Shown here in pieces: positions 1 to 64,000 of a DNA stretch of 64,000 bases. The translations under genes and the position numbers were made by a program. Every line of letters begins with the position of its first letter. The first letter of the stretch is position 1. Source of the DNA: Leptolyngbya sp. Heron Island J (GTDB taxonomy: Bacteria > Cyanobacteriota > Cyanobacteriia > Phormidesmidales > Phormidesmidaceae); contig NZ_AWNH01000115.1 of NCBI RefSeq assembly GCF_000482245.1, positions 248,001 through 312,000 on the forward strand. The letters are read 5' to 3'. The notes beneath the pieces are model-generated. The model made no database searches and had not been told where the DNA came from. It saw nothing but the letters and a program-made list of their open reading frames with translations.

Positions 1-801
1 CACCTTAAGCTGCTCATGATTTCGAAAGCCGTGTTTAACCCGCCGGTCCTCAAGGCTGTGAAAGCTAATGATAGCCAATCGTCCAGCCGGTGCTAGCCAC
101 TCAGGTGCGACTTCGATCAGCCGCTCCAGTACATCCAATTCCCGGTTAACCGCAATTCGCAGTGCTTGAAAAACTCGCGTAGCTGGATGAATGCGACCAT
201 GGCGATATTTACCCGGCACGCTGGCTGCGATCGCATCTGCCAGGGCCGTTGTGGTTTGGAATGGCCGCCGCTCTACAATCCGACGCGCAATCCGACGCGA
301 AAGCCGCTCCTCACCATAGTGATAAAAAATATCCGCCAGTTCACGCTCCGATCGGTAATTAACCAGGTCAGCCGCCGTTAAGGACTGGCTAGGATTCATC
401 CGCATATCCAACGCTCCCTGATGGCGAAAGCTAAACCCCCGTTCAGGACGATCTAACTGGGGAGAACTCACCCCCAAATCGGCAAGCACCCCATCAAAGC
501 ATGGCTCGGTGGGAGAAAAGTCGGCAAAATTACCATGCCAAAACGTCACTCGGTCCCCAAATTCTTTCAGGTTCTGCCGGGCCGCCTCCAAGGCAATCGG
601 GTCTTGATCTAGCGCCATCAGACAAATTGTAGGATCAGCCTCCAGCAGCAAGCGACTGTGACCGCCCCCGCCTACAGTGACATCCAGGTAATAGCCATGG
701 GGTTTAGGAGCCAAACCCGTCAGAACATCCTCTGCCAGTACAGGCTGATGAGCAAAGATAGGTGCCGACTTTGACGTATCATCAGCACTGGCATTATTCA
801 C
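1..801 (-). CDS. rsmH: 16S rRNA (cytosine(1402)-N(4))-methyltransferase, 5' part only
   Basis: This is the N-terminal 267 codons of RsmH (MraW), which methylates N4 of C1402 in the 16S rRNA decoding centre with SAM. The gene runs off the left edge of the window, so the C-terminus is missing. Translated here, it shows [10 protein letters not shown] near the N-terminus, the SAM-binding [23 protein letters not shown], the RNA-recognition [13 protein letters not shown] and near the cut end [11 protein letters not shown]. All are hallmarks of the family. The start is a GTG with AGG at 808-810 upstream as a weak ribosome binding site. It is divergent from ndhH. Confidence 0.93.
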
Positions 802-838
802 AACACACCTCGTTGAAATCGAAATCGCATCATACCCT

Positions 839-862
839 AGTTAGTTCTTTAGTTAGTTCTTT
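839..862. repeat. Tandem 12-bp repeat in the rsmH/ndhH divergent promoter
   Basis: AGTTAGTTCTTT occurs twice in perfect head-to-tail order between the divergent rsmH and ndhH starts. It could be a regulator site or simple slippage; the sequence does not decide. Confidence 0.5.
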
Positions 863-923
863 GGCCAGCTTTCAGCCAAGAATCTTGCTAAAGTAAATCA
901 AAGAATAATACGGCATAGTTTCT

Positions 924-2108
924 ATGACACGGCTCGAAACCAGAACAGAGCCCATGGTAATCAACCTGGGTCCTCACCACCCCTCAATGCACGGTGTGTT
1001 ACGACTCATCGTCACCCTTGATGGTGAAGATGTAATCGATTGTGAGCCCGTGATTGGCTATCTGCATCGCGGCATGGAAAAAATTGCCGAGAACCGCACA
1101 AACGTCATGTTTGTTCCCTACGTCAGTCGTTGGGACTACGCAGCGGGTATGTTCAATGAAGCAATTACCGTCAACGCTCCAGAAAAGCTGGCCGATATTG
1201 AGGTACCCAGACGAGCTAGCTACATTCGAGTAATCATGCTCGAGTTAAACCGTATTGCCAATCACTTACTGTGGTTAGGCCCTTTCTTAGCTGATGTCGG
1301 TGCCCAGACCCCATTTTTCTACATTTTCCGTGAGCGGGAGATGATCTACGATCTGTGGGAAGCCGCTACAGGGGCTCGACTAATCAATAATAACTATTTT
1401 CGCATTGGGGGAGTAGCCGCCGATCTGCCCTATGGCTGGGTAGATAAGTGTGAAGACTTCTGTGATTACTTTTTACCCAAGGTTGATGAGTACGAAAAGC
1501 TGATCACCAACAACCCCATTTTCCGGCGTCGGGTTGAAGGTGTGGGTACCATTACCCGTGAAGATGCTATCAACTGGGGGCTTTCGGGGCCCATGCTACG
1601 AGGTTCTGGGGTGAAATGGGATCTGCGCAAAGTTGATCATTACGAGTGCTATGACGACTTTGATTGGGATGTACAGTGGGAAACTGCTGGCGATTGCTTT
1701 GCTCGCTACATTATTCGAGTACGAGAGATGCGGGAATCCGTAAAGATCATTCGCCAGGCTCTTAAGGGTTTACCAGGTGGCCCCTACGAGAATCTTGAAG
1801 CCAAGCGTATGGCCGAAGGTCCGAAATCTGAATGGAATGGTTTCGACTATCAGTTTATTGGCAAAAAAATTGCACCAACGTTCAAGATTCCAGCCGGTGA
1901 GCACTATGTGCGTTTAGAAAGTGGCAAAGGTGAATTAGGCGTATTTATCGTCGGTGATGACAGTATTTATCCCTGGCGCTGGAAGATTCGTGCACCTGAT
2001 TTTAATAACCTGCAGATTTTACCCAACCTGTTGCGGGGGGTGAAGCTAGCAGACATCATGGCCATCCTAGGCAGCATTGATGTGATTATGGGCTCAGTTG
2101 ATCGCTAA
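924..2108 (+). CDS. ndhH: NAD(P)H-quinone oxidoreductase subunit H (NDH-1 49 kDa subunit)
   Basis: 394 residues, the usual full length for cyanobacterial and plastid NdhH. The protein belongs to the peripheral arm of thylakoid NDH-1, which passes electrons from ferredoxin to plastoquinone in cyclic flow, respiration and CO2 uptake. Recognisable blocks are [11 protein letters not shown] near the N-terminus (quinone-site region), [27 protein letters not shown], the mid-protein GPMLRGSG and the C-terminal [13 protein letters not shown]. No strong Shine-Dalgarno precedes the ATG. It is followed by a hairpin at 2163-2198 and stands alone as a transcription unit. Confidence 0.98.
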
Positions 2109-2162
2109 AGCGTCAGCGAGCACAGCCACTTGGCCAAAAGTCACAATAAAAATATCTATTAC

Positions 2163-2198
2163 GGGGGAGTGCTTCTGCACTCCCTAATTCATTTTTAG
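2163..2198. terminator. Bidirectional intrinsic terminator between ndhH and a pentapeptide gene
   Basis: GGGAGTGC (2165-2172) and GCACTCCC (2177-2184) form a perfect 8-bp stem with a TTCT tetraloop, followed by TAATTCATTTTTAG. The flanking genes converge here, so one hairpin could end both transcripts. Confidence 0.75.
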
Positions 2199-2208
2199 GA
2201 GTTGATCG

Positions 2209-2961
2209 CTATTTTGAGCTGCTGGATTCATCATCAATGTTGCAGTCAGTGACTTGATTGACAGAGTTAATGTAACCCTCATGTGCTGTTGAACCATCGG
2301 GATAAGTGACAAAGGCCATATCAGCCTGATCAAATCGGGTACTGCTAGTAATGGCGTTATACATGTCGGCGTAGCGCATATAAGCCTGGCTAAAATCAGC
2401 TCCAGTCATATCGGCGGCGCGTAAAATTGTGCCGTAGAGGCTAGCATTCTTAAAGCTGCTATTGACTAACCGAGCGGAGCACAGGTTCGCATCCCTCAAT
2501 TCAGCGTTTGTCAGGTCGGCACGCTCAAGGTTGCTGTATTCTAGAGTGCCTTGGAGAATCTTGGCATTGCGTAGATTAGCCCGCACTAAACTTGCCTCTT
2601 CTAGATCAGCCCCTCGCATATTGGTGTAACTCAAATCAGCTTCATCTAGTTTGGCTTCGCGGAAAATCGTGTTAATCAGCAGGCTATTGCTAAAATTAGC
2701 ACCCCTTAAATCAGAGCCAAAGAAGTTGGCCCGACTCAAATCTTGGTTGCTAAAATCCTTGCCCCGCAGATCACAACTAACACAGGTGTAATTTGGATGC
2801 TGTGGATCAGTCATAGCATCTAGGGAATTACCCCGCTGAGTAACTGCTGCCGCCGGATCGCTTGACCTTGACAGTGCTTTATTGACCTGTGGCAAACGCA
2901 CAATTAGTGGAGCCATGGCAGCAGATAGAATCAACAGGGTTAGCAGAAAGTTAAGTTTCAT
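2209..2961 (-). CDS. Membrane-anchored or exported pentapeptide-repeat protein
   Basis: 250 residues. The N-terminus (residues 1-24, MKLNFLLTLLILSAAMAPLI...) is a single hydrophobic segment with no clear signal-peptidase site, so export or membrane anchoring are both possible. From about residue 60 to 220 nearly every fifth residue is Leu, Phe or Met within A(D/N)LXX units, the right-handed quadrilateral beta-helix of pentapeptide proteins. A CVSC pair lies just before the first coil and a single Cys near the C-terminus. The function of such proteins in cyanobacteria is mostly unknown. It converges on ndhH, and a second pentapeptide gene lies 1.3 kb away at 4246. Confidence 0.85.
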   Translation of the reverse strand: MKLNFLLTLLILSAAMAPLIVRLPQVNKALSRSSDPAAAVTQRGNSLDAMTDPQHPNYTCVSCDLRGKDFSNQDLSRANFFGSDLRGANFSNSLLINTIFREAKLDEADLSYTNMRGADLEEASLVRANLRNAKILQGTLEYSNLERADLTNAELRDANLCSARLVNSSFKNASLYGTILRAADMTGADFSQAYMRYADMYNAITSSTRFDQADMAFVTYPDGSTAHEGYINSVNQVTDCNIDDESSSSK

Positions 2962-3366
2962 AGGCCATGCACTGCCGATAATAAAAAGTTGTCTAAAAAA
3001 TCAGAATCTTGGGTTTGTTTTAGGACCCAGAGTAAGAATAAAAGCCTCTACCATTTATACCTGTCCTACTCCAATGGACGCATTACAGAACATTCAGTCC
3101 ATAGTCATAGATTTTACCTATCTAATAATCAATAAAATTTGGTTTTAATTATGCTTGGCCCTAATGTTTAGATTAATACCCTGACGCTTGTTTCCCTGCC
3201 ATCTCAGTTCATTATCCTTTTAGAATGTCTGAAATAGAGGTGTCTATCTATCATGGCTTTCTAAAACAGCCTCCTGACGTTAATGGTTTTGGATGGATGG
3301 TTTAGGGGGACCGTACAGTCGGTAGCTTAACTTTACGTTACATACACTGATTACAGATTGAATTCC
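2962..3366. other. 405-bp intergenic region
   Basis: AT-rich spacer between divergent genes. It presumably holds both promoters. The only structure seen is a short TGGGT/ACCCA hairpin around 3009-3031. No RNA gene or convincing small ORF is visible. Confidence 0.5.
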
Positions 3367-4164
3367 ATGGGCTCATCTCCCTTTCGTAGCATTTTCTTAC
3401 CATCGTTGGTTTCGTCGGGATTAGCGTTCGCTGTTATCACGTTACCTTTGTCAATGGCGAATTCAGTACCCACCTGGGTGATGCCTAGTCAATCTCGGGG
3501 CGCTTTAGTCAGCCCTCTAGATAATTCAGCTAAACCCATCATTCGTTACATTGGCATAGCCATTCTGGGTAGTGTTGGCACTGGCATGATTACAGCTGAT
3601 ATATTGCGGCGCATTTATCGACGACAACGCGCTCTGTCTGCAGTCCCTGCTCCTTTTGATGCCTCTATAGTCAGCGATACCACTACACGTCAAGAGAAAC
3701 CACCGTTATCTAAGGGGTTAGATGAACAACTGCCAGCTGCTATGGGCGTAGGCAGTTCAATGACATTAAATGGACAAAGTTTATTGGCAACAAAGTCTGC
3801 CCCTGGGCAAACGGTTGTTCATTTTAGAGGGTATACCCAAAACGGTAATGTTGATGGGTTAGAGTTGACACCTATTGCATTGGATGAGCTGATGCAGTTA
3901 GATACTGATGCTCCCTCTATTGATATTCCTATTCTGAGGTTTTTGGAGCAGGTGGAGCCGGCTCATTTAGATACCGGTGATGCCATGGTATTTGGTGTAC
4001 GGTATCAGAATAAGTACTACTGTTTATGGCGCAGTACATCGGACTTAGAGCAGGTGATGGGATGGGCACGACGTCTGACTCGACAAAATCGAGATGTGAT
4101 TGTGACTCAAAATACGGAGTCTCAATATTCGCTTTGGTACGTTCCTCCAAAACAGCTTAGATAA
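3367..4164 (+). CDS. Hypothetical protein with two N-terminal membrane segments
   Basis: I do not recognise a family. A hydrophobic stretch at about residues 9-28 and a second at about 60-80 (IRYIGIAILGSVGTGMITADIL) are followed by the basic RRIYRRQR, so the roughly 185-residue C-terminal part is probably cytoplasmic by the positive-inside rule. The C-terminal region is soluble-looking, ending in a globular segment with YYCLWRSTSDLEQVMGWARRL. A TTG three codons upstream (3358) is an alternative start; I prefer the ATG at 3367. The gene is followed 81 bp later by a pentapeptide-repeat gene in the same direction and may be cotranscribed with it. Confidence 0.65.
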   Translation: MGSSPFRSIFLPSLVSSGLAFAVITLPLSMANSVPTWVMPSQSRGALVSPLDNSAKPIIRYIGIAILGSVGTGMITADILRRIYRRQRALSAVPAPFDASIVSDTTTRQEKPPLSKGLDEQLPAAMGVGSSMTLNGQSLLATKSAPGQTVVHFRGYTQNGNVDGLELTPIALDELMQLDTDAPSIDIPILRFLEQVEPAHLDTGDAMVFGVRYQNKYYCLWRSTSDLEQVMGWARRLTRQNRDVIVTQNTESQYSLWYVPPKQLR

Positions 4165-4245
4165 ATTAGAGCTATATCGAATTAATCGAGAAAGTGAATC
4201 GTTAGGTTCTTATATTTATTATTTTGTTTTTTAATTTAATGGCGT

Positions 4246-5229
4246 ATGACTGATTTATCTTCCCAGGTAATTGCTGCCTACGGCCAAGGACGGCGAGATT
4301 TTAGCTACTGTCAGATGCAGGCTATTCGGATGTCTCAGTATGCGCTAACTGGGATTGATTTATGGGGCTGTAATTTGGCTGATGCCCATCTGGCCGATGT
4401 GGATTTTAGTGGTAGCAATTTACGTGGGGCTGATTTGCAACGGGCCAACTTGCGGCGAGCAAATTTTCAGGGGGCTGATTTACGAGACACGTGTCTCAGG
4501 GATGCCCAGGTTGAGGATGCTAATTTTCAGGATGCGATCGCAAACTACCAAACTCAGTTTCCCGACAACTTTGAACCGAGCCAGGCAGGCATTTATCACC
4601 TGGGGCCAAAAGCCACATTAATTGACTGCAACCTCAGTCAGCGTGATTTAGGGGGTATTGATCTCAGTCATAGTGATTTAGCAGGAGCCCAACTCATCCA
4701 GGCAAATTTGTTGGGAGCTTGGTTAGTTGGTGCACAGCTGACCGAAGCCAATTTAGGTAAAGCAAACCTCAATTCAAGTAATCTTTCCAATGCCAATTTA
4801 CAACGGGCAAAGCTGAAAGGAACTAACTTTACCCGAGCTAATCTGTCAAAAACAATTCTCTTTGGTGTCGATTTAAGTAAAACAAATCTCACAGACACCT
4901 GTCTATCTGGAGCTGTCTGTGATCCTGCCACTCAATGGCCTGAAGATTTTGATTGGGAATGGGCAGGCGTATACTGTTTAGGACCAAACCAATCTTTATG
5001 GGCAGCTGATTTAAGTAACCTGGTACTGATTGGTGTCGATCTCAGTGGAGCTAACCTTGTTGGTGTTAACTTCACTGGTGCCGACTTGTGGGGAGCCAAT
5101 CTACAGGGATGTGATTTACGAGATGCCTGTCTGTCTGGAGCCAATTTGTGGGGAGCCAACCTGATAGATGCAGACCTGACCGGTGCCGAAATGGATACGG
5201 CTAATCTCGATGCCGCAATGCTTTCCTAG
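4246..5229 (+). CDS. Pentapeptide-repeat protein with two interrupting WP/FP linkers
   Basis: 327 residues, no signal peptide, so probably cytoplasmic. Three blocks of A(D/N)LXX repeats (about residues 35-100, 132-222 and 255-325) are separated by two linkers of similar sequence. The first contains QFPDNFEPSQAGIYHLGP and the second QWPEDFDWEWAGVYCLGP. Such linkers recur in cyanobacterial pentapeptide proteins. They should break the beta-helix into three stacks. Function unknown. The gene contains a HIP1 site at 4534. It ends 24 bp before the convergent lipoprotein gene. Confidence 0.9.
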   Translation: MTDLSSQVIAAYGQGRRDFSYCQMQAIRMSQYALTGIDLWGCNLADAHLADVDFSGSNLRGADLQRANLRRANFQGADLRDTCLRDAQVEDANFQDAIANYQTQFPDNFEPSQAGIYHLGPKATLIDCNLSQRDLGGIDLSHSDLAGAQLIQANLLGAWLVGAQLTEANLGKANLNSSNLSNANLQRAKLKGTNFTRANLSKTILFGVDLSKTNLTDTCLSGAVCDPATQWPEDFDWEWAGVYCLGPNQSLWAADLSNLVLIGVDLSGANLVGVNFTGADLWGANLQGCDLRDACLSGANLWGANLIDADLTGAEMDTANLDAAMLS

Positions 5230-5252
5230 GAATTTTTTAGCAATAGACTAGC

Positions 5253-6008
5253 TTAATACAAGAACTCTGTATGTTCTGGAGGTCGATTGCTTTGCCGTTC
5301 CTTAGGAAAGTCAACCTGATACGGCAATGGCGGCTCCTCAATTAAGATATGCCGTGTTCCCCAGCCGTCGTTATATAGCTGAGGACGTTCACTAATCTGA
5401 TTATCCACAGGTATATCCAGTACTTTTTGCATCTCCAGATAGCGTCGTCCATCAATCGTAGTTTGCAATAACTCAGACGATACCTTGAGACCCTGCTGGG
5501 CAAGAATTCGTTCTAATGTGGTGAGCTGGTCTAGGGGAGTATAGGTGGCCATAATAACAACTTGATCCAATGGCTCCACATCTAGACCTAGTTCTGTTTG
5601 ATCCAGCTGCCAAGTTTCCTGACGACTACCATCAGCTGCTGGCTGTTTGAGGGTGAGTTCACCTTGCCAGCGTCCATTTTGAACCGTCACGACCTGGTAA
5701 TCTAATACCGAGAACGTTGGCCTAGGTTCCAATTTCTCATCAGTAGATGCAAGCTGACGAATGGCCAACACATTGAGTTCTGTTTGGTTTGGGAAATTAG
5801 CAGTACCTTGCAGCTCATAGGTGTAACTAGTTCTACCTGGCTCCACAGTAAAATCCATTTCAGCCACAGGCAAACGGTTAATCAAAACAGGATTATTGGG
5901 AGTTTCAATAGCAAAACCACAGCCACCTAACAGGCCACCCAAACCACCAAGCAGACAGAACAATTTCAAGCTACGGAGACTAGAGTGCTTGATTGAGTTT
6001 GCAGACAT
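5253..6008 (-). CDS. Putative lipoprotein of unknown function
   Basis: 251 residues. The N-terminus has a basic start, a Leu/Gly-rich core (LFCLLGGLGGLLGG) and a lipobox ending in Cys30 (LLGGC), so the mature protein should be lipid-anchored, in the plasma or outer membrane. The rest contains beta-rich segments (FTVEPGRTSYTYELQGTANF, WQGELTLKQP) and a C-terminal Pro-rich tail, but no enzyme motif I can name. It is divergent from bcsB across a 758-bp gap; a link to cellulose export is possible only by position. Confidence 0.75.
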   Translation of the reverse strand: MSANSIKHSSLRSLKLFCLLGGLGGLLGGCGFAIETPNNPVLINRLPVAEMDFTVEPGRTSYTYELQGTANFPNQTELNVLAIRQLASTDEKLEPRPTFSVLDYQVVTVQNGRWQGELTLKQPAADGSRQETWQLDQTELGLDVEPLDQVVIMATYTPLDQLTTLERILAQQGLKVSSELLQTTIDGRRYLEMQKVLDIPVDNQISERPQLYNDGWGTRHILIEEPPLPYQVDFPKERQSNRPPEHTEFLY

Positions 6009-6766
6009 AGTTGGTATAGATAAAAAATCGTGTAACTTGTTGGTTAGGAGCGATCTAAGGTAATTTCCACTTACCTATATGGTTTTCAGATACTTTTTGG
6101 CTTAACTCTCAAGCAATCAAAACGATGCTATAAAATCGAGTACGATGAATTTGCCCGTTTAACAGGAAAGTTTCACTCGTAGCGACAATTGATTTGTGCT
6201 TTGGTGAGTGGTTTTAATCACAATCTTATTTTTATAAATCCCTATTTAATCTAGAGAACGTTTGAACGATAGGGTTGTTCCTAAATCATTAGGCCAACAA
6301 TTTTCATACAAAATACATAGAAAATTTAGTGTTTTTAAGGCTTGCTTTATAGGTGGATTTAATTGTCATTCGTCAATATAGCTATCGGAGATGGGTAAGG
6401 GTTATGAGATTGATATGTCTACGGAACATTCACACAGATAATCTTATCTACACTACAACTTGACCTAACTCTGCCGGATCCTGACGATTGCGCCTAGTAA
6501 TTAGAGGTTGAAAGCTTGTAAAAGTTTGTCAGATGCATTATTCCTTAAAAACAATACCAGCCTTCATGCTGATGGCTTAGGGTGAGAATCAACTATGTGC
6601 AAATCAATAAGCTACAGAACAAACCCTTGCAAAGTATTCTTTAACTGAGTAAAACTTGACTGAACACCCTTCTAAGGGGCGATCAGGGTTTGTGTATGTT
6701 TTGAAACGGCAAAAAGCCAACTAATTATTATTTGATTATTTTGACCTAGGTATATATCTGGGGGGA
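6009..6766. other. 758-bp intergenic region upstream of the cellulose synthase genes
   Basis: This is an AT-rich leader between the divergent lipoprotein and bcsB. A CCCTT/AAGGG mini-hairpin lies around 6668-6679 and an AGCC/GGCT hairpin around 6560-6580. I looked for a c-di-GMP (GEMM) riboswitch because of the downstream PilZ-BcsA and did not find its conserved core. No ORF looks coding. Confidence 0.5.
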
Positions 6767-9169
6767 GTGCTTACAGCAGTGTTTTTAAGGGTAATCAGAA
6801 AACGTCTATTTATTTCGCTATTTTTATCTGTTCTGTTATCTATAACAACATTAGGCCCCAGTATGGCCCAGGTGACATCATCACCAGGGGCTTCTGATGA
6901 TCCAGCAGAAGCAGGAACAGCCGTTGATCGTCGAAATCGTGATGTGGACGGTGCAACAGTTGGCCGAGATCTTATCCAGGATGCGCAGGCTGCTGAATTA
7001 GAACAGGAAGATGGCAGTCAATATATCCTTGAGTTCAATCGCAGTCCAGTGGTAGGAACGCGGCTGCGTTTAGAGGGTATTTACAACGAGTCTCGACTGA
7101 GATTTACGCGGCCACGCAACTGGTCGGTCAAGTCCGTCAAGATTCTGCTACGGTATCGCCATTCTGGAGCACTGTATGCTACTCGTTCCAATCTCAATGT
7201 AATTGTCAATGACAATAATGTGGGAAGTGTGCCGCTCAATCTCAAGCAAGGTGATACCGGCACTATCATTTTTGATATTCCTACGCGTATTCTCAAAGAC
7301 TATAACGAGTTAGTGATTGCTGGTTTACAGAATAACTCACCTACCTGTACTCAAGACCCTTTTGATCCCTCACTTTGGACAGAAATCTTACCGGACTCAA
7401 AACTAGTCTTTAACTATGAGGCTGAACCTTTTCAGTTAGATTTCAATAGTTATCCCTATCCATTAATTGATGTGTTGAGTCTAGAGACAAATCACATTGA
7501 TTACATTGTCCCTACTGAGCAGGACCAAACGTGGCTAACATCGCTTGCCCGACTACAGACATCCCTAGGTCGCATTGCTGACTATCGTCCTCTAGAGACA
7601 GATTTAGTTAAAAACCTGGATGATGTGGCTGATGGTAACCGAGTTGTTGTGGTTGGGACTCCGACTGAGCAACCCATATTGGCCAACCTGGATCTGCCCC
7701 TAACCCTCAAAAATGACCGTTGGTTAGATAATAAGCAGACTTTGATTTCATCTGATACTGGCATTTTAATGTGGACTGTGCTTGAAGATAAACAGTCTCC
7801 TGTTTTAGTGGCGACGGGGAATGGACCTACAGCAGTTACTAAAGCCGTACAGTTTTTAACCCAATCTCAGGATCGCAAGATTGGTGCCGGTCAGGTTGTT
7901 TTGGTCAATGATGTAGAAGAGATTGAGTCGCCGGATATTCGTGACTGGCCCCGATACTTACCCCTGAATGATAATTTTGAGCTGGGTGACCTGACTGGAT
8001 TTAATAATGAGCCGTTTGATGATGTGGCCATTCGAGGTGCCCATGCGCCCCCGTTTGAATTTGACTTTAAGGCTCTGCCAGACGATCGGTTCTTGCCGGG
8101 CAATACAATGACTCTGCGTTATACCTACGGGCCTCAGGTGAATCCACTCACTTCTCTGGTAGAAGTGCAGCTGGACGGCATTACAGTCGCAGGTGAACGC
8201 CTTGATTCGGTTGATGGTCAGCGCCGCGCAACCCTAAAAGTAGAATTGCCAGAGCAGCACATCACACCGCAGTCACGACTCAAGGTTTATTTACGATTTG
8301 ATCCACGAGAACGCCGTTCCTGTAGTCGAGTGACCGATCACCAGCTGTGGGGAACGATTCACAGTGATAGTACGTTTAATTTGAATCGTCAGCAGGTGGC
8401 GAAACTGCCGGATTTGAATCTACTTAAAGCAGGCTATCCGTTTGCATCGCCTCAGGATTTGTCTCGTACTGCTATTGTTGTACCCGACCAGCCTGACCTA
8501 AATGAGCTGGCTGTCATGCTGGAGTTTAGTGAGCGTCTGGGTCGTTTAAGTCGCTCGGAAGCAGTGCAGGTTGAGGTTTATCCGGTGAGTCAGCTAACAC
8601 CGGAAATTCAAGAATCACAGCATTTGGTGGCGATAGGATTGCGATCTCAATTTCCCCTGGTTGAGGCATTGGAGGCTGCCGAATTTAATCTGAAAGACGG
8701 GGGGCGACAGTGGGGCGACAGTGAGGTCCGAACCCTGCCTGATTCTGAAGGAGTTCTCCAACAACAGTTATCTCCTTGGAATGAATCACGGGTGCTCCTA
8801 ACGATGACTGCCCAAAATGATGTTGGTTTACAACAGTTACGTGACTTACTCGGTCTGGATTCTCTATTTTTCCAGTTGCAGGGTGATACGGCTTTGATTA
8901 GTGCGAACAATGAAACCCCCTCTCCCTACGATGAAAACGCCTATAACTTGGAATTCTTGCAACGCTCGGCTCAACGAGATGTTCAAGAAGAAGGTGCATT
9001 TCAAAGAGCGATCACGGTAATTCAAGGCAATTGGTTTCTCTTAATCCCTGGCATCATTGTGTTGTCACTTCTGCTCTACGGAGTTCTTCAAGCATACTTA
9101 AAGCGAAATGATGCGCTAATAGCTGCACCAGGCGTTATGACTGACCCATCTGCGCCAGGAGAACTGTAA
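6767..9169 (+). CDS. bcsB: Cellulose synthase accessory subunit BcsB
   Basis: 800 residues. BcsB is the periplasmic partner of the BcsA glycosyltransferase and guides the nascent glucan. A signal peptide (RKRLFISLFLSVLLSITTLGPSMAQ) is followed by paired carbohydrate-binding-like and flavodoxin-like modules: RLRFTRPRNWSVKSVKI, VIVNDNNVGSVPL and PTCTQDPFDPSLWTEI are typical BcsB signatures. A C-terminal transmembrane helix (about residues 762-784, WFLLIPGIIVLSLLLYG) is the anchor that contacts BcsA. The GTG at 6767 directly abuts GGGGGA. The in-frame GTG at 6779 lies about 11 bases from that Shine-Dalgarno and may be the true start. bcsA follows 2 bases after the stop. Confidence 0.9.
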   Translation: MLTAVFLRVIRKRLFISLFLSVLLSITTLGPSMAQVTSSPGASDDPAEAGTAVDRRNRDVDGATVGRDLIQDAQAAELEQEDGSQYILEFNRSPVVGTRLRLEGIYNESRLRFTRPRNWSVKSVKILLRYRHSGALYATRSNLNVIVNDNNVGSVPLNLKQGDTGTIIFDIPTRILKDYNELVIAGLQNNSPTCTQDPFDPSLWTEILPDSKLVFNYEAEPFQLDFNSYPYPLIDVLSLETNHIDYIVPTEQDQTWLTSLARLQTSLGRIADYRPLETDLVKNLDDVADGNRVVVVGTPTEQPILANLDLPLTLKNDRWLDNKQTLISSDTGILMWTVLEDKQSPVLVATGNGPTAVTKAVQFLTQSQDRKIGAGQVVLVNDVEEIESPDIRDWPRYLPLNDNFELGDLTGFNNEPFDDVAIRGAHAPPFEFDFKALPDDRFLPGNTMTLRYTYGPQVNPLTSLVEVQLDGITVAGERLDSVDGQRRATLKVELPEQHITPQSRLKVYLRFDPRERRSCSRVTDHQLWGTIHSDSTFNLNRQQVAKLPDLNLLKAGYPFASPQDLSRTAIVVPDQPDLNELAVMLEFSERLGRLSRSEAVQVEVYPVSQLTPEIQESQHLVAIGLRSQFPLVEALEAAEFNLKDGGRQWGDSEVRTLPDSEGVLQQQLSPWNESRVLLTMTAQNDVGLQQLRDLLGLDSLFFQLQGDTALISANNETPSPYDENAYNLEFLQRSAQRDVQEEGAFQRAITVIQGNWFLLIPGIIVLSLLLYGVLQAYLKRNDALIAAPGVMTDPSAPGEL

Positions 9170-9171
9170 TC

Positions 9172-11835
9172 ATGGCTGAACAACTTTTTAGAACGCACCG
9201 CTTAAAAGACATTAAGCAGACGGTTGAAACATACCTATCTAAACGAGTTCGACCGTTACTAATCGAGCTGCTGATTATTACACTACCTGATTGGTTTGAC
9301 CGTAGTTTGCAGTGGCTCAATAAATCACAGCTGCTGGTGTTGGCCTTGTGCTTAACAATGTTTGCTTGGCCAATCATGACAGCGCGGCCAACTATTCTAC
9401 AACAGGGATTGGTCGCCCTGGCGCTACTAGGGGTTGGTCAGGTATTGTTGCGGTTAGAGGATCGGCAGACCAGTCAACGTGTCAGTGAATATTTGCATTT
9501 GCTGTTGGTGGCGATTAGTACAATTACGACGCTACGCTACCTCTATTATCGTTCTAACTACACGCTGAACTTAGATTCTTGGCTGGATGGCTTCTTTTCA
9601 ATTTTGCTGTTTGTGGCCGAACTATATGCGATCGCAACCTTAGTTCTTTCCTATTTTCAGACTCTCAGGATTCGCGATCGCAAATCTATTCCCCTTGATC
9701 ATTGGCCAGAAGAAAAATGGCCAAAGGTTGACATCTATATTCCTACCTATAATGAAGATGTCTCTATCGTACGCAGTACGGTCTTAGGGGCTCTCAACAT
9801 TGATTATCCAGCGGATAAAAAGGTTGTTTATGTCCTAGATGACGGTCGGGCCGAGAAATATCGAGAACGTCGCCTTGAACTCAAGGCTATGTGTGAAGAA
9901 CTGGGGTGTATGATGCTCACCCGTGACAATAACGACCATGCTAAGGCGGGCAATATTAACACGGCTCTAGACAAAACTGATGGCCAATTGGTGTTGATTC
10001 TAGATTGCGATCACATTCCAGTTCGTGGATTTTTACAAGAGACTATAGGCTTCTTCTTTGATAAAAAAGTCGCCTTGGTACAAACCCCTCACTGGTTCTA
10101 TAACCCCGATCCATTTGAGCGCAATCTGCTGACCCAAGGACAGATACCTGTAGGTAACGAACTGTTCTATAAGGTGTTGCAAAAAGGTAATGACTTTTGG
10201 AACGCAGCGTTTTTCTGTGGCTCTGCTGCGGTTATCCGTCGTAAATATCTACTGGATATTGGTGGCATTGCCACTGAAACAGTAACCGAAGACTGCCATA
10301 CATCATTACGACTCCACTCTCTGGGTTATCGTACCGTCTACTATGACAAAATCATGGTAGCCGGTTTAGCCCCTGAGAAATTCTCGTCCTATGTCGGACA
10401 ACAAGTCCGTTGGGCCAGAGGCATGGCCCAAATTTTGCGGATTGAAAACCCCCTATTTAATCGAAAGCTAAATTTACGTCTGTCTCAACGGTTGTGCTAC
10501 TTCAGCGCCACCTCTCATTTCTTTTTTGGCTTTCCTCGATTGATGTACGCTGTTGCCCCTAACCTATTTTTGTTATTTGGGATCAACCCCGTAAAAGGTC
10601 TGGGTATCGAGACATTATTCTACGCATTGCCCCACATTGTGTTGTCAATGCACGCTAACCATATTTCTTATAAGCATGTGCGATTTTCCTTCTGGAATGA
10701 GATCTATGAGTTTGCCATGTCATTTCAGGCTGGTATCGTCACCTTGCTAGCGTTGATTAATCCAAATTTAGGATCGTTTAACGTTACCGATAAGGGAGTC
10801 TCGGTAGAATCGCGTAGTTTTGACATCGATAGTGTGCGCTATCTTGTTGTTCTAGGCGCAGTTACGGCAGCATCACTGCTAACAGTGCCCATCTGGTTAA
10901 TTCTTAGCCCTTTAGATAGACAGGCCGTATTTATCAATACCCTATGGTGTGTTTTTAACTTGGTACTTGTCCTAGCGGCCTGTCTAGTAGCGTTTGAGCA
11001 ACCCCAACTACGACAGTCTCATCGTTTGCCACGTGAGCTAATCGCGCGAGTGTATAGTGATGATGGCCAGGCTTGGGAAGGCACAACGATCGATGTTAGC
11101 GAGACCGGAGCCCAAGTTTTACTAGATGTTTGGCCCAATGTTTCTGATCGAGTAAAGGTTGAGCTTTTTGGTGACTATGGTGCCGTTGCTTTACTGGATG
11201 GAGAAATTATTAGAGCTAGTGCGACAGACACTTTACAGACCAAGTTAGCGCTCAATTTTATTGAGATGACCCAGCGGCAGAAAGACGATCTGACCACTGT
11301 AATTTTCTCAGATGTGCGTAAATGGTACTCTCAGACTCGTGAGATTAGCGATAATCCCTGGCAGTCACTTAGCTTTATTTTGTTGAGTTTGAGGCGAGCG
11401 TTCCAGGAGCTGCGTCCAGCCAGTAGCGTGAAAATGCGCAAGCAGGTAGAAGTGATGAGTGATCTCAGATGGAAAGGATGGGGTAGCTATGTTCAAGCTG
11501 CCATGATCACCGAGCTGGGCTCAAGGGATATGCGCTTGGAGTTGCTGGGTGATGCTAGCACGGCGGCGATAGCGCTTCAGGATAACCATCCCTTGTTGCA
11601 TTTGCAAATTTACCCCCAAGTTGACAGCGTTCACTCCTACGATTTGATGGCCCAAGTAGAACGACTTGAGCTGGTTCCTAAACTTTCGTCTACCTATGGC
11701 GCTAACTCATCAACCTCTTTAGAAAATCCTGGTCAGCTATCAGACTATCGCGTGGCCCTGGAACTCTCATTTCCCGCCTCTCTCGATCAGCAACAGCAAA
11801 ACCAAATTAAAACCTTACTCAGACAGGTTGCCTAA
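9172..11835 (+). CDS. bcsA: Cellulose synthase catalytic subunit BcsA with C-terminal PilZ domain
   Basis: 887 residues. This membrane GT2 enzyme polymerises UDP-glucose into beta-1,4-glucan and extrudes it. All catalytic motifs are present: D223-D224-G, D278-C-D280, T-E-D374 and Q410xxRW414. Several membrane helices flank the GT domain. The C-terminal PilZ domain has both c-di-GMP motifs, RxxxR (R614-QSH-R618) and DxSxxG (D641-VSET-G646), so activation by c-di-GMP is expected. No bcsZ or bcsC is nearby, which is common in cyanobacteria. It is cotranscribed with bcsB. The phototaxis cluster begins 555 bp downstream on the same strand. Confidence 0.95.
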   Translation: MAEQLFRTHRLKDIKQTVETYLSKRVRPLLIELLIITLPDWFDRSLQWLNKSQLLVLALCLTMFAWPIMTARPTILQQGLVALALLGVGQVLLRLEDRQTSQRVSEYLHLLLVAISTITTLRYLYYRSNYTLNLDSWLDGFFSILLFVAELYAIATLVLSYFQTLRIRDRKSIPLDHWPEEKWPKVDIYIPTYNEDVSIVRSTVLGALNIDYPADKKVVYVLDDGRAEKYRERRLELKAMCEELGCMMLTRDNNDHAKAGNINTALDKTDGQLVLILDCDHIPVRGFLQETIGFFFDKKVALVQTPHWFYNPDPFERNLLTQGQIPVGNELFYKVLQKGNDFWNAAFFCGSAAVIRRKYLLDIGGIATETVTEDCHTSLRLHSLGYRTVYYDKIMVAGLAPEKFSSYVGQQVRWARGMAQILRIENPLFNRKLNLRLSQRLCYFSATSHFFFGFPRLMYAVAPNLFLLFGINPVKGLGIETLFYALPHIVLSMHANHISYKHVRFSFWNEIYEFAMSFQAGIVTLLALINPNLGSFNVTDKGVSVESRSFDIDSVRYLVVLGAVTAASLLTVPIWLILSPLDRQAVFINTLWCVFNLVLVLAACLVAFEQPQLRQSHRLPRELIARVYSDDGQAWEGTTIDVSETGAQVLLDVWPNVSDRVKVELFGDYGAVALLDGEIIRASATDTLQTKLALNFIEMTQRQKDDLTTVIFSDVRKWYSQTREISDNPWQSLSFILLSLRRAFQELRPASSVKMRKQVEVMSDLRWKGWGSYVQAAMITELGSRDMRLELLGDASTAAIALQDNHPLLHLQIYPQVDSVHSYDLMAQVERLELVPKLSSTYGANSSTSLENPGQLSDYRVALELSFPASLDQQQQNQIKTLLRQVA

Positions 11836-12389
11836 AATTCTCTATCTCTGTTGGACTTGACTAATCCTTTCCCTGCTGTACGTGCAAGCGCTGCTGTCAC
11901 TATTGAAAAGAACTAAAAAATTAATTTAGCCTTAGGAAATGAATACCCTGGGGCTATTCACTATATTTTTATTGATATTCTACTTAGGGAGAAAATTTAG
12001 GTATATAAGGCTTAATTAATTTGTTAACTTAAATTTTTAATTTCAAATTAAAAGTTATAAGTTTGCTCTTTTTTAAGATGCTAATTCAGATGATACTCTA
12101 GGTTTATTCAACGTTTAATAAATATCGAGTTTCAACTGTAATTCTTAAAGGTATACAGTCCGGACTGAGCAAGAAAAGGAGGGAATTTCTTCATAGTGAA
12201 GATAGCGCATAAACTCATCTCCATTTCTACATAATCCTTTCCCATAGGGAAGAAACCATTTGTATGGTTATTGAGTCGAGAGTTTATATGTGTATTTATG
12301 GCCGTGTGTGATAAGGACATATCCTTTTGCTTTGGTCTGTTTAACCCCAAAGGGTTTTGGCTTTTTGCTGTATCGTTAAACATTCAGTT
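11836..12389. other. 554-bp intergenic region between bcsA and the phototaxis cluster
   Basis: This region is very AT-rich. AACCC (12343-12347) pairs with GGGTT (12352-12356), followed by a run containing CTTTTT, a weak terminator or attenuator-like hairpin 35 bp before the next start. No convincing gene; an open frame on the minus strand at 12132-12383 has no ribosome binding site or recognisable sequence. Confidence 0.45.
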
Positions 12390-13508
12390 ATGAACAGTCG
12401 TTCGATTGTGGGTTATGGTGCAACCCAGAAGTTACATCCTCTAAGCTTCCTGGCTCAGTTGATTAGCCGTCAGGTGAGTGGTCACTTCAAGTTGTACTCG
12501 GGGACAAACTCATGGTCACTTTTTCTTAACCAAGGAAAACTCAATTTTGCCACGGATACAGAGGCACCGTTTGATCGCTTAGATCGTCATCTTCAGGCCT
12601 TAAGTAGTGAAGTTTCCGGCTTGGTTGGTGCCGTTCGAGTGCAGCTACGGTTGATGTTTGAACAGTCCCCTAAACAAGCTCCTTTAACACCCGATTATCA
12701 AGCCATTAGTTGGCTAGTAGAGCAATCTCATTTGACGCCAGATCAAGCGAGTAGTTTGATTCGTGCTATGGCGATAGAAGTGATTGAGTCTTTTTTAGGA
12801 GTACAAGAAGGTAGTTATGATTTATTGGGACTAGATGACATTGGTGAGTACCCAGTGCTTTGTCAGTTAGACTTGCGCCCCATTGTTGAAATTTGTCAGC
12901 GCAACCGGCGACAAAACCTAATGGCATCACCGTCCGTTGTTTCCGGTGGAACAGCCGTGATGCCGAACACTAGTGCTACCACATCTAGTAATGCTGTGGC
13001 ACCTGCGCCAACCTCTACTAAAGGGTTGGCTGAATCCAATAAAACTACTCAGTCTGCTACTGCTAGCCTGGTATCAAAACCCAAAAGTGGTATGGCTGGT
13101 ACGTCAGCATCTCCGGATGTTCGCCGAGCTGTTTATACGATTGCCTGCATTGACGATAGTCCCACTGTTTTGAACGCTATCCAAGAGTTTTTGAATGATA
13201 AAAGTCTGAATGTTGTGCCGATTAACGATCCTGTTAAAGCATTAATGCAGGTTATGCGCTGTCGGCCAGATTTAATTTTGTTGGATGTGACCATGCCTAA
13301 TTTAGATGGTTACGAACTGTGTTCTCTCTTGCGCAGGCATCCAAGTTTTAGAAACACGCCTATTGTGATGGTGACAGGAAATACGGGATTTATTGACCGA
13401 GCGAAGGCTAAATTGGTCCGCTCCTCTGGTTATCTGACGAAGCCTTTTAGTCAGTCAGAGCTTCTAAAAATGGTGTTCATGCATTTGCCGGTTGTAGAGC
13501 CTAACTAA
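12390..13508 (+). CDS. PatA-type response regulator (PixG/PilG-like)
   Basis: 372 residues from the ATG at 12390; an upstream TTG at 12357 is less likely. The N-terminal about 170 residues are a PATAN (DUF4388-type) domain, seen in QKLHPLSFLAQLISRQVSGHF and SWSLFLNQGKL. A Ser/Thr/Ala-rich linker at about 185-245 leads to a receiver domain with acidic pocket IDDS, phospho-acceptor D299 (LILLDVTMP) and the KPF lysine motif. In Synechocystis the equivalent PixG/PilG acts with the CheY-like partner downstream of the CheA kinase to bias type IV pilus activity. It is first of five same-strand chemotaxis genes. Confidence 0.88.
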   Translation: MNSRSIVGYGATQKLHPLSFLAQLISRQVSGHFKLYSGTNSWSLFLNQGKLNFATDTEAPFDRLDRHLQALSSEVSGLVGAVRVQLRLMFEQSPKQAPLTPDYQAISWLVEQSHLTPDQASSLIRAMAIEVIESFLGVQEGSYDLLGLDDIGEYPVLCQLDLRPIVEICQRNRRQNLMASPSVVSGGTAVMPNTSATTSSNAVAPAPTSTKGLAESNKTTQSATASLVSKPKSGMAGTSASPDVRRAVYTIACIDDSPTVLNAIQEFLNDKSLNVVPINDPVKALMQVMRCRPDLILLDVTMPNLDGYELCSLLRRHPSFRNTPIVMVTGNTGFIDRAKAKLVRSSGYLTKPFSQSELLKMVFMHLPVVEPN

Positions 13509-13611
13509 TGAGTGGGTTCAATAGTTCATTTGTTTTGGTTACTCAAATTTGTAATAGTCACTATTATTAACTCAGGTTAGTTGAACACATTTAGGGGATG
13601 ATAGGCAGAGT

Positions 13612-13986
13612 ATGACAGTAATTCAAACAGCTACGGTGCTAATTGTTGAGGACACACCCTCTGAACGAGAATTAATCAGCCATTATTTGCAGGAGGAGGG
13701 CTATAGTGTCATCCATGCTGTGACTGCAAAAGAAGGGTTGGCCAAGGCAATTGCTAGTCAACCTAGTGTGATTGTCACGGATGTGGTGATGCCTGGAATG
13801 AGTGGCTTTGAACTATGTCGTAGCTTAAAGCGTGCGCCTGAAACTGAAAAGGTACCAGTGGTTATTTGTTCTTCCAAAGATCAGGCTATTGATCGGTTAT
13901 GGGGTATGAGACAGGGAGCAGATGCCTATCTTACAAAGCCGTTTGAACGTGAGGAACTACTTAAGGTAATTAAGTCGGTACTGTAA
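13612..13986 (+). CDS. CheY-like response regulator (PixH/PilH-like)
   Basis: 124 residues, a single receiver domain: acidic pair E-D in LIVEDTPSE, phospho-acceptor D57 (VIVTDVVMPGMSG), conserved Ser in VVICSSKD and Lys in LTKPF. It has no output domain, so signalling is by protein contact. The gene sits between the PatA-type regulator and the CheW gene, the canonical order of pix/pil/hmp clusters. It resembles the orphan regulator at 42290 (VPVVICSSK and GMxQGADAY in both). Confidence 0.92.
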   Translation: MTVIQTATVLIVEDTPSERELISHYLQEEGYSVIHAVTAKEGLAKAIASQPSVIVTDVVMPGMSGFELCRSLKRAPETEKVPVVICSSKDQAIDRLWGMRQGADAYLTKPFEREELLKVIKSVL

Positions 13987-13995
13987 ATTACTAAT

Positions 13996-14514
13996 GTGCG
14001 ATCGCATGTTGTTCATGAGGTCATTATTTTGTCTGCTCTATCCCTAAAAAAAGATAGCCCTGTACTAGCGAAGTCATTCCTGAAATTTCAGTTGGCTCCG
14101 AATGTTGTAGCCATGCTGCCTGCTCGTGATGTTCAAGAAGCCGTTGTTTTAGCAACGCGTCGAGTGATGGCAATGCCCAATATGCCTGCAGCTTTGTTAG
14201 GTCTCATCAACCGTCGTGGACGTGTATTTTGGGTAGCTAATTTAGTCCGCTTATTGGGGCTACCTATCCCTGATAAGCACAGTCAACAGTACAACTTAAT
14301 TATTGTTCAAGGGCGCTCCACTCCCCTGGCGCTACAAGTGGAATCAATTGACGGTATGGTGAGCTTTTCCCCTGAAGCTATCCACCCGCCTCCGAACAAT
14401 GTAAGCAGTATCATTTTGCCTTACCTAACAGGCTGTGTTACTCACAAAGACGAAACGATTTTTATATTAGACGTTGAATCCCTTCTTCAATCTTCAGTTC
14501 TGCAGACAAGCTAA
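13996..14514 (+). CDS. CheW-like coupling protein (PixI/PilI-like)
   Basis: 172 residues with one CheW domain (FLKFQLAPNVVAMLPARDVQEAV, PNMPAALLGLINRRGRVFWVANL). It should bridge the MCP receptor and the CheA kinase. The annotated GTG at 13996 lies inside a HIP1 site (13998-14005), and downstream TTG codons could be the real start. It begins 9 bp after the preceding regulator gene, so cotranscription is likely. A small GTTACT/AGTAAC hairpin lies between it and the receptor gene at about 14522-14537. Confidence 0.88.
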   Translation: MRSHVVHEVIILSALSLKKDSPVLAKSFLKFQLAPNVVAMLPARDVQEAVVLATRRVMAMPNMPAALLGLINRRGRVFWVANLVRLLGLPIPDKHSQQYNLIIVQGRSTPLALQVESIDGMVSFSPEAIHPPPNNVSSIILPYLTGCVTHKDETIFILDVESLLQSSVLQTS

Positions 14515-14623
14515 GCGCCTTAGTTACTTGAAGTAACCCACTGTTTGTTGTCGGCTATTTATATTTATCTGCTCTAATCGTTTTAAGAATTGTTATTGAA
14601 ACGCTATCTAAAGGAAATTTCTT

Positions 14624-17600
14624 ATGGCTATGGATGTTGATCCAAACTCAAGTGCTGAGCCACAGTCTGAGGTAGACGCAGCGGAAGGTATCCCTACTCA
14701 AGCAAGCAATTCTAAAAACGATCGAGTATTGGAAGGTGTTGTGGTGAAATCTGCGGGCAATAACAACGAACTAGAAAACAGTAGACAGCAAGATCCAAAT
14801 CTAGAGCTGGCTGCTCAGCTAAAAGAGCTGGCTGCGTCTAGTCGTCAAAATGCTTCAATCGCTGCAGTTCCCAACAATACCTCAGCAGAGAATGCATTAG
14901 ACAATCAGTCTGAACCTGTTTTGTCCTATCGGGGAGTTCAATATGGCGAAGGTGAACGTCGCTATGCTCCTGAAAATCTGACTGTTTCTGGTGGTAGTAC
15001 CTTACTACAGTGGTTTTACGATTTACCTGTTAGCAGTAAACAGCTAATCGGTTTGATTTCATCGGAAGTTATTTCAGTTATTGGTTTAGTTGGAGTCGGG
15101 TCGTTATTAATTATTAGCGGTGCTCGTCAGCAGTTGTTAAAACAAGCTGAGGCTGAATTAGCGGTCACCGGCCTTCAATACAACATCAAAGTAGACCAAA
15201 TGGGATTTGGTTTTCGTGGACAATCTGAAAATACGGCGATTGTCAACTTAGCTGAAAGCGTTACTAACAATGCTGAAGTGAACGCTAATCAGCGAGCTGT
15301 TGTCCGTGAGATTTTACAAGGGGAAATTGAAGCCAGAAATATTGAATACTCTACACTTGTCGGTATTGATGGCAAAATTATAGCTAATGCTCAGACTGAT
15401 AGAGTCGGTGAAACATTTGATCCCTATGGCCTGGTCTCGCGAGTTGTTGCTGAACGACAACAGTTCAAGGCTAACGGTTTAGTCGAGCGCAGTGAACTCC
15501 AGCGTCAAAGTGTAGAACTACTCACTGACGGGGATAGGGCATTGATTCGCTATGTGGCGACTCCTGTATTTTCCCAAAACCAAGCCAATCAGCTGGTTGG
15601 CGTTTTGATTGCCGGTGATGTGGTCAATGGCAAAGAATCTATTGTAGAAAGCAGTGTAAAAGCGTTTGGCACTGGTTATGCTGCAGTTTATCTAGGTGAT
15701 GCTGCCGATAGTTTTCAACTCGCTACATCGGCTGATTTAGATGAAGGTGAGGATGAAATTGAAGTGGATGAAGAAGTTTACGACGATGCCCTGCTAACGA
15801 GTGCTCTACAAAATCAAGGTGAGGTGGTGTCGCAGCGTCTTGTGGAGCCTGACGGCGAGGCTTACGCCATGTCTGCTAGAACCTTAAGTGACATTAATGG
15901 TGAACCGATCGGAGTTTTAATCCGAGGTACCTCAGAAGTGAAGCTGCAACAGCTGATTAACAGAAGCTTACAGATCCAATTTCTGATTGCACTGCTTGCT
16001 ATTTTAGCCGATATCTTTTTAGCCCAGCTATTAGGGCGTTCGATTGCTAATCCAATTAAACGACTACAGAAGGCGACTGAGGCCTTTGCAGGAGGAGAGC
16101 GCCAGGCAAAAGCTGATATCTTTGCCAGGGACGAGGTAGGACAGTTAGCAACAGCTTTTAACGATTTAACCGGCACGGTTCTCCGTTCTGAGGGAACTCT
16201 GATTGACCAGGCTAGTTCGCAGGCAAAAGCCGCACAGCGGGCCAATCAATTAGCCAGCCTAACCAGCGATCTCCGCAAAAATAATCTTGATGAAGAACGT
16301 CTCTATAGTATTGCTGTCAATGATGTCCGCAAAGCCATAGAAGCAGACCGAGTGATCGTTTATCGCTTTAACGAGGATTGGAGTGGTGATGTTGTTTCTG
16401 AGTCAGTAGGGATGGGATGGCCGACTGCCTTGGGTGTCAATATTGCCGATCCTTGCTTTGCGTCTGACTATGTTGAACAGTATCGTCGAGGACGTGTGCA
16501 AGCAACTAGTAACATTTTTGCAGCCGGATTAACTGAATGTCACTTGGGCCAGCTAAGGCCGTTTAAGGTGCAGGCCAATTTGGTGGCCCCGATTTTAGGC
16601 AATGACGAACTCATCGGTTTACTGGTTGCCCATCAGTGTTCAGGTTCAAGGGATTGGAGTGAATTAGATATTAGCTTCTTTAAGCAGGCAGCTTTACAGG
16701 TCGGTCTATCGGTTGATCAAATCAGTTTGTTTAACCAAAAGCAACAGGCACAGTTAGAAGCCGAGGCCTTATCCGAAGAGCGGCGACAACGTCAAGAGAC
16801 CCTGCAAATGGAACTATTGGGTCTTTTGGATGACGTAGAAGGTGCTGCTCGTGGTGATTTGACTGTACGTGCTGATGTCTCGGCAGGAGAAATTGGGACT
16901 GTTGCGGACTTCTTTAACGCCATTATTGAGAGTCTCCGCCAGATTGTAACTCAGGTTAAAGCTTCAGCGGTTCAGGTAAACTCCTCTCTGGGGTCCAATA
17001 AAGTTGCTATGCAGGCTCTAGCCGAAGATGCACTGCAGCAAGCTGAACGGACGATCAAAACCCTGGATTCTGTGGAAACCATGACCATGGCGATTACCCA
17101 GGCGGCTGACCGTGCTCAGCAGGCGGCTGTAGTGGCCCGTGAAGCTTCACAGACCGCTGAAGTTGGCGGAGCTGCCATGGATTTAACAGTACAAAATATT
17201 TTGGAACTTAGAACCACTGTTGGTGAAACGGCTAAGAAGGTGAAGCGTCTGGGTGAGTCCTCTCAACAAATTTCTAAGGTTGTTTCTCTGATTAATCAGA
17301 TTGCAACCCAAACAAATTTACTGGCTATTAATGCCGGTATTGAGGCAGCTCGTGCTGGCGAGGAGGGCCAAGGATTTGCGGCTGTTGCTGAAGAGGTTGG
17401 TGAGTTAGCTGCACGTTCAGCAGCGGCAACGCAGGATATTGAACGTATTGTAGATAGTATCCAACGAGAGACTGCTGATGTGGTGGATGCCATTGAAAGT
17501 AGTACGTCTCAAGTGGTTGAAGGAACCCGCCGGGTGGATGAAGCCAAGCAGAGTTTAGCTCGTATAGTAGAGGTCTCTCAGCAGATTGATGCGCTGGTCC

Positions 17601-17812
17601 AGACAATTTCGGCAGCAACGGTTTCTCAGGTCGAAACTGCGGCGAATGTCTCTACGCTGATGCAGGAAATCTCCCTGGTATCTGAGCGGACATCCAGTTC
17701 GTCGAAGACGGTTTCAGAAGCATTGCAACAGACCGTGGGAGTCGCTAAGGAACTGGAGCTGTCTATGGCTGCCTTTAAGGTGGACGATAATGGAGTTTCG
17801 AGTGCACCTTAA
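14624..17812 (+). CDS. pixJ: Methyl-accepting phototaxis receptor with DXCF-type CBCR GAF domain (PixJ-like)
   Basis: 1062 residues. A long disordered N-terminus (1-135) precedes TM1 (about 142-165), a periplasmic sensor region, TM2 (about 449-471) and HAMP. A GAF domain (about 555-705), a second HAMP-like helix and the MCP signalling hairpin (about 889-930, [20 protein letters not shown]) follow. The GAF has a DPCF motif with Cys611 and the bilin-attachment Cys639 followed by His640 (TECHLGQL). This two-Cys DXCF arrangement with 28-residue spacing is that of PixJ cyanobacteriochromes, usually violet/blue-green reversible. Positive phototaxis sensing is inferred from family. Only one GAF domain is present. 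Confidence 0.9.
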
Positions 17813-17882
17813 AGGCAATAACATGTTGTTTGTTGAGTAATAAGCAGTCACATAAGGCAGGTTTCCAAAAAGGTGCGACATC

Positions 17883-20800
17883 ATGGCGGTTGATAAAGAA
17901 CTTGAAATTAAGCTTCAGTTCCTAGACGAAGCGGATGAGTATCTACAAACCCTGGATGGGGCATTATTGGATTTAGCGCAAAAGGGTGTCTTGCGTAGTG
18001 ATATTGATGCCGCTTTACGCTCATCTCACTCCATCAAAGGTGGTGCCGCCATGATGGGATATGCGCTGCTGAGTGACTTTGCCCATCGGCTTGAAGACTC
18101 ATTGAAGGTGCTTAAGGTCCAACGTGATGGGCTGGTAGTAGATAATGACTTAGAACGATTGCTATTGTCAGCGGTGAATGTGTTGCGTCAGGTAATTGAG
18201 TGCGATCGCAGACAGACACCTCCTGATGAAACTTGGCTCAATGGCACAGCCCTACCTATTTTTGAGCAGCTTTACGAGATCTTGGGAGAGACTGAGCCTG
18301 AGGACGAGAATATCCTGCTGTCATCAGATGAAAATCAAGATATTATCCCAGTCTTATTTGGTACTGAAGTTGAAGGTTGTCTGACTCGTTTAGAATCTGC
18401 CATTTCCAGCCAAAGTCCACAGCTACGTGAAGAAGTCGATATCCTTGCTCAAGAGTTAGGCGGCCTAGGAGAGATGCTACAGCTATCCTCCTTTTGTGAG
18501 CTATGTACTTCAGTTGGGCAAGCTATCCATGGTGCCAGCAATGCTCAGGTGATGGAAGTCGCCCAAGCGGCTTTGAGTATATGGAGACAATCCCAAAATC
18601 TGATTCTAGAAGGCAAAGCTGACCAATTGCCCACAGCAGTATCAGGGCTAAGTTTCGAGGTGCCCGCGACGACTGTTGCTGCCGATCTCTTTAGTGAAGT
18701 GAGTGCAGTTGACGAGCTTTTACCCGCTGATTCTATGCCAGGCATAGAACCGGATGCAGAAGATGATTGGGCTACGATTCTTGCCCAAGCAGAAAATACT
18801 CCAGCTGACCAGGATATTTTTGCTCAAACGACAGACATCTTTCAATCTGTGGAATCACTTGCCTCAGAAGATGTTCAACCGATAGAAACGACTGTTCAAC
18901 CTGCTACTGCTCAAACGGTAGAAACTAAACCAGAAGAGACTGTTCAACCAGTGACACCAGTCGTAGAACCTGTTGGGGAACAGCCTACGGGGCAGGATAC
19001 AACCAAGTCTCAAGCAGAATTTCGTTTCTCTAGCAAAACCAGTGGTGAGACTAACGCAGTCTCAGATGTGGGTCACGATACCACCGTACGAGTTTCAGTA
19101 CGACAGCTCAATGAACTTAACGATTATTTTGGTGATCTAACCATTGAGCGTCATCGCCTCGATAGTGAAGTCAAACGCTTGAGAACATTAGTTACGCTGC
19201 TTCACGAGCGACTACGTTCTTTAAAAGCATCCGAAGAAGATCTGCGCGATGTCTACGACAAAACATCTAGTGGCAATCAAATGATGCTACCGGCTGCCAC
19301 CAATGGTCACAGTGATGCCGTTGCCCTGACGTTATCTAATGAGGGATTGGGTAGTAGCAATACCTCAGGGTTTGACACGCTGGAGATGGATCGCTACGAC
19401 GAGCGACACTTGCCCTTCCGTGACATGATGGAAACTGCGGTAAGACTGCGAGAAGTTGCCGATGATATTGAAATTAGCGTCGATACAGCAGAACAATCGT
19501 CGCGAAATTTACAGCGCACTACTCGTCAGCTGCAGCGCAATCTCAACCAGCTGCGCATGCGACCCCTATCGGATATTACCAATCGTTTTCCTCGGGCATT
19601 ACGCGAGCTGTCTCTGGAATTTGGTAAATCGGTAGAACTTAAAGTAGAAGGCGATAAGACGCTGATTGACCGCAATATTTTAGAGTCGCTCAACGATCCG
19701 TTGATGCATATTTTGCGCAATGCCTTTGACCATGGCATTGAGACACCCACTGAACGTATAGCTGCTGATAAGCCAGAGCAGGGCACTATTACCATCAATG
19801 CGCAACAACGTAGTAGCCGTACTGTGATTACAATTCAAGATGATGGTCGCGGTATTCCCCTCGATAAAATTCGTGCCCGTGCTAAGGAAATGGGATTAGA
19901 TGAGTCTCTCTTAGCCACGGCCAGTGAAACCGATCTACTCTCATTGATTTTTGAACCTGGCTTTAGTACGGCGAGTCAAGTGACAACGCTCTCTGGCCGT
20001 GGTGTGGGCATGGACGTGGTTCGCAACAATCTTGAAGAGATTCGTGGTGATATCAGTGTTTCCACTAAGGCTGGTCAGGGCTCAACCTTTACCATTTCAG
20101 TTCCTTATACCCTTTCTGTTACCAGGGTTTTATTAGCTGAGAGTAATCGTCTGCCAATGGCTATTCCAACGGATAACCTCCAGGAAATTACTGTAGTTTC
20201 TGATGAAGAAGTGTATGACGATGGCGGTCGCGAAATGTTTACTCGTAACGGTCAGCCGATCCGGTTAATTCGTATGGCTAAATGGCTTGCCTTCAACTGT
20301 GCGCGTCACATTGAGAGCTTGGAGATGAGTCCTAATGTAACCGTGCCAACGGTATTAGTATTCCGTTATAACGAGCAGCGGTTTGGTTTCCAGATTGACC
20401 GCTCATGGGGAGAACAAGAAGTAGCGCTGCGACGAGTCGAAGGAACGGTGCCGATGCCGACAGGCTTTAATAACTGTACTATTTTTGGGGACGGTCAAGT
20501 CGTTCCGTTGCTCAACGCACCAGAGTTTCTGCGCTGGATATTGAGCTGTGAAGGTTCGAATATTAAAGAAGCTGCTGTGCTATATGGTAATCCTCTACTC
20601 AGCGGCAAGCTCAGTGACCTACAGCCTAACTCAGGCGCGAATGCTGCTAAACAGCCGACGATCATGGTGGTGGATGATTCGGTCAATGTTCGACGGTTGC
20701 TGGCCTTAACCTTAGAAAAGCAGGGGTATCGGGTCACCCAGGCAAAGGACGGTCTGGACGCGCTAGAAAAACTGGATGCTGGTTTGGATATTAACGCGAT

Positions 20801-21029
20801 TGTGTGTGATATCGAAATGCCTCGTTTAGATGGATATGGCTTTTTGGCAAAACTTCGGTCCCACGAACGTTGCTCGCATATTCCCATAACGATGCTGACA
20901 TCCCGGACAGGCGATAAGCATCGTCAACTGGCAATGAAGCTGGGAGCCAATGCTTATTTCTCAAAACCCTATCGGGAGCAGCTGTTGCTTGATACCCTAG
21001 CTCAAGCAACAGCTGCTCCTTTGAATTAG
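17883..21029 (+). CDS. CheA-type hybrid histidine kinase (PixL/PilL-like)
   Basis: 1048 residues. Order: HPt domain with phospho-acceptor His49 (SSHSIKGGAAMMG), a long acidic Gln/Thr/Val-rich linker (about 240-390), dimerisation helices (LRMRPLSDI), and a HATPase domain with N-box N604 (NDPLMHILRNAFDHG), G1 DDGRG starting D653 and G2 GRGVGMDVV. A CheW-like domain follows, then a C-terminal receiver with D976 (VCDIEMPRLDG). It is the kinase of the upstream receptor and presumably phosphorylates the two regulators at the head of the cluster. It is the last gene of the five. Confidence 0.94.
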   Translation: MAVDKELEIKLQFLDEADEYLQTLDGALLDLAQKGVLRSDIDAALRSSHSIKGGAAMMGYALLSDFAHRLEDSLKVLKVQRDGLVVDNDLERLLLSAVNVLRQVIECDRRQTPPDETWLNGTALPIFEQLYEILGETEPEDENILLSSDENQDIIPVLFGTEVEGCLTRLESAISSQSPQLREEVDILAQELGGLGEMLQLSSFCELCTSVGQAIHGASNAQVMEVAQAALSIWRQSQNLILEGKADQLPTAVSGLSFEVPATTVAADLFSEVSAVDELLPADSMPGIEPDAEDDWATILAQAENTPADQDIFAQTTDIFQSVESLASEDVQPIETTVQPATAQTVETKPEETVQPVTPVVEPVGEQPTGQDTTKSQAEFRFSSKTSGETNAVSDVGHDTTVRVSVRQLNELNDYFGDLTIERHRLDSEVKRLRTLVTLLHERLRSLKASEEDLRDVYDKTSSGNQMMLPAATNGHSDAVALTLSNEGLGSSNTSGFDTLEMDRYDERHLPFRDMMETAVRLREVADDIEISVDTAEQSSRNLQRTTRQLQRNLNQLRMRPLSDITNRFPRALRELSLEFGKSVELKVEGDKTLIDRNILESLNDPLMHILRNAFDHGIETPTERIAADKPEQGTITINAQQRSSRTVITIQDDGRGIPLDKIRARAKEMGLDESLLATASETDLLSLIFEPGFSTASQVTTLSGRGVGMDVVRNNLEEIRGDISVSTKAGQGSTFTISVPYTLSVTRVLLAESNRLPMAIPTDNLQEITVVSDEEVYDDGGREMFTRNGQPIRLIRMAKWLAFNCARHIESLEMSPNVTVPTVLVFRYNEQRFGFQIDRSWGEQEVALRRVEGTVPMPTGFNNCTIFGDGQVVPLLNAPEFLRWILSCEGSNIKEAAVLYGNPLLSGKLSDLQPNSGANAAKQPTIMVVDDSVNVRRLLALTLEKQGYRVTQAKDGLDALEKLDAGLDINAIVCDIEMPRLDGYGFLAKLRSHERCSHIPITMLTSRTGDKHRQLAMKLGANAYFSKPYREQLLLDTLAQATAAPLN

Positions 21030-21132
21030 GATTTAGTGCCAAGATCTCATGCAATTTTTGCACGTCCTGAAGGGACAGGTCATACCCCTATAGCCTAAGA
21101 TTTATGGGCACAGATTAGAGTGAGCAACAGGC

Positions 21133-21381
21133 ATGATCGTCATTACCTTGAAGCTATTTGCGGTATATCAGGATGTTTTGGGATGTCCTGAAATGACCAT
21201 GGAGTTGCCTGAAGGAACAACGATTGGTGGGCTGTGCGATCGCATCTGCAATCAACACCCTGAACTAAAAAAGTGGCAAAACCTCACCCGCTTTGGCATT
21301 AACCTACAGTTTGTTGAACCCAATACTACCCTGAACAATGGCGACGAAGTTGTTCTAATTCCACCAGTGAGTGGTGGTTAA
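21133..21381 (+). CDS. moaD: MoaD/ThiS-family sulfur carrier protein
   Basis: 82 residues, a beta-grasp fold ending in the invariant Gly-Gly (VLIPPVSGG), which is thiocarboxylated to donate sulfur. Length and the IPPVSGG terminus favour MoaD (small subunit of molybdopterin synthase) over ThiS, but no moaE or other molybdenum-cofactor gene is in the window, so another sulfur transfer role is possible. It converges on the DUF2237 gene 42 bp away. Confidence 0.82.
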   Translation: MIVITLKLFAVYQDVLGCPEMTMELPEGTTIGGLCDRICNQHPELKKWQNLTRFGINLQFVEPNTTLNNGDEVVLIPPVSGG

Positions 21382-21423
21382 CCCATTGGCAGAGGCTCGC
21401 GAGTATGCTAATAATGACCGCAC

Positions 21424-21789
21424 TTACTCTGTGGCGTATTTTTTCAAGATTTCGAGGGAAACTGTTTTCAAGGCAGATTCATGGGTTGCTGCTAGCACTA
21501 CCTTAGGAGCAAACCCGGCCTCGTGGGCTTCCTTCCAGCGACTAGCACACAGACACCAGCGATCCCCTGGCTTGAGACCCGGAAACTGATACATTGGCAT
21601 CGGTGTACTTAAGTCATTGCCCTGGGCCTTGGTATAGGTTAAAAACTCTTCTGTAACTTCAGCACACACAACATGGGAGCCTAAATCATTAGGGCCTGTA
21701 TTACAGGTACCATCACGGTAAAATCCGGTCATCGGACTGGTACAGCACACTTGTAAATTCTCACCCAGAACGTTTCTTATAATTGCCAT
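21424..21789 (-). CDS. DUF2237 family protein
   Basis: 121 residues. It matches the widespread DUF2237 family: NVLGENLQVCCTSPMTGFYRDG, CNTGPNDLGSHVVCAEVTEEFL and GDRWCLCASRWKEAHEAG are its conserved blocks, rich in Cys. The biochemical role is unknown. It lies 12 bp after the stop of the next upstream gene (21802-22689), so it is the last gene of a probable three-gene operon with that gene and a lipoprotein. Confidence 0.85.
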   Translation of the reverse strand: MAIIRNVLGENLQVCCTSPMTGFYRDGTCNTGPNDLGSHVVCAEVTEEFLTYTKAQGNDLSTPMPMYQFPGLKPGDRWCLCASRWKEAHEAGFAPKVVLAATHESALKTVSLEILKKYATE

Positions 21790-21801
21790 AGTTTGAAAAA
21801 T

Positions 21802-22689
21802 CTAAATCTCAGCAACAGCCCGCTCAACCAGGCGACGAGTCAGGGTTTGTACCCCTGTATGCTCATAATAATTGATGGAAATATCTAAGAAGGCACCAAA
21901 GTAGTCCATCTTATCGTCGGCGATGTCCACAAATGTTTTGAGGTTAGCAACAACGCTTTGGGGTGTAATACCTTTAGACTCCACAAAGTTGCCCATCCAG
22001 CCTTTGACCGATTCAAAGCTAGCACCAATAAAGGTCAGCTGATCGGCGGTTTTAGCGCCAGGTACAGCTTCTTTAATGGCCTTAAACGCTGGATTGTTGT
22101 CCAGGTCCTTAGGGGTGAGATTTCCTAATACGGTTTCGGTTTGCTTAATAAAATTAGGTCCCAGGGGCACGAGACCGTCAAAGCACACCAGGGCTGCCAT
22201 CCGGATTAACGACTCGCCGCCATAGTCTCCCAGGGCTTTAACAAAATCCCCAACACTGTCACCAGGAATGCCATTGATTTTGCAAAAAGCGACAATTTCG
22301 GTTACTAATTTCATACACAGATCAATGGTCTGAGCTTTGTCAGCCTTGGGCGTGAGGCGGTTGACAATTGACAGAAAGCGCACATTTTCGGTCATTTTGT
22401 TGGCCAGAGCGGCTTGACCTAACGCTCGCCCAGTAGAATCAATTGTCTGATAGAGCCACATCGCTCTTTGATACCCTTCAGACTTATCGTTATAAAGCTG
22501 AAGGGCTCGCGCACCGATTTGTTCAATGATGGCGGTGTCACTCTCACCAGTTACCTGGCGAATAGTGTTTTCAAAGCCAACCAGGTTTTCCCATTCTCCA
22601 GGCAAAATTCTGTCCAGGGAGCGGAGGGCAAAAACCGTGAGGTTTTTCTGCGGTAACTCGTTAACTAGCTCATAAATTGACTTGCTCAT
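21802..22689 (-). CDS. Conserved all-helical protein of unknown function
   Basis: 295 residues from the ATG at 22689, which has GAGG eight bases upstream; a TTG at 22725 would overlap the lipoprotein gene. The sequence is predicted mostly alpha-helical, without signal peptide, membrane helix or catalytic motif that I recognise (SIYELVNELPQKNLTVFALRS at the start, GPNFIKQTETVLGNLTPKDL in the middle). It is the middle gene of a probable operon: lipoprotein, this gene, DUF2237. Confidence 0.7.
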   Translation of the reverse strand: MSKSIYELVNELPQKNLTVFALRSLDRILPGEWENLVGFENTIRQVTGESDTAIIEQIGARALQLYNDKSEGYQRAMWLYQTIDSTGRALGQAALANKMTENVRFLSIVNRLTPKADKAQTIDLCMKLVTEIVAFCKINGIPGDSVGDFVKALGDYGGESLIRMAALVCFDGLVPLGPNFIKQTETVLGNLTPKDLDNNPAFKAIKEAVPGAKTADQLTFIGASFESVKGWMGNFVESKGITPQSVVANLKTFVDIADDKMDYFGAFLDISINYYEHTGVQTLTRRLVERAVAEI

Positions 22690-22721
22690 GGTGATGTCCT
22701 CGTAGAGTGGCGCAGGCGATA

Positions 22722-23246
22722 TCAATTGACGAGCTGAGCAAGACCAGCAAGGTCAAATTTTTCGAGCCAGGCTTCACGGTCAGTTGGGGTAAATGCTGGA
22801 TCTCGTGAGAGGACTTTGACCTGCAGCCGATCGGCAACCAGGAGACTCGTGGCTGTGCTGCCAACCTCCACGACGGGATACCCTGACAAGGTGCGATCGC
22901 TATTTTCATATTTGGCAGCAGCGCTGGGATTAGAGGTTGTATCCGATACGGACACCATCGCTAACGTATTCCCATCCTGCTTGATCTTAGCTTCAGCAAA
23001 GCCATCCTTCTCTTGGGTGTAAACCCTCTCGTATCCGTCAGCTGTGGGGAAGAACTTGTTGAACTCACCGCCATTGATAACAGCTTTTTTATCAACTGCG
23101 ATCGCAGGTGTTTGTGCTTCAATTTGCTCCCATTTTGCCGTGTCGCTGGGTTGAGAGGCATTGAGCTGGGTGAACTGACAGCCACCGACAACCAGCAGCC
23201 CGACAAGCACAAGAGTACCGATGGCGATGGAAACTTTACGCAACAT
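22722..23246 (-). CDS. Putative lipoprotein of unknown function
   Basis: 174 residues. Hydrophobic core VSIAIGTLVLVGLLVVGG is followed by Cys23 (VGGCQF), a lipobox. The mature part contains FNKFFPTADGYERVYTQEKDGFAEAKIK and a repeatedly beta-patterned segment, without recognised enzyme motifs. It lies 32 bp upstream of the helical protein gene and is first of the probable three-gene operon. The surface or periplasmic location of this member contrasts with the cytoplasmic look of the other two. Confidence 0.72.
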   Translation of the reverse strand: MLRKVSIAIGTLVLVGLLVVGGCQFTQLNASQPSDTAKWEQIEAQTPAIAVDKKAVINGGEFNKFFPTADGYERVYTQEKDGFAEAKIKQDGNTLAMVSVSDTTSNPSAAAKYENSDRTLSGYPVVEVGSTATSLLVADRLQVKVLSRDPAFTPTDREAWLEKFDLAGLAQLVN

Positions 23247-23430
23247 GGGATCAGGAAGTATTGCTAACTACGAAACAGAATCAGGACCAAAAATACAGAT
23301 AAACTCTATCGCCATTTGTCGAACGTCAGATAACCGGTGAATATTTTGTAAGCATTCGTATCGTTATTAGATGCAATTTTTGACAGCTGGAGGTCCATAA
23401 TAGGGCGATGACTTAAATCGACGAGCCGTT

Positions 23431-23685
23431 ATGCCCAGGAAACCAAGCGAATTTATTGTCCATCTGCTGTTTGATGGTGGCCACCATGAGGAAGTAAGGT
23501 TTTCATCGATTCAAGACTTTCAAAAGTGGTACAGCAATGAGCTGATGCCCAAATCTTCTTCAGACGACTTTATTAAGGTGCCACTGCCAGAGATTAATCC
23601 AGGCGAATATATGGTGATTCGGCCTTCTCGGCTAGTGGCGATTCGAGTTGAGCCACAGTTTAGCTCCAGTGTAGAGCGCTTCTAG
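23431..23685 (+). CDS. Small conserved protein of unknown function
   Basis: 84 residues, soluble, starting MPRKPSEFIVHLLFDGG. Two beta-like strands, a helix (SSIQDFQKWYSNEL) and a C-terminal strand pair (PGEYMVIRPSRLVAIRVEP) suggest a compact alpha/beta fold. I cannot assign a family. The next gene (mltA) starts 10 bp after its stop, so the two are probably cotranscribed. Confidence 0.68.
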   Translation: MPRKPSEFIVHLLFDGGHHEEVRFSSIQDFQKWYSNELMPKSSSDDFIKVPLPEINPGEYMVIRPSRLVAIRVEPQFSSSVERF

Positions 23686-23695
23686 GTGACGGATA

Positions 23696-24850
23696 GTGAT
23701 ACTGAGTGGACGGTGGCTACGGACAGCCTTGATGGCAGCTGCGGTTTGCTATCCAGTATCGGCAGCAGCAGTACCACTGGTTCGGGGCAACTGTCACGTT
23801 GAGTTTGTCCCTGAGCTCTGTTTGGGGTACGACGCTCAGTTTGGTCAAGAACGCACTCGCTTGCTCCAATCCATTGATTACAGCCTGGATTATTTGAATA
23901 CGGACGCGGCTGTAAGTGCCTATGCCGAGTATCCGATATCGAGTATTACTCGCGAACGGGTGCAGCGTAGTCTGGTGCGGTTTCGTCAGCTGGTGGCCAC
24001 CAGTCATTCGGCGCAGCAGCTGCAGCAAGCCGTGCGTCAGGAGTTCGAGTTTTATCGCTCCGTGGGTAATGACGGTCAGGGTCAGGTGGAATTTACCGGC
24101 TACTTTGAGCCTACCTACACCGCCAGTGCCGTACCCACAGCAGAGTATCGTTATCCCCTATACGGCTTACCGACGGATCTCGATACCTGGCCACTACCCC
24201 ACCCCACCCGGGCTGAACTAGAAGGCACTGATGGATTGCAGGGTGAAAATGGGCCGTTAGCGGGTTTAGAACTAGTCTGGCTGCGAGATCGACTAGAAGC
24301 ATTTTTGGTGCAAGTACAGGGCTCAGCACGGCTGCAGCTAACGGATGGCTCAGTGATGTCCGTGGGCTATGCCGGGCGCACAGAGTATCCCTACATCAGC
24401 ATTGGCCGAGCCTTAGTGAAGGATGGCATTGTGGAAGAATCAGAGTTATCCCTGCCCGTGTTACTGGACTATTTTGAGCAGCAGCCAGAGGCTCTGGATC
24501 GCTATCTACCCCAAAACGATCGGTTTGTATTCTTTAAGGCCACGGGGGGCTCACCACCAATTGGCAATCTGAATGTGCCGGTGACGGCGGGGCGCTCAAT
24601 CGCGACCGATAAAACTCTGATGCCACCCGGAGCATTGGCTTTGATTAGTTTGGAGCTGCCGATACCGACTACAGCCGATAGCTGGCAGTCCATACCCGTC
24701 AATCGCTATGTGCTGGATCAAGATACTGGTGGGGCGATTCGTGGTCCCGGTCGGGTGGATATTTTTGTGGGTACAGGTATTGAGGCTGGAGAACAGGCAG
24801 GTCTGATTAATACGAGTGGGCAGCTATATTATTTGCTACTGCGTGAATAG
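23696..24850 (+). CDS. mltA: Membrane-bound lytic murein transglycosylase A
   Basis: 384 residues. MltA cleaves the glycan strand of peptidoglycan, leaving 1,6-anhydromuramic ends. A signal peptide (LRTALMAAAVCYPVSAAAVP) is followed by the MltA barrel (FTGYFEPTYTAS, LVWLRDRLEAFLVQVQGSARL, VGYAGRTEYPYISIGRAL) and the C-terminal 3D domain with the catalytic Asp in QDTGGAIRGPGRVDIFVGTG. Unlike the E. coli enzyme no lipobox is evident; the Cys in CYPVSA lies inside the hydrophobic core. The start is GTG. The 3' end overlaps the convergent ABC-like gene by 44 bp. Confidence 0.9.
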   Translation: MILSGRWLRTALMAAAVCYPVSAAAVPLVRGNCHVEFVPELCLGYDAQFGQERTRLLQSIDYSLDYLNTDAAVSAYAEYPISSITRERVQRSLVRFRQLVATSHSAQQLQQAVRQEFEFYRSVGNDGQGQVEFTGYFEPTYTASAVPTAEYRYPLYGLPTDLDTWPLPHPTRAELEGTDGLQGENGPLAGLELVWLRDRLEAFLVQVQGSARLQLTDGSVMSVGYAGRTEYPYISIGRALVKDGIVEESELSLPVLLDYFEQQPEALDRYLPQNDRFVFFKATGGSPPIGNLNVPVTAGRSIATDKTLMPPGALALISLELPIPTTADSWQSIPVNRYVLDQDTGGAIRGPGRVDIFVGTGIEAGEQAGLINTSGQLYYLLLRE

Positions 24851-25580
24851 GGGGAATGTCCTTCGGGATGTACGTGGGGACGTGGATGGAGAGGTGGCGC
24901 TCGCAAATTTGTTGGCGCAGGTCATCCTGATCAAACCGGCCAATAAAACACGTATCCTGAGCCTTGCGATATTCAATTAACGTGATCAGACGCTCCTGAT
25001 TTTCTGGTTCCAGACGATTGATCGACCCATCAATCACAATGACGCTGTAATCAATGGCAAATGTACGCGCCAGATTGACTTGATGCAGTTCATTAAGAGT
25101 CAGGTGTTTAGGCGCTTGGTGCCACAGACGTCGCGCTAGACCCACCCAATCTAAAACATGACGGCTTTGAGCCTCAGCCTGTGTACGAGTCAGACCTAGC
25201 TCAAGTAATTGACGGGATACGCAATCGAGCACCGTAGATTCACGGCGCAGTGTCTCACTCTGGCCCAGATAGCCAATGGTGCGGGCTTGGATTTGGTCGA
25301 TTTGACGATGGGAGAGTTGGGGTAAGTTGAGCCATCGCCCCTGGTGATCGACCCAAATAGCGCCAGCGTCGATGCGAATATGCCCGCTCAGAGCATCTAG
25401 CAATAATCTGTTGGCTGATGGGACATTGCTATGTAAGTGAACACATTCTCCACCTTTGAGGGTAAAGGAGATATCTTCTAGACCTGGAAAGCGCTCTTCA
25501 CCAGGCTGAGCAGCGCTTTTATAAAGTCTCTCTACTTTGAGTTTGATGTTGTTATAGCGAATTTCAAAAGGAGTTTTCAT
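24807..25580 (-). CDS. Degenerate ABC ATPase related to PhnL (predicted inactive)
   Basis: 257 residues aligning end to end with PhnL-type ABC domains: LEDISFTLKGGECVHLH, GAIWVDHQGRWLNL, RTIGYLGQSETLRRESTVLD, VGLARRLWHQAPKHL and ARTFAIDYSVIVIDG. However, the Walker A segment (about 49-58) reads LHSNVPSANR, with no glycine loop and Asn in place of the Lys. The signature is LTLNELHQV rather than SGGEQQR. Walker B keeps D184 but has Gly instead of the catalytic Glu, and the switch His is missing. Q107 of the Q-loop survives. ATP hydrolysis is therefore unlikely. The frame is intact, so this may be a working pseudoenzyme. No other phn gene is nearby. Confidence 0.8.
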   Translation of the reverse strand: MKTPFEIRYNNIKLKVERLYKSAAQPGEERFPGLEDISFTLKGGECVHLHSNVPSANRLLLDALSGHIRIDAGAIWVDHQGRWLNLPQLSHRQIDQIQARTIGYLGQSETLRRESTVLDCVSRQLLELGLTRTQAEAQSRHVLDWVGLARRLWHQAPKHLTLNELHQVNLARTFAIDYSVIVIDGSINRLEPENQERLITLIEYRKAQDTCFIGRFDQDDLRQQICERHLSIHVPTYIPKDIPPIHAVANNIAAHSY

Positions 25581-25598
25581 AGGAGGTGCTGAGGTGAG

Positions 25599-25703
25599 AA
25601 ATTTAGCGATTGCTGATTTAGGGGATGAGTTGATCTACGGTTTTTTCTATTTGACGGTTGCTTACAGCTCAAGCCATCGCGAGGATCAGCAATGCCGAAA
25701 TTT
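25599..25703. repeat. MITE-like element, copy A
   Basis: 105 bp bounded by imperfect 19-bp inverted ends, AAATTTAGCGATTGCTGAT and the complement of ATCAGCAATGCCGAAATTT (16 of 19 matching). The left interior (TTTAGGGGATGAGTTGATC) and right interior (CATCGCGAGG) match the copies at 29841, 44832 and 48311. No ORF inside. It lies just upstream of the PhnL-like gene start. Confidence 0.8.
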
Positions 25704-26167
25704 AATCAATGGCAGCTATCGCCCTGGTCGCGCCTGAGCGATAATTGCCTGTTGTTTAGAGCGAGCCTGCGTCGTTAGTTGGTCGCCATGGAGGACACAG
25801 CGAGCCCTCAAATTAGCAACAGCGCGGATCGTAAATTTGAAAAAAATTATGGGCCAGGCTATTACCCTGGAGCTTTATCCGTGGCCTCTGTAAAAAATTG
25901 CTAGTACTCTAGCTGCAAATACACCACTACTGATAATCAATGTGTAGCACCCATCTCAGTAGAATACCTGAAAAAATTTGATTCCAGTGCTCAGTCAGCG
26001 GGATCTTTTTGAAGCCTTTAAACTAGATGTCCGGACTTCTGTATCACTTTTGACACACTTTTGACAGAAGTAGACTGTTTTTTTGTCAGCGAGCGGCGAC
26101 GATGATCGTTCACAATGGATCAACCTGAAAATATCGCCGTTTTTCACTATTTTCAGAATCAGGGATT
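25704..26167. other. Intergenic region upstream of the ABC exporter
   Basis: 464 bp without a gene. It contains a perfect tandem duplication of CACTTTTGACA at 26045-26066, giving two TTGACA promoter-like hexamers 11 bp apart, about 100 bp before the exporter start. The remainder shows nothing recognisable. Confidence 0.5.
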
Positions 26168-27937
26168 ATGACCTACCCGCTCCAACGTTTGTTGACCTAT
26201 GGCCGCCGCTATCGTCGCCGGATTTGGCTGGCCAGTTTAGCCTCAATTTTTAATAAACTCTTCGATTTGGCTCCGCCCGTGCTGATTGGTTTGGCGGTGG
26301 ATGTAGTGGTCAAACAACAGGACTCGCTGATCGCCAATTGGGGGGTATCCAGCATTCGCGGACAGTTTATGTGGCTGTCGGTGCTGACGGTGATTGTTTG
26401 GGCCTTGGAGTCAGCCTTTGAATATGCCTACAACTGGATGTGGCGTAACCTGGCCCAGTCGATTCAGCACGACCTGCGTTTGGATGCCTACACCCATTTG
26501 CAGTCCCTGGAATTAGCGTTTTTTGAGGAGCGGAGTTCCGGCGGGTTAATGTCTATTCTCAATGACGACATTAATCAGCTGGAGCGGTTTCTTGATCGGG
26601 GGGCCAATGAAGTACTGCAGGTGGTGACCACCGTACTGCTGATTGGAGGAGCCTTTTTTGTCATGGCTCCTAAGGTGGCATGGATGGCGATGCTACCGAT
26701 GCCGTTTATTGTGTGGGGTGCGATCTCATTCCAAAAATATCTGGCTCCCCGCTACGCTGAAGTGCGTGAACGGGTGGGACTGCTCAACGGTCGTCTGGCC
26801 AATAACCTGACTGGTATTGCCACCATTAAGAGCTATACCGCTGAAACCTATGAAAATCAGCGGGTGGCGGCGGACAGTGAAGCCTATCGCCAGAGTAATC
26901 GTCGGGCGATTGCCCTAAGTTCGGCCTTTATTCCCCTGATTCGCATTCTGATTTTGATCGGGTTTACGGCTACCTTGCTGTACGGCGGTTTGGAAGCGGT
27001 AGCTGGCAATCTGGCTGTGGGTACCTACAGTGTGCTGGTATTTCTAACCCAGCGGCTACTATGGCCCCTGACTCGTTTAGGCGAAACTCTGGACCAGTAC
27101 CGGCGGGCTATGGCCTCCATTGATCGCGCCATGGATTTACTGGATACTCCTGTCGCGATTCGTCCTGGTGACTACCGGCTGCCGGTCAGCAACGTGCGTG
27201 GAGAGATCGCCTTCAAAGATGTTACGTTCGCCTACCATGACCGCCTGCCGGTGGTGCAGCATCTGACCCTAAAGGTCCCGGCGGGCAAAACGACGGCTAT
27301 TGTTGGCGCAACAGGATCTGGCAAAAGTACGCTGGTCAAGCTGTTGCTGCGTTTTTATGAAATTAGCAATGGGCAGATTACTCTGGACGGTCACGATTTG
27401 CGACAGCTGCATCTAGATGATTTACGTCAGGCCATTGGGTTAGTCAGCCAGGATGTATTTTTATTCCATGGAACGGTGGCTGAAAATATTGCCTACGGTA
27501 GCTTTAGTGCTGCACCTGCTGACATTGAGAAAGCGGCCAAACTAGCAGAAGCCCATGAGTTTATCCAGCAGCTTCCCCAGGGGTATGACACCATCGTGGG
27601 AGAGCGTGGTCAGAAACTGTCAGGCGGCCAGCGTCAGCGGCTAGCCATTGCTCGTGCCTTGCTAAAAGACCCGCCGATTTTAATTTTGGATGAGGCGACA
27701 TCGGCGGTGGATAACGAAACTGAGGCGGCAATTCAACGATCCTTAGAAAAAATCACCTGCGATCGCACCACGATTGCGATCGCCCACCGTTTATCCACGG
27801 TCCGCAATGCCCACTGTATTTATGTCATGGATCAAGGACAGCTAGCAGAGTGGGGAACCCATGAGGAACTTTTGGCCCGCGATGGCATCTATGCAAATCT
27901 ATGGCGCGTACAAATGGGAGAGCGGGTACTGGTGTGA
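26168..27937 (+). CDS. ABC exporter half-transporter (MsbA/MDR type)
   Basis: 589 residues: an N-terminal six-helix membrane domain (about 20-310) fused to a nucleotide-binding domain. Walker [10 protein letters not shown] (about 379-387), Q-loop SQDVF, signature LSGGQRQR (about 484-491), Walker [13 protein letters not shown] and switch AHRLST are all intact. It should function as a homodimer, exporting lipids, drugs or peptides; the substrate cannot be read from sequence. ATG preceded by AGGG. Two HIP1 sites lie 17 bp apart at 27759 and 27776 in the ATPase region. Confidence 0.93.
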
Positions 27938-28039
27938 TCGATGACACTGAGCTGATCCCAGTATATGTAGGCTCAATGTACCTCTACAGAGTTAACTTGT
28001 AGACTTCTACAAGCGCCCCGTAAATTCCGGACTTAATCA

Positions 28040-28112
28040 TGGCAATTGGGATAGGGGAGTAGCGTTAACCGATCTGAAGGTTGGCGTCATCCGTGTGTTT
28101 CCTTAATTATCC
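28040..28112 (+). promoter_or_regulatory. Possible riboswitch-like leader resembling part of the yybP-ykoY (Mn) motif
   Basis: GGGGAGTAG at 28054-28062 matches the conserved loop of the yybP-ykoY Mn2+ riboswitch. It is followed by an 8-bp stem (CGTTAACC 28063-28070 with GGTTGGCG 28079-28086, two G-U pairs) and then TCATCCGTG. GGATA (28049-28053) could pair with TATCC (28108-28112), which touches the downstream ATG. The element is shorter than the known riboswitch and the downstream gene is not an Mn exporter, so this is only a candidate. Confidence 0.25.
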
Positions 28113-28904
28113 ATGGAAAGAAATAGAGCTTACTCTATAGCGGTCAACCATCATCCGATATCCGCTCAATCCCCTGGCTGGCTACCTGTCACCTCAGGTA
28201 TGTTAGCGCTCACCTGTGGCTTGTCAGGGTCGGCTGCCAATGCTTTGGCAGAGCTGCCAGCAACATTCGCTACACCTGAGGCTCCTGCCAATGAACTTGA
28301 AGGTGTAAACGATAGCACTACAGAGGTTGATCCTCCCAAGGCAGCTGCTGTAGAACCTGCGGCTTTAAGGCCCAGCTTTTCTCGCCTAAAACTAAAGGCT
28401 CAAAAACTGTTGCGATCGCAGTCCCCAACGGCTCCAACCCTATCGGTTGAACGTTTGGAAGGCCATCGTCGAGATTTGCATCGGCGGTCCAATGAAGTTG
28501 AATCGCAGCTATTAGGGTTACAGCAGCTGCTCTCCATCCAAGCCTATGGCAAGAGTTTTGCCGATCGACTCCTGGCGGAGGATGCGGCCTATCAGGCTAA
28601 ATTACAGCAGTTACAGACGCTAGAAGCAGAACTCCATGGAGCGATGAAGCAAGCTGATGCAGCAACGCTGAGCCAGCTGCAAAATCGTTTGGATCAGACT
28701 GATAGAGAACTCCGGCAGATTGCCCAGACCCAGCTGCAGCGCTATATCGATCAGGCTCAGACGAATTCTACCCTGGGCCTATGGCAAGAGCCGATGTATC
28801 GACAATCCTTGCGCTGGTTGATGGAACATACTCACGAGCGACATCAGCTGAATGCTCGTCAACAGACCCTGGCTGATACCTTGGTTGCGATCGCTGCAAA
28901 CTAG
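28113..28904 (+). CDS. Hypothetical secreted coiled-coil protein
   Basis: 263 residues. A hydrophobic stretch ending in an Ala-rich AANALAELPA suggests an exported protein, with a long polar N-region (about 27 residues); an ATG at residue 30 (28200) would give a more standard signal peptide. Residues about 120-260 are heptad-patterned, Gln/Leu-rich helix (VERLEGHRRDLHRRSNEVESQ, QLQTLEAELHGAMKQ). No family recognised. Its TAG shares the CTAG palindrome with the stop of the convergent CoA-binding gene. Confidence 0.62.
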   Translation: MERNRAYSIAVNHHPISAQSPGWLPVTSGMLALTCGLSGSAANALAELPATFATPEAPANELEGVNDSTTEVDPPKAAAVEPAALRPSFSRLKLKAQKLLRSQSPTAPTLSVERLEGHRRDLHRRSNEVESQLLGLQQLLSIQAYGKSFADRLLAEDAAYQAKLQQLQTLEAELHGAMKQADAATLSQLQNRLDQTDRELRQIAQTQLQRYIDQAQTNSTLGLWQEPMYRQSLRWLMEHTHERHQLNARQQTLADTLVAIAAN

Positions 28905-29329
28905 CGCTGATTTTTTTGCAATTCAATTTTCAAACAGGCATCCATGACCACTTGCCAGCCATGGTCCACAGCCTGGTGGGCCACAGCAGCATCGTAAATA
29001 CCTAACTGGGTCCACAAGCACTTCACCTCAGACATCGTCCCTATCGTCAGCAGTTCGTTCATCAAGTCAGGCAGAAACTCACTACGACGGAATACATTCA
29101 CCATGTCGATGGGGCCTGGCACATCAGCCAGACGGGCGTAGCAGCGTTGACCATCGATTTCTTTAGCCGCAGGGTGAACCGGGTAGACAATGTACCCTTG
29201 CTGACGCATGTAGCGAGCGACCTGGTAGCTGGGGCGCTGGGGTTTAGGAGAGTGACCCACAACAGCGATATACTTCGTTTTGGCCAGCACACGTTCAATC
29301 ACAGCTGGGTCTCGATAGGACGTGCTCAT
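28901..29329 (-). CDS. CoA-binding domain protein (YccU-like)
   Basis: 142 residues, a single Rossmann-type CoA_binding_2 domain: YIAVVGHSPKPQRPSYQVARYM, YPVHPAAKEIDGQRCYARLADVP and VKCLWTQLGIYD are the usual conserved blocks. The family resembles the CoA-binding half of succinyl-CoA synthetases, but the stand-alone protein has no settled function. It is divergent from the YjbQ gene across 29 bp, so promoters must overlap. Confidence 0.88.
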   Translation of the reverse strand: MSTSYRDPAVIERVLAKTKYIAVVGHSPKPQRPSYQVARYMRQQGYIVYPVHPAAKEIDGQRCYARLADVPGPIDMVNVFRRSEFLPDLMNELLTIGTMSEVKCLWTQLGIYDAAVAHQAVDHGWQVVMDACLKIELQKNQR

Positions 29330-29358
29330 GACATCTCACTCGTAAGTATCGCGGGCCT

Positions 29359-29799
29359 ATGCAAATTGTTTCTCACTATCTGAAATTTGATACAGCTGAC
29401 ACAATTGATATCCTCAACATTACCTCAGCCATTCAGCAACAAGTCGAGGTGGCTGCCATCCGCCAGGGACATGTGGTGATTTTTTCTTGTCATACCACCA
29501 CAGCATTAACGGTGAATGAACATGAAGAGCGCTTGTTGACCGATATCAAAACCTATTTACGTCAGCTGGCTCCACCGCAGAACCGCTATTTACACAATGA
29601 CCTGCATTTACGAGATGTCCCTCCTGATGAACCCATCAATGCCCATTCACACCTGATGGCCATGACTCTGGGCAATAGTGAAACCGTGCCGATTGTCAAT
29701 GGTGAGTTGGCGTTGGGGACCTATCAATCGGTGATGCTGGTGGACTTGGATGGGCCGAGGCAGGGGCGGCAGGTATTGATACAAATTTGTGGTGTGTAG
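29359..29799 (+). CDS. YjbQ/UPF0047 family protein
   Basis: 146 residues, full length for the family. Conserved segments are FSCHTTTALTVNEHEERLLTDI, YLHNDLHLRD, NAHSHLMAMTLGNSETVPI and LVDLDGPRQGRQVLIQICG. Members show weak thiamine-phosphate synthase activity and are sometimes annotated as secondary thiamine-phosphate synthase; the physiological role is uncertain. Confidence 0.9.
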   Translation: MQIVSHYLKFDTADTIDILNITSAIQQQVEVAAIRQGHVVIFSCHTTTALTVNEHEERLLTDIKTYLRQLAPPQNRYLHNDLHLRDVPPDEPINAHSHLMAMTLGNSETVPIVNGELALGTYQSVMLVDLDGPRQGRQVLIQICGV

Positions 29800-29840
29800 A
29801 TCGATTTCGTAGAAAGCAAATATATTGAACTAGCGTTTTT

Positions 29841-29932
29841 GCGATTGCTGAGCTAAAGGATGAACCGGTCTAGAGCGATTGCTATCTGATGGTATCTCCC
29901 AGCTAAAGTCATCCCGAGAATCAGCAATGCCG
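29841..29932. repeat. MITE-like element, copy B
   Basis: 92 bp from GCGATTGCTGA to ATCAGCAATGCCGC (ends inverted). Interior matches the family: AAAGGATGAACCGGTC on the left and AAAGTCATCCCGAGAATC on the right. It lies between yjbQ and the toxin-antitoxin pair. The rest of the 294-bp gap (29800-30093) is AT-rich without other features. Confidence 0.8.
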
Positions 29933-30093
29933 CGCGTTTATTAGGGCTCAAAATTCTCCATATCTTCTCCGTATCTAAGTAACCATTTCAATTTGTCACA
30001 GGTGCGAGTAGATCAACGTTGCCCCCCTCTATAGCTATAGAATATGGGTTCTCTATAATTGAACTGTAGCTTTCAACCTATTGATATTTATCT

Positions 30094-30327
30094 ATGCTGG
30101 TCACCAGTGAATCCCTAAAACAAGATATTGAAAAACTCACTGACGATCAGCTTCAGCGAGTTGCAGAATTTATTGCTTTTCTTCGATTTCAAGAAAAACG
30201 AAGACGCATAGAACTCAATCCAGCACTTTTGGCTCCTCTTACGAATGAGTTTGCACAGGAAGACCGTGCTCTTGCAGAATCAGGGATGGATGACTATGGG
30301 GACATGCTTGCTCAGGAAGATCAATAA
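30094..30327 (+). CDS. Putative type II antitoxin of a MazF-type pair
   Basis: 77 residues, helical: an N-terminal segment (IEKLTDDQLQRVAEFIAFLRFQEKRR) of the DUF2281 type followed by an acidic C-terminal tail that would wrap the toxin. The stop and the toxin start overlap by one base (TAATG at 30325-30329), classic for toxin-antitoxin operons. Such antitoxins normally repress their own promoter. Confidence 0.75.
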   Translation: MLVTSESLKQDIEKLTDDQLQRVAEFIAFLRFQEKRRRIELNPALLAPLTNEFAQEDRALAESGMDDYGDMLAQEDQ

Positions 30328-30680
30328 TGCCCAAATCGTTGAAACGCGGAGAAGTCTGGTTAGCAAATCTTGATCCGACTCAAGGTTCTGAACAAGCAGG
30401 TATTCGCCCTGTCATAGTTTTCCAGAATGACATCGTTTCACGATTTTCCACAACAACCATTACTATTCCCCTTACAACGAATAAGCGTCGTGCTTCTTTA
30501 CCTATTTGCGTGATGATTGAACGAGGAGATGGTGGACTAACACAAGATTCTGTGGCACTTTGTTTTCAACTTCGAGTGCTAGATAAAAAACGCTTACTTA
30601 AGCGATTGGGACAACTCAAGCCAAAGACAATTACTGAACTTGAAGAAGTAGTCTTAGTAACTCTAGGATACGAGTTATAA
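30327..30680 (+). CDS. MazF-family (PemK-like) endoribonuclease toxin
   Basis: 117 residues, normal length for MazF. Conserved GEVWLANLDPTQGSEQAGIRPVIVFQND at the N-terminus carries the catalytic Arg (GIRPV), and a second block with TTTITIPLTT supplies the Thr residue. The family cleaves single-stranded mRNA at short motifs. The frame is complete, so it is probably active. It follows its antitoxin with a one-base overlap. Confidence 0.88.
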   Translation: MPKSLKRGEVWLANLDPTQGSEQAGIRPVIVFQNDIVSRFSTTTITIPLTTNKRRASLPICVMIERGDGGLTQDSVALCFQLRVLDKKRLLKRLGQLKPKTITELEEVVLVTLGYEL

Positions 30681-30697
30681 AATTCTTAAAACCTCTG

Positions 30698-30728
30698 CCC
30701 TGCAAGCGTTTTAGTTGAGTTTGCAGGG
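30698..30728. terminator. Hairpin after the toxin-antitoxin operon
   Basis: CCCTGCAA (30698-30705) is perfectly complementary to TTGCAGGG (30721-30728) across a 15-base loop, 18 bp after the toxin stop and before the convergent cupin gene. The T tract is weak, so efficiency is uncertain. Confidence 0.45.
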
Positions 30729-30777
30729 TTTGTATCGAAATGTCCTCTGGTCTAGATTTTTAAGGTGCCATATCCCA

Positions 30778-31128
30778 TTACAAATTACGTGGATCGTCCT
30801 GATCCGAGTGCAGCGTCTGACCAGGAGTAAAATACATAAACTTAGAGCCCCTCGGTGCGCCCGGCTTATGCCAAATTCCTTTGGGAACTACAAACGTTGA
30901 ACCCGCCTCAGCAACAACGTGTTGCGGTGTTTTACCCTCCAGCAACGTTATTTCAAATTCTCCTTCAAGGATGTAAAACCACTCATCCGTATCTGGATGC
31001 ATTTCCCACACAGGTGAGACGCCTGTGATGCTACATGCGCTGACATGGCTGCCATTAAACGCGACAACGTCTAGAAAAGATCCCTCAGGCTGGGCCGCCA
31101 GTTGAGCGTAGATATTTTTGATTTCCAT
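30778..31128 (-). CDS. Cupin-domain protein
   Basis: 116 residues from the ATG at 31128 (MEIKNIYAQL); upstream in-frame starts to 31182 add a non-conserved tail. A small single cupin barrel: HPDTDEWFYILEGEFEI (metal-binding His and Glu) and PKGIWHKPGAPRGSKFMYF. Enzymatic role unknown; small cupins of this type bind metals or act as sugar/amine dioxygenases or isomerases. Confidence 0.82.
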   Translation of the reverse strand: MEIKNIYAQLAAQPEGSFLDVVAFNGSHVSACSITGVSPVWEMHPDTDEWFYILEGEFEITLLEGKTPQHVVAEAGSTFVVPKGIWHKPGAPRGSKFMYFTPGQTLHSDQDDPRNL

Positions 31129-31211
31129 AGAAGCTGGGGGGCTAACACCCAATCTTAAAACCTGACACATCAGTGATAGCACACTTAATTGGTTCGTGCG
31201 TACTATATGGC

Positions 31212-31607
31212 TTATGTCTCACTTTGGGGTTCATCCTTGAGTAAGCCTTGAAGCTGCATATGGCTGAGTAACCAGCTGGTCATGGTAGCTCGGCGAGTGA
31301 GGCGAGGTATCAGCTGATCGATGCTGTAGCCCTTAAAGCCCAGATACGTTTTGAGTAATTGCTTATTCGGTTTGGGAATCGATCGGGTCAGCTGTACCGT
31401 TGCAGGACGACTCTCAATAAAATTGGGTGGTTCAGGAAATTTTTCCCGCAGGGGTTCCCTGACACCGCTAGCATCCCATTGCTCGGTGGAGGTGTCATAG
31501 CGATAGCCCAAATGGTACCAGACGAGTCGATTGACGATATCGTCCTCAAGCTCTTCATTGAGGATAGCCCAGAGGGTGGTTTCGGTGAGGGTAGGCAAAT
31601 CAGTCAT
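31212..31607 (-). CDS. Conserved cyanobacterial protein, DUF1823-like
   Basis: 131 residues. The TLWAILNEELEDDIVNRLVWYHLGYRYD block looks like DUF1823, a family of cyanobacteria and plastids, which I assign from memory. A second conserved part is KTYLGFKGYSIDQLIPRLTRRATMTSWLL. No known function. It is divergent from birA by 93 bp. Confidence 0.7.
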   Translation of the reverse strand: MTDLPTLTETTLWAILNEELEDDIVNRLVWYHLGYRYDTSTEQWDASGVREPLREKFPEPPNFIESRPATVQLTRSIPKPNKQLLKTYLGFKGYSIDQLIPRLTRRATMTSWLLSHMQLQGLLKDEPQSET

Positions 31608-31700
31608 GGCAGGTAGTAATGCATCAGAGCATTAGGATAGCAAGCGGTTGACCGGTAAAATGAGCTGGTTTGTGCTGATGGGTGCAGTGGTTTTGGAATT

Positions 31701-32564
31701 TTGGCAGCACGGTTGATATTAGACAATTTTGACCGACAGTCAGTCAATCAGGCATTGGCTCAGTTGCCCGTGCCAGCAATACCGGCATTTCTAAAGTGTA
31801 TGCGGCCCAGGTTCGATGTTCATGTATTTGAACAGGTGGCGTCAACCAATGAAACTCTTTGGGCCATGGCAGAAGCTCAGGCCGGAACGGTTGCGATCGC
31901 ACATACTCAAACCGCTGGCAAAGGTCAGCGAGGAAAACAGTGGGCATCCGCACTAGGCGGAGTCTATTTATCACTGATGCTAGAGCCTGACTGGCCTGTA
32001 GAGCAGGCAGCTCAACTTACCCTTTGCAGTGTCTGGGGAATTGTCAGTCAATTTAGATGCTTAGGCATTCCAGCCCAAATCAAATGGCCCAACGACATTG
32101 TAGTGGCGGGGCAAAAGCTTGGCGGTATTTTGAGTGAAAGCAAGCTTGAAAAGGGAACCATAGCTCGGGCTGTCATTGGAGTTGGTATTAATGTTTACAA
32201 CCCGGTGCCGACCACCGGTATCACCTGGCAAAAACTCACCCAAAACAAACACGACCAAGCGATTGCCACCTTAAGCCAAGTAGCTGCAGCTGTACTCTCA
32301 GGCATCTGGCGGGGCATTTTTTATCGGAGTCAAACAGATGACAAAACTTTTTCGGATGCCTATCAAAGTCTACTGACCAACCTAAATATGCCTGTAGTTC
32401 TGGAAGGAAAGGCATTAAAGGTTGTGGGTGTCACGGCAGCGGGACACTTAATTTTAAAGTCTTCGTCACAAGATTCAAGGCAAACCACTATGCCGGTTGA
32501 ACAACTGGTCTACATCAAGCCCGGTGAGCTATCCCTAGGGTACTCCCAATCTGAAATCGAATAG
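31701..32564 (+). CDS. birA: Biotin--[acetyl-CoA-carboxylase] ligase
   Basis: 287 residues with the biotin protein ligase domain: STNETLWA, AHTQTAGKGQRGKQWAS (biotinyl-AMP loop, normally GRGRxGR), IKWPNDIVVAGQKLGGIL and the C-terminal SH3-like piece. There is no N-terminal helix-turn-helix, so it is a ligase without BirA repressor function. It attaches biotin to the AccB carrier of acetyl-CoA carboxylase. The start is a TTG at 31701 or possibly a nearby TTG or the ATG at 31800; the first about 30 residues are poorly conserved. Confidence 0.88.
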   Translation: MAARLILDNFDRQSVNQALAQLPVPAIPAFLKCMRPRFDVHVFEQVASTNETLWAMAEAQAGTVAIAHTQTAGKGQRGKQWASALGGVYLSLMLEPDWPVEQAAQLTLCSVWGIVSQFRCLGIPAQIKWPNDIVVAGQKLGGILSESKLEKGTIARAVIGVGINVYNPVPTTGITWQKLTQNKHDQAIATLSQVAAAVLSGIWRGIFYRSQTDDKTFSDAYQSLLTNLNMPVVLEGKALKVVGVTAAGHLILKSSSQDSRQTTMPVEQLVYIKPGELSLGYSQSEIE

Positions 32565-32690
32565 CGCGTACTCCTATTGTGCAGCATAGCCTCGATTCAG
32601 TTTCCTAATAATTTATTTATTGTGTTCTTTTTACATTACTTTCCTTAATTACTAACTAAATCGTCACCCAAATTATTTATTTATCTTCCT

Positions 32691-34361
32691 ATGGCTGACT
32701 TCTGCCCTTCATCTTCGGTATCGTCTAATTCTGCTGAGTCTAACGCTGATTCCTGTCATGCTAAATCCAAGGTAATTATTACTAATCAAAAATCTGGGCA
32801 GTTGTGGAAAAAAATCGGCATCGTCGGTTCAGTAGCTGTCATGGGTAGCCAGCCAGTGCTGGCTCAGATTAATATCCCGACGGGTGAAACGGCTGCACCA
32901 GCCGTGGCTGCTGAAGCGGCTCCTTTGGTTACGGCCACTCCAGATGCACCTGCAGCGTCTGCGCTGGTAACGCCGCCGGTAGTTGTATCACCAGAGGCGG
33001 CTCCCCCTTCATTTTCGCCCACCCCAGCTGCATCTAGTGCTGTAGAAGCGATTACATCCCAGGTAGAAATCGAAATTGTTGTTCCGGCTGCTGACCCGGC
33101 TTCAGAAGCAGAGGCGGCTCCGACTGAGCTAAAAATTACGGCTGCCGATGTAGAGGAAGCCGTAGAAGAAATAACAGAAATAGACGCCACCGTAGAAGAA
33201 ACAGATACTGCGACGGTGGCAACAGACGTGGAGATCCCTGACGTAGAAAACGATAACGCTGATGGGGGAGATGACAGCATTGAGGCAGAAGATGCCAGTA
33301 CTGATGGAGAAGACGTCAGCGTTGATGGAGAAGGTGCGGATGGCGCTGTCTCCGAGTTAGAAGACGTCACCCCCGAAGTAGAGATTGTCACCCCCAGCGA
33401 TGTCGTTCCCGGTGCCATACCCACAGGGGAAGACTTGGCCTCTGAAGATGGCGAGGTATTTGTCGACCCCAGTGAGGAAGAAGAAGGAGAAAAAGAAGAA
33501 AAAGAAACGCTGGAGTCAGATGGACCAGAAGTCGTTGTTTCAGAGCGTTCGACCGGATGTGAGTATACGGTTGATGCTGAGCATGTCGGCGGCTGTGAAG
33601 AGGCTGGCGAAGAATCTGAAGCGGTAGCCAGTGTCCCTGAAACGAATGCTCCTGAAACCTCCGTCAAGCTCGGGCCAGTAAGCATTAGCCGCTCGGGTGT
33701 GCGTTTTTCTGGCGGTGCCACTACTGCCGCCGGGCGTGAATTTTATAATACGGTGGCCCGACCCCTAGTTGAGCTCCAGGCAGGTCAATCATTTGTCTTT
33801 CCCCTGGCGGCTCCATCTCCAATTACTTCGTTGTTTGGCTGGCGTTGGCATCCCATCCATCATGACTATCGTTTTCACAGTGGAACCGACTTGGGAGCAC
33901 CCCAGGGGACTCCGATTCTAGCGACTCAATCGGGTCAGGTATCTGTAGCCGACTATTTAGGAGGTTATGGTCTAACGGTTATTTTGCGGCACAATGACAA
34001 CACCCTGGAAAGCCGCTACGCCCATATGTCTCATATTCTGGCGCAGCCTGGCGAATGGGTAGAGCAGGGCGAAGTCATTGGTTTGGTGGGGTCTACGGGG
34101 AATTCTACTGGGCCACACCTCCACTTTGAGCTCCGCCAGCTCACTAGCCAAGGATGGTCAGCGATTAATCCTGACGATGTTTTGAGATATGCCCTAGCAA
34201 ATCTCAACAATCAGATGAATGGCAGATCGCTACAGGCGCTAAATATTATTCATCCGGCCCACGCGGCTTCGGCTCAGGCGGCTTTACCTAAGGGAGTCAA
34301 GACTGAAACCTTGGTGAAGGATGCCCCCCATTTCCGACCTGCCCAACCCCATGCCCAGTAA
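32691..34361 (+). CDS. M23 (LytM) peptidase with long acidic linker
   Basis: 556 residues. A hydrophobic segment (IGIVGSVAVMGSQPVLAQ, about 42-59) preceded by Lys is an unusually late signal peptide. Residues about 60-330 are an Ala/Pro/Val then Asp/Glu-rich low-complexity linker that includes a Glu/Lys run (EEEEGEKEEKETLE). The C-terminal about 130-residue M23 domain has HSGTDLGAPQG (zinc His and Asp), SRYAHMS and HLHFE, so endopeptidase activity on peptidoglycan cross-links is expected. The linker probably spans the peptidoglycan or holds the domain away from the membrane. Its 3' end overlaps the following gene. Confidence 0.88.
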   Translation: MADFCPSSSVSSNSAESNADSCHAKSKVIITNQKSGQLWKKIGIVGSVAVMGSQPVLAQINIPTGETAAPAVAAEAAPLVTATPDAPAASALVTPPVVVSPEAAPPSFSPTPAASSAVEAITSQVEIEIVVPAADPASEAEAAPTELKITAADVEEAVEEITEIDATVEETDTATVATDVEIPDVENDNADGGDDSIEAEDASTDGEDVSVDGEGADGAVSELEDVTPEVEIVTPSDVVPGAIPTGEDLASEDGEVFVDPSEEEEGEKEEKETLESDGPEVVVSERSTGCEYTVDAEHVGGCEEAGEESEAVASVPETNAPETSVKLGPVSISRSGVRFSGGATTAAGREFYNTVARPLVELQAGQSFVFPLAAPSPITSLFGWRWHPIHHDYRFHSGTDLGAPQGTPILATQSGQVSVADYLGGYGLTVILRHNDNTLESRYAHMSHILAQPGEWVEQGEVIGLVGSTGNSTGPHLHFELRQLTSQGWSAINPDDVLRYALANLNNQMNGRSLQALNIIHPAHAASAQAALPKGVKTETLVKDAPHFRPAQPHAQ

Positions 34362-34794
34362 GGATCAAGATTGGCGATTTACCTATGACCGCTGCATTCG
34401 ATTCCATGAAACCGATGCGGCTGGTGTGGTGTACTTTGCCAATATTTTGAGCCTGTGTCATGAGGCCTATGAAGCGGCATTGGCTGAGGCGGGTATCAAT
34501 GTGCGGGACTTTTTTAGCGGTGCAACATTGGCGGTTCCAGTGGTCCATGCTGCTGTGGACTTTCGCCAACCGCTGTATTGTGGCGATCAGGTTGCGATCG
34601 CACTAACACCTCAGCGTCTCAACGCCACCAGCTTTGAAATTCGCTATTGTCTGCGCAATGCTGCTGAAAAAACAGTAGCCACGGCCCTCACCCGCCACGT
34701 ATGTATTGACAGCACTAGCCATCAGCGTCATCCACTGAGTCCCGACTTAGAGCAATGGATGCAGTCAACTGCGCTACCACCTGAGACCGGTTGA
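34351..34794 (+). CDS. 1,4-dihydroxy-2-naphthoyl-CoA hydrolase (hotdog thioesterase)
   Basis: 147 residues from ATG 34351 (34321 is an alternative ATG). The 4HBT hotdog fold is clear: RFTYDRCIRFHETDAAGVVYFANILSLCHEAYEA with catalytic Asp in ETDAAG, then VVHAAVDFRQPLYCGDQ. It closely resembles the Synechocystis DHNA-CoA thioesterase, which frees DHNA for MenA in phylloquinone synthesis. Its location beside menE, menC and menA supports this. It overlaps the LytM gene by 11 bp upstream and menE by 80 bp antisense downstream. Confidence 0.88.
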   Translation: MPSKDQDWRFTYDRCIRFHETDAAGVVYFANILSLCHEAYEAALAEAGINVRDFFSGATLAVPVVHAAVDFRQPLYCGDQVAIALTPQRLNATSFEIRYCLRNAAEKTVATALTRHVCIDSTSHQRHPLSPDLEQWMQSTALPPETG

Positions 34795-36112
34795 CCTTTC
34801 CTTGAGCGTTACGGGGAATTATCTCAACAAAGCACCACTGTTTAGGATGTTTGTAGGCACTGAGCAAGGGCACTAGAGCCGCCTTCACCATGGCTGGCGT
34901 AAGGGTAGACTGACGGTCATCCCCAGGGACACAAAGTGCTGCCACCGTTTGCCCCCATACTGAGTCGGGCAAACCTACAATACACACATCCTGCAACAAT
35001 CCCGTTGCCAGTAGCGCGGCTTCGACCTCTGCGGGAAAAACATTTTCACCGCCGGTAATTATTTTCTGGCTGTTGCGGCCCACAATGTGCAAATGCCCTT
35101 GTTGATCCAGATAGCCGAGATCGTCTGGATAAAACCAGCCATGGTGTGAGGAAAATTCTGTCCCTGACCAATACCCTCGTCCCAACGCGGATGACTTCAG
35201 CGCCACCCGCCCCACGGTGCCCACAGGCAGAGGCTGAGAAGAGTGCAGAGCATGCACTGCCAGAGTGACATGGGGGAGTGGTTGGCCGTTGCTGCGTATC
35301 CCCTGCTGAAACTCTTCGGGCAACAGGGTGGCCACCTGAGCGGCTGTTTCACTCATGCCATAGGTTAACGCGATCGGTAACTGAGCCGCTTGCGTCAGTA
35401 AGGCAGGCCAGGCAGGTGCGCCCCCCAAGAGAATGGCTCGAAACTGCGAGAGCCACGCCTGAGTATTGTCGTTTTTGAGCAGCCGCTGCAGCTGGGTAGG
35501 CACCAGAGAAATAAACCAGGTCCGGTCTGGTGGCGTCAACCGCTGTCCTGCTTCTAGCTGTTTAAAGGGCTGGATAATTAGCTTCCCTGGAGACAGCCAC
35601 ACCCGGATTGCCTGCATCAGACCGCTGACGTGGTAGAGCGGTAAAACACAATAGCTGTTAACGGGCTGCTGATTAAAATGGGTCAAAAATCCCTGGGCGG
35701 AGGCAATGAGGCTTGCCCAAGTATGGATGACAAATTTGATCTGTCCAGAGGTGCCGCCAGTGGCAATGAGAATATGGCCTGGCTCTGGTTGCTGTGTAGA
35801 GAGGCCAAAAGAGACAGGCGGCGTCTCACCCAAAATCACATCGGGAGTTAGCTGTTGGGCAACCTGCTGCCATTCCTGTTGTTTCCAGTGGGGATTGGCT
35901 AGCACCAGAGTAGCGTTCGCCAGCAGTCCGGTCCAAAGATAGGCTAGAAACCGGCTGGGGTTGGTTTCGTTAATCAGCACCACGGACCTGGCTGGAATCG
36001 TTTGAATCAGCTCACACCAGGGTTCGGTGAGGGTAGGCCAGAGGTTTTGTGGCTGGCAGAATTGATGGCTGAGGTGATAGTCACTCGCCGCGCTTATCCC
36101 AATCTTTGCCAT
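34715..36112 (-). CDS. menE: 2-succinylbenzoate--CoA ligase
   Basis: 465 residues from ATG 36112; an upstream start at 36157 would lengthen the overlap with menC to 64 bp. It activates o-succinylbenzoate to its CoA ester for the MenB cyclisation. Adenylate-forming motifs: ILIATGGTSGQIK (P-loop), ALTYGMSETA, DDLGYLDQQGHLHIVGRNSQKIITGGENVFP and the C-terminal Lys in RNAQGKVNR. It is translationally coupled behind menC (19-bp overlap), and its 3' end lies over the convergent thioesterase gene. Confidence 0.9.
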   Translation of the reverse strand: MAKIGISAASDYHLSHQFCQPQNLWPTLTEPWCELIQTIPARSVVLINETNPSRFLAYLWTGLLANATLVLANPHWKQQEWQQVAQQLTPDVILGETPPVSFGLSTQQPEPGHILIATGGTSGQIKFVIHTWASLIASAQGFLTHFNQQPVNSYCVLPLYHVSGLMQAIRVWLSPGKLIIQPFKQLEAGQRLTPPDRTWFISLVPTQLQRLLKNDNTQAWLSQFRAILLGGAPAWPALLTQAAQLPIALTYGMSETAAQVATLLPEEFQQGIRSNGQPLPHVTLAVHALHSSQPLPVGTVGRVALKSSALGRGYWSGTEFSSHHGWFYPDDLGYLDQQGHLHIVGRNSQKIITGGENVFPAEVEAALLATGLLQDVCIVGLPDSVWGQTVAALCVPGDDRQSTLTPAMVKAALVPLLSAYKHPKQWCFVEIIPRNAQGKVNRSQVVAQLTASIALSRDSVDDADG

Positions 36113-37077
36113 AGCTGCTGCCAATTGGTTTGGCTCAGACCATCGTTGGTAAACCACTGCTGGGTGCCTAATCCTAAGGCCCGGTGGGGAATATCCGGGT
36201 AGGCCATGGCTAAGTCGATGGCCAAACGAATCAGGGCCTGACGTCCAACGGCGGTTTCAAACACCGATGAAATTACTAGATCAATCGGGTACTTGTGATA
36301 AAAGTGTTGTAATCGTTGGGGAGACCCCATAATCGCTGCTTTGATTACATAGATGCCATCCCAGCCTCGGTGAAAGTGAGCTTTGAGCTGTTCCAGGCTG
36401 GCAATGGACTCATCCAAGGCAATGGGGGTGTGATAGCGATAGCTCAATCGCATCAGGGTATCAAAGTCCTTGGGAGGCAGCGGCTGCTCTAGAAATTCGA
36501 TGCGCTGATCGTTGCGATCGCACCAATCTAACCACTGCCGTGCCGCCAGCTCATTCAACCCCCCATTAGCATCCAGACGCAGCTTTGCCCCTAGGGGCAG
36601 TTGACCCAGTAGCTGATCGAGCCAGTCCATCTCTTCAGCTATAGGACCAACACCAATCTTGCACTTAAACACGCGATAGCCCTGTCGCCATAGGGTTTGC
36701 CACTGCTCTAAGGATGCCTGCCCCCTGGGCAGCAGGACACCACATTGCGCATTGGGTAGGTCGATGGGGCGTAATTTACGCTCCAAGCTACTAAAGACTG
36801 ACTCCAGACCAAACTGACAGGCGGGTAATGTAGGCAATAAAGACGGCACCACATGGTCAGATAGCTCAGCGGGGAGCTGCTGACAAAAATCTAAGGCCTG
36901 CTCAAATGTTTCAGACCCAAACCAGGGGAGCGGTGCCACCTCACCAAAGCCGCAGCGGCCATCCTCATCGGTCAGTTTGAGAATTAATCCCTGACGCACT
37001 TGCCATTCCCCGTGATGGGTACGAACCGGCTGTCGAAACCGACGTTGATAGGGACGAAACTCAAACCGGTAGGACAT
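36094..37077 (-). CDS. menC: o-Succinylbenzoate synthase
   Basis: 327 residues, an enolase-superfamily enzyme that dehydrates SHCHC to o-succinylbenzoate. The barrel shows FKCKIG (catalytic Lys pair), KLRLDANGGL (metal Asp), IEFLEQPLP (metal Glu), IALDESIAS (metal Asp) and VIKAAIMGSP (second Lys). It lies 40 bp after menA and overlaps menE. A HIP1 site is inside the gene near 36515. Confidence 0.93.
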   Translation of the reverse strand: MSYRFEFRPYQRRFRQPVRTHHGEWQVRQGLILKLTDEDGRCGFGEVAPLPWFGSETFEQALDFCQQLPAELSDHVVPSLLPTLPACQFGLESVFSSLERKLRPIDLPNAQCGVLLPRGQASLEQWQTLWRQGYRVFKCKIGVGPIAEEMDWLDQLLGQLPLGAKLRLDANGGLNELAARQWLDWCDRNDQRIEFLEQPLPPKDFDTLMRLSYRYHTPIALDESIASLEQLKAHFHRGWDGIYVIKAAIMGSPQRLQHFYHKYPIDLVISSVFETAVGRQALIRLAIDLAMAYPDIPHRALGLGTQQWFTNDGLSQTNWQQLWQRLG

Positions 37078-37117
37078 GGCGGTAGACGCTAAGTCGATTC
37101 AATTGAGAACCGCTTGA

Positions 37118-38053
37118 CTAGAGTGATCTAAGGGTGATTGGCAACAACAGCCCCAGACATATGAGTATTCCACAACAAAACTGGAAACGGATAGCCACGA
37201 ACTTAGCATTTTGTACCAACTCCGGCTGATCGTGATAGCGATTTACATGGTGACAAAGTTGGATGGCAAATGGAGCACTGGCCAAGGCCAGGGCTAAACT
37301 GTTGGGAAATACCCCTACTAGTAATCCCCCCCCCAAAATCACAAAAATGCTGCCACATAGCCAGGGCAAGAGTTTTGCCCCTCCCAGGGTGCCCAATCGT
37401 ACAATGGGTGAGCGTTTGCCAGCGGCTATATCATCACTCACCTGATGAAAATGGGAGCAAAACAGCACCAAAGTAGTGGCCATGCCGATTACAGCACCCA
37501 GGGCCCAACAGGATAGAGAAAAAGTCTGAGTCTGAGCATAGTAAGCCGCACCTACACCTAAACCAAAGCTGACAAAACAGAGAGGCTCACCTAATCCTTG
37601 GTAACCGAGTCGGAAAGGAGGACCCTGGTAGAGATAGCCCAGGATACAACACACCAAAATCAGACCCAAAATAGTCGCGTCCCGCTGCATCAGGGTAATG
37701 GTACTGACTCCGGCCACTCCCAGAGCTAAGCTGAGATTGCCTAACCAGAAGATCAAAGCCTGATTCTGGGTCAGATTTACCAGGGAGTGATGCTTGTTTT
37801 TATCAATGCCAGTGTCAGCGTCGTAAACATCATTGCTCAGGTTTTCCCACACCAGCAACAATACAGCCGATAGCAGAAAAATGGCTAAGATCCGCCCATC
37901 CAGCTGTTCTGTTTCTAAATAAGCGAGCAAGCTGCCTACCAGAATAGGGATGACAGCAACACTGTACATAGGAGGTTTAATGGCGGCTAGCCAAAGAGAT
38001 TTGCGGGTATCGGCAAACTGGATACGCTCTTGATTAACCGTCGGGATGGTCAT
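37118..38053 (-). CDS. menA: 1,4-dihydroxy-2-naphthoate phytyltransferase
   Basis: 311 residues, a UbiA-family membrane prenyltransferase with about eight helices. Prenyl-diphosphate/Mg2+ sites are NDVYDADTGIDKNKHHSLVN and the second Asp region HFHQVSDDIAAGKRSPIVRLG. In cyanobacteria it attaches phytyl to DHNA, giving demethylphylloquinone for photosystem I. It is first gene of the menA-menC-menE operon, and the prenyl substrate (phytyl) is inferred from the cyanobacterial context. Confidence 0.93.
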   Translation of the reverse strand: MTIPTVNQERIQFADTRKSLWLAAIKPPMYSVAVIPILVGSLLAYLETEQLDGRILAIFLLSAVLLLVWENLSNDVYDADTGIDKNKHHSLVNLTQNQALIFWLGNLSLALGVAGVSTITLMQRDATILGLILVCCILGYLYQGPPFRLGYQGLGEPLCFVSFGLGVGAAYYAQTQTFSLSCWALGAVIGMATTLVLFCSHFHQVSDDIAAGKRSPIVRLGTLGGAKLLPWLCGSIFVILGGGLLVGVFPNSLALALASAPFAIQLCHHVNRYHDQPELVQNAKFVAIRFQFCCGILICLGLLLPITLRSL

Positions 38054-38151
38054 GTGGACGTAATTCTTTGATAACTATAAATCCACAGTTAGCATAGCGA
38101 GGGTGGATGTTAGGCAGGGGGTAATAAATCGCAGAGAAACCAGGAGAATGG

Positions 38152-40641
38152 TTAAACCTGAGCGACTGTGACGCCGGTGCCTCCATCAGCTTGTTCGGCA
38201 TGCTCAAAACTGCGAACCTGGGGATGACGCTTCAAAAATTCCCGTACGCCGCGCTTTAGTTTGCCGGTGCCGTGGCCATGGATAATCCAAATAGGACCGG
38301 TGGATTTGGCAATAAAGTTTTCCAAATCGGCTTCCGCTTCTGCGACACGCATCCCCCTAAGGTCGATGGTGTTTCTAGAGGTGCGTACAGCCGGGGCTGC
38401 AGGTTCTTTTTTGGCCACTTTGGCAGTTGTAGTACGTTTTTTCTCAGCTACTTTTTCAACCGCTGGTTTGGACACCGCTGCTTTTTGCCCGGTCAGGGAT
38501 TCAATGTCGCTCAACTCGACAACGGTTTTCATCAGGCCAAAGCGAACAATAACCTTACCATCGGCATCGGGTGCTTCCACCACCTCGGCAGTCTGACCGC
38601 CAAGACCAATCAGCCGTACTTTTTCGCCCAGTTTGGGTTTGTAGTCGGTGATGACTTTTTTGGCGGGATGGTCTCCCTTCGGCACGGACTGCTGTTGGGC
38701 AATGCTTTCCACTAGCTCCGTTGCCTTTTGGGCAGCCTGGGCGGTGGGTTTCCCCTTTTGGAGTTGACGAATAACGGTAGCAATCTCGGTTTTAGCCTGA
38801 GCTACAGCGGCTTGAATGGCTTTTTCTTGCTCTAGCTTTTGATGACGTTCCCATTCTTTGATAGCGGAAGATTTACGCTCAATGTCTGCTTTGAGGGCTT
38901 CTGCCTGGGCCACAATGCAAGCGGCCTGCTCAGCTTGGTCTTCCTGCCGCTTCCGCTGGGCTTCAAGCCCGGCAATCACCTGGTTAACATCCTCTTGTTT
39001 GCTGACGCCGACATAGGTTTGGGCGGTGTCAATCACATCAGAATTTAGCCCCAACCGTCGAGCGATGGTGAGGGCGTTGGAGCGACCTGGAATGCCCCAC
39101 AGCAGTCGATAGGTGGGGGACAGACTGACATCGTCAAATTCTACTGAGGCATTTTCAAAGCGCTCATCCTGATATTTCAGGGCTTTGAGTTCACCAAAGT
39201 GGGTGGTGGCGACTGCAAGACGGGTATGGTCGGCTAGGTGTTGAAGTAGTGCGATCGCAAGCGCACTGCCCTCTGTTGGATCGGTCCCGGCCCCGACCTC
39301 ATCCAGCAGCACTAACGCATTATTGCCAGAGGCATCTGCTTGGGTGGGCGCGGTAGTAGCAGGATGGGCATCGCCCACAGATTCTGGATTATTAGCATCG
39401 CCTTCTGCACCAATCGCCTCTAAAATCCGACCAATCCGACGAATGTGCCCCGAAAACGTAGACAGGCTTTGCTCAATCGATTGCTCATCCCCAATATCTG
39501 CCAGTATCAGATCAAACCAGGGTAGTTCCACTGGCTCACGGGCCGGTACAAACAGCCCGACCTTAGCCATGAGAGCTGCTAGGCCCAGGGTCTTGAGGGT
39601 CACCGTTTTACCCCCCGTATTAGGGCCGGTAATGGCGACCACCCGAATATCAGGGCGCATGGTAATGTCAATTGGTACTACGGTTGCTCCCTCTTCATGG
39701 CGCTGCTGCCATACCAATATGGGGTGACGCAGCTGTCGTAGAACGGTACGTTCTTCAGCAGTACTAAACCGGGGTGGATTTGCCTCCAACCAGAGCGAGT
39801 AGCGAGCACGAGCCGTGGCCAAATCCAACGTAGTGATAATGGCCATCAGCTGTTCCAGGTCTTCACTCACCTCCGCCACCTGACCGCTCAGCTGCTGCCG
39901 CACCAGTTCTTCTTCGCGGGTTTCCTGGCGTTCTAACTGCCGCAGACGGTTGCCAAATTCCACAACACTCTGGGGCTCGATATATAGGGTGGCACCACTG
40001 GTGGAAACGTCATGGACAATGCCGGGAATTGCATCTTTTTGTGGTGCTTTAACCGGTACCACAAACCGTCCGGCCCGCTGGGTAATCAGAGTTTCTTGTA
40101 ACGCCCCTCCATGGCGCTGCATAATCCGCTGCAGCTTGGCATGGAGCTGATCGTGGTTATTTTTGAGGTTTTTACGAATACCGGCCAGTTTGGGATTGGC
40201 CCGGTCGGTGACTTTACCGCGATCGTCAATGCAGTGATGGATTTCTTTTTCTAGCTCTGGATACGTGCGCAGCTGGGCCACTAACGATTGTAGAACTGGA
40301 AAATCCTTTTCCTCCTGGGCATCAATGGTGCGACGGAGCTGACGAGCACCGGCCAGGGTAGTGGCAATTTCCAGCAACTCTTCCCCAGACAAAATACCCT
40401 GGCGTTTAGCCCGCTCCAGGGCATCTCCCATATCCTGAACACCCCGAAAATTAAGTGGCGCTTTTTCTTCTAACTGATAAGCCTCACGGGTCTGGGCTAA
40501 TAGCCGTTCGCTTTCGCTCTGATGCTCAGGGATCCGCCCATGGCGGGCGGCCAGGGCACCTAGCTTAGTGGCAGCGAAGGTGGCCCACTGCTGGCATAAA
40601 CGGGGCCATTCTAGGAGGTCGAGGGTTTCGGACTGGATCAA
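38152..40641 (-). CDS. mutS2: MutS2 family ATPase/endonuclease
   Basis: 829 residues, typical length. The MutS core ATPase has Walker A GPNTGGKTVTLKTLG (about 338), STFSGHIRRIG and Walker B LLDEVGAGTDPTEGSALA (about 446). A charged coiled coil (about 515-610) is followed by a KOW-like segment and the C-terminal Smr nuclease domain (757-829: IDLRGMRV, WIIHGHGTGKLKRGVREFL). MutS2 acts on stalled ribosomes or branched DNA depending on the species, not in mismatch repair. A polar insert (around 410-435, GDANNPESVGDAHPATT) sits between the Walker motifs. The start is TTG. Confidence 0.93.
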   Translation of the reverse strand: MIQSETLDLLEWPRLCQQWATFAATKLGALAARHGRIPEHQSESERLLAQTREAYQLEEKAPLNFRGVQDMGDALERAKRQGILSGEELLEIATTLAGARQLRRTIDAQEEKDFPVLQSLVAQLRTYPELEKEIHHCIDDRGKVTDRANPKLAGIRKNLKNNHDQLHAKLQRIMQRHGGALQETLITQRAGRFVVPVKAPQKDAIPGIVHDVSTSGATLYIEPQSVVEFGNRLRQLERQETREEELVRQQLSGQVAEVSEDLEQLMAIITTLDLATARARYSLWLEANPPRFSTAEERTVLRQLRHPILVWQQRHEEGATVVPIDITMRPDIRVVAITGPNTGGKTVTLKTLGLAALMAKVGLFVPAREPVELPWFDLILADIGDEQSIEQSLSTFSGHIRRIGRILEAIGAEGDANNPESVGDAHPATTAPTQADASGNNALVLLDEVGAGTDPTEGSALAIALLQHLADHTRLAVATTHFGELKALKYQDERFENASVEFDDVSLSPTYRLLWGIPGRSNALTIARRLGLNSDVIDTAQTYVGVSKQEDVNQVIAGLEAQRKRQEDQAEQAACIVAQAEALKADIERKSSAIKEWERHQKLEQEKAIQAAVAQAKTEIATVIRQLQKGKPTAQAAQKATELVESIAQQQSVPKGDHPAKKVITDYKPKLGEKVRLIGLGGQTAEVVEAPDADGKVIVRFGLMKTVVELSDIESLTGQKAAVSKPAVEKVAEKKRTTTAKVAKKEPAAPAVRTSRNTIDLRGMRVAEAEADLENFIAKSTGPIWIIHGHGTGKLKRGVREFLKRHPQVRSFEHAEQADGGTGVTVAQV

Positions 40642-40820
40642 GGTTGGATGGGGGATATGTGATGCTCTGGAGGGGACAAGTTGTAAGTTTTGCAGTTTGA
40701 GTGAGACAGACTTAGTATTTTCACGGTAAGAAAAACTTCAGCTTGAAGCTCAAACCTGGATATTCAAAACTCAAAGGTAATCGCGATCTTAATTAACTAT
40801 ATAGCCTCTATCTTAGGAAG

Positions 40821-42053
40821 ATGCTTCCTTCTGACTTACTGATTCATCGCCCTCGGGGTGACTCTATTGATGCTAAACAACTGCCGTTGACTGAGGCGTG
40901 GATTGCGATCGCAACCAGTCTAATTGCCCTTTTCCAAGCCACTGTGGGCGACACCCAGGGCAACCTTAACCAAAAACTGCAGGCCATCGAAGGTGACAAC
41001 ACCGACTACCGCATCAAGCGAGGTCTAGCCCATATTCTGCGCAGCAGTTTTAGCACCTTTGAAATTATTAGCCCCCTCGATCCCCAAACATTACGCCAGC
41101 GTGTATTTTCCCTGGCCTCAGCCAGTGCACCGTCCCCAGTGGCCGCCCAGCAAAACCTGCAAACATTGGCCAATCAGCTCACCCAAGAACTGGATAAGGA
41201 TGTCGAACCCACTCACATCCAGCAGGGCCTCTACGCCGATCTCAAAGAAAATCGTATCCTGACCCAGTTTGATGCCCCTACCCCAGAAGCACTCATTCAC
41301 CGCTATAACCTCTCCCAAGTTCAGGGCATTTTCTACAGAGCCAGTCATGTCGTTCTTAATCTGCACCGTAACGATCCCGGCGAATATAAGCTGATGTTCC
41401 GCTATTTGAAACTATTTCGGCTGATGACCTATATCGAAGGGGAAGCTGATCAAGGCTTTACCATCACCATTGATGGTCCCGCTAGTTTGTTTAAAGCTAG
41501 CACCCGGTACGGTCTCGATATTGCCAAGCTAGTGCCAGCCATTTTGCATGTAACCCGCTGGCACCTTAGCGCCACGTTGCAATGGAAGGACACCTACACC
41601 AAAAAACTGTCTGAAAAAAGCTACACTCTGGATTCCGAGTGCTCCTTGGTCAGTCACTATCCACCCGGAAAGCCCTATGACAGCATGATTGAAGCTGCTT
41701 TTGCCGAACGCTGGGCCAGCCTGGTAGAAAAAAGTAAAACCCAGTGGCAGCTGGAGCGGGAAGTAGAACTGATCCCCATACCTGGCAGCGTTATGATTCC
41801 TGATTTTCGACTGGTTCATCCCGATGGTCGGGTCTATTTGCTGGAAATAGTAGGATATTGGCGGCCAGACTATCTGCGCAAAAAGTTTGCCCAGGTACAG
41901 AAATCAGACTGTTCAAACCTGATTTTAGCGATTTCGGAGCGGCTGAACTTAGCCAAGTCAGGCATCGATGTCAAAAAGGTACCTGCCAAAATAGTTTGGT
42001 TCAAAGATAAGCTCCAAACCAAACCCGTACTGAACTTATTGGAATCACTGTGA
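40821..42053 (+). CDS. DUF790 protein, Bax1-like nuclease
   Basis: 410 residues matching the DUF790 family, whose archaeal member Bax1 is an endonuclease partner of the XPB helicase. Conserved parts: MLPSDLLIHRPRGDSI, ADLKENRILTQFDAPTPEALIHRYNLSQVQGI, and a C-terminal PD-(D/E)XK-like core with D328 (IPDFRLVHPDG) and E342 (LLEIVGYW). No XPB-type helicase gene is within the window, whereas the archaeal genes are usually adjacent. A HIP1 site is near 40905. DNA-repair role is inferred from family. Confidence 0.85.
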   Translation: MLPSDLLIHRPRGDSIDAKQLPLTEAWIAIATSLIALFQATVGDTQGNLNQKLQAIEGDNTDYRIKRGLAHILRSSFSTFEIISPLDPQTLRQRVFSLASASAPSPVAAQQNLQTLANQLTQELDKDVEPTHIQQGLYADLKENRILTQFDAPTPEALIHRYNLSQVQGIFYRASHVVLNLHRNDPGEYKLMFRYLKLFRLMTYIEGEADQGFTITIDGPASLFKASTRYGLDIAKLVPAILHVTRWHLSATLQWKDTYTKKLSEKSYTLDSECSLVSHYPPGKPYDSMIEAAFAERWASLVEKSKTQWQLEREVELIPIPGSVMIPDFRLVHPDGRVYLLEIVGYWRPDYLRKKFAQVQKSDCSNLILAISERLNLAKSGIDVKKVPAKIVWFKDKLQTKPVLNLLESL

Positions 42054-42289
42054 AGTTATCCATAGCGGACGCTTCTTATCTTTCTTCGTATACTTAGTAC
42101 GGTAGGGATAGCTACTGAGGTTATCTTGCTGCGTGACTTCCCCTAGTTAGCCCTCTGGCAATAGGCTACTAACCAAAATTGTTGCCTGAAACCAAACTAA
42201 ATCCGTATTATTAGCTGGTTACGTTTAATCTAGTCCTCAAATTTGGGCTCAATAACAACACTTAAGGAACTCTACCTATTCCCTGCATT

Positions 42290-42658
42290 ATGACCACGGT
42301 TTTGATTGTGGATGACAGCTCAACCCTACGGGAGATGATCTCTGGTCTCTTGATCAAAGCGGGTATGACTGTTTTAGAAGCTGAAGATGGTGAAAAAGCC
42401 AAAGACATGATCACATCAAAGCCGCCGGATCTCGTGGTGCTTGATATTGTCATGCCTAATATGAACGGCTACGAACTATGCCGATGGGTCAAAAATAATG
42501 GTCCTACGAAAAATGTACCCGTTGTAATTTGCTCATCTAAAAATGAAGAGTTCGACCGCTATTGGGGTATGAAGCAAGGAGCGGATGCTTACATTGCCAA
42601 GCCGTTTCGACCGGCGGAAATGGTAGAAACCGTTAAACATTTGCTGCGAGGGCGATAG
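42290..42658 (+). CDS. Single-domain CheY-like response regulator
   Basis: 122 residues: acidic pocket VDDSS, phospho-acceptor D52 (LVVLDIVMPNMNG), Ser in VVICSSKN and Lys in IAKPF. It most resembles the CheY-like gene of the phototaxis cluster (13612), sharing the GMxQGADAY segment, but stands apart from any kinase gene. The partner kinase may be a Hik elsewhere or the CheA at 17883. upp follows 90 bp downstream. Confidence 0.9.
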   Translation: MTTVLIVDDSSTLREMISGLLIKAGMTVLEAEDGEKAKDMITSKPPDLVVLDIVMPNMNGYELCRWVKNNGPTKNVPVVICSSKNEEFDRYWGMKQGADAYIAKPFRPAEMVETVKHLLRGR

Positions 42659-42748
42659 TTGTTCATCTGACCCTAGACCGCTTAGATGGCAAAGACGTAT
42701 GATTGGGCAAATTTCAGCCCATCTTACTGTCTCTCTTAGAGTTTTCCT

Positions 42749-43405
42749 ATGGCAATGCAGCTGCGGATTCACGTTCCACCTCACCCGTTAATCAAACATT
42801 GGCTCGGTGTGTTACGGGACGTTAACACACCCTCCGCTGTGTTTCGTAGTGGTATGACCGAAATAGGCCGCTGGCTGACTTACGAAGCCATTCGTCATGA
42901 TTGGCTGCCAACCGTGGATGCCACGATAGAAACGCCGTTAGCTCCTTGCCCTGCCACGTTCATCAATCCTGAAATGCCGCTGATGGTCATTCCCATCTTA
43001 AGGGCCGGTTTAGCCTTGATGGAAGGAGTACAGTCGGCGTTACCAACGGCCTCAGTCTATCATCTGGGCTTTGTTCGTAATGAAGAAACTCTGGAAGCCA
43101 ACTGTTACCTCAACAAATTGCCGCATCAGATTGATCCGACTACCCGTATTTTGATTAGTGAACCAATGTTGGCAACCGGCGGTACAATGATGGCCACTAT
43201 GGCAGAATTAGTGAAGCGTGGCGTTGATCCGTCTCTGGTTAGGGTGGTTTCAGTGGTCACGGCTCCTCCAGCGCTCCAGAAACTTGCTGAAGCGTATCCG
43301 CAGCTTGTGATTTATGCGGGCATCATCGATGAAGGATTAGATAAAAATGGCTTTATCGTGCCAGGGTTAGGAGATGCTGGGGATCGCACATTTGGTACTA
43401 ACTAA
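42749..43405 (+). CDS. upp: Uracil phosphoribosyltransferase
   Basis: 218 residues. It converts uracil and PRPP to UMP (pyrimidine salvage). Family marks: VIPILRAGLALMEGV, the PRPP loop in ISEPMLATGGTMMAT and the uracil-binding GIIDEGLDKNGFIVPGLGDAGDR at the C-terminus. Either of two ATGs (42749 or 42755) may start it. The next gene begins 12 bp after its stop. Confidence 0.93.
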   Translation: MAMQLRIHVPPHPLIKHWLGVLRDVNTPSAVFRSGMTEIGRWLTYEAIRHDWLPTVDATIETPLAPCPATFINPEMPLMVIPILRAGLALMEGVQSALPTASVYHLGFVRNEETLEANCYLNKLPHQIDPTTRILISEPMLATGGTMMATMAELVKRGVDPSLVRVVSVVTAPPALQKLAEAYPQLVIYAGIIDEGLDKNGFIVPGLGDAGDRTFGTN

Positions 43406-43417
43406 TCACTTCACATC

Positions 43418-43738
43418 ATGAGTCAGTCGGGTAATTTTACCAGTGGATTTTTTGTAGGAGCCTTATTGGGAGGGCTTGTGGGCGGCGTAGCTGGCGTACT
43501 GGCAGCTAATCGAATTAGCCGTACAGATGCTGACGAAGCTGCCAACTTCAATCAGCTTTCGGACGATATCAGACAAAATTTGGCTGATATGAGTAACGAT
43601 GAACGTATGGAAATTGCCCGCCGCGGTCTTGAGGACAAAATTTCTGAACTGAATGCGGCGATTGAAGAGGTGCGTCAGCAGCTAGGCAGCACCAATGGTC
43701 ATATGACTGATTATGAAACTTCGACGATGGATTCTTGA
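43418..43738 (+). CDS. Small membrane-anchored protein (YtxH-like)
   Basis: 106 residues. One Gly-rich transmembrane helix near the N-terminus (SGFFVGALLGGLVGGVAGVLAANR) is followed by a charged helix of about 60 residues (EIARRGLEDKISELNAAIEEVRQQL). This resembles YtxH-type or thylakoid-associated small proteins, but function is unknown. It probably shares a transcript with upp. Confidence 0.75.
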   Translation: MSQSGNFTSGFFVGALLGGLVGGVAGVLAANRISRTDADEAANFNQLSDDIRQNLADMSNDERMEIARRGLEDKISELNAAIEEVRQQLGSTNGHMTDYETSTMDS

Positions 43739-43760
43739 GGCATAAAGAGATCGTAAAAAT

Positions 43761-43789
43761 TTATGCTTAGAAGAGATTTTTAAGCATAA
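43761..43789. terminator. AT-rich hairpin after the upp transcript
   Basis: TTATGCTTA (43761-43769) and TAAGCATAA (43781-43789) form a perfect 9-bp stem with an 11-base loop, 22 bp after the preceding stop. There is no downstream T tract. It is a terminator or processing hairpin candidate. Confidence 0.45.
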
Positions 43790-43959
43790 GTATGAGTCAT
43801 CTAAATTTGTGCTCAAGGGTTGTTACTGGCTTTTTATCATGGTGATTACAACGATGTGGCTTCAAATCAGTTCATCCTTTGAGGCAACAACGTTTCATCA
43901 GCTACACTAGAAGCTGAGAATTTCAAAGCAAGCTCTAGTTCACCGTAAGACATACAGCT

Positions 43960-44253
43960 ATGACTATAGTTTTCCAGGCACTCGCTAGCTTCATCAGTAT
44001 CTATTTGGTTTTACTGATCGTCCGTGTATTGCTGAGCTGGTTTCCAAATGTAGATTGGAGTAATCCGGCGTTTTCTGCTTTAAGCCAAATTACCGATCCC
44101 TATCTCAATATTTTTCGTTCAGTCATTCCACCCTTGGGCGGAATTGATTTCTCAGCAATTCTTGCTTTTATCGTTCTACAGGTAGTCCAGTCTGCCCTTA
44201 GCAGTGCTGTCGCTACTTTGGGTACCAGCTATGCAGCTTATTCATCTTTTTAA
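43960..44253 (+). CDS. YggT/Ycf19 family membrane protein
   Basis: 97 residues with two transmembrane helices (about 5-25 and 65-88) around the family's conserved SWFPNVDWSNPAFSALSQITDPYLNIFR. Related plastid YCF19/CCB3 proteins act in thylakoid biogenesis and haem attachment to cytochrome b6f; function of this copy is not shown. It is followed by a strong terminator. Confidence 0.9.
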   Translation: MTIVFQALASFISIYLVLLIVRVLLSWFPNVDWSNPAFSALSQITDPYLNIFRSVIPPLGGIDFSAILAFIVLQVVQSALSSAVATLGTSYAAYSSF

Positions 44254-44308
44254 TGCTGGTGTAGGCTGTTGGTGTTAGCGGGTTGTTAATTGGAATTTTA
44301 GAACTGAA

Positions 44309-44340
44309 AAGGGGTGGAACTGATATCAGCTCCACCCCTT
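44309..44340. terminator. Bidirectional intrinsic terminator
   Basis: AAGGGGTGGA pairs with TCCACCCCTT around a near-palindromic centre (ACTGATATCAGC), making an almost complete 32-base dyad. It sits between the convergent YggT-family gene and the secreted protein at 44365. Confidence 0.85.
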
Positions 44341-44364
44341 CAGCATTCTTTGAAGTTTGAGACC

Positions 44365-44799
44365 TTAGTCTATCCGTCCTTGTCGACGTACCTTGCCAAC
44401 AAACCCAGAGGCTTTAAAGTTTTTCAACTTTAGCGGCGGTGGTTGGTTAGCGGCGACTGATACCCGAATTTTGAAGTCACTTTCACCGGGAGGAACATAG
44501 TCTACGCCCCCTAGCCTGCCCCGATTTTGCATGACTGGATTATTGTTTTTGTCATAAATGCGGCCAAAGATATCGGCGTTGAGGATAGGTTTGCCAGAAT
44601 TGTTGGTTAGCGTGCCTGTGACCAAATAGCAGGTAGCTTTGCCCAGGCTACCTGAGTCGACAATGCCTTCTGCATATTCGGCGGGGCATGTGTCATAGGC
44701 AAGATTGGATACATCCAGAGGTGTCATCGCGTGCGCCGGAGCAGCGATCAGCCCGAAACACATAATAATGAATGCGATTAGGGTTGCACGAAAAGCCAT
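44365..44799 (-). CDS. Secreted protein of unknown function
   Basis: 144 residues with a clean signal peptide (MAFRATLIAFIIMCFGLIAAPAHA, cleavage after AHA). The mature part has two Cys (TCPAEY, ATCYLV) likely disulfide-bonded, and an immunoglobulin-like strand pattern (YLVTGTLTNNSGKPILNADIFGRIYD). This resembles FxLYD-type periplasmic domains. The tail is basic. No function known. Confidence 0.75.
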   Translation of the reverse strand: MAFRATLIAFIIMCFGLIAAPAHAMTPLDVSNLAYDTCPAEYAEGIVDSGSLGKATCYLVTGTLTNNSGKPILNADIFGRIYDKNNNPVMQNRGRLGGVDYVPPGESDFKIRVSVAANQPPPLKLKNFKASGFVGKVRRQGRID

Positions 44800-44831
44800 T
44801 GCAAGAATCAGGGTAGGTTTAGGGTAAATCT

Positions 44832-44930
44832 AAAGCCGTTGCTGATTTAGAGGATGAACTGATCTGTTGGAAGTGCCATATACCAGCATCTTTCAGATCA
44901 AGTCATACCAAGGATCAGCAGCGGCAATTT
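44832..44930. repeat. MITE-like element, copy C
   Basis: 99 bp from AAAGCCGTTGCTGAT to ATCAGCAGCGGCAATTT. Interior left TTTAGAGGATGAACTGATC and right AAGTCATACCAAGG match the other copies. It lies in the 5' flank of the secreted-protein gene. Confidence 0.8.
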
Positions 44931-45048
44931 AAAGTGCGATCGCATTAGTCAGTACCAGACTGCTAAGTAGCAATCCGTACTACTAACCTATGGTTATGGT
45001 ACCGGGTCTACGGTGCCAAAAACATACCCTGATTGCCTAAGCAATCCC

Positions 45049-45162
45049 CTACACAGGTTGCTGACGATTAGGCAATACCCAAACTAAGATGGGTGTCAGC
45101 AAAACCATCGCCAGAGAAAAGCTAAAGCAAATCCAAAGACCTTGAACTTGAGCAGGTGTCAT
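45049..45162 (-). CDS. 37-residue single-helix membrane protein
   Basis: MTPAQVQGLWICFSFSLAMV at the start, then a hydrophobic run and the tail PNRQQPV. An AGAGGAA Shine-Dalgarno stands 7 bases before the ATG at 45162, much better than the upstream in-frame starts that reach 45255. Size and one-helix topology resemble the small subunits of thylakoid complexes, but I cannot match it to a named Psb, Pet, Psa or Ndh subunit. Confidence 0.55.
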   Translation of the reverse strand: MTPAQVQGLWICFSFSLAMVLLTPILVWVLPNRQQPV

Positions 45163-45396
45163 AATCCGTTCCTCTACAAAAGTAAGTGTGTCAAAAACTC
45201 TGTGAGCCCATAGCAAGTACTCAAGGTTACAGAGCTTGTCCAGAGGATTCCCCACAATAATGTTCGTCTGTTAGAAACCGTAAGATCTGCTTATTAAGCG
45301 TTTACATATTCTCTCGATAAAGTAAGACTTACAGGCGAACGCACCGCTGGCTCGGTTAATAGATCGCAACATTCGACGCTGTTTCTGACAGTCGGA

Positions 45397-46932
45397 TTAC
45401 TTCACCTGGACAAACCGATCGGCAGCCATTTGACGCAGATGCTGAATATCCTCCCGTCGAGAAATTGATAGTGGAACCGTGGCTTTAATGGCTCGGACCA
45501 GCAGCACCGTGTCCAAGGAGCACTGCTCATGGAGGGATTGATACAGACTTGAAACGATAACTTGCTGAATTTCTGCACCACTAAAGCCTGCCGTGGCTTC
45601 GACGAGTTCTGCCATATCAAAGTCAGCTGGGGTTTGATGGTGACGATTCAGGTGAATGGTGAGGATGGTGGCCCGATCTTGAGCATCCGGTAAATCCACA
45701 AAGAAAATCTCATCAAAACGACCTTTACGCAGCAGCTCGGGGGGGATTTGAGAAATATCGTTAGCGGTGGCCACGACAAAAACCTCCTGAGATTTTTCCT
45801 GTAGCCAGGTTAAAAACGAACCAAACAAACGACGACTCAAGCCACCATCCGTATCCATGCTCTGGGTGCCACCCATGGTTTTTTCAATTTCATCAATCCA
45901 CAGCACCGCTGGAGCCATTTTTTCGGCCAGGGAAACAGCCTGACGAAAATTCTTTTCGGAGCTGCCCACATATTTGTCATAAAGTCGCCCAGCATCCAGC
46001 TTGAGCAGGGGCATCTGCCACTCACGGGCAATGGTTTTAGCAGCTAATGATTTGCCACAGCCCTGGATACCCACAATTAAAATTCCTTTAGGCGGTGTGA
46101 GATTGAGTGCCTGGGCTTGGGGACTAAACCCCATGCGAGCCTGAGCTAACCAATGCTTGAGCCCGTCAAAACCACCTAGCTCAGCGGTGTTTTTCTCCAC
46201 TGGAATATAGTCCAGCAACCCGCTTTCACGAATAATTTGCATCTTGCGCTCTAGCACTCGACCAATGTCTTTAGCTGTAAGATGACCATCTTCTAGGGCC
46301 GCATAGGCAATCACCTTTTTGGTTTGGTTGAGGGTCATGCCCTGGGTCGTGCTAACCAGGGTGCGCATTTCTTCGGGGCTCAGTTTTACCCGAATGCGTC
46401 CTCTGAGAGCCTGTACTGCTTCCACAATCGCTTTATGGAGTTCATCCCAGTCTGGTAACGGCATATCAAAGTAAACCGCCTCATGGGCAATCTCCCGTGA
46501 TAGCGAGACCTGTTCACCTGAGATCAACAATGTGGACTGGTTGTGGGCAAACTGCTGGGCAACTTCGCGAAAGAGGCGAGTGACGACCACATCGTCAAAG
46601 TGACTGGAAAAATCTTTGAGCCAGTAAATAGCCCGGTGACTGATTGCCTGCATATGGCGCAGGGCATCAATTGGCTCAGCCGTATCGGTATCAATGGCAG
46701 CACGGCTAGCGCCCGGTGGTGCATATTCATTTTGCCAACGGTTATAGCGATTCCCTTCTAAACGCACCAAGCCTTGGGCAATACTCCATTCATAAACAGG
46801 CAGCTGTAGATCCAGGGTGGCCTTATTGATCAGCTGTTGTATGCGTTCTTCTTCCACCGTTTCGATCACAATGATCGGATGAAATGACATGATTAAGGTT
46901 TGCAGATGGCGAACGCTGGCGGCAAAGGGCAT
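45397..46932 (-). CDS. ycf46: Ycf46-type AAA+ ATPase
   Basis: 511 residues. An N-terminal domain (IIVIETVEEERIQQLI, YWLKDFSSHFDD) precedes a AAA+ module with Walker A GIQGCGKSLAAK, Walker B VLWIDEIEK, sensor-1 ATAN and an arginine finger in LRKGRFDEIF. Ycf46 is present in cyanobacterial and red-algal plastid genomes and has been linked to photosynthesis and CO2-related regulation; the substrate is unknown. Length is usual. It is followed by no obvious terminator. Confidence 0.9.
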   Translation of the reverse strand: MPFAASVRHLQTLIMSFHPIIVIETVEEERIQQLINKATLDLQLPVYEWSIAQGLVRLEGNRYNRWQNEYAPPGASRAAIDTDTAEPIDALRHMQAISHRAIYWLKDFSSHFDDVVVTRLFREVAQQFAHNQSTLLISGEQVSLSREIAHEAVYFDMPLPDWDELHKAIVEAVQALRGRIRVKLSPEEMRTLVSTTQGMTLNQTKKVIAYAALEDGHLTAKDIGRVLERKMQIIRESGLLDYIPVEKNTAELGGFDGLKHWLAQARMGFSPQAQALNLTPPKGILIVGIQGCGKSLAAKTIAREWQMPLLKLDAGRLYDKYVGSSEKNFRQAVSLAEKMAPAVLWIDEIEKTMGGTQSMDTDGGLSRRLFGSFLTWLQEKSQEVFVVATANDISQIPPELLRKGRFDEIFFVDLPDAQDRATILTIHLNRHHQTPADFDMAELVEATAGFSGAEIQQVIVSSLYQSLHEQCSLDTVLLVRAIKATVPLSISRREDIQHLRQMAADRFVQVK

Positions 46933-46998
46933 GGGTGACGATTTGAAAATCTTTAGGGTTAGGATGCCCAGCTAAAAAAGTAAAAGACAAGTGATGGA

Positions 46999-48171
46999 TT
47001 AGCTGTTATTAACAGGGCTGCCCGTCTCACTAACTTCACTCCCACTTGGTGTGATTCCAGAGGAGGATTCAGCATGTTCTGGGAGAGAGTCTTGTGATTC
47101 TGGTGCCTCCACTAAAGCGGTTTTCCAGGGAGTAAATGCAGATAGTTCCCATCGGTCCAAAATGTCTTTGATCAAGAGTTCTTGCATCCAGATTTTGGCA
47201 ACAACGGCTAGGGGCAAGGCCAGTACCAGGCCAAGAAAGCCAAATATGGTGGCAAAACAGATCTGGGCAATCAGGGTAAATGCAGGGGGAAGCGAGATTT
47301 GACGGGCCATGACCGTCGGTGTTAGCCAGTAACTTTCAATCTGCTGGATAATCACATACCACACAATTACTGGAACAATTTTCCAGGGATCGGGTGAGAG
47401 CAGGGCGACGGTGGCTGGAAAGATAACGCTTAGACTCGGTCCGACGTTGGGAATAAAGTTGAGCACGCCAGCGATGAGGGCGTGAGCCAGGACCAGTTTG
47501 ATGCCTAGCAGCCATAGCCCGATAAAGCTAAGGGAGAAGATAAACACTGAGTTAAGAACGATTCCTCCCAGCCAGTTACAGAGGGCAACTTCGCAATCTT
47601 GTAAGATGCCGTCTGCTCGCCGTCGATAGAAGGACGGCATTAAGCGCAACAGAGAATTGCGGTAGATGGTGGGATTCCCAAAAAACATCAGGGACAAGAT
47701 CAAGACCAGAAGAACCTGGAGTAAGACCCGCAGTGAAGAGTTAAAAAATGAAAAGAAGTTATTAAAAACATCTAATAGAGCTGAGTCGGGGGATGTGGCC
47801 CAGTCCAGAAACTCGTCCAAGTCAGGAAAGCGCAGCTGTTCAGGTAGGAAGCGAGCTTCCAGGTCATTTAAAGTCTCTGGGAGGGTGCGAGCCCCGTTAA
47901 TAATCAGCTGGGTTAGATCACTAAACTGTTCAATAAAGGGTGGGACCACCCCAAGAAAAAAGAGGGTGATGACTAAAAAGCTAATGGTCAGAACAATGGG
48001 TACAGCGAAGCGTCGAGGTATACCCGTCTGCTGTAGACGACGAACAAGGCTGTTGAGTGCGATCGCCACCACCACCGCCATAAACACCAGCAGCACAATG
48101 GCGCGAATACTCCAAAGAATATAGAAAGTCGCTAAGATGCTGATCAGGCCAATCCATTCACCAAGCTTCAC
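46999..48171 (-). CDS. AI-2E family transporter (PerM/UPF0118)
   Basis: 390 residues. Seven or so helices in the UPF0118 arrangement: helices 1-3 at residues about 5-90, a soluble segment, then helices through about 330. The conserved HALIAGVLNFIPNVGPSLSVIF block is diagnostic. Family members export various small molecules; the substrate cannot be predicted. The C-terminal about 50 residues are polar and Ser/Glu-rich. The start is GTG. Confidence 0.9.
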   Translation of the reverse strand: MKLGEWIGLISILATFYILWSIRAIVLLVFMAVVVAIALNSLVRRLQQTGIPRRFAVPIVLTISFLVITLFFLGVVPPFIEQFSDLTQLIINGARTLPETLNDLEARFLPEQLRFPDLDEFLDWATSPDSALLDVFNNFFSFFNSSLRVLLQVLLVLILSLMFFGNPTIYRNSLLRLMPSFYRRRADGILQDCEVALCNWLGGIVLNSVFIFSLSFIGLWLLGIKLVLAHALIAGVLNFIPNVGPSLSVIFPATVALLSPDPWKIVPVIVWYVIIQQIESYWLTPTVMARQISLPPAFTLIAQICFATIFGFLGLVLALPLAVVAKIWMQELLIKDILDRWELSAFTPWKTALVEAPESQDSLPEHAESSSGITPSGSEVSETGSPVNNS

Positions 48172-48310
48172 AAGCTACTCCTGACTATCACCACAGCTAA
48201 TTATGTCCTACCGGTCTAATCCTTACCCTTGAGCTACATCACACCCTTCGAGTAAGATTCCGCCATTTTAGCCAATCTCAAGGGAAATATATTTTATCCG
48301 TAAGAAAAAC

Positions 48311-48401
48311 GCCGTTGCTGATGTAGGGTATAACCCGATCAACCCGTCATCCAATAGTTCAAGGTGTTTCAGATAAAATCATTCCGAGGATCAGCAACGC
48401 C
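48311..48401. repeat. MITE-like element, copy D
   Basis: 91 bp from GCCGTTGCTGAT to ATCAGCAACGCC, ends inverted. Interior left GTAGGGTATAACCCGATC and right AAAATCATTCCGAGG match the family. It lies 43 bp before the recJ start, so it may carry or interrupt the promoter. Confidence 0.8.
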
Positions 48402-48443
48402 AGAAAAACTAAGTCCGACCTCTAGTCGCATCTTTTCATTATT

Positions 48444-50780
48444 TTGACTATACCGACTCCCCAGTGGCAGCTACCCGGTAGCGAAACAATTTCCACCGAT
48501 TGGGTCGCCACTGTACAAACTATTGCCAAGCTGTCTAATCCTCCAGGGAAAGCCGCTCAGCTTCTGTGGCAACGAGGAATTTATACCCCTGAGCAACTGA
48601 CAGCATTTATCAATCCTGATGCTTATGAGCCGACTTCCGCTGCTGCCTTTGGGGCAGAAATGACCCAGGCGGTGGCGCGTATCCTGCAGGCATTAGAACG
48701 TCAGGAAACGGTCACTATTTGGGGGGACTTTGACGCTGATGGCATCACCTCTACGGCTGTGCTTTGGGATGGTCTACGGCAGTTTTTCTTAGATGGAAAG
48801 CTTAACTACTTTATTCCTAATCGTTTAACCGATTCCCATGGACTGTCTTGCCATGGTCTGGATGACCTGGCGGCCCAGGGCACCCGCCTGGTGCTTACCT
48901 GTGATAACGGCAGTACAAATCTCGCAGAAATTGACCACGCTCATAGTCTGGGGCTGGATGTGATAATCACCGATCACCACACATTACCGGATGAACGGCC
49001 CCCGGTGGTCGCCATTATCAACCCGCGCTATTTTGACCCCGCTCACCCTCTGGCCCATCTGTCCGGTGTGGCTGTTGCCTTTAAGCTGGTAGAAGCCTTG
49101 TATGAGCGGCTAAATCCCACACGACCGCTGGTAGAACTGACTGATTTAGTGGCCATTGGTCTAATTGCCGATTTAGTACAGCTCAGGGGTGACTGCCGCT
49201 ATCTGGCACAAATTGGTATTCGGCAGCTGCAGACACATCTCAAAACCAAAACCCCAATTCGCCCCGGTGTTGCCCAGCTTTTGCAGCTATGCCGTCGCAC
49301 GGGGGATCGACCTACCGATATTTCCTTTGGCATTGGTCCCCGTATCAATGCGGTTAGCCGTATCCATGGCGATGCTCGGTTTTGCGTTGAGCTGCTCACC
49401 AGTGAAGATCCAGATCACTGTAAGACCCTGGCTGAGCAAACGGAGTGGGCCAATACTCGACGCAAAGCATTGCAAAAAGACGTGTATACCCAGGTCAGCC
49501 AACGTCTAACCGAGTTAGATCTGGCAACAGTCCAGGTGATTGTGCTGGCGGATGCCCAGTGGCCAACGGGGGTGTTGGGCATTGTGGCTGGGCAGGTGGC
49601 TCAAGACTATGGCAAACCCACTGTGTTACTTACCATTGATGGCGATGTGGCCCGAGGTTCAGCCCGGTCAGTCAATCAGATTGACCTCTATCAGCTGGTA
49701 ACGGACCAGTCCCATCTGTTAACCAGCTTTGGTGGTCACCCGTTTGCTGCTGGCATGACGCTGCCTGTGGAGAATGTGGGTCTATTTGCCGATGCCCTGA
49801 ATCGACAGCTGCGACAGATCGGCATAACGTCTGGACCGATCATCAGGGTGGACCTGGAGGTGAGCGTTTGTGAGCTGGGCAAAGAGCTGTTTCAGCAGCT
49901 AAATCTACTGGAACCCTATGGCATGGGTAATCCGGTTCCACGTTTGCTAATTCGCAATGCCAGGTTTGATCAGACCTGGCATCAAAAAATTAAAGACCCG
50001 GTCTCAAAACGTAAGCTCAGATTTATTAAAACTCACTTTTTGATTAAGGACGATACCTCTACAGCGGGCTTTCCCGGACTATGGTGGGACCATTATAAAG
50101 ATGATCTGCCCGTGGGACGTTGCGATGTGGTGGTAGAGCTGGATTTTAATGCTTATTCCCGGCAAAAACAGCCGCAATATGGCGGCTATGAAGTGCGATT
50201 AATTGATGTGCGTGCAGAGGAGGGTGCGATCGCAACACCGCAACAGCCTCTGATTGACCGTCGCGCTCAGCCCCGTGCATCAGCCCTGGAGCCAATCTCC
50301 GATGCCCTGGTTGTTACCCAATGTCCAACAACATGGCAAGAATTGCGTCCCTGGTTTCATCAGGCAACTCAGCAACAAACATCGTTAGTATTAGCCTATG
50401 ACCGTCCTGAAACTGTCGCTCCGGTGGACGTGTGGAAACAGCTGGTGGGAATTGCCAAGTATCTGGCAAGGACAGAGACAAGTGTAACAGCAGCAGAGTT
50501 AATGAAAAAGCTCAGACTGGGAGGAGTTTCGTTGCGCTTTGGGCTGGCGGCATTAGGCAGTCTAGGATTCCGAAATAGAGAAAGTGTAACAGCTGATCTT
50601 CAATCGCTGTTGCCATCTACAGCGATAACCCTTGTGTATGAGGCAGATTTGGCCGCTCCAACAGCACAACAGCAGGCAAGTTTACGATTGTTTTTAGCAA
50701 GTTTAAAAGAAGAGCAGTTTCAGCGACGATACTTTGCTAATGTACCCGTGAGTGTTGCTCAGACGGTTATGAGAGATTAA
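48444..50780 (+). CDS. recJ: Single-stranded-DNA-specific exonuclease RecJ
   Basis: 778 residues. It degrades ssDNA 5' to 3' in recombination and repair. DHH motifs: GDFDADGITSTAVL (residues about 93-107), TCDNGSTN, ITDHHTLPD (D178-H-H), and DHHA1 part with SFGGHPFAAGMTL. The C-terminal about 220 residues are an extension seen in cyanobacterial RecJ (with a segment SLEPIS/WQELRPWFHQ) of unknown role. The start is TTG, with no in-frame ATG before the DHH region. Confidence 0.92.
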   Translation: MTIPTPQWQLPGSETISTDWVATVQTIAKLSNPPGKAAQLLWQRGIYTPEQLTAFINPDAYEPTSAAAFGAEMTQAVARILQALERQETVTIWGDFDADGITSTAVLWDGLRQFFLDGKLNYFIPNRLTDSHGLSCHGLDDLAAQGTRLVLTCDNGSTNLAEIDHAHSLGLDVIITDHHTLPDERPPVVAIINPRYFDPAHPLAHLSGVAVAFKLVEALYERLNPTRPLVELTDLVAIGLIADLVQLRGDCRYLAQIGIRQLQTHLKTKTPIRPGVAQLLQLCRRTGDRPTDISFGIGPRINAVSRIHGDARFCVELLTSEDPDHCKTLAEQTEWANTRRKALQKDVYTQVSQRLTELDLATVQVIVLADAQWPTGVLGIVAGQVAQDYGKPTVLLTIDGDVARGSARSVNQIDLYQLVTDQSHLLTSFGGHPFAAGMTLPVENVGLFADALNRQLRQIGITSGPIIRVDLEVSVCELGKELFQQLNLLEPYGMGNPVPRLLIRNARFDQTWHQKIKDPVSKRKLRFIKTHFLIKDDTSTAGFPGLWWDHYKDDLPVGRCDVVVELDFNAYSRQKQPQYGGYEVRLIDVRAEEGAIATPQQPLIDRRAQPRASALEPISDALVVTQCPTTWQELRPWFHQATQQQTSLVLAYDRPETVAPVDVWKQLVGIAKYLARTETSVTAAELMKKLRLGGVSLRFGLAALGSLGFRNRESVTADLQSLLPSTAITLVYEADLAAPTAQQQASLRLFLASLKEEQFQRRYFANVPVSVAQTVMRD

Positions 50781-50835
50781 GAGAATGTCGCTTAGAAAAT
50801 CTCATTGTTCAATAGAAACTCGCACAAGAGTCATT

Positions 50836-51234
50836 TTATGTAGGATTGGTCACCAATAATTCTCTTTTATGATCAGACAACAAAAACCAGCTAACGGTGT
50901 CTTCTGTCTTTTCTCTAGCAAGGTAGATATCAAAAGGACCTGATTCTTTTTTCTCTTGACTGGCTAGCTGCATAATGGCTTGATAGGTGCCTTGCACATG
51001 AAAGGTGTCATCGTCTTGGGCTTCTCTCAGGGTGACTTCTACCTGACGGAGCTTGAAGTTAGGTAGCTGAGGTACTTTGGGGGCTAAATGGGCAGTTAGT
51101 GCCTGCTGGGTTTGGGCTATTTTGATGGCTAACCCCCGTTCTATCACGGACTGAGGCGGTACAGTGCCAAAGCTGCTGCAGGCTTGTAATAGCAACACTA
51201 GACCCAGTAGGCATACCCAACGTAAGAAACCCAT
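50836..51234 (-). CDS. Putative lipoprotein of unknown function
   Basis: 132 residues. Signal with lipobox (CLLGLVLLLQACSS, lipidated Cys19). The mature part (NFKLRQVEVTLREAQDDDTFHVQGTYQAIMQL, TVSWFLLSDHK) has alternating strand pattern. No family assigned. It converges with recJ. Confidence 0.75.
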   Translation of the reverse strand: MGFLRWVCLLGLVLLLQACSSFGTVPPQSVIERGLAIKIAQTQQALTAHLAPKVPQLPNFKLRQVEVTLREAQDDDTFHVQGTYQAIMQLASQEKKESGPFDIYLAREKTEDTVSWFLLSDHKRELLVTNPT

Positions 51235-51276
51235 CGTTATCCATCCACTGTGAACGTTTACGTTATCTACGGTCGA

Positions 51277-51444
51277 CTAGCCGAATCTTTGCTTGGCTTG
51301 TTCGTAGACCTCAACGGTAATTTGGGGAGTTCCTGCTTCCTGGGCGAATCTCTCGATTTTCTTGCGGGCAGCTGGACGGACAAAAAATGGAATTTCCTTT
51401 AAACGGGCTTTAGCTTCAGGGGTCCACTCGACGGCAGTGCTCAT
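51277..51444 (-). CDS. Stand-alone PCP_red domain protein
   Basis: A 55-residue ORF from the ATG at 51444. It reads EWTPEAKARLKEIPFFVR, then AARKKIERFAQEAG and ITVEVYEQAKQRFG: the PCP_red fold (C-terminal domain of ChlB, the light-independent protochlorophyllide reductase). No ChlB body is attached and no chl genes are nearby, so it is a free-standing copy of that domain, with function unknown. It lies close upstream of the lipoprotein gene (42-bp gap), a possible operon partner. A HIP1 site is at about 51450. Confidence 0.8.
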   Translation of the reverse strand: MSTAVEWTPEAKARLKEIPFFVRPAARKKIERFAQEAGTPQITVEVYEQAKQRFG

Positions 51445-51581
51445 GGGGGTGCGATCGCAACGTTTTTACTATGTAAGGACAAAAGTGCCCTATTTATAGT
51501 ACGACGACCGGGGGATTGTTGGCTCTGTTACTGCTAATTCGGCGGCAAAGATTAGTGCTTTGGTTCTACTGTGATTAAGCT

Positions 51582-52496
51582 CTAACCACCTGTCATTACC
51601 AAGCGAAACCCAAATAAAATGTGCCGCGACTCGATGGGGCGATCATGCTGATAGGCAGCGCGGCAAAAGCCTGGAAAATCATCCCAGCTGCAGCCTTTGA
51701 GTAATACTTCAGACCCACCTTGAACCAACGTGCTGGTGTACTCAAACACATTGCCTGCCATATCCTCAATACCATAGGAGCTGCGGCTCAGGGGATAGGT
51801 GCCCACCTCACTGGTGCCATAGGGACCATGTTTTGCCCAATTGGTGCCATCATCTTGCCAATCATTACCCCAAGGGAAATAGCGTCCGTCTGTTTCCCGT
51901 GCGGCTTTCTCCCATTCCAACGCGGTCGGTAGCCTATAGTTCACACCGTCTTGACCTGAGCGCCAATCGGCATAGGCTACAGCATCCCCATAGGAGACCA
52001 ATACTACAGGGTGGTTTGCCTGCCCGGTTGGATACTGTTCACCCTGCCATAAATAAGGCTCTACTTCGTTGTAGCTATGGACTAAAAAGCCCTGCTGCTG
52101 GTAATCTGCTGCGGAAATTCCTGGTGCACGGTGCCCTGTTGCTTGTACAAACGCCTGATAGTCGGTATTCGTAATCAGGTGTTGGCTCATGCAAAATGAT
52201 GGCAGATTTTCGGTACGTTGCTCTGGCTCACGTTCAAACCAACCGCGTTGGCGGTAACCTGCTTCGGCAGCCGCTACCTCATCTGGCGAGTCGGCAAATC
52301 CTTCGGCGCTAATGCGATAGGCGTAGTCGCGTTCGGTGCGATCGCTCCCTGCAATAAACTCACCTCTACCCACATACGCAAATCCTGGCATGGCCTCACA
52401 GTCTGTTGGGGTGATCTCAGGCTCAGACGCAACATTCTGACAGCTGACCAGCAGCAATGACAACAAACTTAAGTTTCTCCAAATTGTTCTCGTCAT
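51582..52496 (-). CDS. FGE-sulfatase (SUMF1/EgtB-like) domain lipoprotein
   Basis: 304 residues from ATG 52496 with GGAG 7 bases upstream. A lipobox (LLSLLLVSC) places it on the membrane. The SUMF1 fold is clear: MPGFAYVGRGEFIAGSD, HPVVLVSYGDAVAYADW, YRLPTALEWEKAARE, FPWGNDW, GIEDMAGNVFEYTS, GFRLV. The usual GGSW is KGCSW here, and the two active-site Cys of true formylglycine-generating enzymes are not aligned, so sulfatase activation is unlikely. It is more likely a SUMF1-type protein of other function. Confidence 0.85.
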   Translation of the reverse strand: MTRTIWRNLSLLSLLLVSCQNVASEPEITPTDCEAMPGFAYVGRGEFIAGSDRTERDYAYRISAEGFADSPDEVAAAEAGYRQRGWFEREPEQRTENLPSFCMSQHLITNTDYQAFVQATGHRAPGISAADYQQQGFLVHSYNEVEPYLWQGEQYPTGQANHPVVLVSYGDAVAYADWRSGQDGVNYRLPTALEWEKAARETDGRYFPWGNDWQDDGTNWAKHGPYGTSEVGTYPLSRSSYGIEDMAGNVFEYTSTLVQGGSEVLLKGCSWDDFPGFCRAAYQHDRPIESRHILFGFRLVMTGG

Positions 52497-52656
52497 AGTG
52501 GCTCCTCTCACCAAAACGTCTGATCAAGATAATAAGAGGTGCTTGTTTGTCATGGTGCAATGTCTACAGCGATCTCATTCAACAAAATAAATACAAAGCT
52601 TTACATCTCTTTTCTTCCCGAAACCTAAACATAGAGACTTTTCGCAGATCCTTAGA

Positions 52657-52677
52657 AACGTTTCATAGTGAAACGTT
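52657..52677. promoter_or_regulatory. Perfect dyad operator candidate
   Basis: AACGTTTCA (52657-52665) and its complement TGAAACGTT (52669-52677) with a TAG spacer form a 21-bp dyad. It lies in the gap between divergent genes (52496 minus, 52857 plus), a natural site for a dimeric repressor. Confidence 0.5.
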
Positions 52678-52759
52678 ACAATTATACCAACGTCTTTTCT
52701 AGGACAGGACGCCAGCAACATCAACTACAGCCGGTTCCCGTAAATAATCCCTGCACTGT

Positions 52760-52775
52760 GACGTTGCTGATCCTC
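52760..52775. repeat. Fragment of the MITE-like family (one end)
   Basis: GACGTTGCTGATCCTC matches 15 of 16 bases of the complement of the family's right end (GGCGTTGCTGATCCTC), then similarity stops. It could be a deleted copy or chance. Confidence 0.35.
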
Positions 52776-52805
52776 ATAACATCCTCAAGGTGATCCTTTA
52801 TGGTA

Positions 52806-52841
52806 TGTACGTAAGGAAGGTAAGGTGTATTTGTACGTAAG
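52806..52841 (+). promoter_or_regulatory. Paired direct repeats upstream of a hypothetical gene
   Basis: TGTACGTAAG occurs at 52806-52815 and 52832-52841, 26 bp apart (over two helical turns), extended as GAAG/AAAG after each copy. The last copy ends 15 bp before the ATG at 52857. Could bind a regulator or be chance; the spacing favours a regulatory role. Confidence 0.35.
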
Positions 52842-52856
52842 AAAGTATCGAGTGAG

Positions 52857-53285
52857 ATGACTATGCAAACCCTAAGCAGTCAGCCAGTCCAACGGTCGAA
52901 TCAGCCTGGTCCCATCACCTGGAAAGCTGTGCCTGATTTTATTCAAAGGGCCTTGACCACCGAAGGATGTACTTTGTTGAAATACCAGCGTAAACGACCT
53001 AAATTAGCGCATATTCGGTTCCAATATGTGCCGCTGGAATATCAGGGTGATCTCTATTACTTACAAAGATGGTCTCACCATGAATGGGGAGTCTCTCCTA
53101 GCCAAATTATTTTTCCGACTGAAGGGCCTTGTTCCCTAGAAAATCTTAGCAATGGTAATCTGTTGTCATTAGTCGTTAAGCGAGCAGTGGCTAGTTTTTA
53201 TGGCCAATTTCAAGACAACTCACCGCTGCAACCGTCTCCCTCTAACAGGCGGCATGCCGGTAAGAGTCTTCCCCTAGCTGGGTAG
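52857..53285 (+). CDS. Hypothetical protein
   Basis: 142 residues, soluble, with a basic middle (LLKYQRKRPKLAHIRFQYVPLEYQG) and a disordered Ser/Pro/Arg tail. It has no signal or membrane segment and no family I can name. ATG at 52857 or 52863 (MQTLSSQ). It converges with the GH13 gene. Confidence 0.6.
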   Translation: MTMQTLSSQPVQRSNQPGPITWKAVPDFIQRALTTEGCTLLKYQRKRPKLAHIRFQYVPLEYQGDLYYLQRWSHHEWGVSPSQIIFPTEGPCSLENLSNGNLLSLVVKRAVASFYGQFQDNSPLQPSPSNRRHAGKSLPLAG

Positions 53286-53317
53286 GCTACTGTCTTTACT
53301 CAATAGATCATCCTTAC

Positions 53318-55276
53318 TTACTCAATCATTTGCTCTAGCTCAATCAGAGGAATTAACCAGGCAACATCGTAACCGGCCAGGGTAACGTTAAGTTGATTAT
53401 CCACAATCCGCCATCCTCGACGCCCCATCAGATCATACCAATAGTTATCTTGAGGAATTGCGCAGAAAGGCTTATCTGTCGTGGTAGGCTCTGAGTCAGA
53501 CTGGTCTTCTAATCCTGTGTAAATACCAGCAACACCGAGTTTTTCTAGGGAAATGCTGACCTGACAGCGTCGAGGCGTCACATTGGTCAGGGTCAAAATG
53601 TGTTGCTCACAATCCGGTGAGATCCGGAGCAGCGCAAAAATGGCCGGGTCTAGATGAAATACTTTTTGCTCTCCGTTTGGGTGAAATGCTTTATTGCTAA
53701 CACGTACATCCAACAGTCGACTCAGCTGAGTAATCATCTGAGAGATTCTAGATTCTGGATTTTTTAAGTCTAGTTTGAGGTCAGATGCGTGAATGACTGC
53801 GCGATTGATATCGCGTTTTACTTTTGTTTTTAAGACGGTTTCAATGTTGTTACGGGTGCCCACCAGGCCATGTAAATAAATGCCAGGGATACCTCGAAGG
53901 ACTAACGCAATGCTGCGAGAGGCGACCATCCGTTTAATTTGCAGCTCTAGATCCTCATCTTCACTATCCAGATTCAGCGCACTAAACCAGGTAGAGTTAA
54001 TCTCGTAGGGTTCTTCAACCCCGCCTTCTGCAGTGCGGTAAGAAATCAGTGCGCCATGTTCTCTGGCACAGCGAATAATAAAATTAATCTGTTGTTCTGA
54101 CAAAATATTTTTGACACCTAACAACCCTACCCCATCATGGGTATCAAGAATATTAAAAAAGGTCATGGCATCAGACGGATATTCCAGGGTCTGCACCCAT
54201 TTAGAGAGTTCTGTGGCTGTTTCTTGGTAGAAGGTATATAACACTAACGGTGGTAAGGCAAAGTTATAGACCATTTGCGCTTCATCATAGCCGTTACCAA
54301 AGTAGGTGATGTTTTCTTCGTGGGGAATATTGGTCTCGGTTGTCAGGGCTACCTGGGGGGCGGCAATATCGAGTACGTCCCTAAATAACCGAATGACTTC
54401 ATGGGTTTGGGCCAGGTTGGCGCAAGGGGTGCCCGGCTCTTCCCACAAGTAAGTGACGGCGTCCAGACGGATAATATCGGCTCCCCGGCGGATATAGAGC
54501 AGCAGGGTATCAATGACTTCTAACAGAACTTTGGGGTTAGTAAAATTTAGATCGATTTGATCGGGAGAAAATGTCGTCCAGACCCAAATAGGACCATTGA
54601 TTGATTGATACTGGGTCAGAATATCGGATGTGCGAGGACGGACAATCATCGCTCGTTGTTCGAGGGTGAGTTCATCGGGAGAGCGATAGGCCGTGGCAAA
54701 GTTTTGATAGTTGGGATTGCCGTTGAGCATTTCTTGAAAGGGCATGCTCTGGGAGGAGGCATGGTTAAACACACCATCAAACATCAAGCGATATCGCTCT
54801 CCTAGGGATTCGATGTCTTTCCAGGAACCTAGATGTGGGTCAACGGTCTTAAAGTCGGTGATGGAAAACCCGCGATCGGAGCTGTAGGGGAAAAACGGCA
54901 AAATATGCAGGATATTAAAAACTCCCCTGAGGCCAGAAGTGCATTCCAAAAAGTCAGCCAGGGTAGCTAGGGGGGATGCTGTTTCGCTGAGTAAAATATC
55001 ACCGTATGTGATTAAGGCAATATCTTGCTGTGTGAAACGATTGGCGGGATGAAAATGACCATTATGAACCTTCTTCTTTGGGGTTTTATGGGCATCGTGG
55101 ACCTTGAGCAATCGTTCTAACTCTGGCCAATATTGCTCGGCGACTGCTTCACCATAGAGAAATGTTAGTCGTCCTAACAGCCGCTGCCGTTGTTTTAAAG
55201 AGATTTGTAAAAGCGGTTGGGTGTAGTCTGGGGCAGGACTGTAGCCATTTTCCCTGGGCAAATCAAAGTCTGACAT
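53318..55276 (-). CDS. GH13 sucrose-phosphorylase-like glycosidase
   Basis: 652 residues with an alpha-amylase-type barrel of the GH13_18 type: FLYGE start, ILPFFPYSSDRGFSI, FDGVFNHASSQS, the nucleophile Asp in IIRLDAVTYLWEE (about residue 270), acid/base Glu in LTTETNIPHEEN (about 313) and NILDTHDGVG. These enzymes phosphorolyse sucrose or glucosylglycerate/glucosylglycerol. The exact substrate is not readable. Cyanobacteria store sucrose and glucosylglycerol as compatible solutes, which fits. The C-terminal about 100 residues form the beta-domain. Confidence 0.85.
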   Translation of the reverse strand: MSDFDLPRENGYSPAPDYTQPLLQISLKQRQRLLGRLTFLYGEAVAEQYWPELERLLKVHDAHKTPKKKVHNGHFHPANRFTQQDIALITYGDILLSETASPLATLADFLECTSGLRGVFNILHILPFFPYSSDRGFSITDFKTVDPHLGSWKDIESLGERYRLMFDGVFNHASSQSMPFQEMLNGNPNYQNFATAYRSPDELTLEQRAMIVRPRTSDILTQYQSINGPIWVWTTFSPDQIDLNFTNPKVLLEVIDTLLLYIRRGADIIRLDAVTYLWEEPGTPCANLAQTHEVIRLFRDVLDIAAPQVALTTETNIPHEENITYFGNGYDEAQMVYNFALPPLVLYTFYQETATELSKWVQTLEYPSDAMTFFNILDTHDGVGLLGVKNILSEQQINFIIRCAREHGALISYRTAEGGVEEPYEINSTWFSALNLDSEDEDLELQIKRMVASRSIALVLRGIPGIYLHGLVGTRNNIETVLKTKVKRDINRAVIHASDLKLDLKNPESRISQMITQLSRLLDVRVSNKAFHPNGEQKVFHLDPAIFALLRISPDCEQHILTLTNVTPRRCQVSISLEKLGVAGIYTGLEDQSDSEPTTTDKPFCAIPQDNYWYDLMGRRGWRIVDNQLNVTLAGYDVAWLIPLIELEQMIE

Positions 55277-55712
55277 AAAATTTGGTGTCTCGATAACAGC
55301 TTGCCTGAATTCTCCAAGAGTCAGGCATCATCGAGCATCAAAAAACGTTGCCCGTTACCATTTGATAGCCATAGGAGAAAGGCTCAATTTTAGGTGTATC
55401 CAACCCACAATCAAGATTTCAAGCGCTCCTAAAGATTAGCGTTAGATTCTTGATAAAAATTGAAATTTTGTATCAAAAATAACAGGGATAGTCTGGTTAA
55501 GATCCTTGATTGCCCCAAAACTTTGCGACTTTGAGTATCCTCTGCCTGCTTCTGTCCTCATTTTTCCGTTCTTCGTTTTATAGACAAAGGCTGTACAAAA
55601 AGCACCGTGGGTTACCCCACCGGGACTCTTCAAACAGCCTCTATCTGGATTGAGATATTAAGTTGTAGGAAATTGAATGGTCAGACTAATCAGACCAAAT
55701 AGTTAGACAGTG
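55277..55712. other. Intergenic region downstream of the small ORF at 55713
   Basis: 436 bp without a supported gene. GTGGG and CCCAC form a small hairpin (about 55606-55619). A minus-strand open frame at 55442-55633 has no ribosome site or recognisable protein, and nothing else is seen. Confidence 0.45.
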
Positions 55713-55826
55713 TTAGACAGTGATTTTAGATACCCACTCTTGAACGAATGAGATCGCACTCTCCAACCAGCTGCAACCCATAAAGTTGCAGATTTCAATA
55801 GTTGCAAGCAGCATAATGGTATTCAT
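55713..55826 (-). CDS. Possible 37-residue peptide
   Basis: The ATG at 55826 is preceded by GGAG eight bases upstream. The peptide starts MNTIMLLATIEICNFMGC and ends EWVSKITV, with a hydrophobic, Cys-containing core. It lies in an otherwise empty 660-bp gap. The stop lies in a tandem GTTAGACAGT pair. Such short frames occur by chance, so only the ribosome site argues for it. Confidence 0.35.
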   Translation of the reverse strand: MNTIMLLATIEICNFMGCSWLESAISFVQEWVSKITV

Positions 55827-55936
55827 AGTCAGTTCTCCAAGGCCTTCAGCTACACATACGCCATGGGTTAGCTGCCTACAGATAGAGACTGATAAAGATC
55901 ACGTGAAGTTCTAACAAGGATTTTTATCTGCCATTT

Positions 55937-56902
55937 CTAGGCCAATTTGGCTATTACACAGGCCATGGGAAACAACAAATACTCTAGAAAAAACAGTCGC
56001 CAAATAAACTGATAAAAGCGGCTGATCTGGGCTTTTTCCTGCAAGTTAACCTGACGACTTAACCACCACATCACTGCTAGCAGCCCGCCATGGGTGGTCA
56101 ATAAAAATGCTGGTTCCACCGCTGGCAACAATCCCAGCAACGTTAGCCCCATCAATAACCCGTAGCAAAGGGTCAGCACCCAGAGCGAGAGCTGAAATAC
56201 AAACCGAGGGCCAAGCCGTACTGTGAGCGTACGGATCTGAAACTGGCGGTCGCCCTCTAGATCAGGAATATCTTTGAAGATTGCGATCGCAAACGCAAAC
56301 AACACAATAAACGCCGTCAGTGCCCACACTTCCGCTGGCACCCACCACCAGGGAGTGACCCCCGGATTAAGCCACTGACGAAAATGAGCAAAAAAGCCCA
56401 AATTCACTACGACTCCACGCACCCCAAAAATACACAGCGCTGCCCAAAAAGGAAACCGCTTCAGACGCAGCGGCGGTAGAGAATAGACCGTACCAATGGC
56501 CATACTGAGTCCCACCGTTGCCAACAACATCGGTCCCTGCAGCGCTGCCAGCCCCATGGCTAAACACCCCAGCACCGTCACAATCCTGCGCCCCATGGCC
56601 ACAGAAAATGCCCCAGATGCTAACGGTAGGTGTGGTTTATTAATCCGATCAATGGCAATATCAGTCAGTTGATTGAGCCCCACAATGTATACATTGGCAC
56701 AAAGACTAGGCACCAGCGCCGCCACCAGCGCGCCCGGCAGTCCGGCGGTTTCAATATCGGTTGTTAACACCCAAGCCATCACCCCCAGTGCGCCCACGCT
56801 CAAGGTGGTGCCAACAATAGTATGGGGTCGAGAAAATGCCCACAGAGACCGTAACCAATTGCCCCAGGAAAACGGCTGATGCTGGTTTGATCTTGTCACC
56901 AT
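55937..56902 (-). CDS. hpt: Homogentisate phytyltransferase (tocopherol prenyltransferase)
   Basis: 321 residues, a UbiA-family membrane prenyltransferase (VTE2 type) which condenses homogentisate with phytyl diphosphate, releasing CO2, to give MPBQ. Active-site Asp motifs: NQLTDIAIDRINKPHLPLASG and the second site KDIPDLEGDRQFQIRTL. Nine or so helices. It starts 6 bp after the VTE4 gene, forming a two-gene operon. The tocopherol gene context makes HPT more likely than another UbiA member. Confidence 0.92.
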   Translation of the reverse strand: MVTRSNQHQPFSWGNWLRSLWAFSRPHTIVGTTLSVGALGVMAWVLTTDIETAGLPGALVAALVPSLCANVYIVGLNQLTDIAIDRINKPHLPLASGAFSVAMGRRIVTVLGCLAMGLAALQGPMLLATVGLSMAIGTVYSLPPLRLKRFPFWAALCIFGVRGVVVNLGFFAHFRQWLNPGVTPWWWVPAEVWALTAFIVLFAFAIAIFKDIPDLEGDRQFQIRTLTVRLGPRFVFQLSLWVLTLCYGLLMGLTLLGLLPAVEPAFLLTTHGGLLAVMWWLSRQVNLQEKAQISRFYQFIWRLFFLEYLLFPMACVIAKLA

Positions 56903-56908
56903 AACTGC

Positions 56909-57790
56909 TTATTGTCCCCCTGTTTGTTTAACACCCGTCAATAGTCCGTAGCGAATCAGTCCTGTACGGTAACCCTCCATCATCAGCGGAATCGCCATCG
57001 CCCCTTCTACAGTTTTCCAACCCGCTGTGACAATGCCCCAGAGCACCTGGGGGTTGAGTGCCGACTTGACCACGTCTTGCCAGAAGGGAGCTACTGCCCT
57101 AGACCAGTCAGCTGTTTTCACCTCCTGTAGCGGTAATGTTTGGGTTAATGCTTCATATTCGGCCAGGGAAATAACGTAGGGCAAATGATAGAGCCGATAA
57201 AGTTGGGCCAGATGGTCGTTTTCGACAGTGGTCAAAGGTGGGCTAGGAACACGGTGACACCAGGTTGCCACGATTAACCGCCCTCCTGGCTTTAACACCC
57301 GGCAGCACTCTTGTAAAAACTGTCCTTTATCGGGCATGTGCTCACCACTTTCTAAGGACCAGACTAAATCAAAGCTGTCGTCTGCAAAGGGCATAGCCAG
57401 GGCATCAGCCACCTGAAACTGCACGTGTTCTTTCAGCCCTGCCCTGCTGGCTCGAGTCTGAGCTCGGTTAGCCTGTACTGGACTCAGGGTAATGCCAGTG
57501 GCCATTGCCCGATACTTACTTGCCAGATACAGGGTGCTACCGCCAATGCCGCAGCCCACATCCAGCAGGGCCGACGGTGCCTGGGATACACCACTCCAGT
57601 CCAGGATCTTTTCAATTAAGAGTCGTTGGGCCTCCTGAGGACTATCTGTCTGATCTTCCGGGCCATAGTAACCATGGTGCATGTGCTCACCCCATACCTG
57701 TTCCCATAGCTGAGAAGATTCGTCATAGAACACCTGAATACGTTGAGTAAAAGAGGATTTGACAGCAGCGTCGGTTGTTTGAGTGGTCAT
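56909..57790 (-). CDS. Gamma-tocopherol methyltransferase (VTE4 type)
   Basis: 293 residues, a class I SAM methyltransferase with LLDVGCGIGGSTLYLASKY (SAM loop), VWSLESGEHM and LKPGGRLIVATWCHR. The preceding block VWGEHMHHGYYGPED is characteristic of tocopherol/MPBQ-type methyltransferases. It should methylate gamma- to alpha-tocopherol (or delta to beta). A C-terminal segment with VKSALNPQVLW and MMEGYRTGLIRYG also fits VTE4. MPBQ methyltransferase specificity cannot be wholly excluded. Confidence 0.86.
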   Translation of the reverse strand: MTTQTTDAAVKSSFTQRIQVFYDESSQLWEQVWGEHMHHGYYGPEDQTDSPQEAQRLLIEKILDWSGVSQAPSALLDVGCGIGGSTLYLASKYRAMATGITLSPVQANRAQTRASRAGLKEHVQFQVADALAMPFADDSFDLVWSLESGEHMPDKGQFLQECCRVLKPGGRLIVATWCHRVPSPPLTTVENDHLAQLYRLYHLPYVISLAEYEALTQTLPLQEVKTADWSRAVAPFWQDVVKSALNPQVLWGIVTAGWKTVEGAMAIPLMMEGYRTGLIRYGLLTGVKQTGGQ

Positions 57791-58010
57791 GGCAGCAGGG
57801 TTAACAACGTGAACGGGGGCTTATCACTAGAAGCACTGGTGAAAGGGTAAGCCGGTTTTGAATTTTCACTGGCGTATTTCTAAATTTATTAAGACCTCCA
57901 AGCCTGTTGTTAAGGAAACGTACAGTTCTTAAAAATCGCATTACCCTAGGCACCAAGAGGATAAATTCCTCGGTTTTCTCTAACCCAGCATCTTCTGTCT
58001 GTTCTCATTT
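57791..58010. promoter_or_regulatory. Divergent promoter region of the tocopherol cluster
   Basis: 220 bp between the start of VTE4-hpt (minus) and HPPD-VTE1 (plus). All four tocopherol genes could be controlled from here. No clear inverted repeat or terminator was found. Confidence 0.4.
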
Positions 58011-60936
<2,926 letters not shown>

Positions 60937-61150
60937 TGCTGATAAGAATCTAGTTAACTACTCACAGCCTAGCACCCGGTTACAGATTCAGAGCCTAGTG
61001 CTGGTTTTTCTGTAGAGAAAACTATAGGGTTCAACTCATACAAAATTCTCTCTAATAGCCCTCGGGGTTTCAATGCTGACCCAGGGCAGCCTCTAGGAGA
61101 TCATCAATTTTAATCGGGTTTAGAGACACCGATTTGGGATTAGATGTGGG

Positions 61151-62674
61151 TTAAGACCATAACTGCGAGAATACCTGACTTACTATCTGCCGTACCGTTG
61201 TGTTAACTGTCCGGGCAGCTTGAATGTGAGGTTCATCTGGCACGATCGGAATAATCTCTGCAGCTGTGCCAGTGCCTAACAAGTCCATGACCCGATTGGC
61301 GGCTTCTAACCCGGTGACATAGGCTTTTTCCTGAGACCAGGAGCCATGGCGAGTCACAATCCAATCGCCGCTCATAAATACATTGCTAAAGCTAGTTGTT
61401 CCTGGCAGTAGATACTGATAGCTACCTGGGGCAAAGTGACTAACTCCTTGAGAAATTCTGACCACCGCCTGGTCCACAACCTGGGCATCGCCAAACGCTG
61501 GAATACAGCCCGCCAAATCTTGCTGCGTCAGTTTGACAACCTGCTCATCACTCAGAGGTAGTAGCTGATTAGCATGGTAGTAATCCACCTCAATCACGCT
61601 ACCTGGCTCATGCTTATATTCATCTTGGAGTGCGTTGAGATCAAAGAATGTCCAGCCTGTGGTCTGATGAAAACCAAAGCAGGCATTGGACGGCAGGGGT
61701 ACCTCAATCTTACGGTCAAACCACAGTCGTGTGGCTAGTACGTCAACCCCGCCTAAATTTTGCAAATCTCTAAATTCAGACCGGTTGCGTAGGGCGTCAC
61801 TACCCGCAACAATCTTTTTCATGCCGGTAATCCCGACGGAAAAAATCACTGCGTCCGCTGCAAATGCCTCGTCACCGTTCACACCAGTGCAGGTCACCCC
61901 GGTAACGCGGTTGTCCTCCACCTGTATATCGCTCACCCGCTTATTGGCCAGTAGCTTACCTCCCAGGGACTCAATTCGTTCTACCCAGGGGCGGAAGATC
62001 ATCTCGCCTACTGTACCGCGACACCAGCGCACATCAAAGTCAGGCTGGTGGGCCAGAATAAAGTAGTAGAGCATGCCCAGGGCGGCAGCGGCTGAACACT
62101 GCTCACCGGGAGCAAAAAGCCCCACCAGTAGCATGGGTTCAAAGGATTCTTTGTACAGACGTTCTGAAACACCATACTGCTTAAACAGCTCCCTGGCGGT
62201 CATGCCGTCGTAGCGCTTCCAGGCATCATCAGAGTTATCAAAATCGACCACTGCGTATAGCAATGGCAATGCCGACAGTCGATCTGCTAGGGGTAACCGC
62301 TTAAATTGGGTGTAGACAAAGGTACCCATGGGACTGGGTAGATACGGCATTGCCTGAAATAGAGGCGATTCGACTTCCAGCCCAGCAGGCGAATACTGAG
62401 ATGACCGGGTGTAGGGCGTAAATGGCTGAATGCCTAGCTCATCCACGAGCGAGAAAATATTGTTGTAAGGATACCAAAAACCATGAATACCGGCCTCTAC
62501 AGAACGTCCGCCCGGCGTTTTCCAACCGGCAACTAAACCACCAGGCTGAGGTCCAGCTTCTAGTAATGTCACATCGTAGCCTTGCTTGGCTAGGTGATAA
62601 GTGGCTCCTAGTCCGGCCCAGCCTGCGCCCACGACGATTACTTTTTTCTGGCTTACGCTTGCGGTTGAACTCAT
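61151..62674 (-). CDS. FAD-dependent oxidoreductase (carotenoid-desaturase-like)
   Basis: 507 residues from ATG 62674; a TTG at 62689 is less likely. An N-terminal dinucleotide fold is seen in VIVVGAGWAGLGATYHLAKQGYDV, and the C-terminal NVFMSGDWIVTRHGSWSQEKAYVTGLEAANRV is the carotenoid desaturase/amine-oxidase-type FAD motif. GIHGFWYPYNNIFSLVDELGI is distinctive. The substrate is unknown; a prenyl or carotenoid substrate is a guess. It faces a Rieske oxygenase across a shared promoter region. Confidence 0.85.
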   Translation of the reverse strand: MSSTASVSQKKVIVVGAGWAGLGATYHLAKQGYDVTLLEAGPQPGGLVAGWKTPGGRSVEAGIHGFWYPYNNIFSLVDELGIQPFTPYTRSSQYSPAGLEVESPLFQAMPYLPSPMGTFVYTQFKRLPLADRLSALPLLYAVVDFDNSDDAWKRYDGMTARELFKQYGVSERLYKESFEPMLLVGLFAPGEQCSAAAALGMLYYFILAHQPDFDVRWCRGTVGEMIFRPWVERIESLGGKLLANKRVSDIQVEDNRVTGVTCTGVNGDEAFAADAVIFSVGITGMKKIVAGSDALRNRSEFRDLQNLGGVDVLATRLWFDRKIEVPLPSNACFGFHQTTGWTFFDLNALQDEYKHEPGSVIEVDYYHANQLLPLSDEQVVKLTQQDLAGCIPAFGDAQVVDQAVVRISQGVSHFAPGSYQYLLPGTTSFSNVFMSGDWIVTRHGSWSQEKAYVTGLEAANRVMDLLGTGTAAEIIPIVPDEPHIQAARTVNTTVRQIVSQVFSQLWS

Positions 62675-62748
62675 AGATGACTCACGCAACTACCTTTGTA
62701 CTGTAGATCAGAAACTTATTCGGTGCCGCGATATCCTGAGAAGTGTGG

Positions 62749-62782
62749 ACGTTGACATCGCGTTGTTATGTGATGTCAACGT
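62749..62782. promoter_or_regulatory. Inverted repeat in the oxidoreductase/Rieske divergent promoter
   Basis: ACGTTGACATC (62749-62759) is the exact complement of GATGTCAACGT (62772-62782), 12 bases apart: an 11-bp arm perfect dyad, 22 bases before the Rieske gene start. It likely binds a dimeric regulator controlling one or both divergent genes. Confidence 0.6.
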
Positions 62783-62803
62783 TTTATTCGAGTGTAGGTG
62801 TCT

Positions 62804-63754
62804 ATGAATTCTGTTCTACCGGGTGCGCCCTGGCTAATCGCCCATCGGTCTATGTTGGGCATTAACCAGCCCTATAAGCTGACGCTCAACCATCAAGATT
62901 ATGTATTGTGGCAAACTACCAAAGGCAAAATTAAGGCTCTGAGTAATGTTTGCCCTCATCAACAAGCTCCCCTATCCAATGGATGGATTTGTCCAGATCA
63001 TGATGTGATTGTTTGCCCATTTCATACCCTGACATTTAACGATCAAGGTCAACTTTGTCGAGATGGTAAACCTGAAGGACGACCTTTGGTAAATTCCTTA
63101 GAGCTAATCGTCAAAGATGATTTTATCTGGACTTACGGTGGTCATGAACCGAGATTACCCATCCCTGAACTCCATCAACAGTTAGTCTCAGACTATGAAT
63201 TTGTAGGCGTTGCCGTTTCCCGAGCTATCCAGGGGGATTTTCTGAGCAACGTTCTGATCAATTATGACTACAATCACCAGAACGGCACTCACCGAGACGT
63301 TTTACGCATTAAAGACAACTACGTTTCTCTCTTTGAGCAAGATGGTTACCAGGCAACGGTGATTCAAGGACTTAACCGCACCGATAATTCCTGGCAAGAA
63401 CTTGTGGGTAACCCAGCGTTGTTGTTATTACCTAAAAAATATGAAATCCATCTGGACTATGAGTTTCCTTCGACTACAGTTGTGAGAACGTCACTGCCAA
63501 CTGGTAACCTAATTCAGATGCATCTGCTATATCCAGAAAGTTTTGATGTGACCCGCACCATTGTTCTAGTGTTTGCTCAATTTAAATATAGTTTCTTAAA
63601 AGCGTTTAGTAGTGCCATTCTTAAAGGTGTTGCTCTGGTTGTTGAACAGGATGCCGCAGCTATTGAAATGAGCTATCCGCGACAGATACCCAAGATTCGT
63701 CTGCCCAATGAAGAAATCTTGGCATATGCTGAAAGGCTTTATCGTGATTGGTAA
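62804..63754 (+). CDS. Rieske [2Fe-2S] non-heme iron oxygenase
   Basis: 316 residues from ATG 62804 (GTG 62798 is an alternative). The cluster ligands are C50-P-H52 and C71-PF-H74. A mononuclear-iron motif follows (N153-Y-D155, H158, H163, in NYDYNHQNGTHRD). This architecture is shared by aromatic-ring and pigment oxygenases (such as Pao/Cao-type). The substrate is unknown; a hydrophobic C-terminal helix is not strong. It is divergent from the FAD oxidoreductase. Confidence 0.85.
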   Translation: MNSVLPGAPWLIAHRSMLGINQPYKLTLNHQDYVLWQTTKGKIKALSNVCPHQQAPLSNGWICPDHDVIVCPFHTLTFNDQGQLCRDGKPEGRPLVNSLELIVKDDFIWTYGGHEPRLPIPELHQQLVSDYEFVGVAVSRAIQGDFLSNVLINYDYNHQNGTHRDVLRIKDNYVSLFEQDGYQATVIQGLNRTDNSWQELVGNPALLLLPKKYEIHLDYEFPSTTVVRTSLPTGNLIQMHLLYPESFDVTRTIVLVFAQFKYSFLKAFSSAILKGVALVVEQDAAAIEMSYPRQIPKIRLPNEEILAYAERLYRDW

Positions 63755-63850
63755 ATCACAAGCATTAGTGCTGATCATGGGAACTAGCCAACAGCCATAG
63801 TGTTTCGAACGTTGCTTCGCCCATTAACCGTCTCAACTCCAGTAAGTGCG

Positions 63851-64000
63851 CTATCGTCCTGGCACCTCGCTTGTGCCTGTGGTTTCTAGTGGCTCAATAG
63901 CGCTGACTAAACCCAGCAGAGGTCCCACTTGTTCCTGTCCGTTTAGGGCCAACTCACTATGACAAAGATAAAGCCTCTCGGTGGTCCGTCCCAGCAGATC
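63851..64000 (-). CDS. C-terminal end of an unidentified protein
   Basis: The last 49 residues of a gene entering from the right edge. The visible part reads LLGRTTERLYLCHSELALNGQEQ then GPLLGLVSAI and a polar tail, stop at 63851. It resembles the C-terminus of a cyanobacterial UvrD-like helicase/nuclease as I recall it, but too little is visible to name. Confidence 0.45.
   Translation of the reverse strand, partial: DLLGRTTERLYLCHSELALNGQEQVGPLLGLVSAIEPLETTGTSEVPGR

Follow-up and report, generated by a model that had tools for sequence, protein, structure and literature searches.

PhnL is the second of the ABC ATPases in C-P lyase, and few protein domains are as abundant as the ABC ATPase domain. 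Within ABC transporters, degenerate sites are a familiar feature. For example, in the type I ABC exporters a degenerate site is paired with a working site inside the transporter. For PhnL of E. coli, it was reported that the E175Q exchange abolishes phosphonate use, that the N-terminal beta hairpin docks on PhnK, and that Arg82 stacks on PhnK (PMC9947105). The gene analysed here encodes a PhnL-like protein in which nearly all ATP-handling motifs are replaced. It lies in a stretch of 64,000 nucleotides from Leptolyngbya sp. Heron Island J, and this whole stretch is called the window in the following.

The coding sequence occupies positions 24807-25580 on the minus strand, and the open reading frame gives 257 amino acids from an ATG start without an internal stop. 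Its best curated match in NCBIfam is TIGR02324 (PhnL) with 114.7 bits (E 4.1e-33), far ahead of the runner-up FtsE (50.9 bits), and TIGR02324 matches all six members of the pseudo-PhnL family described below. The score of the window protein stays below the curated cut-off of this PhnL equivalog, 256.3 bits, and the true PhnL of the same genome reaches 343.8 bits. The best solved structure is E. coli PhnL (7z15, E 1.3e-27), aligned without gaps over 203 residues (26-228 of the query), and a profile search gave the same PhnL structure at E 3.9e-34. The ABC domain profile PF00005 was matched with 32.4 bits (cut-off 25) over profile positions 1-133 of 137. The ABC fold is probably kept in the family, and we base this on the gapless 7z15 alignment because AlphaFold2 on the six-sequence alignment gave a mean pLDDT of 49 and a pTM of 0.40. 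Among other collections, the PHROGs search returned a single weak generic ABC match, the phage collection distant ABC matches only (best 29% identity) and the plasmid search ordinary-looking PhnL at about 30% identity; the window had no Rfam match, and PADLOC gave none either. In one tree the family stands on a long branch beside the genus's own PhnL (support 96/98), in a second tree it does not, and the topology with the cyanobacterial PhnL united and the family outside was not rejected (p-AU 0.356). The placement relative to the PhnL of the same genus thus differs between the trees.

Residues 22-33 (25482-25517), which correspond to the A-loop and the PhnK-docking hairpin of PhnL, are two residues shorter than in PhnL; the column with the invariant Phe of the cyanobacterial A-loop region is deleted, and the family has lost the Phe, Leu and His columns that 32 cyanobacterial PhnL share without exception. 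The Walker A sequence GASGSGKST of PhnL is SNVPSANRL in the window protein (25404-25430), where the Lys is replaced by Asn57 (25410-25412). Further along, the signature FSGGE has become LTLNE (25089-25103), the Walker B Asp is retained as Asp184 next to Gly185 in place of the catalytic Glu (25026-25031), and the switch His is Asp217 (24930-24932). All these coordinates are on the minus strand. The Walker A Lys, the signature, the catalytic Glu and the switch His are missing in all six family members, with DG, DL, DA, DL, GL and EP as the Walker B Asp/catalytic Glu pair and with Asn, Asn, Glu, Asp and Asp at the switch His column of the orthologues. The original prediction had described PhnL-like sequence across the whole domain, an open frame, the replacement of these four key sites and a conserved GAIWVDHQG patch, and all of this holds; in the patch, WVDHQG is largely kept, and W76, H79 and Q80 are invariant. 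Its claim of a conserved Q-loop does not, since Gln is present in only two of the six members: Gln107 of the window protein (25260-25262, minus strand) and its counterpart in G007, the other four orthologues having Cys, Cys, Pro and Arg. From the alignment, the window protein lacks the ATPase motifs expected of PhnL, the catalytic Glu included, and both ATP binding and ATP hydrolysis are likely to be absent. Since E175Q abolishes phosphonate use, a protein without this Glu should not replace PhnL.

Orthologues were found in five other genomes of this genus of filamentous cyanobacteria (G003-G007; 79, 78, 72, 60 and 56% identity). In all five, which are the other genus genomes with the locus assembled, the gene is open and syntenic and the same motifs are missing. 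When named genomes were scanned, five loci with matching identities turned up, in Leptolyngbya sp. PCC 7375, Adonisia turfae, Leptothoe kymatousa and two MAGs. The apparent absence from the two remaining genomes, G002 and G001, does not show a loss of the gene. The G002 contig breaks off where the flanking MltA-like gene ends, and the best candidate for the exporter gene on the other side is a 183-base contig-edge fragment, which places the locus in a gap of the assembly; in G001 both flanks are missing. Both genomes are therefore uninformative on presence. No family-level match was found outside the genus among 63 genomes of the order and 388 genomes of the class. In the class-wide search the family members reach 475-527 bits, while no other match exceeds 168 bits. 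When 34 of these lower-scoring loci were extracted for motif inspection, the switch His was present in all 34, the signature in 33 and a Walker A with Lys in 32, and a few cases of Walker B were missed by the strict pattern. Within these searches the pseudo-PhnL family is confined to the genus. One of the two Walker A exceptions is a truncated record. The other is the true PhnL of G007 (L051, G007:C780:3855-4517), which has SGSGNST, not SGSGKST, with the signature, Glu and His intact; either a real change or a MAG error is possible.

Selection was evaluated over 238 codons of the six genes with a one-ratio codon model, after removal of gapped columns and of the C-terminal region that includes the overlap with the MltA-like gene; the lnL of the custom codon model equals that of IQ-TREE (-3262.8). 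The estimated omega is 0.166 (2dlnL 339 against omega 1), and on the window's own branch it is 0.158 (2dlnL 21 against 1); the exact values are soft because the deeper branches have neutral-unit lengths of about 1-2 per codon, with synonymous divergence near-saturated, but the departure from neutrality is firm. Applied to other genes, this model yields an omega of 0.076 for the true PhnL in the genus; among the flanking genes, omega is 0.036 in the exporter, 0.084 in the MltA-like gene and 0.082 and 0.122 in two further neighbours, so pseudo-PhnL evolves faster than the true PhnL and than the four flanking genes compared. DNA conservation over the six genomes starts abruptly at the ATG; the upstream DNA is diverged, and no nameable conserved block was seen near the start in the six-genome comparison. 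The original prediction had suggested selection for a role other than that of an ATPase, and had held that a gene unique to this genome and free of purifying selection would be a decaying pseudogene. Six syntenic open genes with the same motifs replaced, together with the omega, speak for such a role, the loss of ATP binding being read from the motifs. By the same evidence the protein would count as a pseudoenzyme, that is, a homologue of an enzyme with its catalytic residues lost and under purifying selection.

Constraint is distributed unevenly along the gene, and the regional contrasts are descriptive because the regions were chosen after inspection of the alignment (branch lengths were fixed). 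The most constrained part is the N-terminal segment of residues 1-21, MxxPFxxRYNNIKLxVERLYK (25518-25580, minus strand), with invariant columns and an omega of 0.041 (2dlnL 22 against the gene mean), and it is largely new relative to PhnL. Residues 166-183, HQVNLARTFAIDYSVIVI (25032-25085, minus strand), follow with 0.048 (2dlnL 16.6 against the gene mean), which may simply reflect a buried core, and residues 70-93 with 0.098. On the other hand, omega is 0.311 for the hairpin at 22-33, 0.245 for Walker A, 0.328 for the Q-loop and linker, 0.360 for the signature and 0.309 for Walker B and the D-loop. Pooled, the codons of the former ATP motifs have an omega of 0.279 compared with 0.151 elsewhere, a difference of about 13 in 2dlnL. 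Constraint is relaxed at the former ATP sites.

Because the ATP motifs are nearly all lost and yet selection persists, a role in protein binding rather than an enzyme role is probable. The explanation that we favour, and consider rather more probable than the rest together, is that of a PhnL-derived pseudo-ATPase confined to the genus, which now serves as a non-catalytic protein-binding module and whose partner probably lies outside the C-P lyase core. In the genus ancestor, a copy of phnL would have settled between the genes for the MltA-like protein and the ABC exporter; it would then have lost the catalytic Glu and switch His as well as the A-loop, Walker A and signature, and would since have been retained in this degenerate form under purifying selection. 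The ABC fold would be kept and ATP hydrolysis gone, and the protein would act through binding, as a scaffold or regulator, with a partner that contacts a surface to which the conserved N-terminal segment contributes. A wider reading is a free-standing bacterial ABC protein that has abandoned ATP, binds proteins as an adaptor by means of a new, conserved element at its N-terminus and no longer depends on the ancestral C-P lyase. We offer it tentatively, and would stop a little short of giving it even weight.

The PhnL ancestry would fit a regulator of C-P lyase, in which the dead subunit would pair with PhnK or with the true PhnL and restrain or tune the complex in a dominant-negative or stabilising way. 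In agreement with the original prediction of no phn operon nearby, there are no phn genes among the neighbours searched (21424-29799 and 17883-21029), and the gene is not encoded together with phnGHIJK, its neighbours being the MltA/3D-domain and ABC exporter genes. The window's genome (G000) has its C-P lyase cluster on a separate contig, C59, with PhnG, PhnH, PhnJ, PhnK, PhnL and PhnM in a row, and the ATPase motifs of this PhnL are intact. The ORF between PhnH and PhnJ, in the place expected for PhnI, had no NCBIfam match at the threshold applied. Further on, the C59 cluster also includes genes for a Phn-HD family oxygenase and a phosphodiesterase-like protein (L048, 11982-13426). PhnJ was detected in five of the six carriers (G000, G003, G004, G005 and G007), which fits a regulator of the complex, as does the Arg at residue 92, the column of E. 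coli Arg82: it is invariant in all six members, is His in cyanobacterial PhnL, and could be a hint of some remaining PhnK-like contact. Dead paralogues that regulate live partners are also known elsewhere (PMC5201418, PMC3663545). PhnI and PhnJ were not found in G001, G002 and G006, however, and G006 carries the pseudo-PhnL gene with no PhnL found either; this absence is possibly a matter of assembly because the genome is only 75% complete. The hairpin that should dock on PhnK is, by alignment, shortened and without its invariant residues. The lack of a detectable C-P lyase in G006 and the shortened, altered hairpin make the C-P lyase core an improbable partner, and with the gene outside the phn cluster we judge a C-P lyase regulator unlikely.

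A nucleotide or another ligand might still be bound in a remodelled pocket, with a sensing role for the protein. The new Walker A loop is partly conserved, S51, P54 and L59 being invariant in the family, and its omega is clearly below 1. Such a pocket would have to work without the Lys, the adjacent Ser/Thr, the A-loop aromatic residue and the signature, and the pooled former ATP motifs evolve faster than the rest of the protein; a ligand-sensing role is thus distinctly improbable.

The position of the gene raises the question of an accessory subunit of a neighbour, either the product of the MltA/3D-domain gene (23696-24850, plus strand) or the ABC exporter. Pseudo-PhnL lies between these two genes wherever both flanks are assembled; both neighbours were matched in four genomes and one side in G007, where the contig is short. 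This adjacency says little about function when the entire surrounding region is syntenic within the genus. Moreover, both neighbours are encoded on the other strand, and the MltA-like gene occurs without pseudo-PhnL in relatives outside the genus, so we regard an accessory subunit as very unlikely. The 3' ends of pseudo-PhnL and the MltA/3D-domain gene overlap convergently by 44 nt (24807-24850), a length equal in all six genomes. A conserved C-terminal SY was rejected as a functional motif as it overlaps the MltA-like gene, and its conservation may come from constraint on that gene. Just upstream of the MltA-like gene, 23431-23685 (plus strand) encodes an 84-aa protein without a Pfam match. 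It is identical in G004 and G005, shows 71-96% identity in the remaining genomes of the family that were checked, and has this position beside the MltA-like gene in each genome where the stretch was available. Two adjoining proteins without a Pfam match at 21802-23246 (minus strand) are 98% and 85% identical to G004. A 117-aa ORF at 30327-30680 (plus strand), MazF/PemK-type by eye, has no counterpart among the ORFs matched in the G004 and G005 stretches.

A decaying pseudogene that is open by chance would explain the higher omega when compared with the true PhnL and the faster evolution than that of the four flanking genes, but it is scarcely credible because open syntenic orthologues persist in six genomes despite near-saturated synonymous divergence, under purifying selection that is seen even on the window branch alone, and with conservation that begins at the ATG.

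To our knowledge, a soluble bacterial family in which every member is nearly free of ATP motifs and yet under selection is uncommon, and no description of such a PhnL relative was found in the open-licence literature. As a syntenic case within one genus, the pseudo-PhnL family allows the loss of catalysis and the shift of constraint to be followed, and it offers a simple test case for ABC subunits that gain non-catalytic roles. Its closest curated family is PhnL, with which it aligns gaplessly over 203 residues of 7z15, and it has the WVxHQ patch and RLW in common with cyanobacterial PhnL. It differs from PhnL in the four missing ATPase elements and the shortened hairpin, in about 25 extra C-terminal residues, in its place outside the phn cluster and in a score of 115 bits against the 256-bit cut-off. 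The degenerate sites of type I ABC exporters (PMC7756269) likewise combine lost catalytic motifs with an ABC domain retained by selection, whereas the window protein is a free-standing subunit that has lost nearly all of its own motifs. Trypanosome prozyme (PMC5201418) and deoxyhypusine synthase (PMC3663545) share with it the course of duplication, catalytic loss and retention; their folds are unrelated, and in our case G006 has no detectable live paralogue.
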